Assembly: GCA_021604845.1 (NCBI GenBank)
Contig: BQJT01000003.1
Coordinates: forward strand, 1-64,000
Reading direction: 5' to 3'
Length of the DNA: 64,000 nucleotides
Origin: Cyclobacteriaceae bacterium
Lineage (GTDB): Bacteria; Bacteroidota; Bacteroidia; Cytophagales; Cyclobacteriaceae
In this document: in pieces, positions 1 to 64,000 of the stretch
How the letters are laid out: each line of letters opens with the position of its first letter
Position numbering within the stretch: position 1 is the stretch's first letter
Position numbers and translations under genes: made by a program
The notes under the pieces: generated by a model
Told to the model about the DNA's origin: nothing
What the model saw: only the letters and a program-made list of their open reading frames with translations
Databases searched by the model: none

Positions 1-867
1 GTCAGTAAGAAAAATCACTACTGTGTTATCATCAATATCCAATGCTTCCAGTTTGTTAATTACCCTGCCCACATTGTCATCAATATTGGTCACCATGGCA
101 TAAACCTTACGGGCATCTTCCATATCTTTTTCATTCATCTCAGGGAATGGCATATCATCCTGAAATCCACTGCGTGGATCAATATCCTGGTACATTTGAT
201 AATATTTTTCAGGCACTTGAAGGGGTGTGTGGGGAGCATTGAATGATAAATAGCAGAAGAATGGCTGGTCTTTGCTACTCTCAATAAATCTCAGGGCCTC
301 ATCAGTAAAAATATCAGAACAATAGCCCTGATAGGCTTGCTGCTGGCCGTTGTGCCATAAAACCGGATCAAAATAGCTGCGGTCACCCTGAAACCAGGTG
401 GTAAAGTCACCCACTTGTCCCATGCCGCCGGATAAGTGCATAACAGATTCATCAAATCCCTGGTCCATGGGGCGCGAGGGATAGTTGTCACCCAGATGCC
501 ATTTGCCGAACATACCGGTCTGATAGCCAGATTGCTTAAGTATCTCGGCAATGGTGATCTCGTCGGTATGCATGGTGGCTCCGCCGTTGTAAGTGTCTCG
601 TACCCCTGTTCTTAAGGAATACCTGCCGGTCATTAAACTGCTGCGTGTTGGGGCGCAGACCGGGGAAACGTAGAAATTGTTGAACCGGGTACTTTCTAAT
701 GCCAGCTGGTCAAGTACCGGGGTTTTTACATGAGGGTTTCCGTGGTACCCCAGGTCTCCATAACCCTGGTCATCGGTAATTATAAGGATGATGTTGGGCT
801 GGGATAACAAAGTGTTTTGGCAGCAAAAGAACAATGTTACCGCAAAGGTGAGGATAGATGCTTTCAT
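1..867 (-). CDS. Sulfatase, 3' part outside window
   Basis: N-terminal 289 residues of a type I sulfatase; the gene runs off the left edge, so the C-terminus is not visible. These enzymes hydrolyse sulfate esters using a formylglycine made from Cys. Seen: a hydrophobic export signal (about residues 1-22), the metal-binding Asp pair in ITDDQGYGD (32-33), the maturation motif CAPTR with the modified Cys at 71, and FGKWHLG, a typical conserved sulfatase motif. Start is the ATG at 867. It lies downstream of a second sulfatase on the same strand, so the two are probably co-transcribed. The substrate cannot be told from sequence; algal or animal sulfated polysaccharides are common substrates in marine Bacteroidota (inference). 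Confidence 0.93.
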   Translation of the reverse strand, partial: MKASILTFAVTLFFCCQNTLLSQPNIILIITDDQGYGDLGYHGNPHVKTPVLDQLALESTRFNNFYVSPVCAPTRSSLMTGRYSLRTGVRDTYNGGATMHTDEITIAEILKQSGYQTGMFGKWHLGDNYPSRPMDQGFDESVMHLSGGMGQVGDFTTWFQGDRSYFDPVLWHNGQQQAYQGYCSDIFTDEALRFIESSKDQPFFCYLSFNAPHTPLQVPEKYYQMYQDIDPRSGFQDDMPFPEMNEKDMEDARKVYAMVTNIDDNVGRVINKLEALDIDDNTVVIFLTD

Positions 868-883
868 GTAATATACTCTTAGT

Positions 884-918
884 GTTCAATATTAAATTTT
901 CAATATACAATGTCCAAT
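884..918. repeat. Degenerate heptad repeat, CAAT-type
   Basis: Five consecutive 7-base units between the two sulfatase genes, four of them ending in CAAT (for example GTTCAAT and ATACAAT). On the minus strand they read as ATTGNNN, close to the ATTGAAC units at 7630-7657. Same 7-base phase as the longer arrays elsewhere in the window. Confidence 0.5.
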
Positions 919-935
919 GCAGCTTCAACAGTTTC

Positions 936-2453
936 TTACTGGTACTCCCACTTAAGCACCCACCTGTCCCCGGTCTTCTCCTGAAATGATTTAATTTTTG
1001 CCTGATAGGTTGCCAGCAGTTCCATATTCAAGGGATTAAGCGCCAGGTTATTTTCTTCATGCGGGTCATTGGCTACGTCGTAAAGTTCAAACTGAGGCCG
1101 CTGGATGTATTCGCCCACGGTTCTTTTTCCATAAGGTGCATCCATTCCCAGTTTAAATTGGGCCTGCCAGGTTTGTGCTGCCCAGAGATCAGAAGCGAAC
1201 GGGTAAGGTAGCTGCCAGGCAATATTCCAGATAAGTTTGTAGTTCCGGTCTCGGACTACTCTCATGGGATAATACATTTGAATTTCGTGAAAGGTATGGG
1301 AAGCATAAACCTCGTCAAACCCCTCAGGGGCTTCCTCTTCCAGGATATCTAAAAAGGACCGGCCGTCAAACGACGAAATAGTGCCATTGGGGTTACCTTC
1401 CGCCCCGGATTCCAGTACATATGGAAATGGCGCTGCAACCCCTGCAAAATCCAGTATGGTGGGGGTGATATCGGTCCAGCTAACCATGGCATTGGTGGTA
1501 ATTCCCCGTTTTTGCACACCGGGTTTCCTTACGATTAACGGCGAATTTAAGCCCGGATCGTAGGTGGTGGTCTTGGCCCCAGGGAACGCCATACCATGGT
1601 CAGACATGTAGATGATCAAAGTGTTTTCGTAAACTCCGGCATCTTTCAGGTGTTGAATTAAACGGCCCAACCCCTGGTCTACTCGGGAAACGGACTGGTA
1701 ATATTGGGCCAGCTCTTCCCGGCTTTCCCTGGTATCAGGGAGGAAGGCTGGTACAATTACATCCTCTTCTTTATAGGTAATAGGTGTAACCCCTTCAAAT
1801 CCATCATCTTGATTGCCAAACCGGTTGGGATGATCTTCATCCGAACTGCGATGAGGATCTGACGTGCAGAAATAAAGAAAGAAAGGCCGCTGATCCTGAG
1901 CATTGATAAATTTCTGACAGGCATCGGCCATCATCACCGTATTCCTGCCAAAATTAGCACGGCCGTAGTCGACCTGCTGTCCCAGATCATCGGTGGAAAT
2001 AAATGTTTCAAAATCGAAAACTTCTTTAGGGGCAACATGATATTTACCAACGGTACCGGTGCGGTACCCTCCCTGGTTAAGCATCACGGGCAAAGATTTC
2101 AGATTTTCGTAAGCCCTGAAATGAAAAGGGAAATGCATATGACCATAAAGCCCGGTATGATGGTTATGCAAACCGGTGAGGATTACGGAACGGCTGGCAG
2201 TACAACTGGCGGTGGTAGCAAAAGCATTGGTAAACAGGGTGCCTTCCGCCGCTAGTTGATCCATATTTGGGGTTTTAATTACCGGGTTACCATAGCATCC
2301 CGCAGTCTTTCCGTGATCATCAGAAACAAATAGTACGATGTTCTTTTTGCCATTTTTCGCGGCAGGTTGATTTTCGAAATTGTCTTCATGTTCTGAACTA
2401 CAGGCTATCAGAACAGCTATCAACAGAATTATTAGTGAATCTACTTTGATCAT
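936..2453 (-). CDS. Sulfatase lipoprotein
   Basis: A 505-residue type I sulfatase. Seen: a lipoprotein signal with lipobox ending at Cys18 (LIAC), the metal-binding Asp pair at 45-46 in FVSDDHGKT, the formylglycine motif CTASR with Cys84, a TVGKYH motif, and a C-terminal part ending in YDVANDPHEENNLA, typical for the sulfatase family C-terminus. The lipobox predicts attachment to a membrane after export. Overall it resembles the heparan N-sulfatase/iduronate-sulfatase-like branch more than arylsulfatases (weak inference from the SDDHGK and CTASR forms). It precedes the partial sulfatase on the same strand with about 70 bases between them. Needs a formylglycine-generating enzyme encoded elsewhere. 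Confidence 0.93.
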   Translation of the reverse strand: MIKVDSLIILLIAVLIACSSEHEDNFENQPAAKNGKKNIVLFVSDDHGKTAGCYGNPVIKTPNMDQLAAEGTLFTNAFATTASCTASRSVILTGLHNHHTGLYGHMHFPFHFRAYENLKSLPVMLNQGGYRTGTVGKYHVAPKEVFDFETFISTDDLGQQVDYGRANFGRNTVMMADACQKFINAQDQRPFFLYFCTSDPHRSSDEDHPNRFGNQDDGFEGVTPITYKEEDVIVPAFLPDTRESREELAQYYQSVSRVDQGLGRLIQHLKDAGVYENTLIIYMSDHGMAFPGAKTTTYDPGLNSPLIVRKPGVQKRGITTNAMVSWTDITPTILDFAGVAAPFPYVLESGAEGNPNGTISSFDGRSFLDILEEEAPEGFDEVYASHTFHEIQMYYPMRVVRDRNYKLIWNIAWQLPYPFASDLWAAQTWQAQFKLGMDAPYGKRTVGEYIQRPQFELYDVANDPHEENNLALNPLNMELLATYQAKIKSFQEKTGDRWVLKWEYQ

Positions 2454-2534
2454 TTTTGTTAATGAATTTTAACGGGGCAACTAAACACTAAAATTCCTGC
2501 CTGCCGGCAGTCACGGCAAAACTAAAAACAACAG

Positions 2535-3116
2535 TTAGGTTCTTGTCTTATCCAGCCATTTCGGCACATCTGCAGGCTGATAGTTTTTCATTTGGTCCAG
2601 CAATTCATCAATGGAATGGTGATTGATTACTAATTCCCGGTTCTGTGGTTTAAGCAATTCCTGAGATACCATATGGTCGAACAGTGCCAGCAGGTGGTCA
2701 TAATATCCATTTACATTTAGAATACCAACCGGATAACGAACCAGCCCAAGTTGTGCCCAGGTCAGTATTTCACTTAGTTCTTCAAGCGTACCAAACCCTC
2801 CGGGAAGCGCGATAAAGCCTTCCGACAATTCTGCCATTTTCTGTTTTCGTTGATGCATACTGTCAACAGTTATTAGCTCTGTCAAACCTTCATGTCGGAT
2901 CTCTTTCTTACTCAGAAATCCCGGTATAATCCCGATTACCTGACCTCCCGATTCAAGCACACCATTAGCCACTGCACCCATAATACCCACCGCGGCGCCT
3001 CCATAAATCAACCTGATCCCTTTTTGAGCTAAAGTTTCGCCAAGCGCCCGGCCAGCCACGATATATTCAGGGCTGATACCTGCACTGGAACCACAAAATA
3101 CACAGACACTCTTCAT
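2535..3116 (-). CDS. LOG family (TIGR00730-type) nucleotide phosphoribohydrolase
   Basis: About 193 residues, normal for the LOG family of Rossmann-fold enzymes that release the base from (cytokinin-type) nucleoside 5'-monophosphates. Seen: the N-terminal VCVFCGSSAG segment, the GGAAVGIMGAVANG nucleotide-binding region, and the family signature PGGFGTLEE with the catalytic glutamate. I prefer the ATG at 3116 (MKSVCVFCGSS, the usual family start) to an in-frame GTG five codons upstream at 3131. Cytoplasmic. The true physiological substrate in non-plant-associated bacteria is uncertain. Stands alone between the sulfatases and a RidA remnant. Confidence 0.92.
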   Translation of the reverse strand: MKSVCVFCGSSAGISPEYIVAGRALGETLAQKGIRLIYGGAAVGIMGAVANGVLESGGQVIGIIPGFLSKKEIRHEGLTELITVDSMHQRKQKMAELSEGFIALPGGFGTLEELSEILTWAQLGLVRYPVGILNVNGYYDHLLALFDHMVSQELLKPQNRELVINHHSIDELLDQMKNYQPADVPKWLDKTRT

Positions 3117-3172
3117 AGAACTGCTTGCCACTGATTAAATTTAGTATTCAAGATATAAATTAAATTAAAGTG

Positions 3173-3337
3173 ATGAGTAACAGGATCAATATAAGTTCTG
3201 GCGTGCCATGGGAAAAAACAGTTGGTTATTCACGGGCCGTACGAATCGGCAACCTAATTGAAATATCCGGCACAATAGCAATTGAAGATGATACAGTAAT
3301 TGGAAAAGGAGATGCCTTAAACCACCTAACCAGGTAG
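3173..3337 (+). pseudogene. RidA/YjgF-family N-terminal remnant
   Basis: A 54-codon reading frame whose product resembles only the N-terminal half of RidA (YjgF/YER057c/UK114) enamine/imine deaminases, which normally have about 125 residues. Seen: [19 protein letters not shown] and ISGTIAIED, in the order expected for the family, then GKGDA followed at once by an unrelated tail and a stop codon. The catalytic arginine-containing C-terminal half is absent downstream in any frame I can see. I read it as a truncated gene. It could be a short expressed peptide, but trimerisation and catalysis would be impossible without the second half. Confidence 0.6.
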
Positions 3338-3489
3338 CTTTCACAATATTATATGCTTACCTTTTATCCGGTAATTTTAAATGCTTGTGTCATGAAACAT
3401 ACAATTTTCACAATTCTGATTCTATTCTATTTCGTTAAATAACTTCAGCAGTGGACATTCACTATTGTATCCCGGATATTTAAGGTGTT
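3338..3489. other. Intergenic region after RidA remnant
   Basis: Contains no clear gene. A 16-codon frame at 3392-3442 looks like the beginning of a signal peptide but ends at once; probably chance. Presumably carries the promoter of the acetyltransferase at 3490. Confidence 0.4.
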
Positions 3490-3972
3490 ATGCTTTCAAT
3501 CGAGCAGCTTACCACCAAACATACCCATCGATTCCGCACAATTCGATTGGCCTCTCTAAAAGATTCACCTGAGGCATTTAAGAGCACATATTTCGAAATG
3601 ATGCTGCTGCCAGATGAGGTCTGGAAACAGCAGCTGGCCAATTTAGCAACGTTCGTTGCAGTGGAAAACCACCAGGATGTTGGAGTGATCCGATGTGCGG
3701 AAGATCGGGAAAATCCAAATGCGGCACACTTATATTCATTATGGGTCAGCGTTGATTACCGCGGACTTGGAGTAGCTGAAGAGCTGATCGGGGCGGTACT
3801 GAAGTGGGCTCGTGCCAAAGGTTTGGAAAAAGTAATATTGAATGTAGTCGAAAGCAACCGTCCTGCAATTTCATTATACCGCAAAGTTGGATTTGGATTT
3901 ACCGGAGGATCTAAATTGATAAGCGGCCGCCAGGATTTGAAGGAACTGCAAATGGCTTTGGATTTTGACTAA
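3490..3972 (+). CDS. GNAT family N-acetyltransferase
   Basis: A 160-residue single-domain GNAT protein, which moves an acetyl group from acetyl-CoA to an amine. Seen: a strand with AAHLYSLWVSVDYRG, followed by the acetyl-CoA pyrophosphate loop RGLGVAEELI, and the C-terminal VESNRPAISLYRKVGFGFTG segment typical of this fold (motifs A and B). Substrate is not predictable. The ATG at 3490 gives a standard N-terminus. Cytoplasmic, apparently monocistronic. Confidence 0.9.
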   Translation: MLSIEQLTTKHTHRFRTIRLASLKDSPEAFKSTYFEMMLLPDEVWKQQLANLATFVAVENHQDVGVIRCAEDRENPNAAHLYSLWVSVDYRGLGVAEELIGAVLKWARAKGLEKVILNVVESNRPAISLYRKVGFGFTGGSKLISGRQDLKELQMALDFD

Positions 3973-4083
3973 TCGCTAATCACCCTGCATCCGTAAATAG
4001 CTAATTAAAACTTATCAGATTAATTTAATAAATTACTTTTTAGACAATAATTTATAATATTTGATTAACCCTAAATTTAAATC

Positions 4084-5499
4084 ATGGTCAACAGGCCTAT
4101 AGCCAAAATCTGCAGTCTTCTTTTTTGCTGCTTTTTCCACACCATACACATATCCGCACAAGGCACTATTGATTTGACAAAGCTCCAGGATGAAGCGGTG
4201 CATTGGATCCAGGAGTACATTAGGGTAAATACCATAAACCCGCCAGGAAATGAAATAGCAGGTGCTGAATTCCTGGCAGGCATCTTTGATGAAGAAGGTA
4301 TCGAGTATGAAATGGCAGAGTCCGCACCTGGACGTGGTAATATCTGGGCCTGGCTGGATGGCGGGAATGAGCCTGGATTAATGCTGTTGCACCATATTGA
4401 TGTGGTTCCGGCTGATGAGAAATTCTGGGATACCGATCCACTGTCGGGTGAACTGAAAGACGGTTACATCTATGGCAGAGGCACCTTGGATACTAAGACC
4501 AGCGGAATTCTACATCTGGCGTCTTTTATTGCGCTGCACAGATCTGGTATTGCACTTAATAGAAAGGTACTGTACATGGCTACTGCCGATGAAGAGGCGG
4601 GAGGCGCCTACGGTGCCGGCTGGCTGGTAGAGCATCGTCCGGAACTGTTCCGGGACATTGGGTTTTTGCTAAATGAAGGTGGGGGAGGAGTATTGATAGG
4701 AGACAATGTGCAGTTTGGAGTGGAGGTCACACAGAAAGTACCCTACTGGCTGCACCTCAGTGCTACCGGAGCTGCTGGACATGGTTCAAATCCACCTGTT
4801 TCTTATGCTTCCGTGAAATTAGTCGAAGCACTTGAACGTTTGCGGTTGCACCAGTTTAAGCCGAATATTCTGCCGGTAATGGACGAATACTTTAAAGAAA
4901 TTGCTGACCAGCATCCAGAACCCTGGCGAACCCGTTTTCGTGATATTGCATCAGCGGTCAGTGAACCAGGGGTATTGCATGAACTGCAGAATTACGCTCC
5001 CGGGTTACACCGGCTGACCAGAAATACCTGTTCCATCACCCGGTTTCAGGGAAGCGAGAAGATCAATGTGGTGTCACCGGAAGTGTGGGCAGAAGTAGAT
5101 TGCCGGTTGTTGCCTGATCAGGATCCTGAGGCCTGGCTGGAAGAGATGAGAGGCGTATTGGGGGAAGAGATTAAAGTAGAAGTTTTAATGGGCTTTACGC
5201 CAGCGGTTTCTTCTTCGGATACAGATTTATACAGGACCATGAAACAAGTGGCGCTTGAGGCTTTCCCGGAGGCGCGATTTGTCCCAACAATGATGGGCGG
5301 TTTTACTGACAGCCATTTCTTTCGTGACCTGGGCATCGTTAGTTACGGCTTTCAGGCCAACACTACTCCCCGGGAAGACCTGCCTGGTGTGCATGGTAAT
5401 AATGAAAGGGTTAGGGAGCAGGATGTTCGACAGGGTGTGGAAATGACCCTTAAAATCCTGGAGCGATTTGCCGCGGAAGGGCCTGTACTGAAAGATTGA
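4084..5499 (+). CDS. Secreted M20 family metallopeptidase
   Basis: A 471-residue zinc peptidase of the M20/ArgE/DapE/CPG2 group, which cleave amide bonds in peptides or acylated amino acids. Seen: a hydrophobic export signal (about residues 5-24, ending ISAQ), the metal ligand segment LLHHIDVVPAD, the bridging Asp in GRGTLDTKTSG, the catalytic Glu pair in ATADEEAGG, a dimerisation domain in the middle (about 240-370) and a late metal-ligand histidine near GNNERV. Export suggests a role in the periplasm on peptides. Stands alone and in the same direction as the cyclase gene that follows after 43 bases, but that gene seems to have its own promoter. Confidence 0.92.
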   Translation: MVNRPIAKICSLLFCCFFHTIHISAQGTIDLTKLQDEAVHWIQEYIRVNTINPPGNEIAGAEFLAGIFDEEGIEYEMAESAPGRGNIWAWLDGGNEPGLMLLHHIDVVPADEKFWDTDPLSGELKDGYIYGRGTLDTKTSGILHLASFIALHRSGIALNRKVLYMATADEEAGGAYGAGWLVEHRPELFRDIGFLLNEGGGGVLIGDNVQFGVEVTQKVPYWLHLSATGAAGHGSNPPVSYASVKLVEALERLRLHQFKPNILPVMDEYFKEIADQHPEPWRTRFRDIASAVSEPGVLHELQNYAPGLHRLTRNTCSITRFQGSEKINVVSPEVWAEVDCRLLPDQDPEAWLEEMRGVLGEEIKVEVLMGFTPAVSSSDTDLYRTMKQVALEAFPEARFVPTMMGGFTDSHFFRDLGIVSYGFQANTTPREDLPGVHGNNERVREQDVRQGVEMTLKILERFAAEGPVLKD

Positions 5500-5504
5500 A
5501 TACA

Positions 5505-5517
5505 TTTTCGTACTTTG
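5505..5517 (+). promoter_or_regulatory. Putative -7 promoter element of first cyclase gene
   Basis: TTTTCGTACTTTG, 25 bases before the ATG at 5543. The same 13-mer with one change (TTTTCGTAATTTG) is at 11739-11751 ahead of the paralogous cyclase, 33 bases before its ATG. Resembles the Bacteroidota TAnnTTTG -7 element, one base shorter. Confidence 0.5.
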
Positions 5518-5542
5518 TAAATTGTATTCCTAATTCTATCAG

Positions 5543-7585
5543 ATGTCTCAAACCCGTCAACTCGCCGCCATCATGTTTACCGACATTGTGGGGTACACTT
5601 CGTTAATGGGTCAGAACGAGCAAAAGGCCTTTGAATTACTCAAGAAGAACCGGCAGCTACAAAGACCGATTATAGAGCATTTCAATGGCAGGTGGCTAAA
5701 AGAAATTGGGGATGGTGTGTTGGCCAGTTTTAATAGTGTGATTGATGCAGTTCATTGTGCTGCAACCATTCAAAAAAACTGCGAGGAACATCCCGAACTT
5801 AAGCTTAGGATAGGAATTCACCTGGGCGAAGTGGTATTTGAAGGAAATGACGTTTTCGGTGATGGTGTGAATATTGCCTCCCGGCTTGAACCTTTAGCTC
5901 CAATTGGGGGCATTCTGGTTTCGGAATCAGTACAGAACAATCTGCTGAATAAGTCAAACGTTGAAATAGCTTACCTGGGTGAAGAAGAACTGAAGAATGT
6001 CAGCAAGCCTGTAAAAGTTTACCAGGTAAAAGTGGAAGATACCAGGCCATTCAAATTTGATGCTGAATTGTCGGTTAACATACCAGGCTCCACCAACCGA
6101 AGTAACCAACAGCGGATCATTTGGGGAGCGGTCACTGTAGTAATCGCATTGCTTTTATCTTATCTGCTCTATTCCGCTTTCGAAGATCGAAAACAAACAG
6201 AAACGGTATCCCAGAATTTAGACAAATCGATTGTAGTGCTGCCGTTTGCCGACATGAGTGTCAACCAGGACCAGGAATATTTCAGCGATGGCATGATGGA
6301 AGAAATTCTAAATCACCTGGTGAAGATTGAAGACATTAAAGTGGTATCACGTACTACCGCTATGAAGTATAAGGGTACCGACAAAACCACTAAGGAAATT
6401 GCCGCGGAACTGGGAGTGGCCACTGTGCTGGAAGGAAGTGTACGAAAAGACGGGGATCAGGTTAGGATCACCGTTCAGCTTATTGAAGGTTCCACCAATA
6501 TGCACCTGTTTTCGGAATCATACGATCGTCAGTTAACCAGCATTTTCGGAGTTCAGAGCGAGGTTGCCGAATTGGTGGCTAAAGTCTTACAAGCGCAAAT
6601 TTCCCCTGAAGTAAGGTTGCGCATTGAGGGCATCCCCACTCACAATACTATGGCCTATGAGCTTTATCTCCGTGGGCGAAGACAATACAGGTTGTTTTGG
6701 CAAAATTTTGATATTAATTTGATCAATATAGGAATTGATTACTACAACCAGGCTATCGCGCTGGATCCTGAATTCTCAAGCGCCTATGTGGGATTAGGGC
6801 AGGCTTATTGGATGTTGACTCATTTTTCCCCAGACTACGACCCTAATCAATGGGAATTGTCCAAGGCAAATCTGTATAAGGCAATTGAACTCGATCCTAA
6901 TAATGGGTGGGCCTATGCAGAGTTAGGCGTAGTTCAACATAATTGGGACTGGGATCAACAAGCTGCACTGGAATCATTTCAGAAAGCAGTAGCGTTAAGC
7001 CCTGCAGATCCCGAAGTCCACAATCACTTAAGGATATTTTATGCCAAAATTGGCGAATGCGACAAAGTAGAATCAGAAACCCGGATCAGGAACGTGCTAC
7101 AGAATCAGGATTATGACCCGCAGCAAGACTTGGATCTGTTGGTGTGCCGCCGTGATCTGGAGCAAATAGCAGAACTGGACGCAGATAATTTCGGATTTAA
7201 CAAGTTTGACCTACTAATGTTTCAGGGACGATATCAGGAATTAATAAAAAGTGTCAGTGATAGCAATTTGGCCGCAGGGAATATATTTCCAATTCCCATG
7301 GTAGGTGAAGCCTATGCACTGTCCGGGGATACGCTAAGTGCTTACAAAGTACTTGATAGTCTGAAGCAATTGTCTATGGTTCGGCACGTGCAGATAAGTT
7401 ATTTTGTTCCTGTCCATTTGGCCCTGGGTAATCATGAGACCGCATTTCAATTGCTTGAACAAGCCCTTGAACAAAGGGAGTTACAACTTCACATCTTGAC
7501 TCGTTACTTTGTGTCTGTATTCAATATTCAAGATGATCCACGTTTCATTGACATCATAGAACGGTCCTGGATTCCTCAGGAGTAG
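5543..7585 (+). CDS. Class III adenylate cyclase with TM segment, FlgO/TolB-like domain and TPRs
   Basis: A 680-residue protein. Residues 6-165 are a class III cyclase domain making cAMP from ATP: metal Asp14 (MFTDIVGYT) and Asp57, adenine-recognising Lys53 (WLKEIGDG) and Asp107 (FGDGVN), and transition-state residues Asn110 and Arg114 (NIASR) are all present, so it should be an active adenylate rather than guanylate cyclase. One membrane helix lies at about 191-213. After it comes a domain starting VVLPFADMS with YFSDGMMEEI (about 226-350), of the kind found with TolB-like/FlgO-like N-terminal folds, then TPR units to the end. The topology suggests a periplasmic sensor driving a cytoplasmic cyclase, or the reverse order in an anchored protein (inference). 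The second cyclase, 4 kb downstream, is a clear paralogue. Confidence 0.93.
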   Translation: MSQTRQLAAIMFTDIVGYTSLMGQNEQKAFELLKKNRQLQRPIIEHFNGRWLKEIGDGVLASFNSVIDAVHCAATIQKNCEEHPELKLRIGIHLGEVVFEGNDVFGDGVNIASRLEPLAPIGGILVSESVQNNLLNKSNVEIAYLGEEELKNVSKPVKVYQVKVEDTRPFKFDAELSVNIPGSTNRSNQQRIIWGAVTVVIALLLSYLLYSAFEDRKQTETVSQNLDKSIVVLPFADMSVNQDQEYFSDGMMEEILNHLVKIEDIKVVSRTTAMKYKGTDKTTKEIAAELGVATVLEGSVRKDGDQVRITVQLIEGSTNMHLFSESYDRQLTSIFGVQSEVAELVAKVLQAQISPEVRLRIEGIPTHNTMAYELYLRGRRQYRLFWQNFDINLINIGIDYYNQAIALDPEFSSAYVGLGQAYWMLTHFSPDYDPNQWELSKANLYKAIELDPNNGWAYAELGVVQHNWDWDQQAALESFQKAVALSPADPEVHNHLRIFYAKIGECDKVESETRIRNVLQNQDYDPQQDLDLLVCRRDLEQIAELDADNFGFNKFDLLMFQGRYQELIKSVSDSNLAAGNIFPIPMVGEAYALSGDTLSAYKVLDSLKQLSMVRHVQISYFVPVHLALGNHETAFQLLEQALEQRELQLHILTRYFVSVFNIQDDPRFIDIIERSWIPQE

Positions 7586-7629
7586 ATAAAGATGTTATGC
7601 CAACTACACGTGTCCTACCCAACTTGACT

Positions 7630-7657
7630 ATTGAGAATTGATTATTGAACATTTCCC
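7630..7657. repeat. Short heptad repeat, ATTGAAC-type
   Basis: Four 7-base units after the first cyclase gene: ATTGAGA, ATTGATT, then ATTGAAC and ATTTCCC. The same unit type appears on the minus strand at 884-918. Confidence 0.45.
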
Positions 7658-7696
7658 CAGAGTTTCATAGATTATATTAAATCAAAAACAAACCCC

Positions 7697-8854
7697 ATGA
7701 CCCACTCCCGCAGAGAATTCCTCAAACAAACAGCCAACATATCTGCTGTATCCACTCTGGGCCTTACAGCGGCCTGTGGTGCGGATCAAACTGCAACAGC
7801 AGAGACCTCAAACGAGGTTAGTCAACCAACACCAATAAAGTGGCCAGTCACAGAAGGTCCCGATACCCCTAAGATGTGTTATTGGATCGGCCGGAATGCG
7901 GATGAGGCTTCTTTGCGAAACTACAAACAGATTGGTGTGGACTATGCTGCTATGGGCGGCCCTTCCATGCCATGGAAGCGGGATGATCTTCAGTCAATCA
8001 TTGATCGTTTTGCTGCCCAGGATATGAAAGTAATCCTGATGATGATTGGTGGTTTTCCCAACACAATTTATGGCCGAGAGGGTAGAGATCAGGAGATTGA
8101 ACAAGTTCAGGATTCATTAAGAGCTGCCGGAGCTGTGGGGATCCCCATCGTAGAATATAACTTCTACGCCCATAGGTTGATGGAAGGATACCACCTGGTT
8201 GAGGGCCGGGGTGGTGCTGGCTATACCGGCTTTGATTATGGACCGGTCAAGGATTTACCTGCGGACCCCGAAGTTGGCGAACACCGAGCAGAAGACCTGT
8301 GGGCCAACCTGACCTATTTTCTGGAGGCAGTAATTCCGGTGGCTGAAGCAGCGGGCGTGCGCATGGCTGTTCATCCCAATGACCCGCCGATACCGGTGAG
8401 TCATGGCTCAGACCAGATTCTTGGCACTTTTGAAGACTGGAAAAGACTGGTTGACATTGTTGATAGCCCCGCCAACGGTATGACGTTCGATTGCGGGGTA
8501 ACCCGGGAGACAGGTGCAGATCCAGTAGAAGTTTGCCGATACCTTGGTGAACGCGACCGGATAAATCATGTACATTTCAGAAATGTGCTGGTGGACCGGC
8601 CCTATGAAAAGTATGTAGAGGTTTTCCCGGATAATGGCCAGGTCAATATGTTCGCGGTAATGCAGCAATTGGTAAGTATGGGATACAACTATGGCCTTTA
8701 TCCCGAACATGAACGAGCTTTGGATCATGATCGGAAAGCTGGGATGAATCCCTATTATCCCGGGGGCGGAGGTTTTACCGGGATCACCTATAACGTAGCA
8801 TATGCACGGGCCATGATGCAGGCAGCGCTTTCCTTACCGGAAAATCTTAAATAG
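7697..8854 (+). CDS. Tat-exported mannonate dehydratase-like (UxuA family) protein
   Basis: A 385-residue TIM-barrel protein related to mannonate dehydratase, the enzyme that converts D-mannonate to 2-keto-3-deoxygluconate. Seen: a twin-arginine signal (SRREFLK, then a hydrophobic stretch ending at Cys27 in LTAAC, a marginal lipobox), NFYAHR, the MAVHPNDPP block with His226, Cys266 in TFDCGV, His291/His293 in INHVHF, and PEH at 336-338 where the classical enzymes have PDH. The Asp-to-Glu change at that metal/catalytic position and export out of the cytoplasm are odd for a catabolic dehydratase, so a different sugar-acid substrate or a non-dehydratase role is possible. Convergent with the TonB-dependent receptor 20 bases away. 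Confidence 0.8.
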   Translation: MTHSRREFLKQTANISAVSTLGLTAACGADQTATAETSNEVSQPTPIKWPVTEGPDTPKMCYWIGRNADEASLRNYKQIGVDYAAMGGPSMPWKRDDLQSIIDRFAAQDMKVILMMIGGFPNTIYGREGRDQEIEQVQDSLRAAGAVGIPIVEYNFYAHRLMEGYHLVEGRGGAGYTGFDYGPVKDLPADPEVGEHRAEDLWANLTYFLEAVIPVAEAAGVRMAVHPNDPPIPVSHGSDQILGTFEDWKRLVDIVDSPANGMTFDCGVTRETGADPVEVCRYLGERDRINHVHFRNVLVDRPYEKYVEVFPDNGQVNMFAVMQQLVSMGYNYGLYPEHERALDHDRKAGMNPYYPGGGGFTGITYNVAYARAMMQAALSLPENLK

Positions 8855-8874
8855 ACAAATATAAAATCCCGGGA

Positions 8875-11604
8875 TTACAAGCTAACCTTTACCGTTAAAG
8901 CAGCATATCTCCTGAGTTGCGCTAAATTGATGAAATGGCTGTATTTATGGTCAAATAGATTGTTTATGCTAACTCCTAAATCAAAAAGCAGGTTATTGGT
9001 CATTGCAAATCGATATCCAAGCTGAAGATCGAAAAGTGACCTGGCCTCATTGACCCCGGTAAAAAACCTTCCATCTCCCTGACGACTCTCAAAGGAAGAT
9101 TGATAATTCATGGCGATGGCGCCGTAGATCCCTTCCTGCGGGTAAAAGTTGATTCCGAAATTAAATCTGTTGGGTGGGGAGTTCAGGTAATAAAAATATT
9201 TAGGGTTGGTTTCATCAAAATCTGAGGCTTTCCATACGGTTTGAGAAAAGTAGGAATAATTGCCAAAGACGGAAAAAAACGGAGTGACGAAATAGGTAGC
9301 TGATATTTCTGCGCCATAATACTTCAAATTGATATTTTCATAAGTGGGAAACCCCAGATCATATGAGTAATTGAATTCTTGAGCGCGATCGCTCATTACC
9401 ACACCGAACCCGGGAACCCCGTCAAAAGTCGGATTATCTGTTGGGTTAGGCGGAACGGAATAAAGGGAAGCAATCAGGGCATCCCGCTCTGGACCTGCAG
9501 GAACCCGTTGTTCCAGAATGGTTCGTATTTCCAGCAGGTTTAACTGCGATCCGGCAGAAAGTACTACTTCGCCAGTAGACTGAACATTGTCAACCCATAT
9601 GTGAAAAAGTGCTGCACTAATTTGTAATCTTTGTTTGAAACTGTAATCAAGTACAAGCTCAACTTGGTTTGCAGTTTCAAGAACAGGAGGTCCCAGTACT
9701 GTTTCCTCCAGGGTTATTGGAAAACCTGTAGGAAAGCCCACCATTGGTGCCGCAAAGGATGCGGTAGTAATCGCCGGGTCGACCTGACCGGAAACTGTGG
9801 GAGAAGGCACCCCGGCATGTTCGGCAGCTACATCAATAATCTCCTGTAAATTAAACAATTCACCACCAGGAACATCCCCGAACGGGAACCTGGTTACTGG
9901 ACTATTGTAAGTAACATTTTGCGCTAATCCCTGGATCCGTGTTGAGGGGTAAAATGGAGGCAGGACGGAAGAATAATTATAATCCATCCAGGTCCTTTCC
10001 CGGCTTGGTGCCTCGAAGGACCGGCTGTAGCCAAACCTGATACCGGCGTGTTTGCGCGGTCGATAAACCAATCCAAGATGCGGTGAAAATGCGACCTGAT
10101 CAAATGAACTTAAATAATCGTATCGGCCGGTTGCACTCAGGATAAACTTATGGTTGAAATAATATTTTCCAGAAAGGTAGCCCCCAATAATATTGTATTC
10201 GTTATTCCCACTGCTTACCCCATAAACCAGGTCATTTTCAAAAGCAAGGTTTAGCTTCGCATCTGCTCCAAATTGAAAATTCAATCGTGAATTTACTTCC
10301 AGGCGGTACTGCAGCGCTATATCCAGGAAAGTTTCAGCCCTTTGTGGATTGGCAAACTGTGTTTCTCCCTCTGTTCCGGCGGTATAGTTTAGTGTATAAG
10401 TATGATCAGCCAGTTTATTAGGATTTCCATTATTGTCAATATTACCGAAATTGAGACGATGGTAAATGGTTGCAAAAAGATTCCCCAAGTTAAGCCGTGC
10501 CTGTTGTTCGAATCGTTGTAGCCCCAGCAGATAATGACCCATTGGTGAAGTGATGTTGGTGCGTGCCCTTGAAAGACTTGCAGTGTAATTTATGCTGGTT
10601 TTATCATTGGCACGATACTCAACCCCGGCTTCAAAACTCCAGTTATATAACCGAATCTTATCCAGATTATCAACCTGATTCCATCGCTTTCCACCAAGGG
10701 TTTCAAAATTCTGGTTGGTCACCACGCTGGTAATCGAATCATTGGCGAGAAGCTGATTTTCGGCAATTGAAAAATCGTTGGACTGACTAAAATTGGCCAG
10801 AAACTTCCAACCCCATTTATCCCCGTTATTATTTGCGTATCTGACCCTGGAAGTGACCAGGTTTCGCTCCCCTCCGGTAACCATGGCGCTGGTCCCCGGA
10901 TGTTGGAAAGCATCCTTGGTAATAAAGTGCACCACCCCGGAATTTGCATTGGGCCCATAAATTGCTCCGTATATACCTCTGACTATTTCTATTCGGTCGA
11001 TATCAAGTGGCGACAATGAAGATGCGGGGTTGGTCAGCATCCGGTTGGAAGGGGCCGTTAAAGGGGCAAAATCTTTCAACACCAGCGTGCTGGTCTCCAG
11101 TACATTAACCGCTCCTCTTAACTCGATATTTGATGACTCCGTGCCGCTCCTGATCAGGTTTACTCCCTGCATATTTCTTAGGTATTCGGTAGGATCACCG
11201 TTTACAGGAGTTACTTCAAGCCGTTGACCATGTAAAGTGGTAACTGAAGTAGCTGTTAAAGAAGACTTTTCTGGGATTCTGAATGCCGTTATCGAGACTT
11301 CATCACCTGGTATTATTCCTTCTTTCAGAGTAACTATCCCATTATCTCCTGAACGGTATACAATGATGGTCCGGGTAATGTAACCCTCTAAAATTATTTG
11401 CACTATCCAGGGAAACGACTGGTGCCCTGATAAGGTGTATGTTCCGGTCAGATCGGCCACTGTTCCTGTGGTGGTCCCGCTTATCATCACGTTGGCTCCC
11501 GGTAGCGGTAAGTGGTCTTCATTGGTGACTATCCCGGAAACAGAAGATTGCGCATGAACCATTTGGGTCATGTAGGCTAAGACCCAAACCAATAGCATTT
11601 TCAT
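8875..11604 (-). CDS. TonB-dependent receptor with carboxypeptidase-regulatory-like domain
   Basis: About 909 residues from the ATG at 11604 (MKMLLVWVLAYMTQ, a good signal peptide ending VHAQ); an upstream TTG at 11643 adds only 13 residues and looks less likely. Order: signal peptide; CarboxypepD_reg-like/CnaB-like domain (VSGIVTNEDHLPLPGANVMI); plug domain (YLRNMQGVNLIRSG, IEIVRGIYGAIYGPNANSGVVHF); 22-strand-type barrel ending in LTVKVSL with a C-terminal aromatic-poor strand. These outer-membrane proteins take up siderophores, vitamins or glycans with TonB energy. No SusD partner follows, so it is not a standard SusCD pair; substrate unknown. Divergent from the second cyclase gene. Confidence 0.92.
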   Translation of the reverse strand: MKMLLVWVLAYMTQMVHAQSSVSGIVTNEDHLPLPGANVMISGTTTGTVADLTGTYTLSGHQSFPWIVQIILEGYITRTIIVYRSGDNGIVTLKEGIIPGDEVSITAFRIPEKSSLTATSVTTLHGQRLEVTPVNGDPTEYLRNMQGVNLIRSGTESSNIELRGAVNVLETSTLVLKDFAPLTAPSNRMLTNPASSLSPLDIDRIEIVRGIYGAIYGPNANSGVVHFITKDAFQHPGTSAMVTGGERNLVTSRVRYANNNGDKWGWKFLANFSQSNDFSIAENQLLANDSITSVVTNQNFETLGGKRWNQVDNLDKIRLYNWSFEAGVEYRANDKTSINYTASLSRARTNITSPMGHYLLGLQRFEQQARLNLGNLFATIYHRLNFGNIDNNGNPNKLADHTYTLNYTAGTEGETQFANPQRAETFLDIALQYRLEVNSRLNFQFGADAKLNLAFENDLVYGVSSGNNEYNIIGGYLSGKYYFNHKFILSATGRYDYLSSFDQVAFSPHLGLVYRPRKHAGIRFGYSRSFEAPSRERTWMDYNYSSVLPPFYPSTRIQGLAQNVTYNSPVTRFPFGDVPGGELFNLQEIIDVAAEHAGVPSPTVSGQVDPAITTASFAAPMVGFPTGFPITLEETVLGPPVLETANQVELVLDYSFKQRLQISAALFHIWVDNVQSTGEVVLSAGSQLNLLEIRTILEQRVPAGPERDALIASLYSVPPNPTDNPTFDGVPGFGVVMSDRAQEFNYSYDLGFPTYENINLKYYGAEISATYFVTPFFSVFGNYSYFSQTVWKASDFDETNPKYFYYLNSPPNRFNFGINFYPQEGIYGAIAMNYQSSFESRQGDGRFFTGVNEARSLFDLQLGYRFAMTNNLLFDLGVSINNLFDHKYSHFINLAQLRRYAALTVKVSL

Positions 11605-11738
11605 TACCAATAAGATATTAAGATTTTTTGTCTTACCAACCAATCCTTGGATAAATCAAGGTAGAATACGGAAACACAAAAAGGTTGAGGAGGACGGAAT
11701 CTCGTAGAATTAAAATTGCTTATTTATTCCGTAGGGAT

Positions 11739-11751
11739 TTTTCGTAATTTG
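11739..11751 (+). promoter_or_regulatory. Putative -7 promoter element of second cyclase gene
   Basis: TTTTCGTAATTTG, matching 12 of 13 bases with the element at 5505-5517 before the paralogous cyclase. It lies downstream of the first possible ATG (11716), which argues that the real start is the ATG at 11785. Confidence 0.5.
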
Positions 11752-11784
11752 CCATTAGCAGTTACTATTCTGAATTTTCAAGAG

Positions 11785-13893
11785 ATGACCCGTGTACGAA
11801 AACTAGCCGCCATCATGTTTACCGATATTGCGGGTTACAGCTCGATTATGAGTGAAGATGAGCAGCGGGCGTTCGATTTAATTGGGAAGAACCGGCAAAT
11901 TCAGCGGCCGCTAATAGAACAGTATCAGGGTAAATTGCTGAAAGAGATCGGTGACGGGGTGCTGGCCAGCTTCAGTACCGTTTCAGATGCTGTTTATTGT
12001 GCGGGAGCAATTCAGAAGGCTTGTTTAGCTGAACCAGATCTTAACCTGCGGATTGGAATTCACCTTGGTGAAGTGGTTTTTGAAGGAGAAGATGCATTTG
12101 GGGATGGAGTCAATATTGCCTCCAGGCTTGAACCGCTGGCGCCAATCGGAGGTATAGTAGTATCAGATTCCGTAAATCGCGATCTGATCAACAAGCAGGG
12201 GATTGAGTCGGTATTTATGGCCGAAAAGACCTTGAAAAACATAAAAGAGCCAATTAAGATCTTTGAGGTTAAAGTTCACCAGATTCCGTCAGTTGAACCC
12301 GAATCAGAAATACACCAGCCAGAGGATGCAATGAAAAGTCCTAAAGTCAAGTGGTGGGTTCCAGTGATTTTTTCGATTGGGATAATATTAATTGGAGCAT
12401 TGCTGATTTTCAAAAATTCAAGTGGCGAATCCATTGAAAAACTGGAATCTGGTATCGCGTTGAAAAAATCAATTGCGGTTTTACCATTTTCTGATTTTTC
12501 CCCTGAAAAGAATCAGGATTGGTTTTCAGACGGTTTGACCGAAGAGCTGCTTAACTGCCTGGCCAGGCTCCCCGAGTTACAGGTTACCGCCAGGACCTCT
12601 TCCTTTGCCTTCAAAGGTAAAGATCTGCCGGTACAGCTTATTGCAGACTCGCTAGGCGTTAACTACTTGTTGGAGGGATCCGTAAGAAAGTCTGGGAATA
12701 AACTCAGGGTAACCGCACAGCTCATTAATCCGAAACAGGACTATCATTTGTGGGCAGAAACCTATGATCGGGAGTTCGATGATGTTTTCATAATTCAGGA
12801 GGATATCGCTAACAATATAGCTGCCAGTTTGGATGTTTACCTGGATGATTTGAAGCGGGAGCAAATGTTTGCTTTTGGAACCAGGAACCCTGGAGCTTAC
12901 CAATATTATTTACAAGGAAACGTCCTGTTCGATAAAGCTCATTCACCAGATGGTGAAATACATGACCTTGCGGAAGCAAATACTTATTACGACCAGGCCA
13001 TTGAGCAGGACCCCGATTTTGCAGCTCCGTGGTATCGGCATCAGGATGTGTATTCTCATTTACTAACACTGGCTTCAGATGAACATTGGCCGGATACCCT
13101 GACCAAGGAGGTGGCCATAAATCAGGTCCATAATGATGTAAACTTGGCAAGGTCCAAAGCGCAGGGAAGGGCGGAGGCCCTTTTCTATGAAATGGAGTAC
13201 GCTATGGTTACCAGTGATTGGAGTAAGGTACCTGAATTGTTTTACGAACTGGAAACAAATCCCCAGTATCTGGCGCCCATAAGTCATTTCGGAGGCGGTT
13301 GGTCGCCGAGCCTTTTTATTGCTCTGGAACGGTCCGATTTAGGTTTAAAGCTGGCACATCATGAGTTAATCAATGACCCGTTGTCGAATAGAGTTAAACG
13401 TTCAATCGCGGAGTACTTAACCGCCCAGAACCTATACGACAGCGCAACGTTTTGGAATGGTCAGTATCTTAAGGCAACCGGCCAGGATTTAGGTTTTCTT
13501 GGTCTTTTTTTGGAGCCGGAAAGGGCCCAGGAGGTAATCGAGAACCAGTCAAGTGAACCTAACAATCTAATCCATTTTGCAAAAGCCATACAGGGTGGCT
13601 ATGAAATACCAAATGATTTCGAAGAAAATCTAAATTCACCGGGCGCTAAATTGATTGGCTGCTATGCCTATAGTTTCACTGGAAATCAGTCTAAAGCCGA
13701 CAGCATAGCCGCCAGCCTTGATAGTCGATTTATGGGTTCATTCACAATCTCCGACCGCATTATAAATTTTGGGGGCAAGATAAGGTTTAATCTAAGCGCT
13801 ACTCCCAATTTCGCAGCCAGATTGAAAGAAGGCGGAATTACAGACCTGGAAGCCTACCAGGAAAGGCATTGGGCGAATATTGATAACCGCTGA
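11785..13893 (+). CDS. Class III adenylate cyclase with TM segment, FlgO/TolB-like domain and TPRs (second copy)
   Basis: About 702 residues from the ATG at 11785, where the protein begins MTRVRKLAAIMFTDIAGYSS and aligns without gap with the paralogue at 5543. An ATG at 11716 would add 23 residues but lies before the shared promoter-like motif. All cyclase residues are kept: Asp14, Lys53, Asp57, Asp107, Asn110, Arg114. A membrane helix lies at about 190-212, followed by the IAVLPFSDFS...WFSDGLTEELL domain and TPR-like helices, which are much more divergent from the first copy than the catalytic domain. This pattern (same output, different sensor half) suggests the two enzymes answer different signals (inference). 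The stop codon is also the first triplet of a heptad repeat array. Confidence 0.93.
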   Translation: MTRVRKLAAIMFTDIAGYSSIMSEDEQRAFDLIGKNRQIQRPLIEQYQGKLLKEIGDGVLASFSTVSDAVYCAGAIQKACLAEPDLNLRIGIHLGEVVFEGEDAFGDGVNIASRLEPLAPIGGIVVSDSVNRDLINKQGIESVFMAEKTLKNIKEPIKIFEVKVHQIPSVEPESEIHQPEDAMKSPKVKWWVPVIFSIGIILIGALLIFKNSSGESIEKLESGIALKKSIAVLPFSDFSPEKNQDWFSDGLTEELLNCLARLPELQVTARTSSFAFKGKDLPVQLIADSLGVNYLLEGSVRKSGNKLRVTAQLINPKQDYHLWAETYDREFDDVFIIQEDIANNIAASLDVYLDDLKREQMFAFGTRNPGAYQYYLQGNVLFDKAHSPDGEIHDLAEANTYYDQAIEQDPDFAAPWYRHQDVYSHLLTLASDEHWPDTLTKEVAINQVHNDVNLARSKAQGRAEALFYEMEYAMVTSDWSKVPELFYELETNPQYLAPISHFGGGWSPSLFIALERSDLGLKLAHHELINDPLSNRVKRSIAEYLTAQNLYDSATFWNGQYLKATGQDLGFLGLFLEPERAQEVIENQSSEPNNLIHFAKAIQGGYEIPNDFEENLNSPGAKLIGCYAYSFTGNQSKADSIAASLDSRFMGSFTISDRIINFGGKIRFNLSATPNFAARLKEGGITDLEAYQERHWANIDNR

Positions 13894-13967
13894 TTTTAAT
13901 GAATAATGAACTATGAACTATGAACGATGAACGATGAACGATGAATAATGAACAATGAATAATGAGC
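13891..13967. repeat. Heptad repeat array, TGAAYRA type
   Basis: Eleven consecutive 7-base units beginning exactly at the TGA stop of the cyclase gene (TGATTTT first, then AATGAAT/AATGAAC/TATGAAC/GATGAAC variants). Units agree in ATGAA; the remaining two positions vary. No reading frame of interest. Confidence 0.85.
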
Positions 13968-13977
13968 TACGTGCCTT

Positions 13978-14103
13978 ACTCCATGCTCCCTGCTCCATGC
14001 TCCATGCTCCCTGCTCCCTGCTCCATGCTCCATGCTCTCTGCTCTCCGCTCCCTGCTCCCTGCTCCCTGCTCCCTGCTCCCTGCGCCCCACTCCCCACCA
14101 TAA
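13978..14103. repeat. Heptad repeat array, GCTCCMT type
   Basis: Eighteen 7-base units in unbroken phase, mostly GCTCCCT and GCTCCAT, with some decayed units at both ends (GCTCTCT, GCGCCCC, ACTCCCC). Strongly strand-asymmetric (pyrimidine-rich on plus). Follows the ATGAA-type array after 10 bases and runs in the same phase into the next block. Confidence 0.9.
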
Positions 14104-14138
14104 TTCGCAATTCATAATTCGTAATTTCCCTATTCCCA
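14104..14138. repeat. Heptad repeat array, TTCRTAA type
   Basis: Five 7-base units (TTCGCAA, TTCATAA, TTCGTAA and two decayed ones) continuing the phase of the preceding pyrimidine-rich array but with a different unit sequence. Ends directly before the -7 element of glyQS. Confidence 0.75.
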
Positions 14139-14139
14139 T

Positions 14140-14147
14140 TATCTTTG
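14140..14147 (+). promoter_or_regulatory. Putative -7 element of glyQS
   Basis: TATCTTTG fits the Bacteroidota TAnnTTTG consensus and is 19 bases before the ATG at 14167. No good TTG -33 element is visible, because that region is occupied by repeat units. Confidence 0.55.
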
Positions 14148-14166
14148 CTGCCTGAAATAAAAAATT

Positions 14167-15711
14167 ATGAGTCAATCTGAAGATAATCTGCTTAAAAAGG
14201 TGATCGCGCATGCCAAGGAGTATGGTTACGTTTTTCCCTCGAGCGAAATCTATGATGGCCTCAGTGCAACCTATGATTATGGTCAGTATGGGGTGGAATT
14301 AAAGAATCACTTAAAGCAGTACTGGTGGCAGGCTATGGTGCGTATGAATGAAAACATTGTAGGTATCGATGCTGCTATTTTTATGCACCCAACCACCTGG
14401 AAAGCTTCAGGGCATGTGGATGCTTTTAATGACCCATTAATAGATAATAAAGACTCAAAAAAGAGATACCGGGCCGATCAGCTTATCGAGGAATATGTTT
14501 CCAAGATAGAGAATAAAATTGCCAAGGAAGAAGGCAAGGCCGCCAAACGTTTTGGGGACGCTTTCGATCTGGATCAGTTCCGGGGCACCAATCCAAGGGT
14601 ACTGCAATATCAAAGTCAAATTGATTCCATCAATCAAAAACTCAAGGAATCAATCGAACAGGGTGCACTGCAGGATCTTAAAGCGCTTATTGAGGAATTG
14701 GGAATTGCCGATCCGGTTTCCGGGTCAAGAAACTGGACGGATGTGCGCCAGTTCAACCTGATGTTCTCTACTGAACTGGGGTCAGTAGCCGGAGAATCAG
14801 GTAAGATTTACCTCCGGCCGGAGACTGCTCAGGGAATTTTTGTAAACTTCCTCAATGTCCAGAAAACCGGCAGAATGAGAATTCCGTTTGGTATAGCCCA
14901 AATTGGCAAAGCTTTCCGCAACGAGATTATTGCCCGCCAGTTTATTTTCAGAATGAGGGAATTTGAACAGATGGAGATGCAGTTTTTTGTAAAACCCGGA
15001 GAGGAACTGGACTGGTATCAGGAGTGGAAAGAAAAAAGAATGAAATGGCACCAGGCTTTAGGGCTGGGTTCAGAAAATTATCGATTTCATGATCATTTGA
15101 ATTTGGCACATTACGCCAACGCCGCCTGTGATATTGAATTTAAATTTCCCATGGGTTTCAAAGAGCTGGAGGGAATTCATTCACGCACTGATTTTGACCT
15201 GAAGGCACATGAGCAGCACAGTGGGAAGAAACTGCAATTCTTTGACCCTTCAGAAGATAAAAGCTATGTTCCATATGTTATAGAAACATCCATTGGACTG
15301 GATCGCTTGTTCCTTGCCTTACTGTCTAAAAGCTATACTGAGGAAACGCTGGAAGATGGCAGTGAACGGACTGTATTAAAAATTCCCGCCCCATTGGCTC
15401 CGGTAAAGGCAGCGATTTTACCATTGGTTAATAAAGATGGCTTACCTGAAAAGGCCCGGCAGGTTTTTGACCAACTAAAATACCATCTATTGTGTCAGAT
15501 TGACTTCAAGGATGCAATTGGCAGAAGGTACCGCCGTCAGGATGCCATTGGCACGCCTTTCGGTATAACCATCGATCACCAAACCCTGGAGGATGATACA
15601 GTTACATTACGTGACCGGGATTCAATGGTCCAGGAAAGAGTGCAGATCACCCAACTAACGTCGGTGCTGCTGGAAAAATGCAGCCTGCAACAGTTGCTCA
15701 AACAACTTTAA
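14167..15711 (+). CDS. glyQS: Glycine--tRNA ligase, single-chain type
   Basis: A 514-residue class II aminoacyl-tRNA synthetase of the homodimeric (eukaryote/archaea/Bacteroidota) type that charges tRNA-Gly. Seen: the N-terminal YGYVFPSSEIYDGLSATYDYG block, motif 2-like region with LRPETAQGIFVNF and IAQIGKAFRNEI, FRMREFEQMEMQFF, and the C-terminal anticodon-binding domain with APVKAAILPLV and RYRRQDAIGTPFGITID. Length is as expected. Start ATG 14167 matches the family. Followed by dgt after three bases, so the two are co-transcribed. Confidence 0.97.
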   Translation: MSQSEDNLLKKVIAHAKEYGYVFPSSEIYDGLSATYDYGQYGVELKNHLKQYWWQAMVRMNENIVGIDAAIFMHPTTWKASGHVDAFNDPLIDNKDSKKRYRADQLIEEYVSKIENKIAKEEGKAAKRFGDAFDLDQFRGTNPRVLQYQSQIDSINQKLKESIEQGALQDLKALIEELGIADPVSGSRNWTDVRQFNLMFSTELGSVAGESGKIYLRPETAQGIFVNFLNVQKTGRMRIPFGIAQIGKAFRNEIIARQFIFRMREFEQMEMQFFVKPGEELDWYQEWKEKRMKWHQALGLGSENYRFHDHLNLAHYANAACDIEFKFPMGFKELEGIHSRTDFDLKAHEQHSGKKLQFFDPSEDKSYVPYVIETSIGLDRLFLALLSKSYTEETLEDGSERTVLKIPAPLAPVKAAILPLVNKDGLPEKARQVFDQLKYHLLCQIDFKDAIGRRYRRQDAIGTPFGITIDHQTLEDDTVTLRDRDSMVQERVQITQLTSVLLEKCSLQQLLKQL

Positions 15712-15714
15712 TCC

Positions 15715-17052
15715 ATGAACTGGGTAAAGCTATTAGGTGGTGATAACAGGGAACCTGCTACTAAATCCGACCGCAGTGCCTTTGAGCGGGATTATGATCG
15801 CATTATTTTTTCCTATCCATTCAGGAGGTTACAAGATAAAACGCAGGTATTTCCCTTACCGGAACAGGATTTTGTGCACACCAGACTCACACATAGCCTG
15901 GAGGTGTCCAGCGTAGGCAGAACTTTGGGGAAATCAGTGGGTGAGAAAATTCTGGAACGATACCAGGAACTTGACCAACTAGGAATCACCAGGAATGATT
16001 TCGGGGCAATTGTTTCAGCAGCTTGCCTTACTCACGATTTGGGAAATCCTCCATTTGGGCACACAGGGGAAGACGCCATATCCGACTTTTTTAGAAATAA
16101 TCCCCATGGCGAATTTTTTAAAACATTGGTAACCGCCCAGGAATGGGAAGATCTGATCAATTTTGAGGGAAATGCCCAGGGATTCAGGATTCTAACGGAT
16201 GCCAAGTACCAGGGATTGAAACTTACTGAACCAACCTTGGCAGCCTTTACCAAATACCCGAGGCCAAGCCTGCTAGAGAACCCTCAAAAAAACCGCAGAA
16301 GCCAGAAAAAATTTGGTTACTTCCAAACGGAACAGGACACTTTTAAAAAACTTGCAGAAGCCCTCGGCCTGAAGGAACTGGATGCTGGGTCCTGGTGTCG
16401 TCATCCTCTGGCATTTCTGGTTGAGGCTGCTGACGATATTTGTTATCATATTATTGACCTGGAGGATGGCTGTCAAATGGGTCTGGTTAGTGAGAAAGAA
16501 ACCATTGAATTGTTTGCCGGGGTAATGGGAGATCGGTTTATGCCTTCTAAATTGGAGCAGATTCCCGGGCGTAATGAGAAGATCGGCCTGCTAAGGGCAG
16601 TTTCTATAGGTATATTGATCGATCAGTGTGCAAAGGTCTTTCTGGACCACGAACAGGAGATCCTTTCCGGTAATTTCGATCAGGCGCTGACAGATTATAT
16701 TTCCAGCAGAGATGTTTTAAAGGAAATTATTGACGTATCGATAAAAAAGCTATACCGGTCCCGTATTGTATTGGAGATTGAAGCAGGTGGATTTGAGGTA
16801 CTGGGAGGATTGCTGGAAGCATTCACCACCGCTTCTTACAGTTTTATGGTCCATCGAGGGGAAATATCTAAAAAGCAACTAAGCGTATTTAGCTTATTGC
16901 CTGATGACATTAAGCAGTCCCTTGCAACAGAACGATCAACTTACCAAATGCTAAGAGAAATTTTAGATTTTGTTTCAGGACTGACCGACAGACATGCAGT
17001 GGGAATCTATCGGAAATTAAAAGGGACAACTTTATCCGGCTGGGCAGGCTAG
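15715..17052 (+). CDS. dgt: Deoxyguanosinetriphosphate triphosphohydrolase
   Basis: A 445-residue HD-domain enzyme of the dGTPase family, which hydrolyses dGTP to deoxyguanosine and tripolyphosphate and tunes the dNTP pool. Seen: the FRRLQDKTQVFPL block, the metal-binding HTRLTHS with His60, the HD pair His107-Asp108 in CLTHDLGNPPFGHTGED, and the later ADDICYHIIDLED with another metal Asp. Starts three bases after the stop of glyQS. The substrate range within dNTPs cannot be fixed from sequence. Confidence 0.95.
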   Translation: MNWVKLLGGDNREPATKSDRSAFERDYDRIIFSYPFRRLQDKTQVFPLPEQDFVHTRLTHSLEVSSVGRTLGKSVGEKILERYQELDQLGITRNDFGAIVSAACLTHDLGNPPFGHTGEDAISDFFRNNPHGEFFKTLVTAQEWEDLINFEGNAQGFRILTDAKYQGLKLTEPTLAAFTKYPRPSLLENPQKNRRSQKKFGYFQTEQDTFKKLAEALGLKELDAGSWCRHPLAFLVEAADDICYHIIDLEDGCQMGLVSEKETIELFAGVMGDRFMPSKLEQIPGRNEKIGLLRAVSIGILIDQCAKVFLDHEQEILSGNFDQALTDYISSRDVLKEIIDVSIKKLYRSRIVLEIEAGGFEVLGGLLEAFTTASYSFMVHRGEISKKQLSVFSLLPDDIKQSLATERSTYQMLREILDFVSGLTDRHAVGIYRKLKGTTLSGWAG

Positions 17053-17167
17053 TTGAATAGTCATTATCGACATTGATTAACGAACTCATCAGCGAACACC
17101 AGCATAGAATTTATCTATACTTATCCAATGTGGTGTACCCTGCTTTATTCGAAGTTGGGGTTCGATG

Positions 17168-17195
17168 TTGTGTGTTCGATATTTTATTAGCTTTG
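17168..17195 (+). promoter_or_regulatory. Putative promoter of RND exporter gene
   Basis: TTG at 17168-17170, a 17-base spacer, then TAGCTTTG at 17188-17195, fitting the Bacteroidota TTG / TAnnTTTG layout. The GTG start at 17206 lies only 10 bases further, so the mRNA leader would be very short or absent. Confidence 0.55.
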
Positions 17196-17205
17196 TGCCC
17201 TGCAC

Positions 17206-19644
17206 GTGTGGACTAAATTAGCACATATCGTAATTAAATTTCGACTGCTATTGATTTTGTCAGTGGCTGCGGTTACTGTATTCATGGCGAACCAGTTGAG
17301 GCAGTTGGAATTGTCCTATGATTTCGCAAAAGTGGTCCCGTCTAATGACCCTGACCTGCTTTACTTTCAAAACTTTACCAAAACCTTTGGAGAGGATGGG
17401 AATATGATGGTGATCGGGGTAGCCGACAGTGCAGTTTATGAACCCCTGAATTTTAGACGCTTCAAATTTATGAGTGACTATATTCAGAATATCCCCGGGG
17501 TGACCCATGTGGTTTCGTTAACCAACATGAATCGGTTGGAAAAGGATACAGAACAAAAAACTTTTCATGCTGTTCCTATTTTCCAAACCATTCCCAGTGA
17601 CCCGCATTCTCTTGATAGCCTGTTGAAACTCGCTCTTGACCAACGGCTGTACAGTGATCAGTTGATAAACCGGGATAATGGAGCCATGCTGATGCTGGTG
17701 GCGTTAGATGATGAAATACTTCAAAGCAAGCGAAGACAAACGGTAGTATCCGACGTAGTTCATGCGTTGGATATCTATACCGAAGGCACCGGCATCAAGT
17801 TGCATATCGGAGGACTCCCGTATCTTAGGAATTTTCTGACCTCCAAAGTAAAAGAGGAACTCGACTTGTTCCTGATCCTTTCAGCATTAGTAACTGCGGT
17901 AATTTTATTCATTTTTTTCAGATCCTGGAACGCGGTGGTATTTCCGATGATCGTAATTGCTGTGATGGTGATTTGGACCATGGGCACACTGGCACTGTTT
18001 GGATATAAGATCACTTTGTTAACCGGTTTACTGGGTCCAATTATCGTAGTTATAGGCATTCCCAATTCCATTTACCTACTCAATAAGTATCACCTGGAAT
18101 ATGAGCGTCATGGCATCAAGATGTTGGCATTGAGCCGGGTTATCAGGAAAATTGGGATCGTAACTTTAATTACCAATTTTACCACCGCGGTGGGGTTTGC
18201 AGTATTGGCTTTTACAGATATTGTTATCCTGAAAGAGTTCGGAATTGTGGCAGGGATCAATATTTTAGCCACGTTTCTGGTCAGTATAATATTGATCCCG
18301 GCGGTTTTCTCCTATCTGCCTGCTCCCAGCCCCAACCAACTAAAACATTTGAATTTTAAGGGACTGGATTGGATTCTGACCGGCTTGGACTTGTTGGTAC
18401 ACCGGCAAAAATACACTATCGTGGGAATCAGTCTGATAATTGCGTTGATATCGCTGTTCGGGGTATCCAGACTCAATTCGGTATCCTATATGGCGGATGA
18501 TATACCCAAAGACAGCAGGGTCTGGCAGGACTTACAGTTTTTCCAGCAAAACTTTAAAGGAGTTATGCCTCTCGAACTGGTAATAGATACCGGAAGGCGA
18601 AAAGGCAGCAGCAACTTAAACTTTTTAAGAAAAGTCGATTCGTTCGAAGCTTTTGTCGCGGACAATGATCATATATCCACAGCCATTTCGGTGGCGGATT
18701 TTATAAAAGCAGCAAGGCAGGCATTTTACAATAACAACCCTGCTTTTTATGATCTCCCAAATAACCAGGATAAAAATTTCCTGCAACCCTACCTGAGAAA
18801 TCAGCCGGGAACCAGTGAACTTTTGGCTACTATGGTTGACTCAACAGGCCAGCAGGTCCGGGTTTCCATGAAAGTGGCCGATATCGGATCCGTTAGAATG
18901 GATTCCCTGTTAAATTATCAATTGAAACCGAAAGTGGATGAGCTATTCGGAGATACCGATATAAAGGCAACCTTCACCGGGACCACTTTACTATTTATCA
19001 AAGGAAATCAGTTTTTGGTGCAAAATCTCAGAATAAGTCTGCTGTTGGCATTTCTGATAATCGCACTGATCATGGCTCTGTTGTTCGCAAATTTTCGGAT
19101 GATATTGATTTCCCTGGTGCCAAATACTATTCCGCTACTGATAACCGCCGGAGTTATGGGTTTTCTGAACATCCCTTTAAAACCAAGTACAGCCTTGATC
19201 TTTAGTATTGCTTTTGGCATTTCAGTTGATGATAGTATTCATTTTTTGGCCAAATATCGACAGGAGCTTTTTGGAAATAATTTCTTCGTACCCATAGCCA
19301 TTAGCAAAAGTATCCGCGAAACAGGTTCCAGCATGATGTATACCTCCATCGTATTGTTTTTCGGATTTGTTATCTTTGCAGGTTCTGAGTTTGGTGGCAC
19401 CGTAGCTCTTGGAATATTGGCCAGCACTACCCTGATAATAGCCATGTTTACCAATCTTATAGTGTTGCCATCACTATTGTTGATTTTCGATAGCGGAAAG
19501 CGGTCAGAAGACAGCCATCCGCTGATAGAGCATTATGACGAGTTTTACCATGAAGAAAGTGATGAAGAAATAGACATGGACCGGATAAGATTGGTGAGCA
19601 ACGGAAATCAAGAAAATATAAAGAAAACCCTGGATTCAAATTAA
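17206..19644 (+). CDS. RND superfamily (MMPL-type) exporter
   Basis: An 812-residue inner-membrane protein with two copies of the RND/MMPL module: membrane helix near the N-terminus (residues 7-26), a large periplasmic loop, five helices (about 215-370, with GPIIVVIGIPNSIYLLNKYH), then a helix near 405, a second loop and five more helices (about 615-760, with FSIAFGISVDDSIHFLAKYR). The family moves lipids, hopanoids or drugs with proton energy; the SVDDSIHFL segment is the helix that usually carries the proton-relay Asp residues. GTG start chosen because it keeps the first helix. Two bases separate it from ileS. No adaptor or outer-membrane partner is next to it. Confidence 0.88.
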   Translation: MWTKLAHIVIKFRLLLILSVAAVTVFMANQLRQLELSYDFAKVVPSNDPDLLYFQNFTKTFGEDGNMMVIGVADSAVYEPLNFRRFKFMSDYIQNIPGVTHVVSLTNMNRLEKDTEQKTFHAVPIFQTIPSDPHSLDSLLKLALDQRLYSDQLINRDNGAMLMLVALDDEILQSKRRQTVVSDVVHALDIYTEGTGIKLHIGGLPYLRNFLTSKVKEELDLFLILSALVTAVILFIFFRSWNAVVFPMIVIAVMVIWTMGTLALFGYKITLLTGLLGPIIVVIGIPNSIYLLNKYHLEYERHGIKMLALSRVIRKIGIVTLITNFTTAVGFAVLAFTDIVILKEFGIVAGINILATFLVSIILIPAVFSYLPAPSPNQLKHLNFKGLDWILTGLDLLVHRQKYTIVGISLIIALISLFGVSRLNSVSYMADDIPKDSRVWQDLQFFQQNFKGVMPLELVIDTGRRKGSSNLNFLRKVDSFEAFVADNDHISTAISVADFIKAARQAFYNNNPAFYDLPNNQDKNFLQPYLRNQPGTSELLATMVDSTGQQVRVSMKVADIGSVRMDSLLNYQLKPKVDELFGDTDIKATFTGTTLLFIKGNQFLVQNLRISLLLAFLIIALIMALLFANFRMILISLVPNTIPLLITAGVMGFLNIPLKPSTALIFSIAFGISVDDSIHFLAKYRQELFGNNFFVPIAISKSIRETGSSMMYTSIVLFFGFVIFAGSEFGGTVALGILASTTLIIAMFTNLIVLPSLLLIFDSGKRSEDSHPLIEHYDEFYHEESDEEIDMDRIRLVSNGNQENIKKTLDSN

Positions 19645-19646
19645 AA

Positions 19647-22600
19647 GTGGAAACACCGAAGTACAAGGAATATAAAAGTTTTGACCTGGGTCAGGTAGGC
19701 CGGGATATCCTGGAATTCTGGAAGGAGAAAAGGGTGTTTGAACGGTCTATTGAGGAGCGGGAAGGTTGTGATTCATTTACCTTCTATGAAGGCCCTCCCA
19801 GTGCCAATGGTACACCCGGAATCCACCACGTGATGGGGCGGACCATTAAAGATATTTTCTGTCGCTATAAAACCATGAAAGGATTTCAGGTAAAGCGTAA
19901 AGGAGGATGGGATACCCACGGTCTGCCAGTAGAACTCAAGGTGGAAAAGGAGTTGGGCATCACCAAAGACGACATCGGCAAGAAGATCAGTGTAGCAGAG
20001 TATAACCGGAAATGTAAGGAATCGGTGATGAGGTATAAGGATGACTGGGACCTGCTGACCCGGCAAATGGGATACTGGGTGGATCTGGAAAACCCATACG
20101 TTACATTTGAACGTGACTATATGGAATCTGTCTGGAATCTGCTTAAAGCATTCCATGACAAAGGGTTGCTTTACAAAGGTTATACCATTCAGCCTTATTC
20201 ACCGGCTGCCGGTACAGGTTTAAGTTCACATGAACTTAATCAACCAGGCTGCTACCGTATGGTTAAGGATACCTCTATTGTGGCGCAGTTCGAAGTTGAA
20301 AGAAATAATCGTTCTGAGTTCCTTTTTGATGATAACCCTGAAATACCGGTTTTTATACTTGCCTGGACCACCACTCCATGGACTTTGCCTGCCAACAGCG
20401 CATTGGCAGTTGGATCAAAAATCCGCTATGTATTGGTACAAACCTTTAATCAGTACACACATAAACCGGTACAACTCGTACTTGCAAAAGATTTGGTGTC
20501 ACAATATTTTAAGGCATCTGAGTCAACCATAGAAAACTATCAGCCTGGCGAAAAACACATTCCGTTTACCATCCTTAAGGAATTCAGTGGTAGTGATCTG
20601 GAAGGCCTGGATTATTATCAACTGATGCCATACGTGCCGCTCCCTAAACCTGCATTTACCGTGGTTTCCGGCGATTTTGTTACCACCGAGGAGGGTACAG
20701 GTATCGTTCATATATCCAAAACTTTCGGAGCTGATGACTATAGAACCTGCCAGCAATACGGAATTCCGGGAGTAATGGTAAAAGATGCCGAGGCCAAAGA
20801 TGTGCCGATCGTAGACAGGAAGGGTCGTTTTGTCCAGGAGATTACGGACTTCGCGGGTATGTATGTGAAGAACTATGATGGACAGGATGAGAGCGACCCT
20901 GACTACAGATCAACTGATGTACTGATATCCATTAAGCTAAAAGAAGAGAATAAGGCGTTTAAAGTAGAGAAGTATGAGCACTCCTACCCACACTGCTGGA
21001 GAACCGATAAACCTGTGTTATACTACCCTTTGGACAGCTGGTTTATCAAAACCACCGCTTACAAAGAACGACTGGTAGAATTGAATCGTCAGATCAACTG
21101 GAAACCAGTCTCCACCGGAACAGGACGGTTCGGACATTGGTTAGAAAACCTGGTTGATTGGAATTTAAGCCGGTCCAGGTTTTGGGGTACACCCTTACCA
21201 ATTTGGCGGACGGAAGATGGCAGCGAAGAGCGGTGTATCGGATCCTTTGAAGAACTAAAAAGTGCGGTTGATGCATCTGTTGCAAAGGGATTTATGGCTG
21301 AGACATTGGGGGACGATTTTGACTTACACAGGCCTTTTGTTGACGAGGTGATATTGGCAAGTTCCACCGGGGAGCCAATGTATCGCGAATCTGATCTGAT
21401 CGATGTATGGTTCGATTCCGGTGCCATGCCCTACGCTCAGTGGCATTATCCGTTTGAGAATCTTAAGCAATTTGAAGAAGCATTCCCGGCAGATTTCATC
21501 GCTGAGGGGGTTGACCAAACCAGGGGATGGTTTTTTACGCTGCATACTATAGCTGTCATGTTATTCGATTCCAAGGCCTTTAAGAACGTTATGGCGAATG
21601 GGCTGGTGCTGGATAAGAACGGAAATAAAATGTCGAAAAGGCTTGGGAACACCGTCGATCCTTTTAAGACCATCAAGGAGTTTGGTGCAGACGCTACCAG
21701 GTGGTATATGATTAGCAATGCAAATCCATGGGATAACCTGAAATTTGACATTAATGGTGTTCAGGAAGTGCAAAGGAGATTTTTTGGTACCCTGCAGAAC
21801 ACCTATGCCTTTTTTGCACTTTACGCCAACATCGACGGATTTAAATATGACGGAGCGGACATAGATTATCAGCATCTTAAAGAGAGTGACCGGTGGGTTA
21901 TCTCAAGATTAAATAGTTTAATTAAAGAAGTCGACCAGGCTTTTGATGAGTATGAACCAACCAGGGCCGCTCGCGCGGTGCAGGATTTCGTAATTGACGA
22001 CCTAAGTAACTGGTACGTAAGGCTTAACAGAAAAAGATTTTGGAATCCGGCAACTTTGGAATCCATTGATAGCCTAGACAAAGTTGCGGCATACCAAACT
22101 CTTTATCAATGCCTCAAAGTGGTGACAAAGCTGGTTGCCCCGATCTCCCCTTTCTATTCCGACCATTTATACAGGGATCTAAACTTCGTGAGCCAAAAGG
22201 AATTACACCAATCCGTTCATCTGAGTCTGTTTCCGGAGTACACTGAAGCAAGGGTAGATGAAGACCTTGAAGAAAAGATGCGCTTGGCACAGGAAATAAG
22301 TTCGCTGGCACACAGTCTTCGAAAAAAGCATCGAATAAAGGTCAGGCAGCCCTTGACCAAGATATTGATCCCCATACTAAGAGATAAAACCAAGCATCAG
22401 ATTCAGGCGGTGGAAGATCTGATCAAATGGGAGGTAAATGTAAAGGAGGTTGAATATGTTGATGATACGTCGGGTATCCTGGTGAAAAAGGCCAAACCGA
22501 ATTTCAGAAAATTGGGCCAACAACATGGGCATCTAATGAAAGAGCTTAGTACTAAAATAAAGAATTTTCACCATGATGAGATTAGGGTGTTGGAGCAGGG

Positions 22601-23003
22601 AAGTCAGTTAGAGATCCATATCAATGATCAGACGGTATACCTGTCAGAAGATGATGTCGAAATCGTTTCAGAGGACATACCCGGCTGGTCCGTAGCCAGT
22701 GACGGAACCTTGACTGTTGCACTGGATATTACTATTACTGATGAATTGAAACTAGAAGGGATTGCCAGGGATGTGGTTAACCGGGTACAGAACCTGAGAA
22801 AAGAAATGGGCCTGGAAGTTCAGGACAAGATTAGCATACAGTTTGAAAAAAACAATAACCTGGTAAACAAGGCGTTAGAAGCAAATCGAGAGTATATCTG
22901 TCAGGAAACCCAGGCGCTTTCTCTGGAAATCCGAGATGAATTAAAGAACGCTAAATTACTGGAAGTTGATGATATTCAACTTAGGGTGGTTATAGATGTC
23001 TAA
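19647..23003 (+). CDS. ileS: Isoleucine--tRNA ligase, IleRS2-like with GIHH motif
   Basis: An 1118-residue class I aminoacyl-tRNA synthetase for isoleucine. Seen: PPSANGTPGIHHVMGR, where the ATP-binding HIGH signature reads Gly58-Ile-His60-His61; WDTHGLPVE; the editing domain (about 200-400) with WTTTPWTLPANSAL and GTGIVH; and KMSKR at 661-665. The large size and C-terminal part (LAHSLRKKHRIKVRQPL) fit the eukaryote-like IleRS2 branch, which is generally mupirocin-resistant. GXHH in place of HXGH is a known variant of that branch tied to very high resistance (established knowledge, not checked here). GTG start at 19647, two bases after the exporter gene. lspA follows after six bases. Confidence 0.96.
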   Translation: METPKYKEYKSFDLGQVGRDILEFWKEKRVFERSIEEREGCDSFTFYEGPPSANGTPGIHHVMGRTIKDIFCRYKTMKGFQVKRKGGWDTHGLPVELKVEKELGITKDDIGKKISVAEYNRKCKESVMRYKDDWDLLTRQMGYWVDLENPYVTFERDYMESVWNLLKAFHDKGLLYKGYTIQPYSPAAGTGLSSHELNQPGCYRMVKDTSIVAQFEVERNNRSEFLFDDNPEIPVFILAWTTTPWTLPANSALAVGSKIRYVLVQTFNQYTHKPVQLVLAKDLVSQYFKASESTIENYQPGEKHIPFTILKEFSGSDLEGLDYYQLMPYVPLPKPAFTVVSGDFVTTEEGTGIVHISKTFGADDYRTCQQYGIPGVMVKDAEAKDVPIVDRKGRFVQEITDFAGMYVKNYDGQDESDPDYRSTDVLISIKLKEENKAFKVEKYEHSYPHCWRTDKPVLYYPLDSWFIKTTAYKERLVELNRQINWKPVSTGTGRFGHWLENLVDWNLSRSRFWGTPLPIWRTEDGSEERCIGSFEELKSAVDASVAKGFMAETLGDDFDLHRPFVDEVILASSTGEPMYRESDLIDVWFDSGAMPYAQWHYPFENLKQFEEAFPADFIAEGVDQTRGWFFTLHTIAVMLFDSKAFKNVMANGLVLDKNGNKMSKRLGNTVDPFKTIKEFGADATRWYMISNANPWDNLKFDINGVQEVQRRFFGTLQNTYAFFALYANIDGFKYDGADIDYQHLKESDRWVISRLNSLIKEVDQAFDEYEPTRAARAVQDFVIDDLSNWYVRLNRKRFWNPATLESIDSLDKVAAYQTLYQCLKVVTKLVAPISPFYSDHLYRDLNFVSQKELHQSVHLSLFPEYTEARVDEDLEEKMRLAQEISSLAHSLRKKHRIKVRQPLTKILIPILRDKTKHQIQAVEDLIKWEVNVKEVEYVDDTSGILVKKAKPNFRKLGQQHGHLMKELSTKIKNFHHDEIRVLEQGSQLEIHINDQTVYLSEDDVEIVSEDIPGWSVASDGTLTVALDITITDELKLEGIARDVVNRVQNLRKEMGLEVQDKISIQFEKNNNLVNKALEANREYICQETQALSLEIRDELKNAKLLEVDDIQLRVVIDV

Positions 23004-23009
23004 GAATAA

Positions 23010-23612
23010 ATGGACCATATAAAGTACTATATCATAAGCCTGTTTATCGTTCTGATGGATCAGGTATTTAAACTGGGGGTACATCTTAATATGCATTTGG
23101 GTGAAGAGATCCTGGTACTTGGTGAATGGTTCAGGCTGCACTATGTATTAAACCCTGGAATTGCTTTTGGTATCGAGTTCGATTTTGCTTATGGCAAATT
23201 GCTATTAACGATTTTTAGGATTTTGGCGGCAGTGGGTATCGCCAGTTACCTGTATATTCTTTCCAAAAGTAAAGCCCACAGAATATTGTTATTATCTCTT
23301 GCAATGATTCTAGCCGGTGCCACTGGAAACGTTATTGACAGTACTTTTTATGGAGTCATTCTTGACAATGCTCCATTAGATTCCGTTTCGCCCTGGTTTC
23401 ATGGTCAGGTAATAGACATGTTATACTTTCCGCTATTCAGCGGTACATTTCCTGACTGGTTCCCATTGTGGGGAAATCAATCTTTTCAGTTTTTCAGGCC
23501 TGTATTCAATATAGCAGATGCTAGTATTTTTGTAGGGGTTACATTTATATTAGTTTTGCAAAAACGATTCACTTTCACTGACCCGTCTCCCAACGGTAAG
23601 GTGCTTGCTTAA
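23010..23612 (+). CDS. lspA: Lipoprotein signal peptidase, first copy
   Basis: A 200-residue inner-membrane aspartyl protease that removes the signal peptide of prolipoproteins. Four membrane helices; catalytic Asp110 (GNVIDSTFYG) and Asp170 (FNIADASI), and the LNPGIAFG loop are all present. It carries the longer periplasmic insert (PWFHGQVIDMLYFP to EFFRP-type sequence) usual in Bacteroidota LspA. Linked to ileS, as in many bacteria, and overlaps the second lspA copy by eight bases. Confidence 0.95.
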   Translation: MDHIKYYIISLFIVLMDQVFKLGVHLNMHLGEEILVLGEWFRLHYVLNPGIAFGIEFDFAYGKLLLTIFRILAAVGIASYLYILSKSKAHRILLLSLAMILAGATGNVIDSTFYGVILDNAPLDSVSPWFHGQVIDMLYFPLFSGTFPDWFPLWGNQSFQFFRPVFNIADASIFVGVTFILVLQKRFTFTDPSPNGKVLA

Positions 23613-24267
23613 TAATATCCAATTGAAATACACAAAATACTTTCTGCTATCGGTTGTAGTCATACTCGTAGACCAGGCGGTCAAGCTGGCAGTATATCAG
23701 AACATGCCTTTAAACTCCGAGTTTTCGGTACTGGGTGACTGGTTCAGGATTCACTACATTCTGAACAGCGGTATGGCATTTGGGCTACAGCTAGATTGGG
23801 AATACGGTAAGTTAACCTTAACTGTTTTCAGGATGCTGGCGATGATTGGTATTGGTTATTATCTGATCAATCTGGTTAATAAGAACGTGCATCAGGGATT
23901 ATGCTGGTCTATTGGGCTGATACTGGGAGGCGCAGTAGGCAACCTGATCGATAGTGTTTTCTACGGAGTGTTTCTGAATAATGCACCATTAGACGCCATC
24001 ACACCCTGGTTTCACGGTCAGGTAATTGATATGCTTTATTTTCCCATTGTCCAGACCACCCTGCCCAATTGGTTCCCTGTTTGGGGGGGTCATAATTTCG
24101 AATTTTTCCGGCCTATTTTTAATATCGCAGATGCCTCGATTTTTATTGGTGTCATGATTATTCTTATTTTTCAGAAGAAATTTTTTCCGGAGAAAAAGAC
24201 GAATGAACCGTCGGAAAGTCCCGGAGCAACACCGATCACGGACGATACTATTACTCCGGGCAATTAG
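23605..24267 (+). CDS. lspA: Lipoprotein signal peptidase, second copy
   Basis: A 220-residue LspA homologue directly following and overlapping the first, with TTG start at 23605. Catalytic Asp116 (GNLIDSVFYG) and Asp176 (FNIADASI) are kept, as are LNSGMAFG and the PWFHGQVIDMLYFP insert, so both copies should be active. Against the first copy it has a longer charged C-terminal tail (EKKTNEPSESPGATP) and many substitutions; this is an old duplication and not a recent one. Bacteroidota often have one lspA here. The two might process different lipoprotein sets or differ in antibiotic sensitivity (inference). Confidence 0.93.
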   Translation: MLNNIQLKYTKYFLLSVVVILVDQAVKLAVYQNMPLNSEFSVLGDWFRIHYILNSGMAFGLQLDWEYGKLTLTVFRMLAMIGIGYYLINLVNKNVHQGLCWSIGLILGGAVGNLIDSVFYGVFLNNAPLDAITPWFHGQVIDMLYFPIVQTTLPNWFPVWGGHNFEFFRPIFNIADASIFIGVMIILIFQKKFFPEKKTNEPSESPGATPITDDTITPGN

Positions 24268-24500
24268 ACCACCTTGCCGGATTTGCTCTTACACCCGGTC
24301 AATATTCCACTTTTGACCCCAGGTGCTTAATTCCTATGGCTAATTTCTAATTCCCCACAGACCTTACATGTGCTATCTAATCATGGGGTTTACATTCATT
24401 ATCATGGATGAATGCGATACTTTGTAGTTGATAGTAAATCTGGATTGTTGCACAAGAACAGGCGGTTTTCACTATCGGACGCATACAAAACCTAGATAAA
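24268..24500. other. Intergenic region before fibre gene
   Basis: Holds a four-unit heptad block (24327-24354), an inverted repeat CATTCAT/ATGAATG at 24393-24414 with an 8-base loop, and a TACTTTG sequence at 24417-24423 that resembles the -7 elements in this window. No gene seen. Confidence 0.4.
24327..24354. repeat. Short heptad repeat, TAATTYC type
   Basis: Four in-phase 7-base units: TTAATTC, a decayed CTATGGC, then TAATTTC and TAATTCC. Too short to be convincing alone, but same period as the long arrays. Confidence 0.4.
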
Positions 24501-27500
24501 ATGGTATTAATTTATCTCACTCGTCATCGATTACCGGCTATCGTTCTGGTAATGTTTATACTGATACTGAGTGAATCAGCAATAAAAGCACAGAATACAG
24601 TAGGTATTGGCACATCAATCCCCAATCAAAATGCCGTGCTCGATCTGGTAAGCCCCACTGGTGATCAAGGCATACTGGTTCCAAGAGTATCCACCTCACA
24701 ACGTCAGGCGATGACATCTTCTCTGGGCAACACCGAAACTGGTTTGGTGGTGTTTGACTCCGAGTTGAAACAATTCTTTCACTGGGTTGATAATCTATGG
24801 GTAGTTGGCCTGGGAGCCTTTTCGGATGTTGCGGGAGGAGATTTACAGGGGAATTACCCTAATCCTACATTAAGGCCAAACGCGGTGAACTCAGCTACCA
24901 TTGCTGATGGGTCGGTGGCAACTGCAGATCTTGAAGATGCTTCGGTTACCGCTACCAAGGTCAATGCTGAAGGTAACGCAGACGCCATTCTTGGAACAGA
25001 CTCAGGTGGTAATCCCAGATGGGAACCCAAAACCAACTTCCTGGGTAATGGCTTGCCCGATGGTACCATAATGATTGGAGATGCCTCAAACCAGGCCCAA
25101 TCTAGAACGGTGTCAGGAGATATCACATTAGCAAACGACGGAATTGCCACGGTATCAGACAATGCTATTACCGGCGCGAAGATATTGGATGATGCCATAA
25201 CCGCTTCAGAAATTGGCACAGATGCAGTTGGTTCCGATGAGCTTGCTACCGGCTCGGTCACCAGCGATGAAATTCTGGATGGCACAATTACCAACCAGGA
25301 TCTGGCAGACAATACGATTGACGGTAGCAAGATATTGGATGAAACTATTACTGCAACAGATATTGCAACTGATGCCATAACCTCTGATGAAATTAGCAGT
25401 GGCGCAGTGGGTTCGGATGAAATAGCCGATGGAAGCATCCAGACGGTGGATATTGCCACTGGAGCAATCACCACAGCGAACATAGCAGACGGTACAATTG
25501 CCACCGACGATATAGAAAGCGGGGGTAACAACAAGGTGTTGATAACTACTGGTGCAGGAACTGTTTTCTGGGAGAACATCACACTTTTTGAAACCAGCAC
25601 CCTGGCCGAAGGCAGCATATTCGTAGGAGATGTTTCAAATACCGCGGCAGCCTTAAACGCAAAAGGATCGGGACGGGTATTAATCGGGGATGGGACATCT
25701 TTGCAATCTTTAAACATCAACGGTGATATCAATTTATCAGCCACCGGTGATGCTCAGATCAGTCCTGGAGTAGTTGGAAGTACTGAAGTAACTGACAACA
25801 GTTTAACCAGGGATGATATTGCCCCTAACGCCATTGAGGCTTCGGAACTAGCCGATAATTCTGTTGACAACGGCGCGCTTCAGGACGATGCAATATCTAC
25901 CAGTAAACTCCAGAATAACTCCATATCGACTCAGAAAATTGCTGCGGATGCAGTAACCAGTACACAGATTGTCGATGGCACCATTCTTGCCGGGGACCTG
26001 AGTGATGACGCCGTCAACACTTCGAAGATCGATGGAGAAGGGGCGGCAAATGCAGTGATGACCACAACAGGTTCAGGAGATCCCCAGTGGGAGACACGAT
26101 CCAATTTTGTTACCTCCTCCTTGCCTAATGGTAATATTTATATTGGTGATGCGGCTGGTGTTTCTCAGGTACAACCAATAAGCGGGGATCTGACTTTAAG
26201 CAGCAATGGCAATATCCAAATAAACAGCGATGTAATCGGTACTGCGGAAATTATTGACAATGCAGTTACCGTTGATGACATCGCACCCAATGCCATTGAA
26301 TCGTCAGAACTGGCAGATAATGCAGTCGATGCAGGTGCAATTCAATCCAATGCAGTGGTAACTTCCAAAATTGCCGACGGAGCGGTAAACACCTCCAAAA
26401 TTGACGGAAGCGGTAATAACAATTCAATGTTGACCACCGACGGGTCAGGTAATCCACAATGGGAAGCCAAGGCCGGATTAGATACAGACCCCGTTAATGA
26501 AATCCAGGACCTTTCCCTTTCAGTTAATACACTGGCGCTTTCCGGTGATCCCACTACGGTTGATCTTTCAGGATACCTAGATAACACTGATAATCAGGAC
26601 CTGAGTCTTACTGGTAACACACTTAGTATTACCGGTGATGCTACCAACGTAGATTTGTCGGGTTACCTGGATAATACCGATAGTCAGGATCTTGATGATG
26701 TGCTGACCCAGGGGAATAGTGCTGCCGGGTCCACAATATCTAACCTGGCCAATCCTGCTAACCCACAGGATGCGGCTACTAAAAATTATGTGGATGCGCT
26801 TGCTGCCGCGGATACCGATGGTGATCCGAATAATGAAATTCAAGACCTCTCTCTAACGGGGAACACCCTCAGTCTTACCGGCGATGCCTCCACCGTGGAT
26901 CTGTCTGGTTATTTGGATAATACGGACGCTCAGGACCTTTCTTTGACCGGAAATACCCTGAGCATCACTGCGGATGCTACTACCGTTGATCTATCTGGTT
27001 ATCTCGATAATACCGACGCTCAGGATCTTTCCTTAACAGGAAATATCCTCAGTGTTACCGGCGATGCCACTACGGTAGATCTATCCGGTTACCTTGACAA
27101 CACAGACAACCAGGATCTGGCTGATGTATTAAGTCAAGGAAGTGACGCCGGAGGTACAGCTATAAGTAACGCTGCCAACCCAACTAACGCACAAGACGTG
27201 GCCACTAAGGATTATGTTGACAACATTAGCATTTCCGCCAGCAACATTAATAATAATGCCATTACTTCCACAAAAATACTAGATGGCACCATCGCAGATG
27301 TCGACATCAATGTATCAGCTGCTATAGACGGCAGTAAAATAAACCCCGATTTTGGTAGTCAGAATATTCAAACTTCCGGAACACTAAATTCGGGTGCGGC
27401 GACAGTAGCAAGTTTAACTGTGTCAGATTTGGCAGGGTCAAATGACACTTATATTGGAGTTAGTACTATCAACTCATTTACTATTAATCCCTCAGGAGTT

Positions 27501-27950
27501 TTTTCTTCTTCCGATGCGAGGCTAAAGGAAAATATTCAGGAAATACCCAAAGCCCTTGACAAGATTGTACAAGTGGAAGGTAAGCAATACCAATTCATCA
27601 ACGACAAAAAGCAACTACTTCACTTCGGAGTAATTGCACAGGATTTGAAAAAATTGTTCCCAACCCTGGTTCAGGAAAACCAGCACGGATATTTATCGGT
27701 GAATTATACAGAATTGATCCCTGTTCTGGTGGAGGCCATAAAAGAACAACAGCTTACCATTAATAAACTAATTCAATCTCTGGAGGAAGGTGAATTGCTG
27801 AATAATCAATTAAAAGCCGGCCTGCAAAAACAACAACAATTAATCGATGTTCAGCAGGTAATACTAAAACAACTGCAGTTTGATAAAACCAAAATGCAGC
27901 AGGATATTGACCAGATTAAGCATTCTCTGGGCTTCGAGGCTAAAAACTAA
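24501..27950 (+). CDS. Repeat fibre protein with C-terminal S74 autoprotease/chaperone domain
   Basis: An 1149-residue secreted protein. Order: signal peptide (about 1-30); VGIGTSIPNQNAVLDLVSP, a common start of Bacteroidota fibre proteins; a globular part to about 110; a long region of short repeats with pattern AITSxEIxDGxI (about 125-340 and 420-650); five near-identical 30-residue repeats starting DLSLTGNTLS (670-871) with an insert containing ATKNYVD, a motif of phage tail fibres; a linker; and an S74 intramolecular chaperone. In that domain Ser1004-Asp1005 in SSSDARLKENI marks the self-cleavage site, and LHFGVIAQDLKK...VNYTELIPVLVEAIKEQQ and a C-terminal coiled coil follow. It should trimerise and shed about 146 C-terminal residues. 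It begins a four-gene surface locus. Confidence 0.9.
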   Translation: MVLIYLTRHRLPAIVLVMFILILSESAIKAQNTVGIGTSIPNQNAVLDLVSPTGDQGILVPRVSTSQRQAMTSSLGNTETGLVVFDSELKQFFHWVDNLWVVGLGAFSDVAGGDLQGNYPNPTLRPNAVNSATIADGSVATADLEDASVTATKVNAEGNADAILGTDSGGNPRWEPKTNFLGNGLPDGTIMIGDASNQAQSRTVSGDITLANDGIATVSDNAITGAKILDDAITASEIGTDAVGSDELATGSVTSDEILDGTITNQDLADNTIDGSKILDETITATDIATDAITSDEISSGAVGSDEIADGSIQTVDIATGAITTANIADGTIATDDIESGGNNKVLITTGAGTVFWENITLFETSTLAEGSIFVGDVSNTAAALNAKGSGRVLIGDGTSLQSLNINGDINLSATGDAQISPGVVGSTEVTDNSLTRDDIAPNAIEASELADNSVDNGALQDDAISTSKLQNNSISTQKIAADAVTSTQIVDGTILAGDLSDDAVNTSKIDGEGAANAVMTTTGSGDPQWETRSNFVTSSLPNGNIYIGDAAGVSQVQPISGDLTLSSNGNIQINSDVIGTAEIIDNAVTVDDIAPNAIESSELADNAVDAGAIQSNAVVTSKIADGAVNTSKIDGSGNNNSMLTTDGSGNPQWEAKAGLDTDPVNEIQDLSLSVNTLALSGDPTTVDLSGYLDNTDNQDLSLTGNTLSITGDATNVDLSGYLDNTDSQDLDDVLTQGNSAAGSTISNLANPANPQDAATKNYVDALAAADTDGDPNNEIQDLSLTGNTLSLTGDASTVDLSGYLDNTDAQDLSLTGNTLSITADATTVDLSGYLDNTDAQDLSLTGNILSVTGDATTVDLSGYLDNTDNQDLADVLSQGSDAGGTAISNAANPTNAQDVATKDYVDNISISASNINNNAITSTKILDGTIADVDINVSAAIDGSKINPDFGSQNIQTSGTLNSGAATVASLTVSDLAGSNDTYIGVSTINSFTINPSGVFSSSDARLKENIQEIPKALDKIVQVEGKQYQFINDKKQLLHFGVIAQDLKKLFPTLVQENQHGYLSVNYTELIPVLVEAIKEQQLTINKLIQSLEEGELLNNQLKAGLQKQQQLIDVQQVILKQLQFDKTKMQQDIDQIKHSLGFEAKN
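26508..27113 (+). repeat. Five 90-base coding repeats in fibre gene
   Basis: Units at 26508-26597 and 26598-26687, a 156-base spacer, then 26844-26933, 26934-27023 and 27024-27113. Each codes for 30 residues of the type DLSLTGNTLS...VDLSGYLDNTDxQ. DNA differs at third positions between copies, so protein sequence has been kept while DNA drifted. Confidence 0.9.
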
Positions 27951-27954
27951 ATCA

Positions 27955-29133
27955 GTGATTATCAGACTCATTTTAGTTGTAATTACCACTTTATTGGCTG
28001 GTTTTACCACTGCGGTGGCACAAGCTTTAACCAATAACAATGCGCTCATTACTGTTATGCCGTCGACCCGATTCACCATTATGGGAGGCGCGCTTAACAA
28101 CGGAGACATTGAGAATAGCGGAGCCATTTCCATATCAGGTGACTGGATGAACGTTGACACATATAGCGGCAATGGTATGTTTATCCTGAATGGTGATGGC
28201 AGGCAGAATATTGCCCATAACAGCGGAGGGGTTTACCAGTTGTACATTGAGGGTGGGGGCGAAAAAGTAATCGTCAATCCCCTTAACATACTGGACAGCC
28301 TGCACATGATACAAGGAGTGGTGACCATTGCAGATGGGGGAGCACTAACCGTTCAATCCAACGGCGGTGTATCCGGTGGTTCAGACCTATCATATGTTGA
28401 TGGGACTTTGTTGCACCAGGGGACAGGGTATAAGTATTTTCCGGTAGGGAGTAACGGAAACTTCAGGCCGGCAGAACTATTAAATGTTTCAGGAACAAAT
28501 CCAATAGTAGGCGTATCAGTTCATGAACCAAATGCAAACCCGGTGATACCGTTACAATTGCTGGCAGTTTCTGATACCAGATACTGGCAAATAACCCAAC
28601 AGTCCGGAACCTTTGACGGGTCTCAGGTCAGATTAAAAGTTGGCCCGGATGAAAAATTGGGAACAGAGGTGGACATACAGGACATTGTGGTATCTGTCTC
28701 CGACTCCATCGGGGGCTTGTTTGTAAGTTTAGGACAGGCGCTTTTTTCAGGAACCATGCTGGACGGGGAGGTAACAAGTTCACAAAATACAGCAGCAGGC
28801 TATCTGGCCATTGCCGTAGAAGGGTTTGCTGAAGAACGCGGTCTTTATGTGCCAAATGCTCTATCACCGGCAGCACCTAACCCGGAAGATCAGGTAGTTA
28901 AAGTATACGGGCAGCAAATCGTTGATGAAGATTTTATATTCCGCATTTACAATCGGTGGGGGCTGCTGATCTATGAGACCAGCTCTTTTACAGAAGCCAA
29001 TACGGTTGGATGGAGTGGGGTATCCGCCGATGGAAGTAGCGAATCAGTGGGAGTATATCAGTATACCCTGGCAGGAAGGTTCGCCAGCGGTAAATCATTT
29101 AACAGAAAAGGTACCATAAAAGTAATCAGGTGA
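27955..29133 (+). CDS. Secreted protein with type IX (gliding-motility, type B) C-terminal domain
   Basis: About 392 residues from a GTG at 27955, four bases after the fibre gene; this start gives a clean signal peptide (IIRLILVVITTLLAG...AVAQ). The middle has no recognised fold, with beta-rich sequence and a run on mean values of plain Gly/Ser/Thr-rich strands (GGALNNGDIENSGAISISGDW is a pattern seen in cell-surface proteins of Bacteroidota). The last ~95 residues (VPNALSPAAPNP, FRIYNRWGLLIYETS, GVYQYTLAGRF, KGTIKVIR) match the CHU_C/gliding-motility-associated C-terminal family used for type IX export with SprF/PorP partners. Its stop overlaps the start of porP/sprF. Confidence 0.88.
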   Translation: MIIRLILVVITTLLAGFTTAVAQALTNNNALITVMPSTRFTIMGGALNNGDIENSGAISISGDWMNVDTYSGNGMFILNGDGRQNIAHNSGGVYQLYIEGGGEKVIVNPLNILDSLHMIQGVVTIADGGALTVQSNGGVSGGSDLSYVDGTLLHQGTGYKYFPVGSNGNFRPAELLNVSGTNPIVGVSVHEPNANPVIPLQLLAVSDTRYWQITQQSGTFDGSQVRLKVGPDEKLGTEVDIQDIVVSVSDSIGGLFVSLGQALFSGTMLDGEVTSSQNTAAGYLAIAVEGFAEERGLYVPNALSPAAPNPEDQVVKVYGQQIVDEDFIFRIYNRWGLLIYETSSFTEANTVGWSGVSADGSSESVGVYQYTLAGRFASGKSFNRKGTIKVIR

Positions 29134-30182
29134 GAGGATCTATTAACAGGTTGATCATGTTTTGTGGGGCGCTTTTGCTGTTTAATACTATAACCGCTCA
29201 GGACCCGCATTTCTCCCAATACTATGCAAACCCGCTTTACCTGAATCCGGCAATGACCGGATTGGATTCCGATGTCTATTTTGGGCTGAACTACCGGTCA
29301 CAATGGAAGTCCCTGGACCTTCCGTTCGAGATTGCCCAATTTTCAATAATACATCCCATTATGGAAAGAGGTAGTCAGTTTAAGCACCGCGGAGGAGTGG
29401 GAATGTCTCTTTACCACGAAGCTGCAGGTGAGTCAAACAATTTTCAAACCTCTTCCTACACTTTCAGCGGGGCCTATAATCTTTTCCTTAAAGATGACGC
29501 TTCTCAAATGATATCGGTAGGCTTACAAGGCGGATTCATAACCAAAAGAATTAATTTCAATAATTTAAGATGGGGGTCCCAGTATGATCCATTCATTGGT
29601 TTCGACGCAAACATCACTCCATCCCTGGATCTGGGCACCGAGAGAACAACGTTCCCGGTAATACACGCCGGTGTAATATGGTACTTTGACCAATCGAAAC
29701 GTAGATTGAGATCAGGAGTAAGCGGTTTTATTGGATTTGCCGCCTCCAACCTGAATCAACCGGATGAGTCCTTCTTGCAGGAACCAGGGACTGAAAGCCC
29801 CTTGCCGGTGCTATACAAAGCACATGGCGGGCTTAATTTTAAAATGTCACCTCAAATTACCTTATCCCCAAATGTGTTATACATGCGACAGCATAATAGT
29901 CAGCAACTTAACACTGGAGTTTATTTAACTTATCAGGTTATGGGCCCAAGGTCCCGTGCCAACAAATTAAAAATGCAGTTGGGAACCTGGTACCGGTTCG
30001 ACGATGCGTTTATTATTTCCCTTGGGTTAAAAACCAGGAACATGAGCTTTGGTTTTAGTTATGATTTAAATAACTCCTCACTTCGACAGTTTACCGGCGG
30101 GAGCGGTGCCGTAGAAGCTTCTATTTCATACAGAATAATAAAGGGTAAAGGGCTAAGGAGGTTTTCAACTCCACTACTATAG
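29130..30182 (+). CDS. PorP/SprF family type IX secretion outer-membrane protein
   Basis: A 350-residue outer-membrane barrel protein of the PorP/SprF family. Seen: signal peptide, DPHFSQYYANPLYLNPAMTGL near the N-terminus, a hallmark of the family, then GLNYRSQWKSL and alternating barrel strands. Family members help particular type B cargo proteins cross or attach at the cell surface through the type IX system. GTG start at 29130 overlaps the stop of the upstream cargo-like gene by four bases, so the two are translated together and probably form a cargo/partner pair (inference). Confidence 0.93.
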   Translation: MRGSINRLIMFCGALLLFNTITAQDPHFSQYYANPLYLNPAMTGLDSDVYFGLNYRSQWKSLDLPFEIAQFSIIHPIMERGSQFKHRGGVGMSLYHEAAGESNNFQTSSYTFSGAYNLFLKDDASQMISVGLQGGFITKRINFNNLRWGSQYDPFIGFDANITPSLDLGTERTTFPVIHAGVIWYFDQSKRRLRSGVSGFIGFAASNLNQPDESFLQEPGTESPLPVLYKAHGGLNFKMSPQITLSPNVLYMRQHNSQQLNTGVYLTYQVMGPRSRANKLKMQLGTWYRFDDAFIISLGLKTRNMSFGFSYDLNNSSLRQFTGGSGAVEASISYRIIKGKGLRRFSTPLL

Positions 30183-30217
30183 TAATTAGTTGATAATATT
30201 TGGTATTTTTATCTCCC

Positions 30218-33200
30218 ATGAATTGTGCTGCCAGTCATTTTTTATTCGCTGGGTATCGTGGTCAAAGGAGGGCATCATTTCCACACTATCTGTACCAACT
30301 AAGTTTAACCATTCTATTTATAGGTCTCACCGGGCAAGTGCTAGCCCAGGACCTTGAGGGACTGTTAAAGAACGCAGATGAATATTACCAAAATGAACAA
30401 TTTCACACTGCTGCTGAATATTACCAAATAGCCTACGGACTACAGGCAAACAATCCCGAGACTAATTATCGACTGGCCCGTTCCTATCATGCAGTATTTG
30501 ACTATGCAATGGCGGCATTTTATTATGACCGGGCGCTTACTTTAGACCCAACAGCATATCCGCTGGCAGCATTCTATCTGGCCCAGATGCAAAAGTCTAT
30601 GGGAAATTTCAAGAAAGCCAGAGACAGTTTCCAACGTTTTATAAAAAACAATAACACCACTTCCTTTATTCCTGCAGGTGAACGAGAAAATTATATCAAA
30701 CAGGCAGAGATTGAAATCGAAGGTTCAACCTGGGCAATCGAACAATTAGGCAAAAGCTGGAGGGAAATGGGTTTTAATTTGATGCCTGAGCCGGTAAATT
30801 CACCCAGCAATGATTATTCGGCGGTTGCACCCGCACACGGCAGTACTATAACCATAACTTCCGGAAGAAAAGAAGCCAGGGGAGGGTTAGTGGATAATCG
30901 CTTTGGTGAACACTTTACAGATAACTTCCGATTTACCCAAGAAAACGACCAATGGGTACGGGCGGATATTTCGGACCGTTTCGACCGAACAAATACCAAG
31001 TACAGTGATGGAGTGGGAAGCTATAATACTGAGGGAGATAAATACTATTTTACCAGTTGCTATGAAGGTAACGCTTATTGCAAGCTTTATGTAACCTATC
31101 AGGAAAATGGCGTATGGAAAAACCCCAGGTTACTAAATGAAGCAGTAAATGCTCCCGGATACGATAATAAGCATCCAACCTTAACCAGCGGTGGAGATAC
31201 CCTAATCTTTGTATCCAATCGTCCAGGTGGCCCGGGTGGGAATGACATTTGGTTTTCGATATCATCAGATGGAGAAAACTGGCAAACACCCAAACCGCTT
31301 CCCGGGAAAGTGAATACACCATTTAATGAGGCATCGCCATTCTGTTTCAAAGACAATTTGCTATTCTTTAGTTCTGAGGGCCATGCGGGAATCGGTGGGA
31401 TGGATGTTTTCATGGCCAAAGATTACCAAAATGACAATGGTAGCATACAGAACCTGGGGACACCGTTTAATTCAGGATATGATGACAGTTTTTTTTCTCT
31501 CAGTGGCAGTACAGGATATGTATCTTCAAATCGACCGGGTGGATTGGGCAAATTCGATATTTATACCTTTCGAGTACCTGAAAAATCCGAAAATGTGCAT
31601 CAATACCTGGAGGAGTCCGCTGATGGCACACAATTGCGTTCCAGAATCCGGTCCAATGATGGCAGCAATCTATTTGCCTCAAGGGATGAGGACCAGTTTT
31701 ATTACGATAACCTTTCACCTGATGACAAGGCAAGACTTGAACGCATTCTTGCCATGAGAAATGGTTCGGAGGGAACATTCAAGTCGTCGGATTTATCCAA
31801 AGATGATTTCAAGTATTATAACAAATTGGATATAGCCACCAAGGCTACCATTGAGCGGTTGGCTATGAAACGCACCATGGAACTTGAAGGCCATACCGCG
31901 GGAACGGGTTTAACCTTACAAGAGAAGCTTGACTGGGAATACTACCAGAATATTGCAGATGATGAGAAAGAAATTATAGATCGAATTCTTAATGCAAAAG
32001 TAGTGGGACGGCAAATGGCAATGGACCAGCTTAGTAAAGAAGCGCAACAGTATTCTGTTGATCCTGTAAACCGGGAACGAATCGAGAGCAAAGTACAACT
32101 GGAATCTCTTAACACAATGGCTGCCAGGTTATCCGATCAGTATCGGCAAAGTATTGAAAAACTAAATAGTACCAGCGCGGACACTGAAAAGGAGCCTGTT
32201 TCCCAGGAATATGTGAATAACAGGGCTGAAGACTATGACGCTTCTATTCGGGCGTTGGGACCAGAAATATATCACTACTATCAAGGGCTAAGCCCTTCCA
32301 GGCGAGCAGATATTCACCAGTCGGTGTGGTATCAGTACATTATATCCAGTCAGCACCTGAATACAAAGGAAAAATCCACTATGCTTTCAAGCTTCGGGCT
32401 TGAAGCAGACCCTTTGGTAGTGGCACCCGGATCAACCACAGAAGAATATAATATCAGTGAGGTCAGGAAAGCAATTCAACAGAATTTAGCCAATCAATTT
32501 CCCGGGCAGGCTTCAAAACTTCAAATTGAAAAAGAATTAATTGCTCAGCGGATGATGCTTCAACAGGAGATTGATCAACTGTCTAAAAATGAGGCAGTAA
32601 CACTTGAACTTCAGCAACAAATGAAACAATTCATTGACGAGCAACAGGAGGCATCAGACCCGGAACTTGAGGCCAAAATTGTAGAACAATTTTACCGTCA
32701 ATGGTATCAATTACCGCCAGTTACACCCAGGGCGAGCTATTACTTCAATTCTTTAAGCCCCGGACATCAGTTGAGGATAGAACGGTTGGCTATGATGGTT
32801 TACAAAGAAACTGGCTCCAGGGAACTACAGGCAGAAAACGACTTTCTTGCAACACAACAAGCGGCCGATCAATGGTATTATTTGGAACTATCACCATCAG
32901 ATCAGGGCCTGGTGGATGAAATCGTTTCTCGGGGATGGAATCCAAGTGAACCATACACGGACCAACAACTCGATTTTATATCAAATTTAACAAAACTGGA
33001 ACGGGAGCGGATCGATCGATATATGGGGAATCAACCCGCGCCCAATTTTGAGGAACAGGATGACCAACATATCTCTATTTTTAACTCCAAAGAGGATCAG
33101 TCCACCGAAAAGCATTCAAAAGACCAAACTGATATTATCACCAGGTCAGAATCTGGGCAGCCCGTACAAAGCATCAGCACTTATTCCAGCACGAGAATCT

Positions 33201-33877
33201 ATTTTGACTTTGACCGTTACCAACTAAGACCGGAAGCAAGAAAAACGCTGGATGAGATAGTTGCGTTTATCAATCAAAGCGGTAAAACTACCAAAGTAGA
33301 AATCGAAGGTCATACGGATAATATTGGCAGTGAATCTTATAATCGTGAGCTAGGAAGGAAGCGAAGCCTCAGCGCTGCTAACTTTTTACAACCCAATCTA
33401 GACCAGGCTACGGTGTCTGCCAGTAGTTTGGGGGAGCTAAATCCGGAGTTCGACAACCGTACCCGCATGGGACGGCAGATGAACCGAAGGGTCGCGCTGA
33501 AAATAGCGGGAATATCATTTCAATCCCAGTTGGTGACCTATCTGCTAAAACCCAATGTGACGCTATCAGTTCTGGCTGAGGCCACCGGCATCTCAAAAGA
33601 CCAGATAATTAATTGGAATGGACTTTCAACTGAGCAATTGAGATCATATCAACCTATCAGGCTTCCTGCAAGCCTTAATATTGAGCAGTTTAAATCATTT
33701 TTATTTCTACCACCCGACGATACCAGTGAGAAAAATGTTATTTATCACACCGTGAATCGGGGGGAAAACCTGTTTAGACTGGCGCAAAGGTACCATACCA
33801 CGGTACAAACTCTGGAAGAGCTAAACAATTTAAGTGCTTCTGACCTGATGGCCGGCCAGCAACTCCGGGTGCGATAG
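30218..33877 (+). CDS. Large TPR-PD40-OmpA-LysM envelope protein
   Basis: About 1219 residues from the ATG at 30218 (an in-frame TTG six codons upstream is possible). Order: export signal ending VLAQ near residue 43; TPR units (about 45-140); PD40/WD40-like repeats (about 190-465; LTSGGDTLIFVSNRPGG, SSNRPGGLGKFDIYTF); a long mostly helical region with seven copies of a YY..LSP.....IERL motif (494-935); an OmpA-like peptidoglycan-binding domain (993-1100; FDFDRYQLRP, IEGHTDNIGS); and two LysM-like units (1106-1155 and 1174-1219). TPR-PD40-OmpA resembles PorE of the type IX system, but PorE lacks LysM and the helical repeat. Likely anchors the surface locus to peptidoglycan. Ends back to back with the GAF gene (no spacer). 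Confidence 0.9.
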   Translation: MNCAASHFLFAGYRGQRRASFPHYLYQLSLTILFIGLTGQVLAQDLEGLLKNADEYYQNEQFHTAAEYYQIAYGLQANNPETNYRLARSYHAVFDYAMAAFYYDRALTLDPTAYPLAAFYLAQMQKSMGNFKKARDSFQRFIKNNNTTSFIPAGERENYIKQAEIEIEGSTWAIEQLGKSWREMGFNLMPEPVNSPSNDYSAVAPAHGSTITITSGRKEARGGLVDNRFGEHFTDNFRFTQENDQWVRADISDRFDRTNTKYSDGVGSYNTEGDKYYFTSCYEGNAYCKLYVTYQENGVWKNPRLLNEAVNAPGYDNKHPTLTSGGDTLIFVSNRPGGPGGNDIWFSISSDGENWQTPKPLPGKVNTPFNEASPFCFKDNLLFFSSEGHAGIGGMDVFMAKDYQNDNGSIQNLGTPFNSGYDDSFFSLSGSTGYVSSNRPGGLGKFDIYTFRVPEKSENVHQYLEESADGTQLRSRIRSNDGSNLFASRDEDQFYYDNLSPDDKARLERILAMRNGSEGTFKSSDLSKDDFKYYNKLDIATKATIERLAMKRTMELEGHTAGTGLTLQEKLDWEYYQNIADDEKEIIDRILNAKVVGRQMAMDQLSKEAQQYSVDPVNRERIESKVQLESLNTMAARLSDQYRQSIEKLNSTSADTEKEPVSQEYVNNRAEDYDASIRALGPEIYHYYQGLSPSRRADIHQSVWYQYIISSQHLNTKEKSTMLSSFGLEADPLVVAPGSTTEEYNISEVRKAIQQNLANQFPGQASKLQIEKELIAQRMMLQQEIDQLSKNEAVTLELQQQMKQFIDEQQEASDPELEAKIVEQFYRQWYQLPPVTPRASYYFNSLSPGHQLRIERLAMMVYKETGSRELQAENDFLATQQAADQWYYLELSPSDQGLVDEIVSRGWNPSEPYTDQQLDFISNLTKLERERIDRYMGNQPAPNFEEQDDQHISIFNSKEDQSTEKHSKDQTDIITRSESGQPVQSISTYSSTRIYFDFDRYQLRPEARKTLDEIVAFINQSGKTTKVEIEGHTDNIGSESYNRELGRKRSLSAANFLQPNLDQATVSASSLGELNPEFDNRTRMGRQMNRRVALKIAGISFQSQLVTYLLKPNVTLSVLAEATGISKDQIINWNGLSTEQLRSYQPIRLPASLNIEQFKSFLFLPPDDTSEKNVIYHTVNRGENLFRLAQRYHTTVQTLEELNNLSASDLMAGQQLRVR

Positions 33878-36271
33878 CTATTTTTGTAGAATTGAAATTA
33901 TTTCCTCAATTTCTTGAGTGCCTAATTTTTCTTCGTGGTCTGTCTTAACCTTTATGCGTAATGCCTTAAGCCCGGTTACTCCCTGAGCATCTTCCAGAGT
34001 TAGCTGTTCCACATTTTTCTCGATTAAATTTCGATACTGCAAGTATTCACAATATTGCATATACTCCTTATTTACTTCGGGGTTGGTATAGACTACCGTG
34101 ATGGTGCCGGGTTGTGTGGCCCGCTCGCTGGAGCCCTTAATCAGTGCCTTGTCAATCCGCTTTTTGATAATTTCGTATCTCATGTTGTAAGCACCATCCA
34201 CATCGAACTTTTTCTCATCACTTCTGAACCTGATCGATAACGGTTCATCATGGACCAGGATCAATTGGGCGGTGCTCAATGCAATAGGTAACTCTGGTCC
34301 CAGTTTGTCGGCAACCTGTGTCATCTCGACCATCGTGATCAGTTGCCAGAGTCTGATGTTTGCCAGGCACATACCGTTATAAACACCATTTCTTGAAAGT
34401 GATTTTCCAACGTAAATATTATAGTCAATCCCGTCGGTTTTATACTTTTCGAAGTAATGTGGGTACATCTTTTGTGCCTCAAGTTCTTTCTCTTCCAGGA
34501 AATCGCTTAATACAGAATTGATCCTGTTAACACTCTGTTCGTATGATTTTCTTCGGTTGTAGATTACACCTAACTTCGGGTCAAGCGATTTTTTGTATCT
34601 GGCAATGTCCTGTGCGACCTCAGGAAATTCACTGGTTACAATATCAAAGAACGGTTCAACCTCCGTACCTAAAAGACGATACACTCTGCTTTCGTCCTGC
34701 GAACGTAGTTGTTTTCCGATCGACTTGATAAGTTTTTCAACCCTAAAATTAATTTCATCCAGGATAGGGAAACTTTTCAGCGCCTTAACCTTAAGGATGA
34801 TTTTCTGGGCCAGCTTAAGCTGTGCTATCAGATCCGCCTGAACCGCCTGATTTCTATGTTCTGAAGAATCGCGAATATCAGCCATACCATATAAGGGATA
34901 CACATCTTCAAAAACAATGGGTTCCATCTCGAGTTCTGTATGCCCACGATCTCTGGCATTTAAAAAACGCTCTGCAGCTTCCTGGAAACGCCACTGTACA
35001 CTACTGTGGATGGCTGTACATTTCTCCATAATAACTGCGTCAATCCTGTTACTTCTTTCTTCAACGCTTCTTTGAATTGCTATCGAGAACAACGGTATAA
35101 GTTCATCGACTCTTGTCATACTTAAGGCATTAAGCTCCTTTGAATTACATGAACCTAATTCCAGATAGCCAATGATGTTATTGTTGTATTTCAGGGGAGC
35201 AATGATCAGACTTTTTATACAAGTTTCTCCAATAGCCTTTTCAATAGCTGTGGGGGTGGTGATCTCATCCAGGTTTTCAACAATTACCACTTCCCCTGTC
35301 TCCAATACTTTTTGGTAAATTGATCCACTAAATTCCTTTCCAATATTCTTAATTCGGGCTTTACAAATCAGATCCCTCCAACTCCAATGACCGAAATTGG
35401 TTATTCCCTCACCTTCCTTGAATACACCAAGGCCAACCCGAAGATCAGGCACTTTAAATAGGCTGCGCACATTGTGGCGGATTTTCTCAAACTGATCTTC
35501 ACGTAACAGGGCATCACTTTCCAGCAGATTGTTTTTTAGCTGAGAAAGCAGTTCATCCAGTGTTACGTTGACCAGCGTGCAGATTACAAAGCCGGAGATC
35601 TCAAAATTCTCTGGTGGCAGATGACGCTTCCATACTTCAACATCTTCAATATTTTTAAGCAAATCATCAATGTCACCATCGCTTAGTTCTTTCAGCTCAC
35701 CCTTGACCCGAATATCTACAAAATCCGCATTGATAGTCATTTTATAAAACATATCCAGACCGGTTTCAGTGTCCTTCATTCGAAAAATGAAGGGCGTTTC
35801 CAAAGGAATGAATCGCTGATAAAACTTGGCTAGTAAAGTTCTGCAGGCGTGTATGAATTTGGCATAGTGTAACAGTTCAGGGTCAAAATTATAGGGAAGA
35901 CCAAGTGTTCCGCCATTGTTTTCTACGATGCTCCTAAACCGATGGGAAGCAGCAATTTGATCAAAAACAAACGGTGGAGTAACTGCTTTTATCTCGTTAA
36001 ACTCAAGTGCCTTTGGAAAAACTGCAGACATAAGCTTGTCTATAACCATCTTATGTTTTTTTGCGAAGGCATTATGGTTTTTAATCGGTTTACGTAATGC
36101 TGGAATTTTATCTACTTCAGCTAGCACCGATCGCGCATAAATTTGCTCTTCTTCTGAGCCCTCACTGGCCATTGATTCCCAATACCTGATGATGGGCAAG
36201 AAGCTTAAGTGTATACTAAACGGAAAGCACTCCATCTGTTTCGCCATTGCTTTCATTGCTATTTTGTCCAT
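33878..36271 (-). CDS. GAF domain protein of unknown function
   Basis: A 797-residue cytoplasmic protein without signal or membrane segments. The only domain I recognise is a GAF-like fold at about 290-420 (ITNFGHWSWRD, GEVVIVENLDEITTPTAIEK, KSLIIAPLKYNNNIIGYLELGS), the shape used for binding small ligands or nucleotides. The rest is helical. No output domain (kinase, cyclase, GGDEF, HTH) is visible. Related large proteins are found in Cytophagales and Sphingobacteria (recollection). Stop codon abuts the stop of the convergent OmpA-LysM gene. Confidence 0.7.
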   Translation of the reverse strand: MDKIAMKAMAKQMECFPFSIHLSFLPIIRYWESMASEGSEEEQIYARSVLAEVDKIPALRKPIKNHNAFAKKHKMVIDKLMSAVFPKALEFNEIKAVTPPFVFDQIAASHRFRSIVENNGGTLGLPYNFDPELLHYAKFIHACRTLLAKFYQRFIPLETPFIFRMKDTETGLDMFYKMTINADFVDIRVKGELKELSDGDIDDLLKNIEDVEVWKRHLPPENFEISGFVICTLVNVTLDELLSQLKNNLLESDALLREDQFEKIRHNVRSLFKVPDLRVGLGVFKEGEGITNFGHWSWRDLICKARIKNIGKEFSGSIYQKVLETGEVVIVENLDEITTPTAIEKAIGETCIKSLIIAPLKYNNNIIGYLELGSCNSKELNALSMTRVDELIPLFSIAIQRSVEERSNRIDAVIMEKCTAIHSSVQWRFQEAAERFLNARDRGHTELEMEPIVFEDVYPLYGMADIRDSSEHRNQAVQADLIAQLKLAQKIILKVKALKSFPILDEINFRVEKLIKSIGKQLRSQDESRVYRLLGTEVEPFFDIVTSEFPEVAQDIARYKKSLDPKLGVIYNRRKSYEQSVNRINSVLSDFLEEKELEAQKMYPHYFEKYKTDGIDYNIYVGKSLSRNGVYNGMCLANIRLWQLITMVEMTQVADKLGPELPIALSTAQLILVHDEPLSIRFRSDEKKFDVDGAYNMRYEIIKKRIDKALIKGSSERATQPGTITVVYTNPEVNKEYMQYCEYLQYRNLIEKNVEQLTLEDAQGVTGLKALRIKVKTDHEEKLGTQEIEEIISILQK

Positions 36272-36345
36272 TTTTCCCGGTTTCTTGAAGTAATTGAGCT
36301 AAGACTCTGGTTAATTCTTACGCTAAACCTAATACCAATGTTGCT

Positions 36346-37401
36346 TTAGCCTTCGATCTTGGAGCTGCCCATCAGCCGAACCACAATTTTTGCTCCATCG
36401 AATTGAGCCAGGATAACTTTTGTTAAAACCAACATGGGTACGGATAATACCATTCCCGCAACTCCCCATAAATAGCCCCAAAATACCAAGCCTAAAATAA
36501 CCACTACGGTATTTAGAGATAAGCTTTTACCCATAAGTCTGGGCTCTATTATGTTCCCAAAAGTAAACTGGACCACGAAAAGAAGGCTTATTAAACCCAA
36601 CACGGCTCCCGTAGAATCCAGTTGAATCAACCCCAAAAGTAATGGGGGGATTGTGGCAACGATCGAACCAACTGTAGGAATAAAATTGAGCACAAAGGCC
36701 AGATAACCCCAAAACAAGGCAAAATCAATTCCAAACATCCAGCAGATCAGGCCGTAACCAATACCGGTACAAAGACTCATCAGGAATTTCACCTTTATAT
36801 AGGTTACAATCGATTCCTTCACCTGTTCAAATCCCTCAATCATTTTTTGAGACTCTTTTTCGTCATCCTGTAAATAGTGGATATATTTCTCATACTCCAG
36901 AATACCGCTTAGGAAAGCCACCAGGTAGAGAGCGGTGATTAAAAAGGTTCCGGTGAAGCTCCCCAACATACCTGCAAAAGTTCCTGAAGATGCAACCAGC
37001 CAATCGGTACTTAGAAGTTGCCCCAGATTATCTACAATTTCGGAGGATTCCACATACACCCCGGTCAAATTATTAATGCTTTCAACTATATTACTTAGCT
37101 TTGCATTTATTTGAAAGAGGAGTTTTTCTTTCTCTACCATCAGACTCTTTCCCGTCTTATAAACCAAGATCCCGAAAAGTGCCAGCGCGCTCAAGCTGGT
37201 TACTGATATTACTGTGAGGCTAATGCCAAAGCCAATATTCTTCCTTTCGAACCAGGCTAAAGTTGGTTGAAGTAGAATGGCCACAAAAAGGGCCATGGCA
37301 AGTGGGATCATCAATCCGGCTAATACCGAAAGCAGATAGGCTATCAGCACTGCAAAGCAGAACCAAAGCAAGTTCTTGATACTGTTTAGATCGTTTTCCA
37401 A
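36346..37401 (-). CDS. AI-2E family transporter (PerM/TqsA type)
   Basis: A 351-residue inner-membrane protein with about eight helices. Seen: an N-terminal pair of helices, a soluble stretch (about 85-150), and the family hallmark FALFWGYLAFVLNFIPTVGSIVATIPP near residue 230, plus GNIIEPRLMGKSLSLNTVVVI. Family members export autoinducer-2, or exchange Na+/H+; which applies here is unknown. Follows the CHAT gene on the same strand, separated by a heptad array. Confidence 0.92.
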   Translation of the reverse strand: MENDLNSIKNLLWFCFAVLIAYLLSVLAGLMIPLAMALFVAILLQPTLAWFERKNIGFGISLTVISVTSLSALALFGILVYKTGKSLMVEKEKLLFQINAKLSNIVESINNLTGVYVESSEIVDNLGQLLSTDWLVASSGTFAGMLGSFTGTFLITALYLVAFLSGILEYEKYIHYLQDDEKESQKMIEGFEQVKESIVTYIKVKFLMSLCTGIGYGLICWMFGIDFALFWGYLAFVLNFIPTVGSIVATIPPLLLGLIQLDSTGAVLGLISLLFVVQFTFGNIIEPRLMGKSLSLNTVVVILGLVFWGYLWGVAGMVLSVPMLVLTKVILAQFDGAKIVVRLMGSSKIEG

Positions 37402-37434
37402 TGAGTTTCGACAAGTTGTGAGAAATGAAAATAG

Positions 37435-37497
37435 ACAACAATTCTATAATCCACAATCTACATTCCCCAATCAACTAATCAAATGCTCAAAGGTTCA
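37435..37497. repeat. Heptad repeat array starting at the CHAT-gene stop codon
   Basis: On the minus strand the TGA stop of the CHAT gene (37497-37495) opens a run of nine 7-base units, best conserved in the middle (TGTAGAT, TGTGGAT, TATAGAA). Runs towards the AI-2E gene. Weakly conserved, but in phase with the stop codon like the arrays at 13891 and 58782. Confidence 0.55.
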
Positions 37498-40400
37498 ATT
37501 ATTTCCCACCATCACGAAGGCCGCCCAGTAGTAGGGATAGATGTATTCCTCACGTAGCTTGATTTGAGCTTTTTTAAATGCGATTTGTTTATCGTGATTT
37601 TTAAGCCATTCCTGATAAAAGTAATAGAGTAGTTTCTGAGTGGTCTGGTCGTCTACCCGCCAAAGTGAAATGACAATACTTTCAGCGCCTGCAACTTTAA
37701 AGGCCCGCTGTAATCCGTATACTCCTTCACCGTTTTTTACAGTACCCAGTCCTGTTTCACAGGCAGACAGTATTACCAGCTCGGTGTGGTCCAGATTCAG
37801 GTTCATGGCTTCATAAGCAGTAAGTATCCCATCTTCCTCCACATCGAACGCAAGTTGGTTTCTCCGGTAGTACAGGGCATTACTGGCACCCGCCAGCATC
37901 AATCCTGAGTTTAAGAATTCATTGTTTACCGAATTTTGCAGTACATCTTTCGAAAAGTATCCATGAGTTGCGATGTGCAACACCCTGGGATTTTGTATTT
38001 GTTTAAGTACCTGTTCTCTAGCGTCAGTACCCGTATATAGTTCTGAAGTCCATGTCCCATCCATTAATTCATTAATAGACTGCACTTCATTTTCAGTTCC
38101 AGGCAAAGGATCCAGATAGTCTGATACCTGATCCAACTGACTGGTTGCCGCAGGCTCTACACCTTCCCACAGAAAGTCCGGATTCCCCATCAGAACAACC
38201 GGCCCCCTGGATTCAATTTCCGGTCTTTGTTCGGTTAAATCACGGGTGCTGGTTACAGGCACTATCGATAATTGATCAATCAGGTAATCTTTAGAGTTTG
38301 GCACCCTGAGTGCATTTAGATTGATCTTGTTATATACACCGTCCGGTGAAACGAATACTTTATTCACTCCGGTTGCCAGGCTGTCATTTAAATGAGACCA
38401 ATAATAACGGTATGAGTTCTGATCATTCACTACATAATGGATGGCGTTTTTATAGTATGCGAGATATTTGCTCTCAAGCTCCTTGCCATTTTCCAAAAGA
38501 ACTAATTTGGGATGCTCTGTGGTGGACTTATCTACTATTAAAGCAGCATAGAGAATCTCATCGGTAAATCCGTAATTAAGAAATTCAGGTACATTTGAAT
38601 CCGTGGTTACCTTACTCTTTCCTTCCGGGTCAATCTTATATCTTCTGAATCGAACAATTTCGATGGCAGCTTCATCGTCATTCAACTGATCCCGGATGTC
38701 TTTCCAGGTTAGTTCCCGGCGGTCATTCTCTTTGGCAAAAACTTCCGATCGCTGCGACAGACTTTTTTCTAACAATCCTACCTCTTCTTCGAGTTGCTGC
38801 AAATCCTGCTGTTTTTTCTCCAGGTCTATTTTTGGTAGTTGATAAAGTCGGGCAAGTTTTTCTCGCAGGTCTCTCCAATGTGCGAAATCATTGATCAACT
38901 CTTCATCATTGCTACGCAGAATGTTGGTTCTCATTTTATCGGAGGCGTTAAAAAGCAGCGCCTTAGTAGTCAACTGGTTGTTGAACATGGCGCCGATAAT
39001 GTCAGGATTATCAAGTGAACGTAATACAGCAAAAGTATTGAACCGTTCAAGATCTGAGCGCAGTGTATTGTAAAACGCTTCCCGCTCCTTTTCATTTAGT
39101 GCAGGAAAGATTGTATTCACCTGGCTGAGTTGATTGTCAATAGCTTCAAGGAACAAGGGCTCTGCTTTCTCAAAGGCTTCGAGAGTCATGTACATTAGTG
39201 CCAGATTATTAACAGATTTGGCATATGCCGGGTGATTTTTCCCCAGAGTAGCCTGTTTGATTCTAATCGACTCTTTATATAAAGGCTCCGCTTGCTGATA
39301 TTTTTTAGTTGCTACATAAAGTATAGCCAGGTTATTTAGAGAGGTGGCATAGGATGGATGATTTTTACCAACGGTAAGTTCGTCCACTAGTAGTGTTTGC
39401 TTGTACCGTTGTTCCGCCTCTTTGAAATTACCGGTTTTGCGATCAAGGCTGGCCAAATTATTCAAGGTATTAGCATAAAGTGGATGACGGGAGCCGAACA
39501 CCCGCTCAAATATTTCCAGTGCTCCCTCATAGCAATCCCTCGATTTTTCGAACTCCATCACGGCCACATAAAAATCCCCCAGGTTGTTAAGCACGGTAGC
39601 ATACTCGGGGTTGTTATCGCCCAAGGTCTTTTTATATATTTTCTCGGCCTGCAGATAGTTTTGTTCGGCTTTCTCAAAATTTCCCATCACCCGGTACAAA
39701 CTGGCCAGATTGTTCTGCGCTTCTGCTACTTGCTGGTGATAGTTACCGTAAATTTGGAGTCTCAAATTGATGGTTTGAGTCAGGTATGCTTCCGCTAAAG
39801 TGTACTGTCCCATCGATTGCATTAAAATCCCCATCTCACCTGTTGCATTGGTGTAATTAGGGTGAAGCTGACCGTAAGACTTTTCATAAATACTCAAAGC
39901 CTCCTCGAAATACGTCTTTGATTTTTCATAATCACCTGTTTTGCGATACAATCTACCCAGAGTAAACAGCGAGCTGGCATAATTTGGGTGGAATGAACCG
40001 ATGGCGAATTTGCGAATATTGATAGCATTCAGGTATAGTGCTTCGGCCTGAGTATAGCGTGCCTGGGATTCATATAGTTGTCCCAAATGTTGTACAGCGG
40101 TAGCATAATCGGGGTGCTGGTCTCCCAGTGAGACCTTGTAATTGGCGATGGCCTCCAGGTAAAGGGACTCAGCTTTTTCATACTCCCCCAGATCCTGATA
40201 GATTCCTGAGAGATTTACCAAAGAAGCAGCATACTCTGCACTGTTAATCCCCAGTAACTCCTTCTTTAGTTCCACCAGGTCCACAAATAGTGTTTTTGCC
40301 TTTGTATAATCTCCGCTTTCAAGATATGCCAGAGCCAAATCATTCATCAGAACCATATAATTCTTGCTGTTTGGACTCATATCCCTGGCTGCAAGCGGTA

Positions 40401-40542
40401 AAGCTTCTTCCAGCAGTGAGACACACTTGTCCCAGTCTTTGTCCCAGTATATTTCGGTACTGTCATAAAGCGTTTTCCAGTTTTGACTGGCCAACGGAAG
40501 TACCTGAAAACAGATATAAACAAGAATTAGAGTTTTCCTCAT
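37495..40542 (-). CDS. Secreted TPR protein with C-terminal CHAT (caspase-like) domain
   Basis: About 1015 residues from the ATG at 40542 (MRKTLILVYICFQ, signal ending ASQ); an ATG six codons upstream is possible. Residues ~45-490 are about ten 42-residue TPR units with the pattern YATSLNNLAxLY...AEPLY and GxxHP, as in kinesin-light-chain-type TPRs. A coiled coil follows (about 570-620). The last ~320 residues are a CHAT domain with the His-Cys dyad of clan CD peptidases: His860 in HIATHGYF and Cys928 in LSACETGLG. So catalysis is plausible. CHAT proteases often act on partner proteins encoded nearby, but no gasdermin or obvious substrate gene is seen. The export signal puts it in the periplasm or outside. 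Confidence 0.9.
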   Translation of the reverse strand: MRKTLILVYICFQVLPLASQNWKTLYDSTEIYWDKDWDKCVSLLEEALPLAARDMSPNSKNYMVLMNDLALAYLESGDYTKAKTLFVDLVELKKELLGINSAEYAASLVNLSGIYQDLGEYEKAESLYLEAIANYKVSLGDQHPDYATAVQHLGQLYESQARYTQAEALYLNAINIRKFAIGSFHPNYASSLFTLGRLYRKTGDYEKSKTYFEEALSIYEKSYGQLHPNYTNATGEMGILMQSMGQYTLAEAYLTQTINLRLQIYGNYHQQVAEAQNNLASLYRVMGNFEKAEQNYLQAEKIYKKTLGDNNPEYATVLNNLGDFYVAVMEFEKSRDCYEGALEIFERVFGSRHPLYANTLNNLASLDRKTGNFKEAEQRYKQTLLVDELTVGKNHPSYATSLNNLAILYVATKKYQQAEPLYKESIRIKQATLGKNHPAYAKSVNNLALMYMTLEAFEKAEPLFLEAIDNQLSQVNTIFPALNEKEREAFYNTLRSDLERFNTFAVLRSLDNPDIIGAMFNNQLTTKALLFNASDKMRTNILRSNDEELINDFAHWRDLREKLARLYQLPKIDLEKKQQDLQQLEEEVGLLEKSLSQRSEVFAKENDRRELTWKDIRDQLNDDEAAIEIVRFRRYKIDPEGKSKVTTDSNVPEFLNYGFTDEILYAALIVDKSTTEHPKLVLLENGKELESKYLAYYKNAIHYVVNDQNSYRYYWSHLNDSLATGVNKVFVSPDGVYNKINLNALRVPNSKDYLIDQLSIVPVTSTRDLTEQRPEIESRGPVVLMGNPDFLWEGVEPAATSQLDQVSDYLDPLPGTENEVQSINELMDGTWTSELYTGTDAREQVLKQIQNPRVLHIATHGYFSKDVLQNSVNNEFLNSGLMLAGASNALYYRRNQLAFDVEEDGILTAYEAMNLNLDHTELVILSACETGLGTVKNGEGVYGLQRAFKVAGAESIVISLWRVDDQTTQKLLYYFYQEWLKNHDKQIAFKKAQIKLREEYIYPYYWAAFVMVGNN

Positions 40543-40733
40543 CGGAGTATGCCAGATCAAAAAATATGCCCGGGTTTAATACAACAGTAAATAAAAACCC
40601 AAGTGTGCCAAATTACAACCTGAATAACCTCTGAATATTACACATACCAGAAAATGATGGGGGTACATTAAATTTTGAGTAGTAAACCATACGGTGATGG
40701 ATTTAAGACAAATACCGCAAGTGAAGGGGAGTC

Positions 40734-41048
40734 TTAAATAAAAATAATGTCATCCAGTACCTTCCGACCGAATTCTTTATCAAAAATGTCCAGAATCATA
40801 CGCTTGGAAAGGTTGAGTTCATGTTTCAAAGGGGCTGAACTGAGCTCAACAAACAACTTCCGATCTTTTATAAACACGCGTTTTGTTCTTTTTGCTATAG
40901 GTGTGCCCATTAGGTTTTCCCAGGAAGAGGTAATGCGGGTGGCATCGAACTTATTTTGGATACGGTAAACCTGCAATAATTCATTTATTGATTCCCCCAC
41001 GGTGGAAAGGTTGGACTTCCTTTTTTTTCTTTCAGACATTTTGGACAT
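40734..41048 (-). CDS. DUF721 (DciA-like) protein
   Basis: A 104-residue basic protein of the DUF721 family, which includes DciA, the replicative helicase (DnaB) loader/operator of most bacteria lacking DnaC. Seen: a polar N-terminus (ERKKRKSN), then the compact domain with WENLMGTPIAKRTKRVFI and LFVELSSAPLKHELNLSK. ATG codons at 41048 and 41039 are both possible. Sits 41 bases downstream of recF on the same strand, a common arrangement with dnaA/dnaN/recF replication genes in bacteria. The helicase role is inferred from family membership. Confidence 0.85.
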   Translation of the reverse strand: MSKMSERKKRKSNLSTVGESINELLQVYRIQNKFDATRITSSWENLMGTPIAKRTKRVFIKDRKLFVELSSAPLKHELNLSKRMILDIFDKEFGRKVLDDIIFI

Positions 41049-41089
41049 GGTACTAAAAGTATGAAAAAAATAGTACCCCCAAAAGAAAA

Positions 41090-42214
41090 TTAGCCCTTTG
41101 CTTCAGTTTCATTTATCAATTCCACCGTACCTGCTTCTACCCGGAAGTTCAATACTTCAATATCTAGGTTTTCAAGTATTCTGGCGGTTCGTTCCGGCCG
41201 TGCATCGGTGATAAATATCTGTCCGAAAGTTTGACCCGATACCATATCCATCAACTTTGATATGCGATCATCATCCAGTTTATCGAAAATATCATCCAGA
41301 AGTAAAACGGGTTTAAACCGTTTGGCTGCCTGAAGACTGTCGAACTGAGCCAGTTTCATAGCAATAACGAAAGATTTTTGCTGTCCCTGAGACCCGAATT
41401 TTTTCACGCTATGCCCATCGAATGAGCATATCATATCATCTTTATGAACCCCCAGGTCGGTACGTTGAAGCAACAGGTCTTTCTGATGATTAGCCAGGAA
41501 TCTGCTTTCGAAATCTTTGCTCAACAGCTCGGATCTATAGGCAATATCTACTGTTTCATTTCCCTGTGACAAGGTTGAATAATGGCTTTTAAAAACGGGC
41601 ACAAAATCCCGCAGAAAATCCCTGCGGCTGGCTGAAATCGCCTTCATCAACTGCAACATGGGTTCGTCATAGGCGGCAATCAACTGGGCATCAAATTGAT
41701 GTCTTGCGGAAAAGGTTTTCAATAGCTGATTCCGCTGATTCAACAGCCTTTGGTATTTAAGTAGATCCTGTAGATACTGGGGGTTGATTTGGGATATAAG
41801 TCCGTCCAGAAATTTCCTCCGAACCATGCTTCCCTCCCTCAACAGGTCAGTATCATAAGGGGTGATCATTACTAAAGGGAAAGCTCCGATATGCTCGCTA
41901 AGCTTTGGATAAGCGTTATTGTTCCTCTTGATCACTTTTTTCGCACCATTCCTGTAACTACATTGAATCTGATGCTTTTTACTGTCCTGCCGAAAATCTC
42001 CCCTGATTGAGAAATATTCCTGTTTGTGCTGGATATTCTGCTGGTCCGTAGGATTAAACACGCTTTTAGTCAAAGCCAGATAATGGATTGCATCCAGTAG
42101 ATTGGTTTTCCCGCTTGCATTAGGCCCGGTAAAACAATTGATGGCTGGTGAAAATTTCAGCCGGCAATGATGATAGTTTTTGAAATAACTTAAACTGATA
42201 TTTTCCAGGTACAT
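41090..42214 (-). CDS. recF: DNA replication/repair protein RecF
   Basis: A 374-residue SMC-like ATPase that loads RecA at single-strand gaps. Seen: MYLENISLSYFKNY at the N-terminus, Walker A GPNASGKT at 30-37, the ABC-type signature region KFGSQGQQKSFVIAMKLAQ, and Walker B LLLDDIFDKLDDDR. Length and order are standard. Divergent from pdhA. Downstream DUF721 gene is probably in the same transcript. Confidence 0.96.
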   Translation of the reverse strand: MYLENISLSYFKNYHHCRLKFSPAINCFTGPNASGKTNLLDAIHYLALTKSVFNPTDQQNIQHKQEYFSIRGDFRQDSKKHQIQCSYRNGAKKVIKRNNNAYPKLSEHIGAFPLVMITPYDTDLLREGSMVRRKFLDGLISQINPQYLQDLLKYQRLLNQRNQLLKTFSARHQFDAQLIAAYDEPMLQLMKAISASRRDFLRDFVPVFKSHYSTLSQGNETVDIAYRSELLSKDFESRFLANHQKDLLLQRTDLGVHKDDMICSFDGHSVKKFGSQGQQKSFVIAMKLAQFDSLQAAKRFKPVLLLDDIFDKLDDDRISKLMDMVSGQTFGQIFITDARPERTARILENLDIEVLNFRVEAGTVELINETEAKG

Positions 42215-42240
42215 TAATTTCCTTGTTGGGGTTTTTTGAC

Positions 42241-42271
42241 TAATTTGCGGGTCTTTCAGATAAATCTGAAA
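42241..42271 (+). promoter_or_regulatory. Putative -7 element and 5' hairpin of pdhA
   Basis: TAATTTG at 42241-42247 is a near match to the Bacteroidota -7 element. Directly after it an inverted repeat TTTCAGA/TCTGAAA (42254-42271) with 4-base loop would form a hairpin at the extreme 5' end of the pdhA mRNA, 22 bases before the ATG. Confidence 0.4.
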
Positions 42272-42293
42272 CTAAAATAAGAACAACCTGGGT

Positions 42294-43325
42294 ATGGCAA
42301 CTACAAAGGCAAAATCTAAGGCAAAGGTAAATTCCAGTACTAACTTTTCAAAAGAAACGTATCTACAATGGTACGAAAGTATGCTGCTAATGCGCAAGTT
42401 TGAAGAGAAAGCCGGGCAACTTTACGGGCAACAGAAAATTAAAGGTTTCTGTCATTTGTACATTGGCCAGGAAGCTTGTGTGGCAGGAGCTGTTTCCGCC
42501 CTGGAAAGGGGCGATAAATACATAACCGCATACAGAGATCATGCACATCCAATTGCTTTAGGTACAGAACCTAAATACGTAATGGCTGAACTGTTTGCAA
42601 AAGTTACCGGTACCTCCAAAGGAAAAGGAGGCTCCATGCACATCTTCGACAAAGAGAATAACTTTTTTGGAGGGCACGGTATAGTAGGGGGGCAGATCCC
42701 TCTTGGCATAGGTATAGCATTTGCTGAAAAATATCAGAAGACAAATAAACTGTGCGTGACTTACATGGGAGATGGCGCGGTGCGGCAAGGCGCTTTCCAT
42801 GAATCCTTAAACCTGGCGATGATTTATAAACTTCCGGTAATTCTGGTTATAGAAAACAATGGATACGCAATGGGCACATCGGTCGCGCGTACTTCAAACG
42901 TAACAGAACTTTATACCCTGGGAGCATCATATGACATACCTTCTGCTCCGGTAGATGCCATGAAAGTCGAAGAAGTTCATAAAGCCATTGTTATTGCTGC
43001 AGAAAGAGCCCGGGCTGGCGAAGGACCAACTTTATTGGAGTTTCGCACCTATCGGTACAAAGGCCATTCTATGTCTGATCCGGCCAAATACCGCACAAAA
43101 GAAGAAGTTGCCGAGTACAAGTCTCAGGACCCCGTAGAGCAGGTACGGGCAACCATTATGTCAAAGAAACTGGCCACAGAAAAGCAGATTGAAGAAATTG
43201 GAATTAAGATTAAAAAGCAAGTGGCTGAGGCTGTGGAGTTTGCTGAACAGTCTCCATTTCCAGATCCATCTGAAGCCTTCAAGGATGTATATGTCCAAAC
43301 CGACTACCCTTATCTTAAGGAATAA
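42294..43325 (+). CDS. pdhA: Pyruvate dehydrogenase E1 component, alpha subunit
   Basis: A 343-residue thiamine-diphosphate enzyme subunit that decarboxylates pyruvate in the pyruvate dehydrogenase complex. Seen: HLYIGQEACVAGAVSAL, AYRDHAHPIALG, GKGGSMHIFDKE, the thiamine diphosphate motif beginning GDGAVRQGAFHES and ending ENNGYAMGT, and the phosphorylation-loop-like YRYKGHSMSDPAKYRT. A Lys/Ala-rich N-terminal extension (about residues 1-18) precedes the fold. No beta-subunit gene follows, as in other Bacteroidota where pdhB/pdhC lie elsewhere. Could in principle be another 2-oxoacid E1, but the sequence is closest to the pyruvate type. Confidence 0.95.
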   Translation: MATTKAKSKAKVNSSTNFSKETYLQWYESMLLMRKFEEKAGQLYGQQKIKGFCHLYIGQEACVAGAVSALERGDKYITAYRDHAHPIALGTEPKYVMAELFAKVTGTSKGKGGSMHIFDKENNFFGGHGIVGGQIPLGIGIAFAEKYQKTNKLCVTYMGDGAVRQGAFHESLNLAMIYKLPVILVIENNGYAMGTSVARTSNVTELYTLGASYDIPSAPVDAMKVEEVHKAIVIAAERARAGEGPTLLEFRTYRYKGHSMSDPAKYRTKEEVAEYKSQDPVEQVRATIMSKKLATEKQIEEIGIKIKKQVAEAVEFAEQSPFPDPSEAFKDVYVQTDYPYLKE

Positions 43326-43359
43326 ATCTCAATTGGGTTTTATATAATTCAAAAACTGT

Positions 43360-43367
43360 TAAATTTG
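43360..43367 (+). promoter_or_regulatory. Putative -7 element of TPR protein gene
   Basis: TAAATTTG, fitting TAnnTTTG, 19 bases before the ATG at 43387. A TTG at 43333-43335 lies 24 bases upstream of it, somewhat far for a -33 element. Confidence 0.5.
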
Positions 43368-43386
43368 CAACCCAAAAATTTTGATA

Positions 43387-44118
43387 ATGGCGAGCAGGAG
43401 ATATAAGGTAAAGAAAACTGCGCAGGTTGCTGAAAGGGAGGAAGTTAAGGATTTCATTGAAAATCCTGAGGTGCTGGTTGAACAGTTTTCTAAAACAGAG
43501 GAGTTTTTTCAGAAACACAGGAATATAGTTCTGGGGGTACTGGCAGCAATACTTTTGATTGTTGGAGGTATTCTTGGCTATCGATACTACATATCGAGTC
43601 AGGACGAAATTGCTCAACGGGAAATGTTTCAGGCAGTATTCTATTTTGAACAGGACAGCCTTACCCAGGCGCTTAACGGCGATGGCCTGAATTTTGGACT
43701 GCTGGACATAATTGAGGATTATGGCGCTACCAAAGCCGGCAACCTGGCAAGATTTTATGCAGGAACCAGCTATTTAAAGCTAGGAGAATTCCAAAATGCC
43801 ATTGATCAATTAAAAGCGTTTAGCAGCCCGGACCTATTGGTACAGGCACGTGCATTCGCACTGATAGGTGACGCCTTTATGGAGTTAGGAAATTATGTGG
43901 ATGCGGCGGATAATTACGATAAGGCAGCGAACTACAAATCAACAGAGAACATCAGTTCGCAATATTTAATGAAGGCAGCCCTGGCCTATGAAAAGCAGTC
44001 CGACTACGCTGCGGCCATTGCACGCTATAACAAGGTACTTAATGACCACTTTGGTTCTCCTGAATTCCAAAACGCAAAAAAATACAAGGCGAGATTAGAA
44101 ACCATGGCCTCCAAATAG
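43387..44118 (+). CDS. Membrane-anchored TPR protein (YfgM-like)
   Basis: About 243 residues from the ATG at 43387 (a TTG two codons earlier is also possible). Seen: a charged cytoplasmic N-terminus (RRYKVKKTAQ), one membrane helix at about 47-67 (VLGVLAAILLIVGGILGYRYY), then a periplasmic part with TPR units (LARFYAGTSYLKLGEFQNAIDQL, ALIGDAFMELGNYVDAADNYDKA). Architecture equals that of YfgM, an ancillary SecYEG-associated protein; that function is inferred only. Followed by a strong terminator and ribH. Confidence 0.85.
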   Translation: MASRRYKVKKTAQVAEREEVKDFIENPEVLVEQFSKTEEFFQKHRNIVLGVLAAILLIVGGILGYRYYISSQDEIAQREMFQAVFYFEQDSLTQALNGDGLNFGLLDIIEDYGATKAGNLARFYAGTSYLKLGEFQNAIDQLKAFSSPDLLVQARAFALIGDAFMELGNYVDAADNYDKAANYKSTENISSQYLMKAALAYEKQSDYAAAIARYNKVLNDHFGSPEFQNAKKYKARLETMASK

Positions 44119-44143
44119 ACCTGAATTGAAGGAATTAACTGCA

Positions 44144-44174
44144 GGGACGAGGCCAAAGGTCTGGTCCCTTTTTT
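44144..44174 (+). terminator. Rho-independent terminator
   Basis: Stem GGGAC-G-AGGCC, loop AAA, GGTCT-G-GTCCC (one G/G mismatch, one G-U pair), then six T. Lies between the TPR gene and ribH, only 13 bases before the ribH start. Confidence 0.85.
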
Positions 44175-44186
44175 GAATAATAACAT

Positions 44187-44669
44187 ATGGCATCCTCAAG
44201 TAAAAACCTCAGCAGCTATACATCCGAAAACATAGCTGATATCTCAACCAGGAAATTTGGTATCGTAGTATCAGAATGGAACAATTCCGTTACGGATTCT
44301 TTATTGGAAGGAACTATAAAGACACTGCTGGATCATGGGGCGCGGAAGGAAAACATTATCAGAATGAAGGTCCCCGGGAGTTTTGAATTAAGTCTTGGCG
44401 CCCAGAGAATGGCAGTAAAAGCTGATATAGATGCTGTTGTTTGTCTTGGATGCGTGATCCAGGGTGAAACCAGACATTTTGAGTTTATATGTAATGCGGT
44501 GGCATCAGGCCTTACCAGGGTTTCACTGAAGCATAATAAGCCGGTGATATTTGGAGTGCTAACCACTGATACCTACCAGCAGGCACTTGACCGTGCTGGA
44601 GGAAAACATGGAAACAAAGGAGATGAGGCAGCAGTAACCGCCATTAAAATGCTATACAATCATGAGTAA
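44187..44669 (+). CDS. ribH: 6,7-dimethyl-8-ribityllumazine synthase
   Basis: A 160-residue enzyme for the penultimate step of riboflavin synthesis, joining 5-amino-6-ribitylaminouracil with 3,4-dihydroxybutanone phosphate. Seen: FGIVVSEWN, MKVPGSFELSLGAQRMA, GCVIQGETRHFEF, and GVLTTDTYQQALDRAGG with the conserved tail. A short N-terminal extension (about 1-20) is usual for Bacteroidota. Overlaps the start of the aspartate kinase gene by eight bases. The terminator just upstream means that it needs its own promoter or depends on read-through. Confidence 0.97.
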   Translation: MASSSKNLSSYTSENIADISTRKFGIVVSEWNNSVTDSLLEGTIKTLLDHGARKENIIRMKVPGSFELSLGAQRMAVKADIDAVVCLGCVIQGETRHFEFICNAVASGLTRVSLKHNKPVIFGVLTTDTYQQALDRAGGKHGNKGDEAAVTAIKMLYNHE

Positions 44670-46017
44670 GATACGGGTATTAAAATTTGGAGGTACTTCA
44701 GTAGGAGCGCCAGAAAGGATGCGGCAGGTAGCCCGCCTGATCTCCCGGGATGATCACCCAAAGATAGTGGTACTTTCTGCTTTATCAGGCACTACTAATT
44801 GCCTGGTTTCCATCGGTGAGAGCTGGAAAGCACTGAAACCCACCGAAGTAGAACAACAGATTGAAACCCTTTACGATCACTATCTTAATTTTATAAACGA
44901 ACTCCTTTCGAAGGAGCGCACTGCTGGTAAGACTGTAATTGATGAGCATTTTGATCAGATCAGAAAATTAACCGCAGTCTCTTTTAACAGATCCAGTAAC
45001 CGGGAGTTACTGGCACAGGGGGAATTAATGTCTACCAAACTGTTTACATTATACCTGAGAGAAATTGAAAAGGACGCTCAACTTATCCCCGCATTGGAAG
45101 TAGTGTCTACCGATGAAAATGGCGAGCCTGATATTGACTTGATCTCAGCGAGAATAAAAAGGAAGATTGGCGATTCCAGCAATAAATCTCTTTTCATAAC
45201 CCAGGGGTACATCTGCCGAAATCATTTGGGTGAAATCGATAATTTGAAACGTGGAGGCAGTGATTATACTGCATCTCTACTGGGTGCGGCAGTAAATGCA
45301 AAAGCGGTTGAAATATGGACCGATATTGATGGAATGCATAACAATGACCCCAGAATAGTGCCGGATACCTATCCACTTAAGGAATTGTCATTTGATGAAG
45401 CTGCCGAGTTGGCTTATTTCGGGGCGAAAATTCTTCATCCTAATACCATATGGCCCGCCAAGAAGTACAACATACCGGTAAAATTGCTAAACACCATGGC
45501 GCCACAGGCCAGGGGCACCGTTATAAGTAGCGTCAGTACACCTGGTTCGATCAAGGCCGTTGCCGCCAAAGACGGAATCATTGCCATAAAAATAAAATCC
45601 AGCAGGATGTTGCTGGCCTATGGATTTATGAGAAGGATCTTTGAAATATTCGAACAATTCAAAGTGCCGATTGATATGATCACCACCTCGGAGGTAGCGG
45701 TGTCCCTGACCATCGATGATGACGAGAACCTGGATGCTGTGGTTGACGCACTGAAGCGTTATGGGGAGGTAGCGATCGACAAAAATATGACTATTGTATG
45801 TATTGTAGGAGATCTGATATCGGAAGAGATAGGTTTAATTAAAAAGGTTCTTCGAAGTATTGGTGACCAGCCAGTCAGGATGATATCGTATGGAGGTAGT
45901 AGAAACAATATCAGTATTCTTATTCCAACCAAGTCAAAGAAGGAAGTATTACTTTCTTTGAACCGCGGGTTATTTGCACCTGAAGAAATTCCTGCACAAA
46001 ATTCCCAGCACAACTAA
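44662..46017 (+). CDS. lysC: Aspartate kinase
   Basis: A 451-residue monofunctional aspartokinase, first step of lysine, threonine and methionine synthesis. Seen: the kinase signature KFGGTSVG at the N-terminus, SFNRSSNRELLAQGELMSTKLF, KRGGSDYTASLLGAAV, WTDIDGMHNNDPRIVP, and two ACT-like regulatory segments at the C-terminus (about 300-450) that bind lysine or threonine as feedback signals. No homoserine dehydrogenase is fused. Which amino acid inhibits cannot be told. Overlaps ribH; pathway link between the two genes is not evident. Confidence 0.95.
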   Translation: MSKIRVLKFGGTSVGAPERMRQVARLISRDDHPKIVVLSALSGTTNCLVSIGESWKALKPTEVEQQIETLYDHYLNFINELLSKERTAGKTVIDEHFDQIRKLTAVSFNRSSNRELLAQGELMSTKLFTLYLREIEKDAQLIPALEVVSTDENGEPDIDLISARIKRKIGDSSNKSLFITQGYICRNHLGEIDNLKRGGSDYTASLLGAAVNAKAVEIWTDIDGMHNNDPRIVPDTYPLKELSFDEAAELAYFGAKILHPNTIWPAKKYNIPVKLLNTMAPQARGTVISSVSTPGSIKAVAAKDGIIAIKIKSSRMLLAYGFMRRIFEIFEQFKVPIDMITTSEVAVSLTIDDDENLDAVVDALKRYGEVAIDKNMTIVCIVGDLISEEIGLIKKVLRSIGDQPVRMISYGGSRNNISILIPTKSKKEVLLSLNRGLFAPEEIPAQNSQHN

Positions 46018-46118
46018 GACTTTCAAATAATATTTTAGAATACCAAGTTAGTTCTATATATTGGTTGGCCTGACAAAACTGGCATTTTGGTCATCGCTCT
46101 TAATTTGAAAGACACATA

Positions 46119-47474
46119 ATGGCAACCATAATAATCTTAATATTTGTAATCGGATATTTATCCATTACCCTGGAGCACCCGCTAAAACTTGACAAAACTG
46201 TTCCGGCTTTGATAATGGCTTCGTTGATGTGGGCTGTATTGGCCATCGCATTTCACGGGGGCCTGGTTACCGTCATTGATACTCACGATCATATATTTGA
46301 TGCCTCTGCCGGGTATACTGAAGAAGTTGAGGAAGGGTTTATTGGAGCACTTTTACACCACCTGGGCAAGACCGCAGAAATACTGGTGTTTCTGATTGGA
46401 GCCATGACAATCGTGGAAATTATCGACCTTCACAAAGGTTTTCAGATACTTAAGGATTATGTAAATACCAGGAACAAGAGAAAGCTCCTTTGGATAATTG
46501 GTATTTTGGCCTTTATCTTATCCGCCATTATTGATAATCTTACTGCCACCATAGTCCTAATTACGTTACTTCGAAAACTTATTCCCAACAAACAGGCCAG
46601 GCTGTGGTATGCGGCAATGATCGTCATTGCGGCCAATGCTGGAGGGGCCTGGTCTCCTATCGGTGATGTTACCACTACCATGCTATGGATTGGTAAAAAG
46701 GTTTCTACCGGAGGGCTGATAAGCAAACTGGTGATTCCTTCTATAGTGTGTATGGTGGTACCTACACTGATTGTAAGTTACCTGTCCCCGTTTCGTGGAG
46801 AAATTGAAGTGGACCCATCCGAGGAGCAGGACAACACCAGGTTACTCAGCAGTAAAAAAATGTTATACCTTGGCCTGGGAGCTATAGTTTCTGTACCTGT
46901 ATTCAAGACTTTAACCCATTTGCCACCCTATTTAGGTATGATGCTGGCACTTGGTGTGGTGTGGCTGGTGTCGGAATATATTACTCCGGAACCGAATTTC
47001 ACTGAGGAAAAAAGAGAGCACTACCGAACACATCACGCACTGGCAAAAATTGAAATGTCCAGTATACTATTCTTTTTGGGCATTCTAATGGCAGTAGGTG
47101 CTTTGGAATCTCTGGTAATCGCAGGCAGTGGGGTTGGTGCGTTAAGATATGTAGCGGAAGGGCTTGATGCCGCCATCCCTAATCAGGATGTAGTAATAAT
47201 GATGCTTGGGGTAGCTTCTGCAATTATCGATAACGTTCCTCTGGTTGCTGCTTCCATGGGCATGTATAATTTTCCACTCGATGACTACCTTTGGCATTTT
47301 ATCGCTTACGCTGCAGGTACCGGAGGCAGTATGCTGATTATCGGAAGTGCTGCAGGCGTAGCTGCAATGGGAATGGAGCGGATTGACTTTATTTGGTATT
47401 TGAGAAAAGTGACCTGGCTTGCAGCCATCGGGTTTGTAGCAGGATCAATAGTTTACATACTGCTTAATCAATAA
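46119..47474 (+). CDS. nhaD: Na+/H+ antiporter, NhaD family
   Basis: A 451-residue inner-membrane antiporter with about 12 helices. Seen: AILVFLIGAMTIVEIIDLHKGFQ, ILSAIIDNLTATIVLITLLRKL, AANAGGAWSPIGDVTTTMLW and a second half with ASAIIDNVPLVAASMGMY and GTGGSMLIIGSAAGVAAMG, all typical of NhaD in marine bacteria. Swaps sodium for protons to keep pH and salt balance, in agreement with a marine lifestyle (inference). Single gene, ending at a hairpin. Confidence 0.95.
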   Translation: MATIIILIFVIGYLSITLEHPLKLDKTVPALIMASLMWAVLAIAFHGGLVTVIDTHDHIFDASAGYTEEVEEGFIGALLHHLGKTAEILVFLIGAMTIVEIIDLHKGFQILKDYVNTRNKRKLLWIIGILAFILSAIIDNLTATIVLITLLRKLIPNKQARLWYAAMIVIAANAGGAWSPIGDVTTTMLWIGKKVSTGGLISKLVIPSIVCMVVPTLIVSYLSPFRGEIEVDPSEEQDNTRLLSSKKMLYLGLGAIVSVPVFKTLTHLPPYLGMMLALGVVWLVSEYITPEPNFTEEKREHYRTHHALAKIEMSSILFFLGILMAVGALESLVIAGSGVGALRYVAEGLDAAIPNQDVVIMMLGVASAIIDNVPLVAASMGMYNFPLDDYLWHFIAYAAGTGGSMLIIGSAAGVAAMGMERIDFIWYLRKVTWLAAIGFVAGSIVYILLNQ

Positions 47475-47487
47475 AAAGCAGCTTAAT

Positions 47488-47507
47488 ACACTACCACCCG
47501 GTAGTGT
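47488..47507. terminator. Hairpin after nhaD, possible terminator
   Basis: Perfect 8-base inverted repeat ACACTACC/GGTAGTGT with a 4-base ACCC loop, followed by TTAAAAA. The weak T tract makes it an imperfect intrinsic terminator on the plus strand. Confidence 0.5.
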
Positions 47508-47578
47508 TAAAAATGGTTAATTCCTGGGATTAATTGCCTTGTTTTGTGTCATTTGCATCGGGTTCACAGCTACCTACT

Positions 47579-48301
47579 ATGCGTAACATGGCAATCGACA
47601 TGGGCAATACCCGTACCAAAGCCGGATTATTTACTGGTTATCAGTTGGAATCTGTACTGACCAATCCGGAAAAGAATAGGTTAAAGGGTATCGTTGATGA
47701 AAACAATATTGAACGTGTGATCGTTTGTTCGGTCGCGACCAACCTGGAAGTTTTCGAAGCAGAAACCGGACTGGAGCAGGTTACCAAACTCACTTCAGAA
47801 ACAGCGGTGCCCATAAAGAATCTCTATGGAACCCCTCATACACTGGGTATGGATCGACTGGCGGCGGTAATTGGCGCTCAACACCTATATCCGAATCAGA
47901 ATTCTCTGGTAATTGATGCCGGTACTACTATCACCTATGATTTCATCAGCAAAGATGCTGAGTATTTTGGCGGGGGTATAAGCCCGGGAATTGATCTGCG
48001 GTTTAAAGCGTTGAATCAACACACTTTTAAACTTCCCCGCATCCATGCCGTTAATACCCCGGTACCTTTGATAGGTAGCGATACCAAAAGCTCAATTCAA
48101 AGTGGAGTAATCAATGGAGTGTTAGCAGAAATTGAGGGATTTATTCGAAGTTATGAGCATAAATATCCAAATTTGCAGGTTGTTATGTGCGGAGGGGATG
48201 CCGGCTACTTTGAAACCATGTTAAAGGCACCCAAAATTGTGGTTCCCCACCTGGTATTAATCGGATTGAACAGTATTATAATGTACCATGCCCAGAATTA
48301 G
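47579..48301 (+). CDS. coaX: Type III pantothenate kinase
   Basis: About 240 residues from the ATG at 47579 (MRNMAIDMGNTRTKAG); a TTG at 47534 would add 15 residues that are not typical of the family. Phosphorylates pantothenate in coenzyme A synthesis. Seen: the P-loop-like DMGNTRTKAGLF, GTPHTLGMDRLAAVIGA, VIDAGTTITYDF and GGGISPGIDLRFKAL, all CoaX hallmarks (acetate/sugar-kinase fold). First gene of an envelope-related run; overlaps the next gene by 14 bases. Confidence 0.95.
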   Translation: MRNMAIDMGNTRTKAGLFTGYQLESVLTNPEKNRLKGIVDENNIERVIVCSVATNLEVFEAETGLEQVTKLTSETAVPIKNLYGTPHTLGMDRLAAVIGAQHLYPNQNSLVIDAGTTITYDFISKDAEYFGGGISPGIDLRFKALNQHTFKLPRIHAVNTPVPLIGSDTKSSIQSGVINGVLAEIEGFIRSYEHKYPNLQVVMCGGDAGYFETMLKAPKIVVPHLVLIGLNSIIMYHAQN

Positions 48302-49562
48302 TAAGATAGCAGTTGTAGCCGTTTTATGCATTTTGTCAAACATTCAGATAAATGCACAAAACACTTACAGCCCATATAGTGTATTCGGAGTAGGGGATTT
48401 GGTCGATATGGACCTGGTACAAAACACCGCCATGGGAGGATTGGGAATCAGTAATGGTACCCCCTTTCACCTAAATAACAAAAACCCCGCATTATTGACT
48501 CATAACAGGGTAGTTGTATTCGAAACAGCCATTTCTACGGAGCAAAAAAAGTTGAGCAACAGTGATCTTTCGCAGGATAGTTTTACTGGCGGCCTGGGAT
48601 ATCTGGCTTTCGGTTTCCCCGTGATCAGGGATACCTGGACCATAAGTGTTGGAATGATGCCGTACAGTATTGTGAACTATGAATCTAACGATCTTGGCTT
48701 TGTATCAGGGGAAAACACCCCGCTCACCACTTCGTATCGCGGCGAAGGAGGAGTTTCACGCGCTTATTTCGCAACCGGCCTTAAATTAACAGAGGGCCTG
48801 TCAATAGGGCTTAGAGCATCCTATTTGTTTGGGAGTATAAAAAAAGAGACTCAGTTTTTCGTATTCAACACAAGTTATTTGACCGCTGATATATCGGAAG
48901 ATGCATTTTCTGATATTAAATTTGGCCTGGGAGCAGCCTATAGTTTGCACCTGAAGGATCAAACCTATCTGAACTTTGGAGTTACCTATGATATTGGCGG
49001 TGATCAGAATTTAACCAGATCGGAGCGTCTGGAGCGCAGGGACCTTTCCGGTGATCGATTATCTCCAGATGATCCGCCTTACCTGATAGCTGATGATACC
49101 CCTGGAGCCGATTATTTCCCATCTACGTTAGGAGTTGGGATATCCTTTGAAAAAAAATTAAAATGGATGATTGGTGCCGATTTGAGCACCGGTAAATGGT
49201 CGGAATACAGGGATTTCGATGGAGAAAGTGAAGGATTGGGGAATCTTACCGAAGTTGCTGTTGGGGGAAGTTTTATTCCTGACGCATTCTCCGTGAGTAA
49301 CTACCTGAACAGGATAACCTATATGATGGGGATCAATTACCAAAAAACGCCCTATTTGGTAAATGATCAAGAAATTAACGATTTTGGTATCAATTTTGGT
49401 GTTACACTACCATTACGTAATTTATCCAGACTTAGCTTGGCTTTTCAGGTGGGACAAAGGGGGAGCAAGGATAATGATTTGATACAGGAAAGATATTTTA
49501 AAGCTCATCTGGGAATTACAGTGAATGACAATAAATGGTTTATTAGAAGAAAATTCGATTAA
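48288..49562 (+). CDS. Outer-membrane beta-barrel protein
   Basis: A 424-residue protein with signal peptide (ending INAQ) and barrel-like alternating strands ending in a C-terminal strand. The mature N-terminus NTYSPYSVFGVGDL is a well-known start of a Bacteroidota outer-membrane protein family found directly after coaX. Function of that family is not established, though a FadL-like transporter fold is possible (weak). Overlaps coaX and abuts the TPR gene, so it is in a tight operon with envelope biogenesis genes. Confidence 0.85.
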   Translation: MPRISKIAVVAVLCILSNIQINAQNTYSPYSVFGVGDLVDMDLVQNTAMGGLGISNGTPFHLNNKNPALLTHNRVVVFETAISTEQKKLSNSDLSQDSFTGGLGYLAFGFPVIRDTWTISVGMMPYSIVNYESNDLGFVSGENTPLTTSYRGEGGVSRAYFATGLKLTEGLSIGLRASYLFGSIKKETQFFVFNTSYLTADISEDAFSDIKFGLGAAYSLHLKDQTYLNFGVTYDIGGDQNLTRSERLERRDLSGDRLSPDDPPYLIADDTPGADYFPSTLGVGISFEKKLKWMIGADLSTGKWSEYRDFDGESEGLGNLTEVAVGGSFIPDAFSVSNYLNRITYMMGINYQKTPYLVNDQEINDFGINFGVTLPLRNLSRLSLAFQVGQRGSKDNDLIQERYFKAHLGITVNDNKWFIRRKFD

Positions 49563-50854
49563 TGATGAAGTATTTTATTGGACTAACGCTCTTAACTGCC
49601 CTGATATTCAGTCTATCAGTCAATGGTCAGAATGGTTGGAATTGGCCGGAGGACAAATCTGGGGCCCAGGAAAAGTACGCCATGTACACAGATGCCCTGA
49701 ATAATGAAAATTATTCGGAGGCTCTTAAAAACCTTTCATGGCTTTTTGAAAATGCACCGGATTTAAATGCATCCAATTACATCAACGGTCTCAAGATTTA
49801 TGAAGGCCTCGCGGATACCGAATCTGATCCTGCTAAGAAAATCCAGTACCAGGAAAAGGCATTGGAAATGTACGATCTGAGAATCAAGTATTTCAACAAA
49901 GAGGCTGAAGTAATGAATAGAAAAGCCTCTAGTGCCTACAAATACTTCAGGGGAAATCCGGAAAAGTACCCTGAATTGCTTGAAACTTTCGAAAAAGCCC
50001 TTGAATTGAATGGAGAGCAACTTTTCGATGGCAACGCCATCGCATATATGGATATTATTCGTCGATATAAAAAGGGTGGAGGCGAAATGTCCGACGATGA
50101 GATTCTGGAACGTTACGATAAGATCACCGAAGTGTTGTCTAAAAAGCAGGGTGCCAACATCGAATCCATGCAAAGCAAGATCGATGAGATGCTGTTGGAA
50201 GTAATTACCGTAGATTGTGATTATGTAGAACAGGTAATGGGCCAGAAATTGAATCAGGAACCCGGCAATATTAAACTGGCCAAGAGGATCATTCAACTTT
50301 CATTAAGCGGCAAATGTGCAGACAGTGACATATTTATGACCGCCGCTAAAATTGTTTTTAATGCGGAACCGGATCATAACCTGGCCAAGGTAATAGCTCT
50401 TAAGTGTAAAGGAAATGGAGACAATGCCTGTGCAGAAGATTATTTGAAGAAAGCGCTAGAGCTAACAGACGATAAAGTTGAAAAAGGTGAAGTTTATTTG
50501 ATCCTGGGTGCGATGGAAATTGACAAAGGAGCCCAGTCCAGTGCCAGGAATTACTTTAAACAGGCTGCGGCTGCAGACCCAAGCCTGGCAGATAAGGCCT
50601 ATACCAGCATTGGGAATTTGTATTTCAACAGCGCAGAACAATGTAAAGAAGGAGTAAGCAAAGTTGATGATCGTGGTTGTTATCTGGCGGCCTATGAAAT
50701 GTACAAAAGGGCAGGAAACACTTCAGCCATGGAACGTGCTAAACCCCAGTTTCCCTCAAAAGAAGAAGTTTTTCTGGAAGGGAAATCGGTAGGTGCCCAA
50801 ATGACTGTGGGGTGTTGGATTGGAGAGCAAGTGACCATCCAAACCAGAGATTAA
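49562..50854 (+). CDS. Exported TPR protein
   Basis: A 430-residue protein with signal peptide (ending VNGQ) and TPR units, clearest at about 280-400 (AEDYLKKALELTDDKVEKGEVYLILGAMEIDKG... and ARNYFKQAAAADPSLADKAY). Sits between the barrel protein and lptC, a conserved order in the phylum, so it is probably part of outer-membrane assembly (inference). Starts in a one-base overlap with the preceding stop codon. Confidence 0.85.
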   Translation: MMKYFIGLTLLTALIFSLSVNGQNGWNWPEDKSGAQEKYAMYTDALNNENYSEALKNLSWLFENAPDLNASNYINGLKIYEGLADTESDPAKKIQYQEKALEMYDLRIKYFNKEAEVMNRKASSAYKYFRGNPEKYPELLETFEKALELNGEQLFDGNAIAYMDIIRRYKKGGGEMSDDEILERYDKITEVLSKKQGANIESMQSKIDEMLLEVITVDCDYVEQVMGQKLNQEPGNIKLAKRIIQLSLSGKCADSDIFMTAAKIVFNAEPDHNLAKVIALKCKGNGDNACAEDYLKKALELTDDKVEKGEVYLILGAMEIDKGAQSSARNYFKQAAAADPSLADKAYTSIGNLYFNSAEQCKEGVSKVDDRGCYLAAYEMYKRAGNTSAMERAKPQFPSKEEVFLEGKSVGAQMTVGCWIGEQVTIQTRD

Positions 50855-50887
50855 CTATATAGACCTCCAATTCCGGGGTACGATCTC

Positions 50888-51424
50888 ATGTTCAAGAAAT
50901 TACCTTTCAAAATTGTACTATCGATACTGATCGGAATGGGGGTGTCTTGTGAAGACACACAAGAGCAATTGAATGAGCGTGAAGTATATGAAGGTGCTTT
51001 TTCTGAAGTAGAGGGTAGTCAGCTTTGGTACAGTGATTCAGCGGTTGTACGCCTGATGGTAGAGACGGACAAGATGCTGGAGTTTGAAAACGGAGACCGG
51101 GAATTCCCGATGGGGATTTATATCGAGTTTTACGATAAGAATTCTGTTACCACTTCTACACTGGAGGCGGATAAAGGCTTCTATACCAAGAAGACTGATC
51201 TGTACCAGGCTGTTGGGAACGTAAAACTGATTAGTCTGGTAAAGAATCAGAAACTCAGCACGGAAGAACTATTCTGGGATGTCACGGAAAAACAGGTGTA
51301 CACCGACAAATTTGTGATAATCGAAACCCAGGAGGATGTGCTGCATGGTGAGGGGCTAACCGCTGCTCAGGATTTTAGCACCTATCGAATATTAAAACCC
51401 ACAGGAGAGTTAGGCCTGGATTAG
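50888..51424 (+). CDS. lptC: LPS export ABC transporter periplasmic protein LptC
   Basis: A 178-residue LptC homologue, part of the bridge that carries lipopolysaccharide from the inner to the outer membrane. Seen: N-terminal hydrophobic segment with a Cys at 21 (GVSCED) that may be a lipobox, and a beta-jellyroll part with SQLWYSDSAVVRLMVETDKML, YIEFYDKNSVTTSTLEADKGFY and the VGNVKLIS...LSTEELFWD segment typical of LptC/OstA folds. Members with a lipid anchor in place of the usual helix are common in Bacteroidota. Downstream of the TPR gene by 33 bases. Confidence 0.9.
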   Translation: MFKKLPFKIVLSILIGMGVSCEDTQEQLNEREVYEGAFSEVEGSQLWYSDSAVVRLMVETDKMLEFENGDREFPMGIYIEFYDKNSVTTSTLEADKGFYTKKTDLYQAVGNVKLISLVKNQKLSTEELFWDVTEKQVYTDKFVIIETQEDVLHGEGLTAAQDFSTYRILKPTGELGLD

Positions 51425-51433
51425 ATTCACTAA

Positions 51434-51601
51434 ATGTTTAACACAATAATTCTGGCATTATCAGCGGGGATATTTGTAATTGCCATACATCAAACCATAA
51501 AATTTGGTCTGCCCTATAGTTATTGGATATTCATGTTCAGTATTGCTATGCTGTTATGGTACAACTACCGTAAGAAGAAGGACCGCGATGGTACCCATTG
51601 A
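51434..51601 (+). CDS. Small two-helix membrane protein between lptC and CorC gene
   Basis: A 55-residue open reading frame that starts nine bases after the lptC stop. It codes for two hydrophobic segments (about 3-20 and 30-43) followed by a basic tail (YRKKKDRDGTH), so a small inner-membrane protein with a positive end inside. Good operon spacing, ATG start and complete lack of other coding potential in the gap support it. No function recognised. It might be an accessory of the Lpt bridge or of the CorC-like protein (speculative). Confidence 0.7.
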   Translation: MFNTIILALSAGIFVIAIHQTIKFGLPYSYWIFMFSIAMLLWYNYRKKKDRDGTH

Positions 51602-51645
51602 AATGGTAAAATTTTCTTAATTTCCACTATGAACTCTCCTTCATT

Positions 51646-52923
51646 ATGATGGATTACCCCAACATTTCCATCGTGTTGATATCATTGATCTTCTCTGCCA
51701 TGTTCTCAGGGATTGAAATCGCTTTTATTTCGTCAGATAAATTATATCTTGAACTTCTTGGACAACAGGGAACACTAACCGGCAAGATTCTGTCCAAATT
51801 TTCAAAAAGGCCCTCCAGGTTCATAGCTACAATGCTGGTAGGAAACACCGTTGCGCTGGTAATCTATGGTATTTTTATGGCAGCCATGCTGGAACCTGTT
51901 TTATACCGAAGCCTTCCCAGTGGAATCAACAATGAAGTGATTGTGCTGGTGACACAAACGCTGGCAGCCACCATGCTGGTACTGGTTACTGCAGAATTTA
52001 CTCCTAAAAGCCTTTTTTTGATAAATCCACATAGAATGTTGAAGCTGTTTGCCCTGCCAATGCAACTTATTTACTGGTTAATGCAACCGGTTGTGTGGGT
52101 GGTGGTGACTCTTTCAAGGCTAATGATTGTAAAAGTTTTACGACTTGAATATTCCGAGGACAAACCCGTATTCGGGTTAACCGATCTAAACAACTATCTG
52201 TTGCGACTTACGGAAAACTCGGATGATGCCCAGGTAGAAGTAGATACCAAGATATTCAACAATGCACTGGAATTCAAAACCGTGCGCATCAGGGAATGTA
52301 TGATCCCCAGAACTGAAATCATAGCAGTGGATATTGAAGATACCATAGATAACCTGAAGCAGGCTTTTATAGACAGCGGTCACTCTAAAATTCTTATTTA
52401 TAAAGAAACCATCGATGATATTATCGGGTATTGCAGTTCGCAGGAACTATTTAAGAAACCACAGTCGATAGAACATATCTTAAGCCCCATCATCATCGTT
52501 CCGGAGACGCTGCTGGCCAATGAATTAATGATTCAGTTTATTAACGAAAGGAAGAGCCTGGCCCTGGTTGTAGATGAATTTGGCGGAACCTCCGGAATTG
52601 TTAGTATTGAGGATATTATTGAGGAAATATTTGGTGAAATCCAGGATGAGCACGATGACGAAGATCTGGTTGAACAAAGGATAGCAGAGAAAACCTATTT
52701 ACTGAGCGCCCGTCATGAGATAGATTATCTTAACGAGAAGTATTCCTGGAACATACCGGAAGGAGATTATGATACACTGGGAGGTTACATACTTTCAATA
52801 AATGAGGATATACCAGATTTAAACGATGTTATTGAAATTCCACCATTTGTATTTACCATAACTGCTATTCAGGATACCAGAATAGATGTGGTACAAATGA
52901 CCATAAAACCGGAAGACGAATAG
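51646..52923 (+). CDS. CNNM/CorC-type (hemolysin family) protein
   Basis: A 425-residue protein with an N-terminal CNNM transmembrane domain (three or four helices, about 5-150; SAMFSGIEIAFISSDKL, ETIASM-like AEFTPKSLFLINP), a CBS pair (about 200-330; MIPRTEIIAVD, ALVVDEFGGTSGIVSIEDIIEEIFGEI) and a C-terminal CorC_HlyC (transporter-associated) domain. Family members are linked to Mg2+ (or Na+/Mg2+) efflux and not to hemolysis. Follows the lptC cluster on the same strand. Confidence 0.93.
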   Translation: MMDYPNISIVLISLIFSAMFSGIEIAFISSDKLYLELLGQQGTLTGKILSKFSKRPSRFIATMLVGNTVALVIYGIFMAAMLEPVLYRSLPSGINNEVIVLVTQTLAATMLVLVTAEFTPKSLFLINPHRMLKLFALPMQLIYWLMQPVVWVVVTLSRLMIVKVLRLEYSEDKPVFGLTDLNNYLLRLTENSDDAQVEVDTKIFNNALEFKTVRIRECMIPRTEIIAVDIEDTIDNLKQAFIDSGHSKILIYKETIDDIIGYCSSQELFKKPQSIEHILSPIIIVPETLLANELMIQFINERKSLALVVDEFGGTSGIVSIEDIIEEIFGEIQDEHDDEDLVEQRIAEKTYLLSARHEIDYLNEKYSWNIPEGDYDTLGGYILSINEDIPDLNDVIEIPPFVFTITAIQDTRIDVVQMTIKPEDE

Positions 52924-52945
52924 GTTCAAGTTTCCGGCTAATCCG

Positions 52946-52975
52946 TTGATTTTGACTTTTTATTGATTAATTTTG
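52946..52975 (+). promoter_or_regulatory. Putative promoter of the parvulin gene
   Basis: TTG at 52946-52948, 19-base spacer, TAATTTTG at 52968-52975: a full match to the Bacteroidota TTG / TAnnTTTG promoter layout. ATG of the isomerase gene follows 30 bases later. Confidence 0.65.
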
Positions 52976-53005
52976 CCGTTCTCTACTAAGGTGAATAGGT
53001 GAACT

Positions 53006-55114
53006 ATGGCAATGATTAATAAGTTAAGGAATAAGATGGGAACCGTAATCGTGGTGGCGGTTGGTTTTGCCATTATTTCTTTTGTTTTGGCTGATTTGTT
53101 AGGTCCGAATTCCGCATTGTTTGGCGGGCAGGATAATAGTGTGGGCGAGATAGCAGGACAGACCGTAATGGCCCCTGAATACCAATCAACAGTAGACATA
53201 CTTTCTGAGAAATTTGCCATGAGAACTGGCAGACGTCCGTCAGAGGCGGAAAGCAATGCCATCAGGGAACAAGCCTGGGAAAAATTGATTGCCGATATTG
53301 CGTTTACTGAACAATTCAGAGAACTTGGCCTGTCCGTTACCAGTGAAGAGGAAGTAGACCTGGTTCAGGGGAAAAACATTCATCCGGATCTGGTTGCTGC
53401 ATTTACCAATCCTGAAACCGGAGAATTTGACAAAACCAGCATCGTTCAGTTCCTGAGCAACATCAACAACATGCCGGTGCAGAATCAGGCCATGTGGTAC
53501 AGTATGGAAGAAGATATAGTAACCGGGCGCAGGAGAGTTAAATACGACAACCTGCTGATAAAGTCAAGCTATGCCAGCCTGGAAGAATCCAAACGATTGT
53601 ATGAAGAGCAGAGTACAGTTGCTGAAATAAGATATTTGTACATTCCTTATTATGCTATTGGAGATTCAGCGGTGGATGTGTCCGATGCTGATTTGCGCGC
53701 ATATTTGAAGGAACACGCATCGGAATACCAGGTAGACGAGAGCAGGTCTATGAAATATGTTACCTTTCCGGTAATCCCATCTGCTGCTGACACGGCAGAC
53801 TTTCAACAGGAGCTGGCGGAAATAAAAGAAGAATTTACCAACCTCACGGACGATTCGATTTATGCACAAGGCAACACTGAGTTTGGTGTACCCTACAGGC
53901 TATACACGGTAGACGCCCTGCCTCAGATCCTACAGGCGGATTATGAAAACCTCAATCAGGGTTCAGTTTACGGACCATTCGTTGAGAATAATTATTACAA
54001 TCTGTACAAGATATCAGAGGTGGTTGAGGATACTGTTTTTGCCGCAAAAGCCAGCCATATCTTGTTTAAGGGAACTGATGATACCGATGAATCTAAAGCT
54101 GAAGCAAGGAAACAGGCTCAGACAGTACTGAACCAGATTAAGAATGGCGCAGATTTTGAGCAGATGGCCATGGACCACGGTACCGATGGAACAGCCCCAA
54201 GGGGAGGAGATCTGGGATGGTTCAAATCAGGGGCAATGGTCGCTCCGTTTGAGGAGGCAGTATTTGCTGCAGATGAACCAGGACTGCTGCCAAATCTGGT
54301 AGAGACCGATTTCGGATATCACATTATTAAGGTTACCGGGGTAAAAACCAACAAAGCCTTTAAGATTGCCACCATAAGCAGACTGCTAATATCCAGTGAT
54401 AATACCAGGGATGAGGCCTTTAGAAAAGCAGATTTTTTTGCGGGCACCAGTACCAACCTGCAGGAGTTTGAACAAAACGCCCAGAAGGACAATATTTTGA
54501 TCCAGGAGGCACCTAACGTAGATAAAAATGCCAGGAGGTTCGGGGCCCTGGGTAATGCACGTTCCGTGGTTAGCTGGCTGTATAGGGAGGCCAGCAAGGG
54601 TAAGGTTTCAGGTGTCTATGAGGTAGACGAGAATTATGTAATAGCTGTTATGACCGGTGAGACTGACCAGGGTATTGCCTCGCTGGAGGATGTTCGTACT
54701 GAAATTACTGCTAAAGTTAAGAATCAGAAAAAAGCTCAATTAATAATTGAAGACCTTAAGAATACAGAGGACGATCTGGATGCAATGGCCGCAGCCTTTG
54801 GTTCAGACGCTAACATTTACAGCAGCAGCGATTTGCGGTTAAGCAGCAATTCCCTGCCGAATGTGGGATTTGCACCCGAAGCTGTAGGCAGGGTGTTTGC
54901 CCTGGAAAGTGGTGAAAAAACACCGCCCTTTGCCTCGGAGAATGGAGTTTTGGTAATTGAAATGATCTCAATAACACCGGCTCCACAAATTGCTGACTAC
55001 TCAATGTATAAACAACAATTAACTCAGCAATATGAAAACAGCGTTGGATTCAATATAGCCAACGCCGTAAAGGAGTATGCAAACATCGACGATCGTCGAT
55101 ACAAATTCTTCTAG
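53006..55114 (+). CDS. Peptidyl-prolyl cis-trans isomerase, SurA/PpiD-like
   Basis: A 702-residue membrane-anchored chaperone. Seen: an N-terminal helix (about 10-33; MGTVIVVAVGFAIISFVLADLL), a SurA_N-like region (about 40-230), a parvulin domain at about 345-450 (KASHILFKG, GTAPRGGDLGWFKSGAMVAPFEEAVF, VETDFGYHIIKV) and a C-terminal part with a second degenerate parvulin-like stretch. This equals PpiD of the inner membrane, which assists folding of newly exported outer-membrane proteins. Its place after the lptC/CorC genes fits an envelope role. Confidence 0.92.
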   Translation: MAMINKLRNKMGTVIVVAVGFAIISFVLADLLGPNSALFGGQDNSVGEIAGQTVMAPEYQSTVDILSEKFAMRTGRRPSEAESNAIREQAWEKLIADIAFTEQFRELGLSVTSEEEVDLVQGKNIHPDLVAAFTNPETGEFDKTSIVQFLSNINNMPVQNQAMWYSMEEDIVTGRRRVKYDNLLIKSSYASLEESKRLYEEQSTVAEIRYLYIPYYAIGDSAVDVSDADLRAYLKEHASEYQVDESRSMKYVTFPVIPSAADTADFQQELAEIKEEFTNLTDDSIYAQGNTEFGVPYRLYTVDALPQILQADYENLNQGSVYGPFVENNYYNLYKISEVVEDTVFAAKASHILFKGTDDTDESKAEARKQAQTVLNQIKNGADFEQMAMDHGTDGTAPRGGDLGWFKSGAMVAPFEEAVFAADEPGLLPNLVETDFGYHIIKVTGVKTNKAFKIATISRLLISSDNTRDEAFRKADFFAGTSTNLQEFEQNAQKDNILIQEAPNVDKNARRFGALGNARSVVSWLYREASKGKVSGVYEVDENYVIAVMTGETDQGIASLEDVRTEITAKVKNQKKAQLIIEDLKNTEDDLDAMAAAFGSDANIYSSSDLRLSSNSLPNVGFAPEAVGRVFALESGEKTPPFASENGVLVIEMISITPAPQIADYSMYKQQLTQQYENSVGFNIANAVKEYANIDDRRYKFF

Positions 55115-55133
55115 TACAATTTAAATTTAGGTT

Positions 55134-55400
55134 ATGACTGCTTCACGGTCCGGAGAAGAGTTTATCAAAATGCTGGATCAGGAACACAAATGGCCGACCT
55201 GGTATTTATTCAAGTTTATTGTCCCAAGAGGCAAGGAAGATCTGATAGTTGCACTCTTCCCGAAGGGAGCCACTTCAGTCAAGGCCTCAACCACTGGTAA
55301 ATATCGAAGTATAACTGCAAAAATGATGATGGAATCAGCACAGGAAGTGCTTGATATTTACGAAAAGGCTAACCATATTGAAGGGGTACTAGCTCTTTGA
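55134..55400 (+). CDS. DUF493 (YbeD-like) family protein
   Basis: An 88-residue protein of the DUF493 family (YbeD-type, ACT-like alpha/beta fold). Seen: [24 protein letters not shown] and [30 protein letters not shown], the conserved strand-helix pattern. Function in Bacteroidota unknown; E. coli YbeD lies next to lipoate genes, which are not seen here. Overlaps the next gene if that begins at the TTG 55397. Confidence 0.85.
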
Positions 55401-55405
55401 AAATC

Positions 55406-55639
55406 ATGTGGACTGAAGAAGAAAATAAACTAAAGCGCACTTTCGAATTCAACAATTTTGTTGAGGCTTTCGGATTTATGAGTCAGGTGGCATTACTGGC
55501 TGAGAAAATGGATCATCACCCAAACTGGTCCAATGTTTATAACCAGGTCAACATCGAATTGACTACCCATGACCAGGGAAATGTGGTAACCGAAAGAGAC
55601 CGTAAACTGGCCGCTGCCATAGATGAATTGTTAGATTAA
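55406..55639 (+). CDS. 4a-hydroxytetrahydrobiopterin dehydratase
   Basis: About 77 residues from the ATG at 55406 (an in-frame TTG at 55397 overlapping the previous stop is possible). Small enzyme that dehydrates 4a-hydroxy-tetrahydropterin, recycling the cofactor of aromatic amino acid hydroxylases. Seen: [33 protein letters not shown] with the catalytic His-His-Pro and the later His of the THD segment. Normal length for the PCD/DCoH family. In bacteria some members have moonlighting roles, so pterin recycling is not proven. Confidence 0.92.
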
Positions 55640-55685
55640 TTCCGGTTAACGGTCAGATTTAACCGCCTATGCTTATCTTTAGGCC

Positions 55686-56363
55686 ATGCAGTTTCCGACC
55701 CGGCTTTACCTGGTGCCTACTCCAATAGGTAACCTTCAGGATATTACTTTACGTGCGTTATCTGTATTAAAAGAAGTTGACACAATTCTGGCAGAAGACA
55801 CCAGAACCTCCTCTAAATTGCTGAAGCATTATCAGATCAACAACACTTTGGAAAGTTTCCATTCGTTTAACGAGCATAAGAAATTGATAGGGTTGATGGA
55901 GCGGTTGAAAAATGGAGAAACCATGGCTTTAATCAGTGATGCCGGAACTCCTTCAATTTCTGACCCCGGGTTTCTCTTGGTTAGGTCCTGTCATGAAAAT
56001 CAAATTCCTGTAGAGTGCCTGCCGGGACCCACCGCACTAATACCGGCGCTGGTAAATTCAGCACTTCCCAGTGACCGATTTGTTTTTGAGGGCTTCTTAC
56101 CACCTAAAAAGGGACGAAAAACAAGATTGGAAGAAATAAAGCAAGAATCAAAAACGATAATCTTGTATGAATCACCCCACCGATTGTTGAAGACATTAGA
56201 GCAACTAAGTGAGGTATTAGGTGGTGAGCGTAAAGCTTCGGTTTCCAGGGAACTAACTAAACTTCATCAGGAGACAATAAACGGCACCTTATCCGAATTG
56301 ATCGACTATTATAAAAAAAACACACTCAAAGGTGAATTGGTCATTGTCATTGCCGGAAAATAG
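55686..56363 (+). CDS. rsmI: 16S rRNA (cytidine-1402 2'-O)-methyltransferase
   Basis: A 225-residue tetrapyrrole-methylase-fold enzyme that adds the 2'-O-methyl at C1402 of 16S rRNA. Seen: LYLVPTPIGNLQDITLRAL, ILAEDTRTSSKLLKHY, LISDAGTPSISDPG and ECLPGPTALIPALVNSALP, all RsmI hallmarks. A TATCTTTA sequence four bases before the ATG resembles a -7 element and could mean a very short leader. The 3' end overlaps lnt by 32 bases if lnt starts at its first GTG. Confidence 0.96.
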   Translation: MQFPTRLYLVPTPIGNLQDITLRALSVLKEVDTILAEDTRTSSKLLKHYQINNTLESFHSFNEHKKLIGLMERLKNGETMALISDAGTPSISDPGFLLVRSCHENQIPVECLPGPTALIPALVNSALPSDRFVFEGFLPPKKGRKTRLEEIKQESKTIILYESPHRLLKTLEQLSEVLGGERKASVSRELTKLHQETINGTLSELIDYYKKNTLKGELVIVIAGK

Positions 56364-57990
56364 CATTCCTGTCAACAGTTATACCATGTGGGGTGCGGCT
56401 ACCTTAAGTGGCTTATTACTCTGGCTGGCCTGGCCTGTTGGTCCGGGTGCCCCCTTGTTGTTTGTGGCCTGGCTACCATTGTTGTGGGTTGAGCAAAATG
56501 TGCCAGGTAAACGTGCTGGGTTAAGGTTTTTCCTGATGGCATGGTGGGCCTGCCTGATTTGGAATCTGGGCACCACCTGGTGGATTTATTATTCTACTGC
56601 TGCAGGCAGTGTGGTGGCCATTCTGGCAAATGCCTTTTTGATGACCATTCCGTGGATGCTGTTTAGAATTACCCGGAAGATGGCCGGGGATGCCTGGGGA
56701 TACCTCAGCTGGGTTTTATACTGGTGCAGTTTTGAACAGATCCACTTAAATTGGGAGATTTCCTGGCCCTGGCTCACCCTGGGTAATGGTTTTGCTATGT
56801 TCCCCGAATGGATTCAATGGTATGAATATACCGGCGTATTCGGAGGGACTCTATGGATACTTCTGGTAAATCTGGGACTTTTTCGATTGCTGTTATCAGG
56901 CGAAAAAACAACCATTAAATTGACTGCAGGCCTGATTGCTGGCCTTTCTTTACCCATTATCATATCCTATATGATTTTTTTTACGTACCAGGAGCAAGGT
57001 CCGGAGGTTGAGTTTGTGGTGATTCAGCCCAATGTAGATCCTTTCACAGAAAAATTCATCAATAGTGAGAACTTCATTGGATTCGAACAACAGGTTGACC
57101 GTTTTATTCAGCTGTCAGAACAAAAACTTACAGACGATACCTCCTTTCTGTTGTGGCCGGAATCTGCGATCGATGGCTTTTTTGAGGAATCATTGCTTAA
57201 GGCCAAAGAAATACCATTAAACGCCAGAGTGTTGCAGCCGGATAAACTGAAATCCTTAATTAAAATCCGGGAATTTAAACGTAACAGGCCAAAATTGTCA
57301 TTACTAACTGGTCTTACCAGTTATCAGATATACAAAGAAGCCTCGTTGGCATCGCCCACGTCCAGACGCGATGGTGAGGTTTACTACGACCAGTATAATA
57401 CTGCATATTTTGCCGGAGATGATGGGACCTTTCAAACTTACCACAAATCAAGGCTGGTCCCCGGCCCTGAAACTATGCCGTACCCGAAGGTATTCGGGTT
57501 TTTGTCTGATTTATTAGTGGATTTTGGCGGAACCAGTGGCCAGATGGGGAAGCAAACTGAGCGCACCGTATTTTTCAACAGCAAAGGAGTGGGCTTGGCA
57601 CCTTCTATCTGCTATGAATCAATTTATGGTGACTTTATGGCAAAGTATGTAAGAAATGGAGCCCATTTTATTGGGGTAATTACTAATGATGGATGGTGGC
57701 GTGACTCTCCAGGACACAAACATCATTTGCATTACGCTGTACTACGGGCAATCGAAAACCGGAGAAGCGTAGCCCGATCGGCCAACACCGGAATTTCCGC
57801 TTTCATTAACCAAAGAGGTGACATACTTCAGCCTACGAAGTTCTGGGATCAGGATGTTCTTAAATCAACGCTGAAAGCAAATGATGAACTTACGTTTTAC
57901 AGCAAGCACGGTGATTATATTGGTCGCACTGCAGTATGGTTGTCGATACTGGTATTCCTGGCAGCCTGGGTTAAAAAGAGAATAACATGA
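56332..57990 (+). CDS. lnt: Apolipoprotein N-acyltransferase
   Basis: A 552-residue inner-membrane enzyme that adds the third acyl chain to lipoproteins. N-terminal half: about seven or eight helices (SGLLLWLAWPVGPGAPLLFVAW...). C-terminal half: nitrilase-type domain with the catalytic triad Glu277 (LLWPES), Lys372 (YHKSRLVPGPETMP) and Cys427 (SICYES), plus ITNDGWWRDSPG. Start uncertain: GTG at 56332 overlaps rsmI; the ATG at 56386 would shorten the first helix region. Works after LspA in the same pathway, which is encoded at 23 kb. Confidence 0.93.
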   Translation: MNWSLSLPENSIPVNSYTMWGAATLSGLLLWLAWPVGPGAPLLFVAWLPLLWVEQNVPGKRAGLRFFLMAWWACLIWNLGTTWWIYYSTAAGSVVAILANAFLMTIPWMLFRITRKMAGDAWGYLSWVLYWCSFEQIHLNWEISWPWLTLGNGFAMFPEWIQWYEYTGVFGGTLWILLVNLGLFRLLLSGEKTTIKLTAGLIAGLSLPIIISYMIFFTYQEQGPEVEFVVIQPNVDPFTEKFINSENFIGFEQQVDRFIQLSEQKLTDDTSFLLWPESAIDGFFEESLLKAKEIPLNARVLQPDKLKSLIKIREFKRNRPKLSLLTGLTSYQIYKEASLASPTSRRDGEVYYDQYNTAYFAGDDGTFQTYHKSRLVPGPETMPYPKVFGFLSDLLVDFGGTSGQMGKQTERTVFFNSKGVGLAPSICYESIYGDFMAKYVRNGAHFIGVITNDGWWRDSPGHKHHLHYAVLRAIENRRSVARSANTGISAFINQRGDILQPTKFWDQDVLKSTLKANDELTFYSKHGDYIGRTAVWLSILVFLAAWVKKRIT

Positions 57991-58784
57991 AAGAAACGGA
58001 TTTACAAAAAGTGCTTCCAAAAGTAATTGAGATAGTAAAGGAAGGTGGAGGTTTTATTCGCCAGGAACGAACTCGATTTGATCCTGAAAAACTCGAATTT
58101 AAAGGTACCAACGATCTGGTTTCATACGTAGACAGGGAAGCGGAAAAAATTTTGGTGTCCGGCCTGGGACAGATATTGCCGGAAGCAGGTTTTATTACCG
58201 AGGAAGGTACAGTAACTCAGGAAACTGCCAGGTTACAATGGGTTATAGACCCTCTTGACGGTACTACGAATTTTGTTCATGGCATACCGTTCTATTCTGT
58301 TAGTGTGGCGCTGTTGTTGAACGGGCAGCCCGTTCTTGGTGTGGTTTACGAGATCAATCAGGATGAGTGTTTTCATGCAATTCAGCAGGGAAAAGCTTAT
58401 TGTAATGATAAAGAGATCAAAGTATCTACCTCATCGGCGCTGTCAGATAGTGTGATTACCTCAGGCTACCCACATTTAAACTTCGATCACCTACCATTCT
58501 ACATGGACACGATTGCGGTACTGATGCAGCAGACCCAGGGAATGCGCAGGATGGGAAGCGCAGCAGCAGATCTTGCATATGTAGCCTGCGGCAGGGTCTC
58601 CTGTTTTTTCGAGTCCAACCTCAACTCTTATGATGTTGCTGCCGGAGCATTAATAGTACAACAGGCAGGTGGTCGGGTGACTGATTTTCAAGGAGGTAAT
58701 AACTGGCTATTTGGACGTGAAATTATTGCAGCAAATGGGGTGCACCTTGACGTATTGGAGATAATACAAAGACACTGGAAGTGA
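57987..58784 (+). CDS. suhB: Inositol monophosphatase family protein
   Basis: A 265-residue Mg2+/Li+-sensitive phosphatase. Seen: EAEKILVSGL, FITEEGT, the metal-binding WVIDPLDGTTNFVHGIPFYSVSVAL, and the C-terminal SYDVAAGALIVQQAGGRVTDF. Dephosphorylates myo-inositol phosphates and related sugar phosphates; the real substrate here is unknown, and SuhB homologues also act in rRNA transcription in proteobacteria. Overlaps lnt by four bases. Its TGA stop is the first triplet of a heptad array. Confidence 0.93.
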   Translation: MKETDLQKVLPKVIEIVKEGGGFIRQERTRFDPEKLEFKGTNDLVSYVDREAEKILVSGLGQILPEAGFITEEGTVTQETARLQWVIDPLDGTTNFVHGIPFYSVSVALLLNGQPVLGVVYEINQDECFHAIQQGKAYCNDKEIKVSTSSALSDSVITSGYPHLNFDHLPFYMDTIAVLMQQTQGMRRMGSAAADLAYVACGRVSCFFESNLNSYDVAAGALIVQQAGGRVTDFQGGNNWLFGREIIAANGVHLDVLEIIQRHWK

Positions 58785-58948
58785 GTTTTGAGTTTTTAAT
58801 TTTGAGTTAATAGTTTGGATGACTGATTACTACAGAGTGCCAACTGATGACTGCCAATTGCCAACCGCCGGACCGCCAACTGCCACCCCCGGACCGCCCA
58901 CTGAGGACCGCCCACCGCCAACTGAGGGTTGCTAATTGCCAACCGCCT
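58782..58948. repeat. Heptad repeat array starting at the suhB stop codon, unit drifts along the array
   Basis: Twelve in-phase 7-base units from 58782 to 58865: first TGAGTTT twice, then intermediate units (TGATTAC, TGATGAC), then TGCCAAC/TGCCAAT. After 58866 the phase is broken by insertions but GGACCGCC and CCAACTG elements go on to about 58948. The unit sequence changes gradually while the phase is held. Confidence 0.8.
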
Positions 58949-59022
58949 ATTGGAAGTTAAGATTATTCATGGTTAATTCTTAAATTGGATACATATCGAT
59001 TTTTGCACAACCAAAATAAGCC

Positions 59023-59931
59023 ATGAAAATTTTACCCCGTTGCATAACCTGTTTATTCTTATTTGCAGTAGTGCTTCCAATATTTCAGGTACAAGCCCAG
59101 ACTACCGCAGATAAAAAGCTTCGGATCATCGTCTTTGGTGCACATCCGGACGATGCCGAACTTGATGCTGGTGGAGTAGCTGCCTTATGGGCTGCCCAGG
59201 GGCATGCAGTGAAGTTTGTTTCCATGACCAACGGAGATGTCGGGCACTTTAGAATGGCGGGAGGCCCGCTGGCTCAACGCAGAACTGCAGAAGTACAGGA
59301 ATGCGCCCGCTTACTGGGTATAGAAACAGAAGTGCTGGACATACACGATGGGGAACTGATGCCCACGCTGGAAAATCGCAAAATAGTGGCCCGGCTGATT
59401 AGAGATTGGCAGGCTGACATAGTGCTCTGTCACCGCCCTTATGATTACCATCCAGACCACCGTTACACCGGGGAATTGGTACAGGACGCCTCTGTAGTGG
59501 TAGTGGCACCATTTTTTGTACCGGATACTCCTCCCACGACAAAAAATCCGGTTTTTCTCTTCACTGCCGATGGTTTTCAAAAACCCTATCCTTTTGAACC
59601 CACTATTGTAGTAGGCATAGATGAGGTGGTAGATCAGAAATGGGACTGTGTGTCCGCCATGCCTTCCCAATTTGGGGATGAGCATTCCTGGCAAGCCAGT
59701 ACCGGATCTGATGTCCCCAGTGACGAGACTGAACGGAAAGCCTATCTGCTAAACCGGGTGAAGAAAGGAAATCAGGCGGTTGCCGATAAATACCGCGATC
59801 GGCTTATAGCACTGTATGGCCAGGAGAAAGGCAGCCAGATCCAATACGCAGAAGCTTTTGAGCTTTGCCAGTACGGGAGCCAGCCCGATATAGAAGCTTT
59901 GAAAAAGTTGTTCCCTACTTTTGGGAATTGA
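59023..59931 (+). CDS. Exported PIG-L family deacetylase
   Basis: A 302-residue zinc deacetylase of the LmbE/PIG-L group with a signal peptide (about 1-26, ending VQAQ). Seen: the metal-binding FGAHPDDAELDAGG near residue 40, MTNGDVGHFRMAGGPLAQRR, and CHRPYDYHPDHRYTGELV with the second metal His. Members remove N-acetyl groups from GlcNAc-containing molecules; exported forms in Bacteroidota likely act on glycans (inference). Single gene after the heptad region. Confidence 0.93.
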   Translation: MKILPRCITCLFLFAVVLPIFQVQAQTTADKKLRIIVFGAHPDDAELDAGGVAALWAAQGHAVKFVSMTNGDVGHFRMAGGPLAQRRTAEVQECARLLGIETEVLDIHDGELMPTLENRKIVARLIRDWQADIVLCHRPYDYHPDHRYTGELVQDASVVVVAPFFVPDTPPTTKNPVFLFTADGFQKPYPFEPTIVVGIDEVVDQKWDCVSAMPSQFGDEHSWQASTGSDVPSDETERKAYLLNRVKKGNQAVADKYRDRLIALYGQEKGSQIQYAEAFELCQYGSQPDIEALKKLFPTFGN

Positions 59932-59993
59932 GCTGGAAGGAATATATAAGGCGCGCTAACGGAGCTGGCGGTTGAATCTGGCACCGATGATGT

Positions 59994-60407
59994 TTAGGCT
60001 TTAGCCAATTTCGTCGACTTAACCGCTTTTTCAATTTGCCAGTAAGCAGCCACAACACTCACCAACTCAACGCCAATCAACCAAAATCCCGGGTCAGTAA
60101 AGAAGGATATATGATTGCCCCCGTGAGGCATGATTAAAACAGGCACTGTAATCAACGCATCTAATAACATTGCCACCAAAAACATAAAGACTCCTAAAAC
60201 AAAACCATTGGTTTTATGTCCTTTCCGGTAGTAGATATGAGCGCCGATTAATGCACTTGGTATAAGAGCTATCGATAGCACCCAATTAGCTTGTAAATCC
60301 GGATCCGACATTATTGGAACCAAATAGGAAGCAACGAACGCAATTACCGCCAGTGTCCATACAATACTTGCAGAAATTATTGCACTTTTAATATTGATGT
60401 TTTTCAT
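59994..60407 (-). CDS. Small multi-pass membrane protein, DUF5367-like
   Basis: A 137-residue protein with four hydrophobic segments (about 9-29, 40-58, 70-94 and 104-124). I believe that it belongs to the DUF5367 family of small membrane proteins, but this is from memory and tentative. It starts seven bases after the stop of the SDR-like gene on the same strand, so the two make a transcription unit behind the AraC-type operator. Confidence 0.7.
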   Translation of the reverse strand: MKNINIKSAIISASIVWTLAVIAFVASYLVPIMSDPDLQANWVLSIALIPSALIGAHIYYRKGHKTNGFVLGVFMFLVAMLLDALITVPVLIMPHGGNHISFFTDPGFWLIGVELVSVVAAYWQIEKAVKSTKLAKA

Positions 60408-60414
60408 GATTGGA

Positions 60415-61257
60415 TTAGATTGTTTGAGTTATTGTTTGGTTCCAAACCCCTGTCTTAGCGGTTTCTTTGACATACTCATTAAAGTCTCTCGGTTTTCTTC
60501 CTAATACCTTTTCGATGTCTCCGGTCACCACATTATTCCCCGGTGCAGCAATCACTTGCGAAAACAGGTAATTAATAAGCCATATATAGTCTTCAGGGAC
60601 TTCAAGTTTCTGCAACATCTCCATATATTCCTCCAGGCTTGTCGAACTGAATTTAATTTCGCGCCCACTGGCTTTTGCTATAGCGTCAATTACTTCGGGA
60701 AAAGTCCATGTTCTGGGTCCAGTCAGCTCGTATATTTGACCATTGTGTACTTCATTTAATAGCGATTCTACCACTACTTCGGCAATGTCATCTGCATGTA
60801 CATAGGGCACCTGTGCCTTTGTTTGAGGTAATGCTACATAACCAGCCAGGATTGGATCCAGGAAAAAACTTTCACTGAAGTTTTGCATGAACCAGCTTGA
60901 TCTCACGATAGTATATTCTATTCCCGAGCGCATTACTATCTGCTCACAAAGCGCTGCCTCTCTTTCACCCTTTCCAGAAAGTAATACAACCTTTTCGAGA
61001 CCTTCATATTTGGCAGCTTCAACCAATGTCTGAATGGCTTCTTTTGCACCCGGAACAGCTAAATCGGGATAGTAAACAATGTATGCTTTATCCATTCCCC
61101 TTAACGCATTCGCATAAGTAGAGGGATTGTTCCAGTCAAATGCTGGATCATTGCCTCGAGTTCCTATTCGAACTTTTTGATTTCGGAGTTTTAATCGTTC
61201 AACTACCCGGCGACCGGTCTTACCAGTTCCACCAATAACTAATATGTTGTTTGTCAT
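60415..61257 (-). CDS. NAD(P)H-binding (NmrA/atypical SDR) protein
   Basis: A 280-residue Rossmann-fold protein of the NmrA-like/atypical short-chain dehydrogenase group. Seen: the nucleotide-binding VIGGTGKTGRRVVERL at the N-terminus, LRGMDKAYIVYYPDL, VVLLSGKGEREAALCEQIV, YTIVRSSWFMQNFSE and YVHADDIAEVVVESLL. The usual Tyr-x3-Lys catalytic pair is not evident, as in NmrA-type sensors or quinone oxidoreductase-2-like enzymes. First gene of a two-gene unit whose promoter region carries two direct repeats likely bound by the neighbouring AraC-type regulator. Confidence 0.9.
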   Translation of the reverse strand: MTNNILVIGGTGKTGRRVVERLKLRNQKVRIGTRGNDPAFDWNNPSTYANALRGMDKAYIVYYPDLAVPGAKEAIQTLVEAAKYEGLEKVVLLSGKGEREAALCEQIVMRSGIEYTIVRSSWFMQNFSESFFLDPILAGYVALPQTKAQVPYVHADDIAEVVVESLLNEVHNGQIYELTGPRTWTFPEVIDAIAKASGREIKFSSTSLEEYMEMLQKLEVPEDYIWLINYLFSQVIAAPGNNVVTGDIEKVLGRKPRDFNEYVKETAKTGVWNQTITQTI

Positions 61258-61323
61258 TACAATATGTTTTATGGTTTTGGTTATGCCAACACTGTAAAAG
61301 TAATGGCAGGATCTACCATTTGC

Positions 61324-61362
61324 TTGACACTACAAGCCAATGATTTGACAGTTTAAGCCAAT
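61324..61362 (-). promoter_or_regulatory. Predicted AraC-type operator: two 18-base direct repeats, 21-base period
   Basis: Minus-strand repeats at 61362-61345 (ATTGGCTTAAACTGTCAA) and 61341-61324 (ATTGGCTTGTAGTGTCAA): 14 of 18 bases identical, repeat period 21 bases, i.e. two helical turns, the spacing of direct half-sites bound by AraC-type proteins. The pair ends 66 bases before the ATG of the SDR-like gene, upstream of it on its own strand. Confidence 0.75.
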
Positions 61363-61371
61363 AGGATTGCT

Positions 61372-62361
61372 CTAATTAGTTTTTCGAAATTCAATAGGGG
61401 ATTGACCGGTCCAGCGTCTGAAAGCACGGTTAAAAGCACTCTGGTCTGAGAAACCAGTTTCAAAGGCAATTTCTCCCACGTTTCTGGAAGAATTAAGCAG
61501 CAGATCCTTGGATATTTGCTCTTGCGTCTTTTTAATGAGATCTCTAAAAGAAACTCCGCTTTCAGATAACCTACGGGTTAATGTACGACTGCTCATACCA
61601 ATATACTCACTTACACGACCAATGTTTGGAATACCACTAGGGAGTGCATCCTTGATTAATATTTGTACATCCAAGACAATTTTACTAGTACTGACTTCAA
61701 TACCTTTAGTCTTTTCTTCTACCCGCTCTACCAGGAATTTATTGATGTTTGTGTCGGCTTTAGCTGTACGGGTTTCAAGATCTAAAGATTTGTAAGAAAT
61801 ATAATTATGTAATTGGTTGAATAGAATCGGGCATTGGAAGGCAAGATGGTAGCTTTTCATGTCTTGAGGTGGGTCATGCTTAAACGATACACCCACGGGT
61901 GCAATATTAGTTTCAGTCATCGCTCTAAGCACTACCACCGTAGCAGAAAAAGTAGCTTCATTTGATAATTCTACACCTCTTCGATAACCTTCTCTAAATA
62001 GATGAATTTTAGATATATCCTGGTCTTTCTCAACCTTGAAAACATAGGTATCTGATAGCAGCTTAAAGTAGCGTTCACTTCGTTCAAATATTTCTCCGGC
62101 CTTGGAGCATGTTCTCCATGACAGACCTAATACCCCATAATCTTCTATTTTCATTTGTTGTCCTACGCGTACGGAAAAGCCTGGTCCTAAGGTCCGGTCT
62201 AACTTCTCATGAAGTTCAAAAAAATGGTCTGCAGGTACTGCCTGAACTTCATGTAATTTATCAATGGGAATCGGAAGATCATTGAAGTCCGCTCTTTTCA
62301 AACCTTCTGTCAAAGCATGTTCGATAACTTTACGATATAGGCTGATAGAGATATAGTTCAT
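61372..62361 (-). CDS. AraC family regulator with N-terminal arabinose-binding-like domain
   Basis: A 329-residue transcription factor. N-terminal ligand domain (about 15-195; LGPGFSVRVGQQMKIEDYGVLGLSWRTCSKAGE) of the AraC_N/PF12625 type also found in OruR/ArgR-like regulators, and a C-terminal AraC HTH (about 235-329; VSEYIGMSSRTLTRRLSESG, GEIAFETGFSDQSAFNRAFRRWTG). Ligand unknown. Lies directly upstream of the SDR-like and membrane-protein genes on the same strand; the predicted operator sits in the 114-base gap between. It most likely controls that unit (inference). Confidence 0.93.
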   Translation of the reverse strand: MNYISISLYRKVIEHALTEGLKRADFNDLPIPIDKLHEVQAVPADHFFELHEKLDRTLGPGFSVRVGQQMKIEDYGVLGLSWRTCSKAGEIFERSERYFKLLSDTYVFKVEKDQDISKIHLFREGYRRGVELSNEATFSATVVVLRAMTETNIAPVGVSFKHDPPQDMKSYHLAFQCPILFNQLHNYISYKSLDLETRTAKADTNINKFLVERVEEKTKGIEVSTSKIVLDVQILIKDALPSGIPNIGRVSEYIGMSSRTLTRRLSESGVSFRDLIKKTQEQISKDLLLNSSRNVGEIAFETGFSDQSAFNRAFRRWTGQSPIEFRKTN

Positions 62362-62448
62362 TTTATTGACAATACCTGCTGGTAATTCTTTTCCGCTCCG
62401 TTACCTGGCATCGCTTTACCGGCCGATGGCGTAAAGAATAGTGGTAAT

Positions 62449-63477
62449 TCAATTAAATACCTGCATTCCTTCTGTACAATTAGTACAAATGTCAATCTCA
62501 GACCGTGCCTGGGTGACGCTTCTTCTGAACGACGTATATTGGCTATTGAACCACAAGTCTTTAAATCGTTCCGTTTTAAGGTCACCCATAGGATGGCGGG
62601 CATCCTTGTCGAAGCAGCAAGGTACTACCTGGCCATCCCAGGTAATCACACAACTATGCCACATTTTCCAGCAATGGTTAAGTAACTGGTTTTTAATAGC
62701 ATAAGTACCATCTGATTTTTTGTAATAACGACTGTACCGGGGGTTGTCCGGAATCAATGGAGAACCGTTTTTATGGTCATACACCTGTGCAGTCTTAAAC
62801 ACAACTTCATCGACTTCCAGTGATTCTGCCAGGGTTTGCACTTCGGAGATCTGGTGTTCATTGGGTTTCACTACCAGGAACTGGAAGATAAGGTGCGGGG
62901 TACTTGATTTTAGCTTTTTTTTCCAGGCTACAATTTCTTTGGTACCTGATATTACTCTTTCCAGTTTTCCGCCGATACGATAACTTTGGTACGTTTCCTG
63001 GGTAGTACCATCGATTGAGATAATCAGGCGGTCCAGCCCGGATTCAACGGTTTTCCTGGCATTTTCACTGTTTAAATAATGTGCGTTGGTTGAGGTAGCG
63101 GTGTATATCTTTTTTTTGGCCGCAGCCTCGATCAGTTCAAAAAAATTTGGATGCAGGTAGGGTTCCCCCTGAAAGTAAAGAATCAGATACCATACAGCGG
63201 GGGCGAGCTCATCCAGGACTTTTCGGTACAAGTCAATATCCAGCATTCCGGTGGGTCGGGAGAAACTACGAAGTCCGCTGGGGCACTCCGGACACCTTAG
63301 GTTACAGCTGGTGGTAGGCTCCACTGAAATACTGACCGGTAAACCCCATGGATCGACTCCTGTACCTATCTTTGAAAGGTAGTAACTGCTAAGAATTTTA
63401 AATGCGTTCCAAACCCTGGTACCGGAGCACTTTGATAGGAAATTAAGACCGTCACGGTACCTGGCGTGCATAAACAA
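62449..63477 (-). CDS. Radical SAM/SPASM domain protein
   Basis: A 342-residue enzyme with the radical SAM cluster motif Cys58-x3-Cys62-x2-Cys65 (TSCNLRCPECPSG), a TIM-barrel core (IISIDGTTQETYQSYR), and a C-terminal SPASM part with extra Cys residues (NHCWKMWHSCVITWDGQVVPCCFD, then DICTNCTEG) for auxiliary iron-sulfur clusters. Such enzymes modify peptides, tRNA or small molecules; no peptide gene or maturation partner is next to it, so its substrate is unknown. Divergent from the DUF4230 gene. Confidence 0.92.
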   Translation of the reverse strand: MFMHARYRDGLNFLSKCSGTRVWNAFKILSSYYLSKIGTGVDPWGLPVSISVEPTTSCNLRCPECPSGLRSFSRPTGMLDIDLYRKVLDELAPAVWYLILYFQGEPYLHPNFFELIEAAAKKKIYTATSTNAHYLNSENARKTVESGLDRLIISIDGTTQETYQSYRIGGKLERVISGTKEIVAWKKKLKSSTPHLIFQFLVVKPNEHQISEVQTLAESLEVDEVVFKTAQVYDHKNGSPLIPDNPRYSRYYKKSDGTYAIKNQLLNHCWKMWHSCVITWDGQVVPCCFDKDARHPMGDLKTERFKDLWFNSQYTSFRRSVTQARSEIDICTNCTEGMQVFN

Positions 63478-63533
63478 TATCAGTTGAGTTTATTACCTTT
63501 AAGTGGGACCAAAATACTTCTGCAGGTTAACAA

Positions 63534-64000
63534 ATGCGAGCACTCAAACTCTTTTTTTGGATTTTCCCCTGGCTCATCACCATAATATGTGGATTGTGGT
63601 TTTGGTACTACTGGGCTGAAATTGACTTGTTACCAGCCAAGCAACTGGAAGGCAAGGAAGTACATTCTGTGGTATTGGAGCGCATGATCGATATGGGAAA
63701 ACTTGAGCTGGTCAAATATCAGTTCCAGGAAATCACTGAAATTGAAAAAGTGGGCCGTGACTTTTACAACCTTTTTAAACTTGAAAATGATTCCAGAGCG
63801 GTACTAATCTCAAAAGGAGAGGCGGTTGGATGCATAGATCTGACCAGATTGGAAGTCAGACATATTGTGGAAAAGCCCGACACCCTGATTGTACAGTTAC
63901 CACCCCCGGAACTGTGTTATTTTAAACTGGATCTGGACAATACCAGAATTTATGCACTGGAGACCGGACTTTTTACCAGCGAAAAGACCTTTATTGAAGA
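63534..64000 (+). CDS. DUF4230 family protein, 3' end outside window
   Basis: First 155 codons of a gene cut by the right edge. Seen: an N-terminal membrane helix (about 6-28; FFWIFPWLITIICGLWFWYYW), then HSVVLERMIDMGKLELVKYQFQEITEI, the start of the DUF4230 domain, and SRAVLISKGEAVGCIDL. Function of DUF4230 unknown; proteins of this family are membrane-anchored and common in Bacteroidota. ATG at 63534 chosen as the first in-frame start before the helix. Confidence 0.85.
   Translation, partial: MRALKLFFWIFPWLITIICGLWFWYYWAEIDLLPAKQLEGKEVHSVVLERMIDMGKLELVKYQFQEITEIEKVGRDFYNLFKLENDSRAVLISKGEAVGCIDLTRLEVRHIVEKPDTLIVQLPPPELCYFKLDLDNTRIYALETGLFTSEKTFIE

What the first reader, a model, noticed from the sequence alone, without database searches (positions are those of the whole stretch)
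13891..14138. Three adjoining low-complexity arrays with one 7-base period before glyQS
From the cyclase stop codon to the glyQS promoter almost every base belongs to 7-base units: eleven ATGAA-type, eighteen GCTCC-type and five TTCRTAA-type. The last two blocks share one uninterrupted phase (23 units) even though the unit sequence changes completely. Ordinary microsatellites keep the unit and lose the phase; here the phase is what is kept. With the arrays at 37435-37497 and 58782-58948 and the small ones at 884-918, 7630-7657 and 24327-24354, this is a recurring genome feature. Similar arrays may exist in related genomes (my recollection), but I know of no function. Seven bases is not a codon multiple and not a helix turn, so a slippage mechanism, a protein scaffold or RNA structure is possible.
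Basis: seen in the sequence. Interest (0 to 1): 0.72.

Follow-up and report, generated by a model that had tools for sequence, protein, structure and literature searches.

The report
Intergenic heptamer repeat arrays beside glyQS
The gap before this tRNA-synthetase gene is filled with short tandem repeats of a kind already known from other bacteria; they come and go quickly, are probably made by copying slips, and matter mainly because they face one way relative to the neighbouring genes, for reasons nobody knows.

Summary
The arrays are real: lag-7 identity over 13891-14138 is 0.76, against at most 0.39 in 2,000 shuffles. They belong to a genome-wide class, with 92 heptamer arrays in 1.58 Mb, 84 of them non-coding, and about 178 extrapolated per genome. 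The claim that phase is kept while the unit changes is weak here, because the GCTCC/TTCRTAA junction has almost no lag-7 match. Elsewhere phase keeping is real (407 of 415 steps are multiples of 7) but ordinary: whole-unit slippage plus substitution gives it. Nor is the period conserved: at the same site a sister species has a 172-bp octamer array, (TGTTCTAY)n, ending at the same promoter box. I file this as a new member of the known class of intergenic heptanucleotide repeats (Calothrix, Xanthomonas/Nostoc GGGNATC, Beggiatoaceae TAACTGA). Best explanation: recurrent local slippage in dispensable gene-edge DNA, with no glyQS-specific function. The interesting residue is polarity. Read away from the nearest gene, units carry AG rather than CT (35:10 here, 91:8 in 118 loci from other organisms). 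AT-rich arrays follow the rule too, and octamers appear to, so G-quadruplexes cannot be its general cause. A hairpin role and reverse-transcriptase-templated addition are not supported here.

The parts
11716..13893 (+). Upstream gene: adenylate/guanylate cyclase-domain protein, whose stop codon the first array adjoins
   Evidence: ORF; PF00211 E 4.6e-10
13895..13967 (+). Block 1: ten ATGAAYN heptamers, reading outward from the cyclase stop
   Evidence: lag-7 identity 0.81 over 13891-13965, 0 of 2,000 shuffles; boundaries and count
13968..13973 (.). Junction where the array facing out from the cyclase meets the arrays facing out from glyQS
   Evidence: gap between the two arrays called by the lag-7 scan; that it is a meeting point is inference from polarity
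13974..14100 (-). Block 2: GCTCCMT heptamers on the + strand; AG-type strand GGGAGCA/GGAGCAT reads outward from glyQS
   Evidence: lag-7 identity 0.88 over 13977-14096, 0 of 2,000 shuffles; boundaries
14099..14126 (-). Block 3: short TTCRTAA array, outward from glyQS as GAATTAY
   Evidence: Tandem Repeats Finder; 3 of 2,000 shuffles as high over 14097-14130; no lag-7 match to block 2 at the junction
14140..14147 (+). TATCTTTG, matching the Bacteroidetes -7 promoter consensus TAnnTTTG; it lies 27 bp before the glyQS start here and in the same-genus relatives
   Evidence: the promoter reading rests on the known consensus, not on mapped transcripts
14167..15711 (+). glyQS, glycyl-tRNA synthetase, downstream gene
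   Evidence: PF00587 and PF03129; 89-90% identical in same-genus relatives
58782..58948 (.). Second heptamer array of the window, between the inositol-phosphatase-family and PIG-L genes
   Evidence: 0 of 2,000 shuffles; genes

Best explanation
These are fast-evolving intergenic simple-sequence arrays. A short local sequence is duplicated by strand slippage in steps of one unit, mostly 7 bp and sometimes 8 bp. The copies diverge by substitution and are re-amplified, so one array can drift from one unit to another without losing register. They persist in the dispensable strip next to gene ends, right after stop codons or just upstream of promoters. In the cyclase-glyQS gap one array was built next to the cyclase stop and another next to the glyQS promoter, and the two meet at 13968-13973. 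Shown: period, recurrence, placement, polarity, and a different unit and period at the same site in relatives. Inferred: that slippage is the generator, and that there is no glyQS-specific function. Not explained: why 7 is preferred, why units are shared between loci, and why the arrays face one way.
For: Period 7 dominates in non-coding DNA: 73 intergenic lag-7 arrays versus 0.25 expected. Spacings are multiples of 7 in 407 of 415 steps while bases differ, and unit families intergrade in register. Flanks keep weak lag-7 identity on both sides (0.37-0.39 versus 0.26-0.29 at control lags), as decayed arrays would. Turnover is fast: octamer array at the same site in G003, none above threshold in G001, one of eight array-bearing syntenic gaps shared. 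(GCTCCMT)x3.7 has 93 hits here and 0 in 193 genomes of the order. Two Moorena orthologous arrays differ in copy number. Slippage at 7 nt as the source of heptamer abundance has been proposed before (Mrazek 2007 as cited in PMC4679880).
Against: Plain local slippage from random seeds does not predict that two arrays in this genome share a unit 42 times more often than random intergenic heptamers do, nor the polarity relative to genes. No mutation was observed directly. Relatives were too diverged to see the ancestral, array-free sequence of a gap.
Confidence: 0.6

Rival explanations
1. Arrays spread between loci: once a unit is present it is copied into other gene-edge spacers by ectopic recombination or template switching, which gives each genome its own dictionary. 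It can act together with slippage.
For: Unit sharing 0.0695 versus 0.0017; genome- or genus-restricted units; different units at the same site in G003.
Against: No array-flanking homology between loci was found or sought systematically; the same unit in distant phyla shows that unit preference alone can produce sharing.
Confidence: 0.22
2. The arrays are functional elements (terminator, insulator, leader or protein-binding scaffold) whose orientation is selected at the RNA or DNA level.
For: Strict placement and polarity at 3' and 5' gene edges in many phyla; array next to the conserved -7 box of glyQS in three species of the family.
Against: Arrays differ in unit and period or are absent at orthologous sites; arm complementarity is at the shuffled level; AT-rich units cannot form quadruplexes; -7 boxes are not clearly enriched beside arrays (6 of 18 versus 78 of 472).
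Confidence: 0.13
3. A telomerase-like or DRT10-like reverse transcriptase adds templated repeats to broken DNA ends, which are then rejoined.
For: The orientation is that of telomere repeats relative to retained DNA, and oppositely facing arrays meet inside gaps. DRT10 makes tandem-repeat DNA (PMC12632851).
Against: The only RVT_1 match in this 94%-complete assembly lies in a retrotransposon-like polyprotein on contig C212, probably eukaryotic contamination. Units drift gradually inside arrays instead of following a fixed template.
Confidence: 0.03

Closest known systems
GGGNATC heptameric repeats of Xanthomonas and Nostoc (Rehm et al. 2015, PMC4692102)
   Same: 7-bp tandem units, many loci, mostly intergenic, length and sequence variable between close relatives, and the same placement: G-strand closest to the gene on its 5' side, within 50 bp after stops on the sense strand or before starts on the antisense strand
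   Different: Those units are G-rich and quadruplex-capable with a preference for four copies; here most unit families are AT-rich, arrays are longer and mixed, and an octamer family exists
TAACTGA heptamer repeats of Beggiatoaceae, cyanobacteria and some Bacteroidetes (MacGregor 2015, PMC4679880)
   Same: 7-bp intergenic arrays near gene edges, forward before starts and in one case reversed after a stop, which is the same polarity; other heptamer assemblages noted in Bacteroidetes gaps
   Different: One unit, short sets, proposed as translational regulatory sites; here many units and rapid replacement
Tandem heptanucleotides of Calothrix and other cyanobacteria (STRR; original paper not read, cited in PMC4692102)
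   Same: Several heptanucleotide families in one genome
   Different: Different units; placement of the original set was not compared here
Long simple sequence repeats of 5-11 nt in prokaryotes (Mrazek 2007, as cited in PMC4679880)
   Same: Heptanucleotides are the commonest class in most genomes; polymerase slippage proposed as the reason
   Different: That survey scores long runs of repeats statistically; here substitution has made mixed arrays that a perfect-repeat search would only partly see (my inference)

Membership tests
Intergenic heptanucleotide repeats (STRR / heptameric SSR) | Tandem units of 7 bp well above chance | tested here: met
   0 of 2,000 shuffles for blocks 1 and 2
Intergenic heptanucleotide repeats (STRR / heptameric SSR) | Many loci per genome, mostly outside genes | tested here: met
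   92 arrays in 1.58 Mb, 84 non-coding
Intergenic heptanucleotide repeats (STRR / heptameric SSR) | Variation of copy number or unit between close relatives | tested here: met
   copy-number change itself rests on two Moorena pairs
Heptameric repeats with the Rehm 2015 placement | Reference strand closest to the gene on its 5' side | tested here: met
   51 of 72 arrays, median 6 versus 73 bp
Quadruplex-forming GGGNATC-type repeats | Runs of G able to form quadruplexes | tested here: not met
   one predicted quadruplex stretch on the - strand of block 2, but blocks 1 and 3 and most families are AT-rich or G2-type
TAACTGA repeats | Unit TAACTGA or its complement | tested here: not met
   not among the 30 commonest of the 32 consensus units in the sampled genome
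Phase-variation (contingency) repeats | Copy-number change that switches a surface or virulence gene | not tested
   the neighbouring gene is a housekeeping synthetase; no strain data
DRT10 or telomerase-like templated repeats | A bacterial reverse transcriptase of the right kind in the genome | tested here: not met
   single RVT_1 match, in a retrotransposon-like polyprotein that is probably eukaryotic contamination; assembly 94% complete

The most novel reading that the evidence does not exclude
Bacterial gene-edge arrays are built by a directional process that ignores unit sequence and length but lays the strand carrying AG 5' to 3' away from the gene, the polarity of telomere repeats. Unrelated arrays (heptamer here, octamer in G003, ACTTCTA heptamer in G037) would then arise independently in the same orientation at the same promoter, and neither quadruplexes nor hairpins would explain it.
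Probability: 0.12. Interest if true: 0.75.

Novelty: new member of a known kind. Interest (0 to 1): 0.37.

Why it matters
Two old puzzles become testable: why bacterial tandem repeats prefer 7 bp, and why they face one way relative to genes. Showing that AT-rich arrays obey the polarity, and that octamers appear to, removes the G-quadruplex as a general explanation. For glyQS itself the arrays are most likely ordinary turnover of spacer DNA.

Tried and rejected
(1) Intra-gap hairpins or terminators as the reason for two facing arrays. A few gaps are near-palindromes (L202 13201-13302, L203 3984-4058), but across 67 array-bearing gaps complementarity equals shuffled pairing.

(2) Polar growth with decay at one end. 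The two array halves are equally regular, and residual lag-7 in the flanks is only slightly higher on the 3' side.

(3) General base skew at gene edges as the source of polarity. Array-free edges show none.

(4) Horizontal transfer of one unit across phyla, suggested. The unit is absent from 193 sampled genomes of the same order, so coincidence plus unit preference is simpler; this was not tested further.

(5) Arrays marking the -7 promoter box genome-wide: 6 of 18 versus a 78/472 background, not convincing.

(6) Reverse-transcriptase-templated addition.

(7) My first reading of the G003 glyQS array as a heptamer was wrong; it is an octamer.

(8) An Rfam search of the window found nothing, and the terminator scan of 13600-14400 found no intrinsic terminator.

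Full report
What is there. Between the cyclase stop (13891-13893) and glyQS (start 14167) lie an ATGAAYN array (13895-13967), a GCTCCMT array (13974-14100) and a short TTCRTAA array (about 14099-14126), followed by a TATCTTTG box at 14140-14147. Lag-7 identity of 13891-14138 is 0.76, against a shuffled mean of 0.27 and maximum of 0.39. The first two blocks are beyond doubt and the third is weaker (3 of 2,000 shuffles).

The phase claim. At the junction of blocks 2 and 3 lag-7 matching collapses (ACTCCCC, ACCATAA, TTCGCAA), so a shared phase cannot be shown there. Elsewhere in the genome, unit changes in register are plain: GGAGCAT to GGAGTTT to TGAGTTT in L149, and ATCTAAG to CTCCAAG in L164. 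In GCTC arrays 407 of 415 successive spacings are multiples of 7. Whole-unit copying plus substitution produces this without any special rule.

A genome-wide class. I read 1.58 Mb of the assembly. It holds 92 heptamer arrays, 84 non-coding, versus 18 with period 8 and 12 with period 6 when each is assigned to its shortest lag. In intergenic DNA there are 73 lag-7 arrays against 0.25 expected. In the 1.264 Mb fetched without regard to arrays there are 43 heptamer arrays, which extrapolates to about 178 per genome; best-lag assignment of the same stretches gives 43 period-7, 10 period-8 and 9 period-6 arrays. Units are not a random sample: two arrays share a consensus unit with probability 0.0695 against 0.0017 for random intergenic heptamers. 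The commonest are AGCATGG, AAAAACT, AACAATT, AGCAGGG, AAGATCT and AATTACG (canonical forms). The 1.58 Mb includes 20 contigs chosen because they hold GCTCC arrays, so the count of that unit is inflated there.

Turnover. (GCTCCMT)x3.7 has 93 hits here and none in 193 other genomes sampled from the order; same-genus genomes were not in that sample, and G001 does hold GGAGCAT arrays. The same kind of array, (GCTCCCT)x4, is found in over 118 stretches from Cyanobacteria, Bacteroidales, Chloroflexi, Planctomycetes and others. Upstream of glyQS the -7 box is conserved 27 bp before the start in the three same-genus relatives in which the gene was found, but the array is not. G001 has no array that passes the threshold, G003 has a 172-bp octamer array (TGTTCTAY)n reaching the box, and the G004 contig begins 44 bp before the start. 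In the same family, G037 has an ACTTCTA array running into TATTTTTG. In eight array-bearing syntenic gaps only one array is shared; the relatives' stretches were found through array matches, so this is not an unbiased rate.

Polarity. Arrays sit with one particular end against a gene. With the strand carrying AG rather than CT as reference, the gene on its 5' side is a median 6 bp away and the gene on its 3' side 73 bp (51 of 72, p 4e-5). Counted per unit without assuming AG, 39 of 43 arrays within 30 bp of a gene agree within their unit family (null mean 29, maximum 37 in 5,000 simulations). In 118 loci from other organisms, arrays within 60 bp of a gene follow the rule 74:4 at 3' edges and 31:5 at 5' edges; these loci were all fetched through one G/C-rich unit and many come from a few cyanobacterial genomes. 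The best single marker is AG read outward: 35:10 here, 91:8 in the foreign loci and 29:2 for foreign AT-rich units. Octamer arrays appear to follow it too, by inspection of the list, not by a test. The glyQS octamer of G003 and the array of G037 have the same polarity although the unit, and in one case the period, differs, so polarity is not merely inherited. Array-free edges have no such base skew. Genes were called by a simple ORF method, so start positions are approximate, and arrays within one gap are not independent. At 5' edges in tandem gaps the rule is weaker (15 of 26 here, 38 of 54 in the foreign loci).

Reading of the window. Block 1 is an array facing out from the cyclase stop. Blocks 2 and 3 face out from glyQS. 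The break at 13968-13973 is where they meet, which would explain why only the last two blocks seemed to share a phase.

Mechanism. Recurrent whole-unit slippage in dispensable gene-edge DNA accounts for period, heterogeneity, placement outside genes and turnover. It does not by itself account for unit sharing among loci or for polarity. Quadruplexes cannot be general. Hairpins are not above chance, though the single glyQS gap folds with z -2.2 and -2.4. A templated, telomerase-like source was considered because the polarity is that of telomeres and because DRT10 enzymes make tandem-repeat DNA (PMC12632851). The assembly shows no bacterial reverse transcriptase of the RVT_1 family; the sole hit is in a retrotransposon-like polyprotein that I take to be eukaryotic contamination.

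Relation to the literature. Rehm et al. 2015 (PMC4692102) described heptameric GGGNATC repeats with the same placement in Xanthomonas and Nostoc and left the function open. MacGregor 2015 (PMC4679880) described TAACTGA repeats, mostly forward before starts and in one case reversed after a stop, and noted heptamer assemblages in Bacteroidetes. This finding belongs with them. What is added here is the mixed and AT-rich units, the octamers, the change of period at one site, and hence the removal of the quadruplex as a general explanation.

Noticed in passing
L127 12131-12376, L141 1784-2446, L147 8950-9079, L153 7448-7651 and 8644-8889, L227 1555-1751: A single octamer family (GTGAGTTG / CAACTCAC) forms long period-8 arrays in this genome, mostly hugging stop codons with the same polarity as the heptamers.
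   Followed up: partly
L169 842-1013 (G003 contig 163): The sister species has a 172-bp octamer array (TGTTCTAY)n directly upstream of the glyQS -7 box, at the site where this genome has heptamers.
   Followed up: yes
G000 contig C212 (L289): A continuous reverse-transcriptase polyprotein frame that looks like a eukaryotic LTR retrotransposon, so this contig is probably contamination of the assembly.
   Followed up: no
L224 3146-3439, L211 5554-5745, L128 15295-15476, L156 8515-8999: A recurring palindrome like GCCTGCCGGCAGGC in several array-bearing gaps, possibly a separate repeat element; seen by eye only.
   Followed up: no
window 26854-27118: A 90-bp tandem repeat (2.9 copies) inside a long open reading frame, in step with the codons.
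   Followed up: no
L149 2692-2827: The GGAGCAT unit has no stop codon in any frame on either strand, so frames run through such arrays, and one called gene appears to start at an array-like ATGGAGCAT.
   Followed up: no
G000 contig C277 1145-1687 (L290): A Ku homologue, so non-homologous end joining may be available to rearrange gaps.
   Followed up: no
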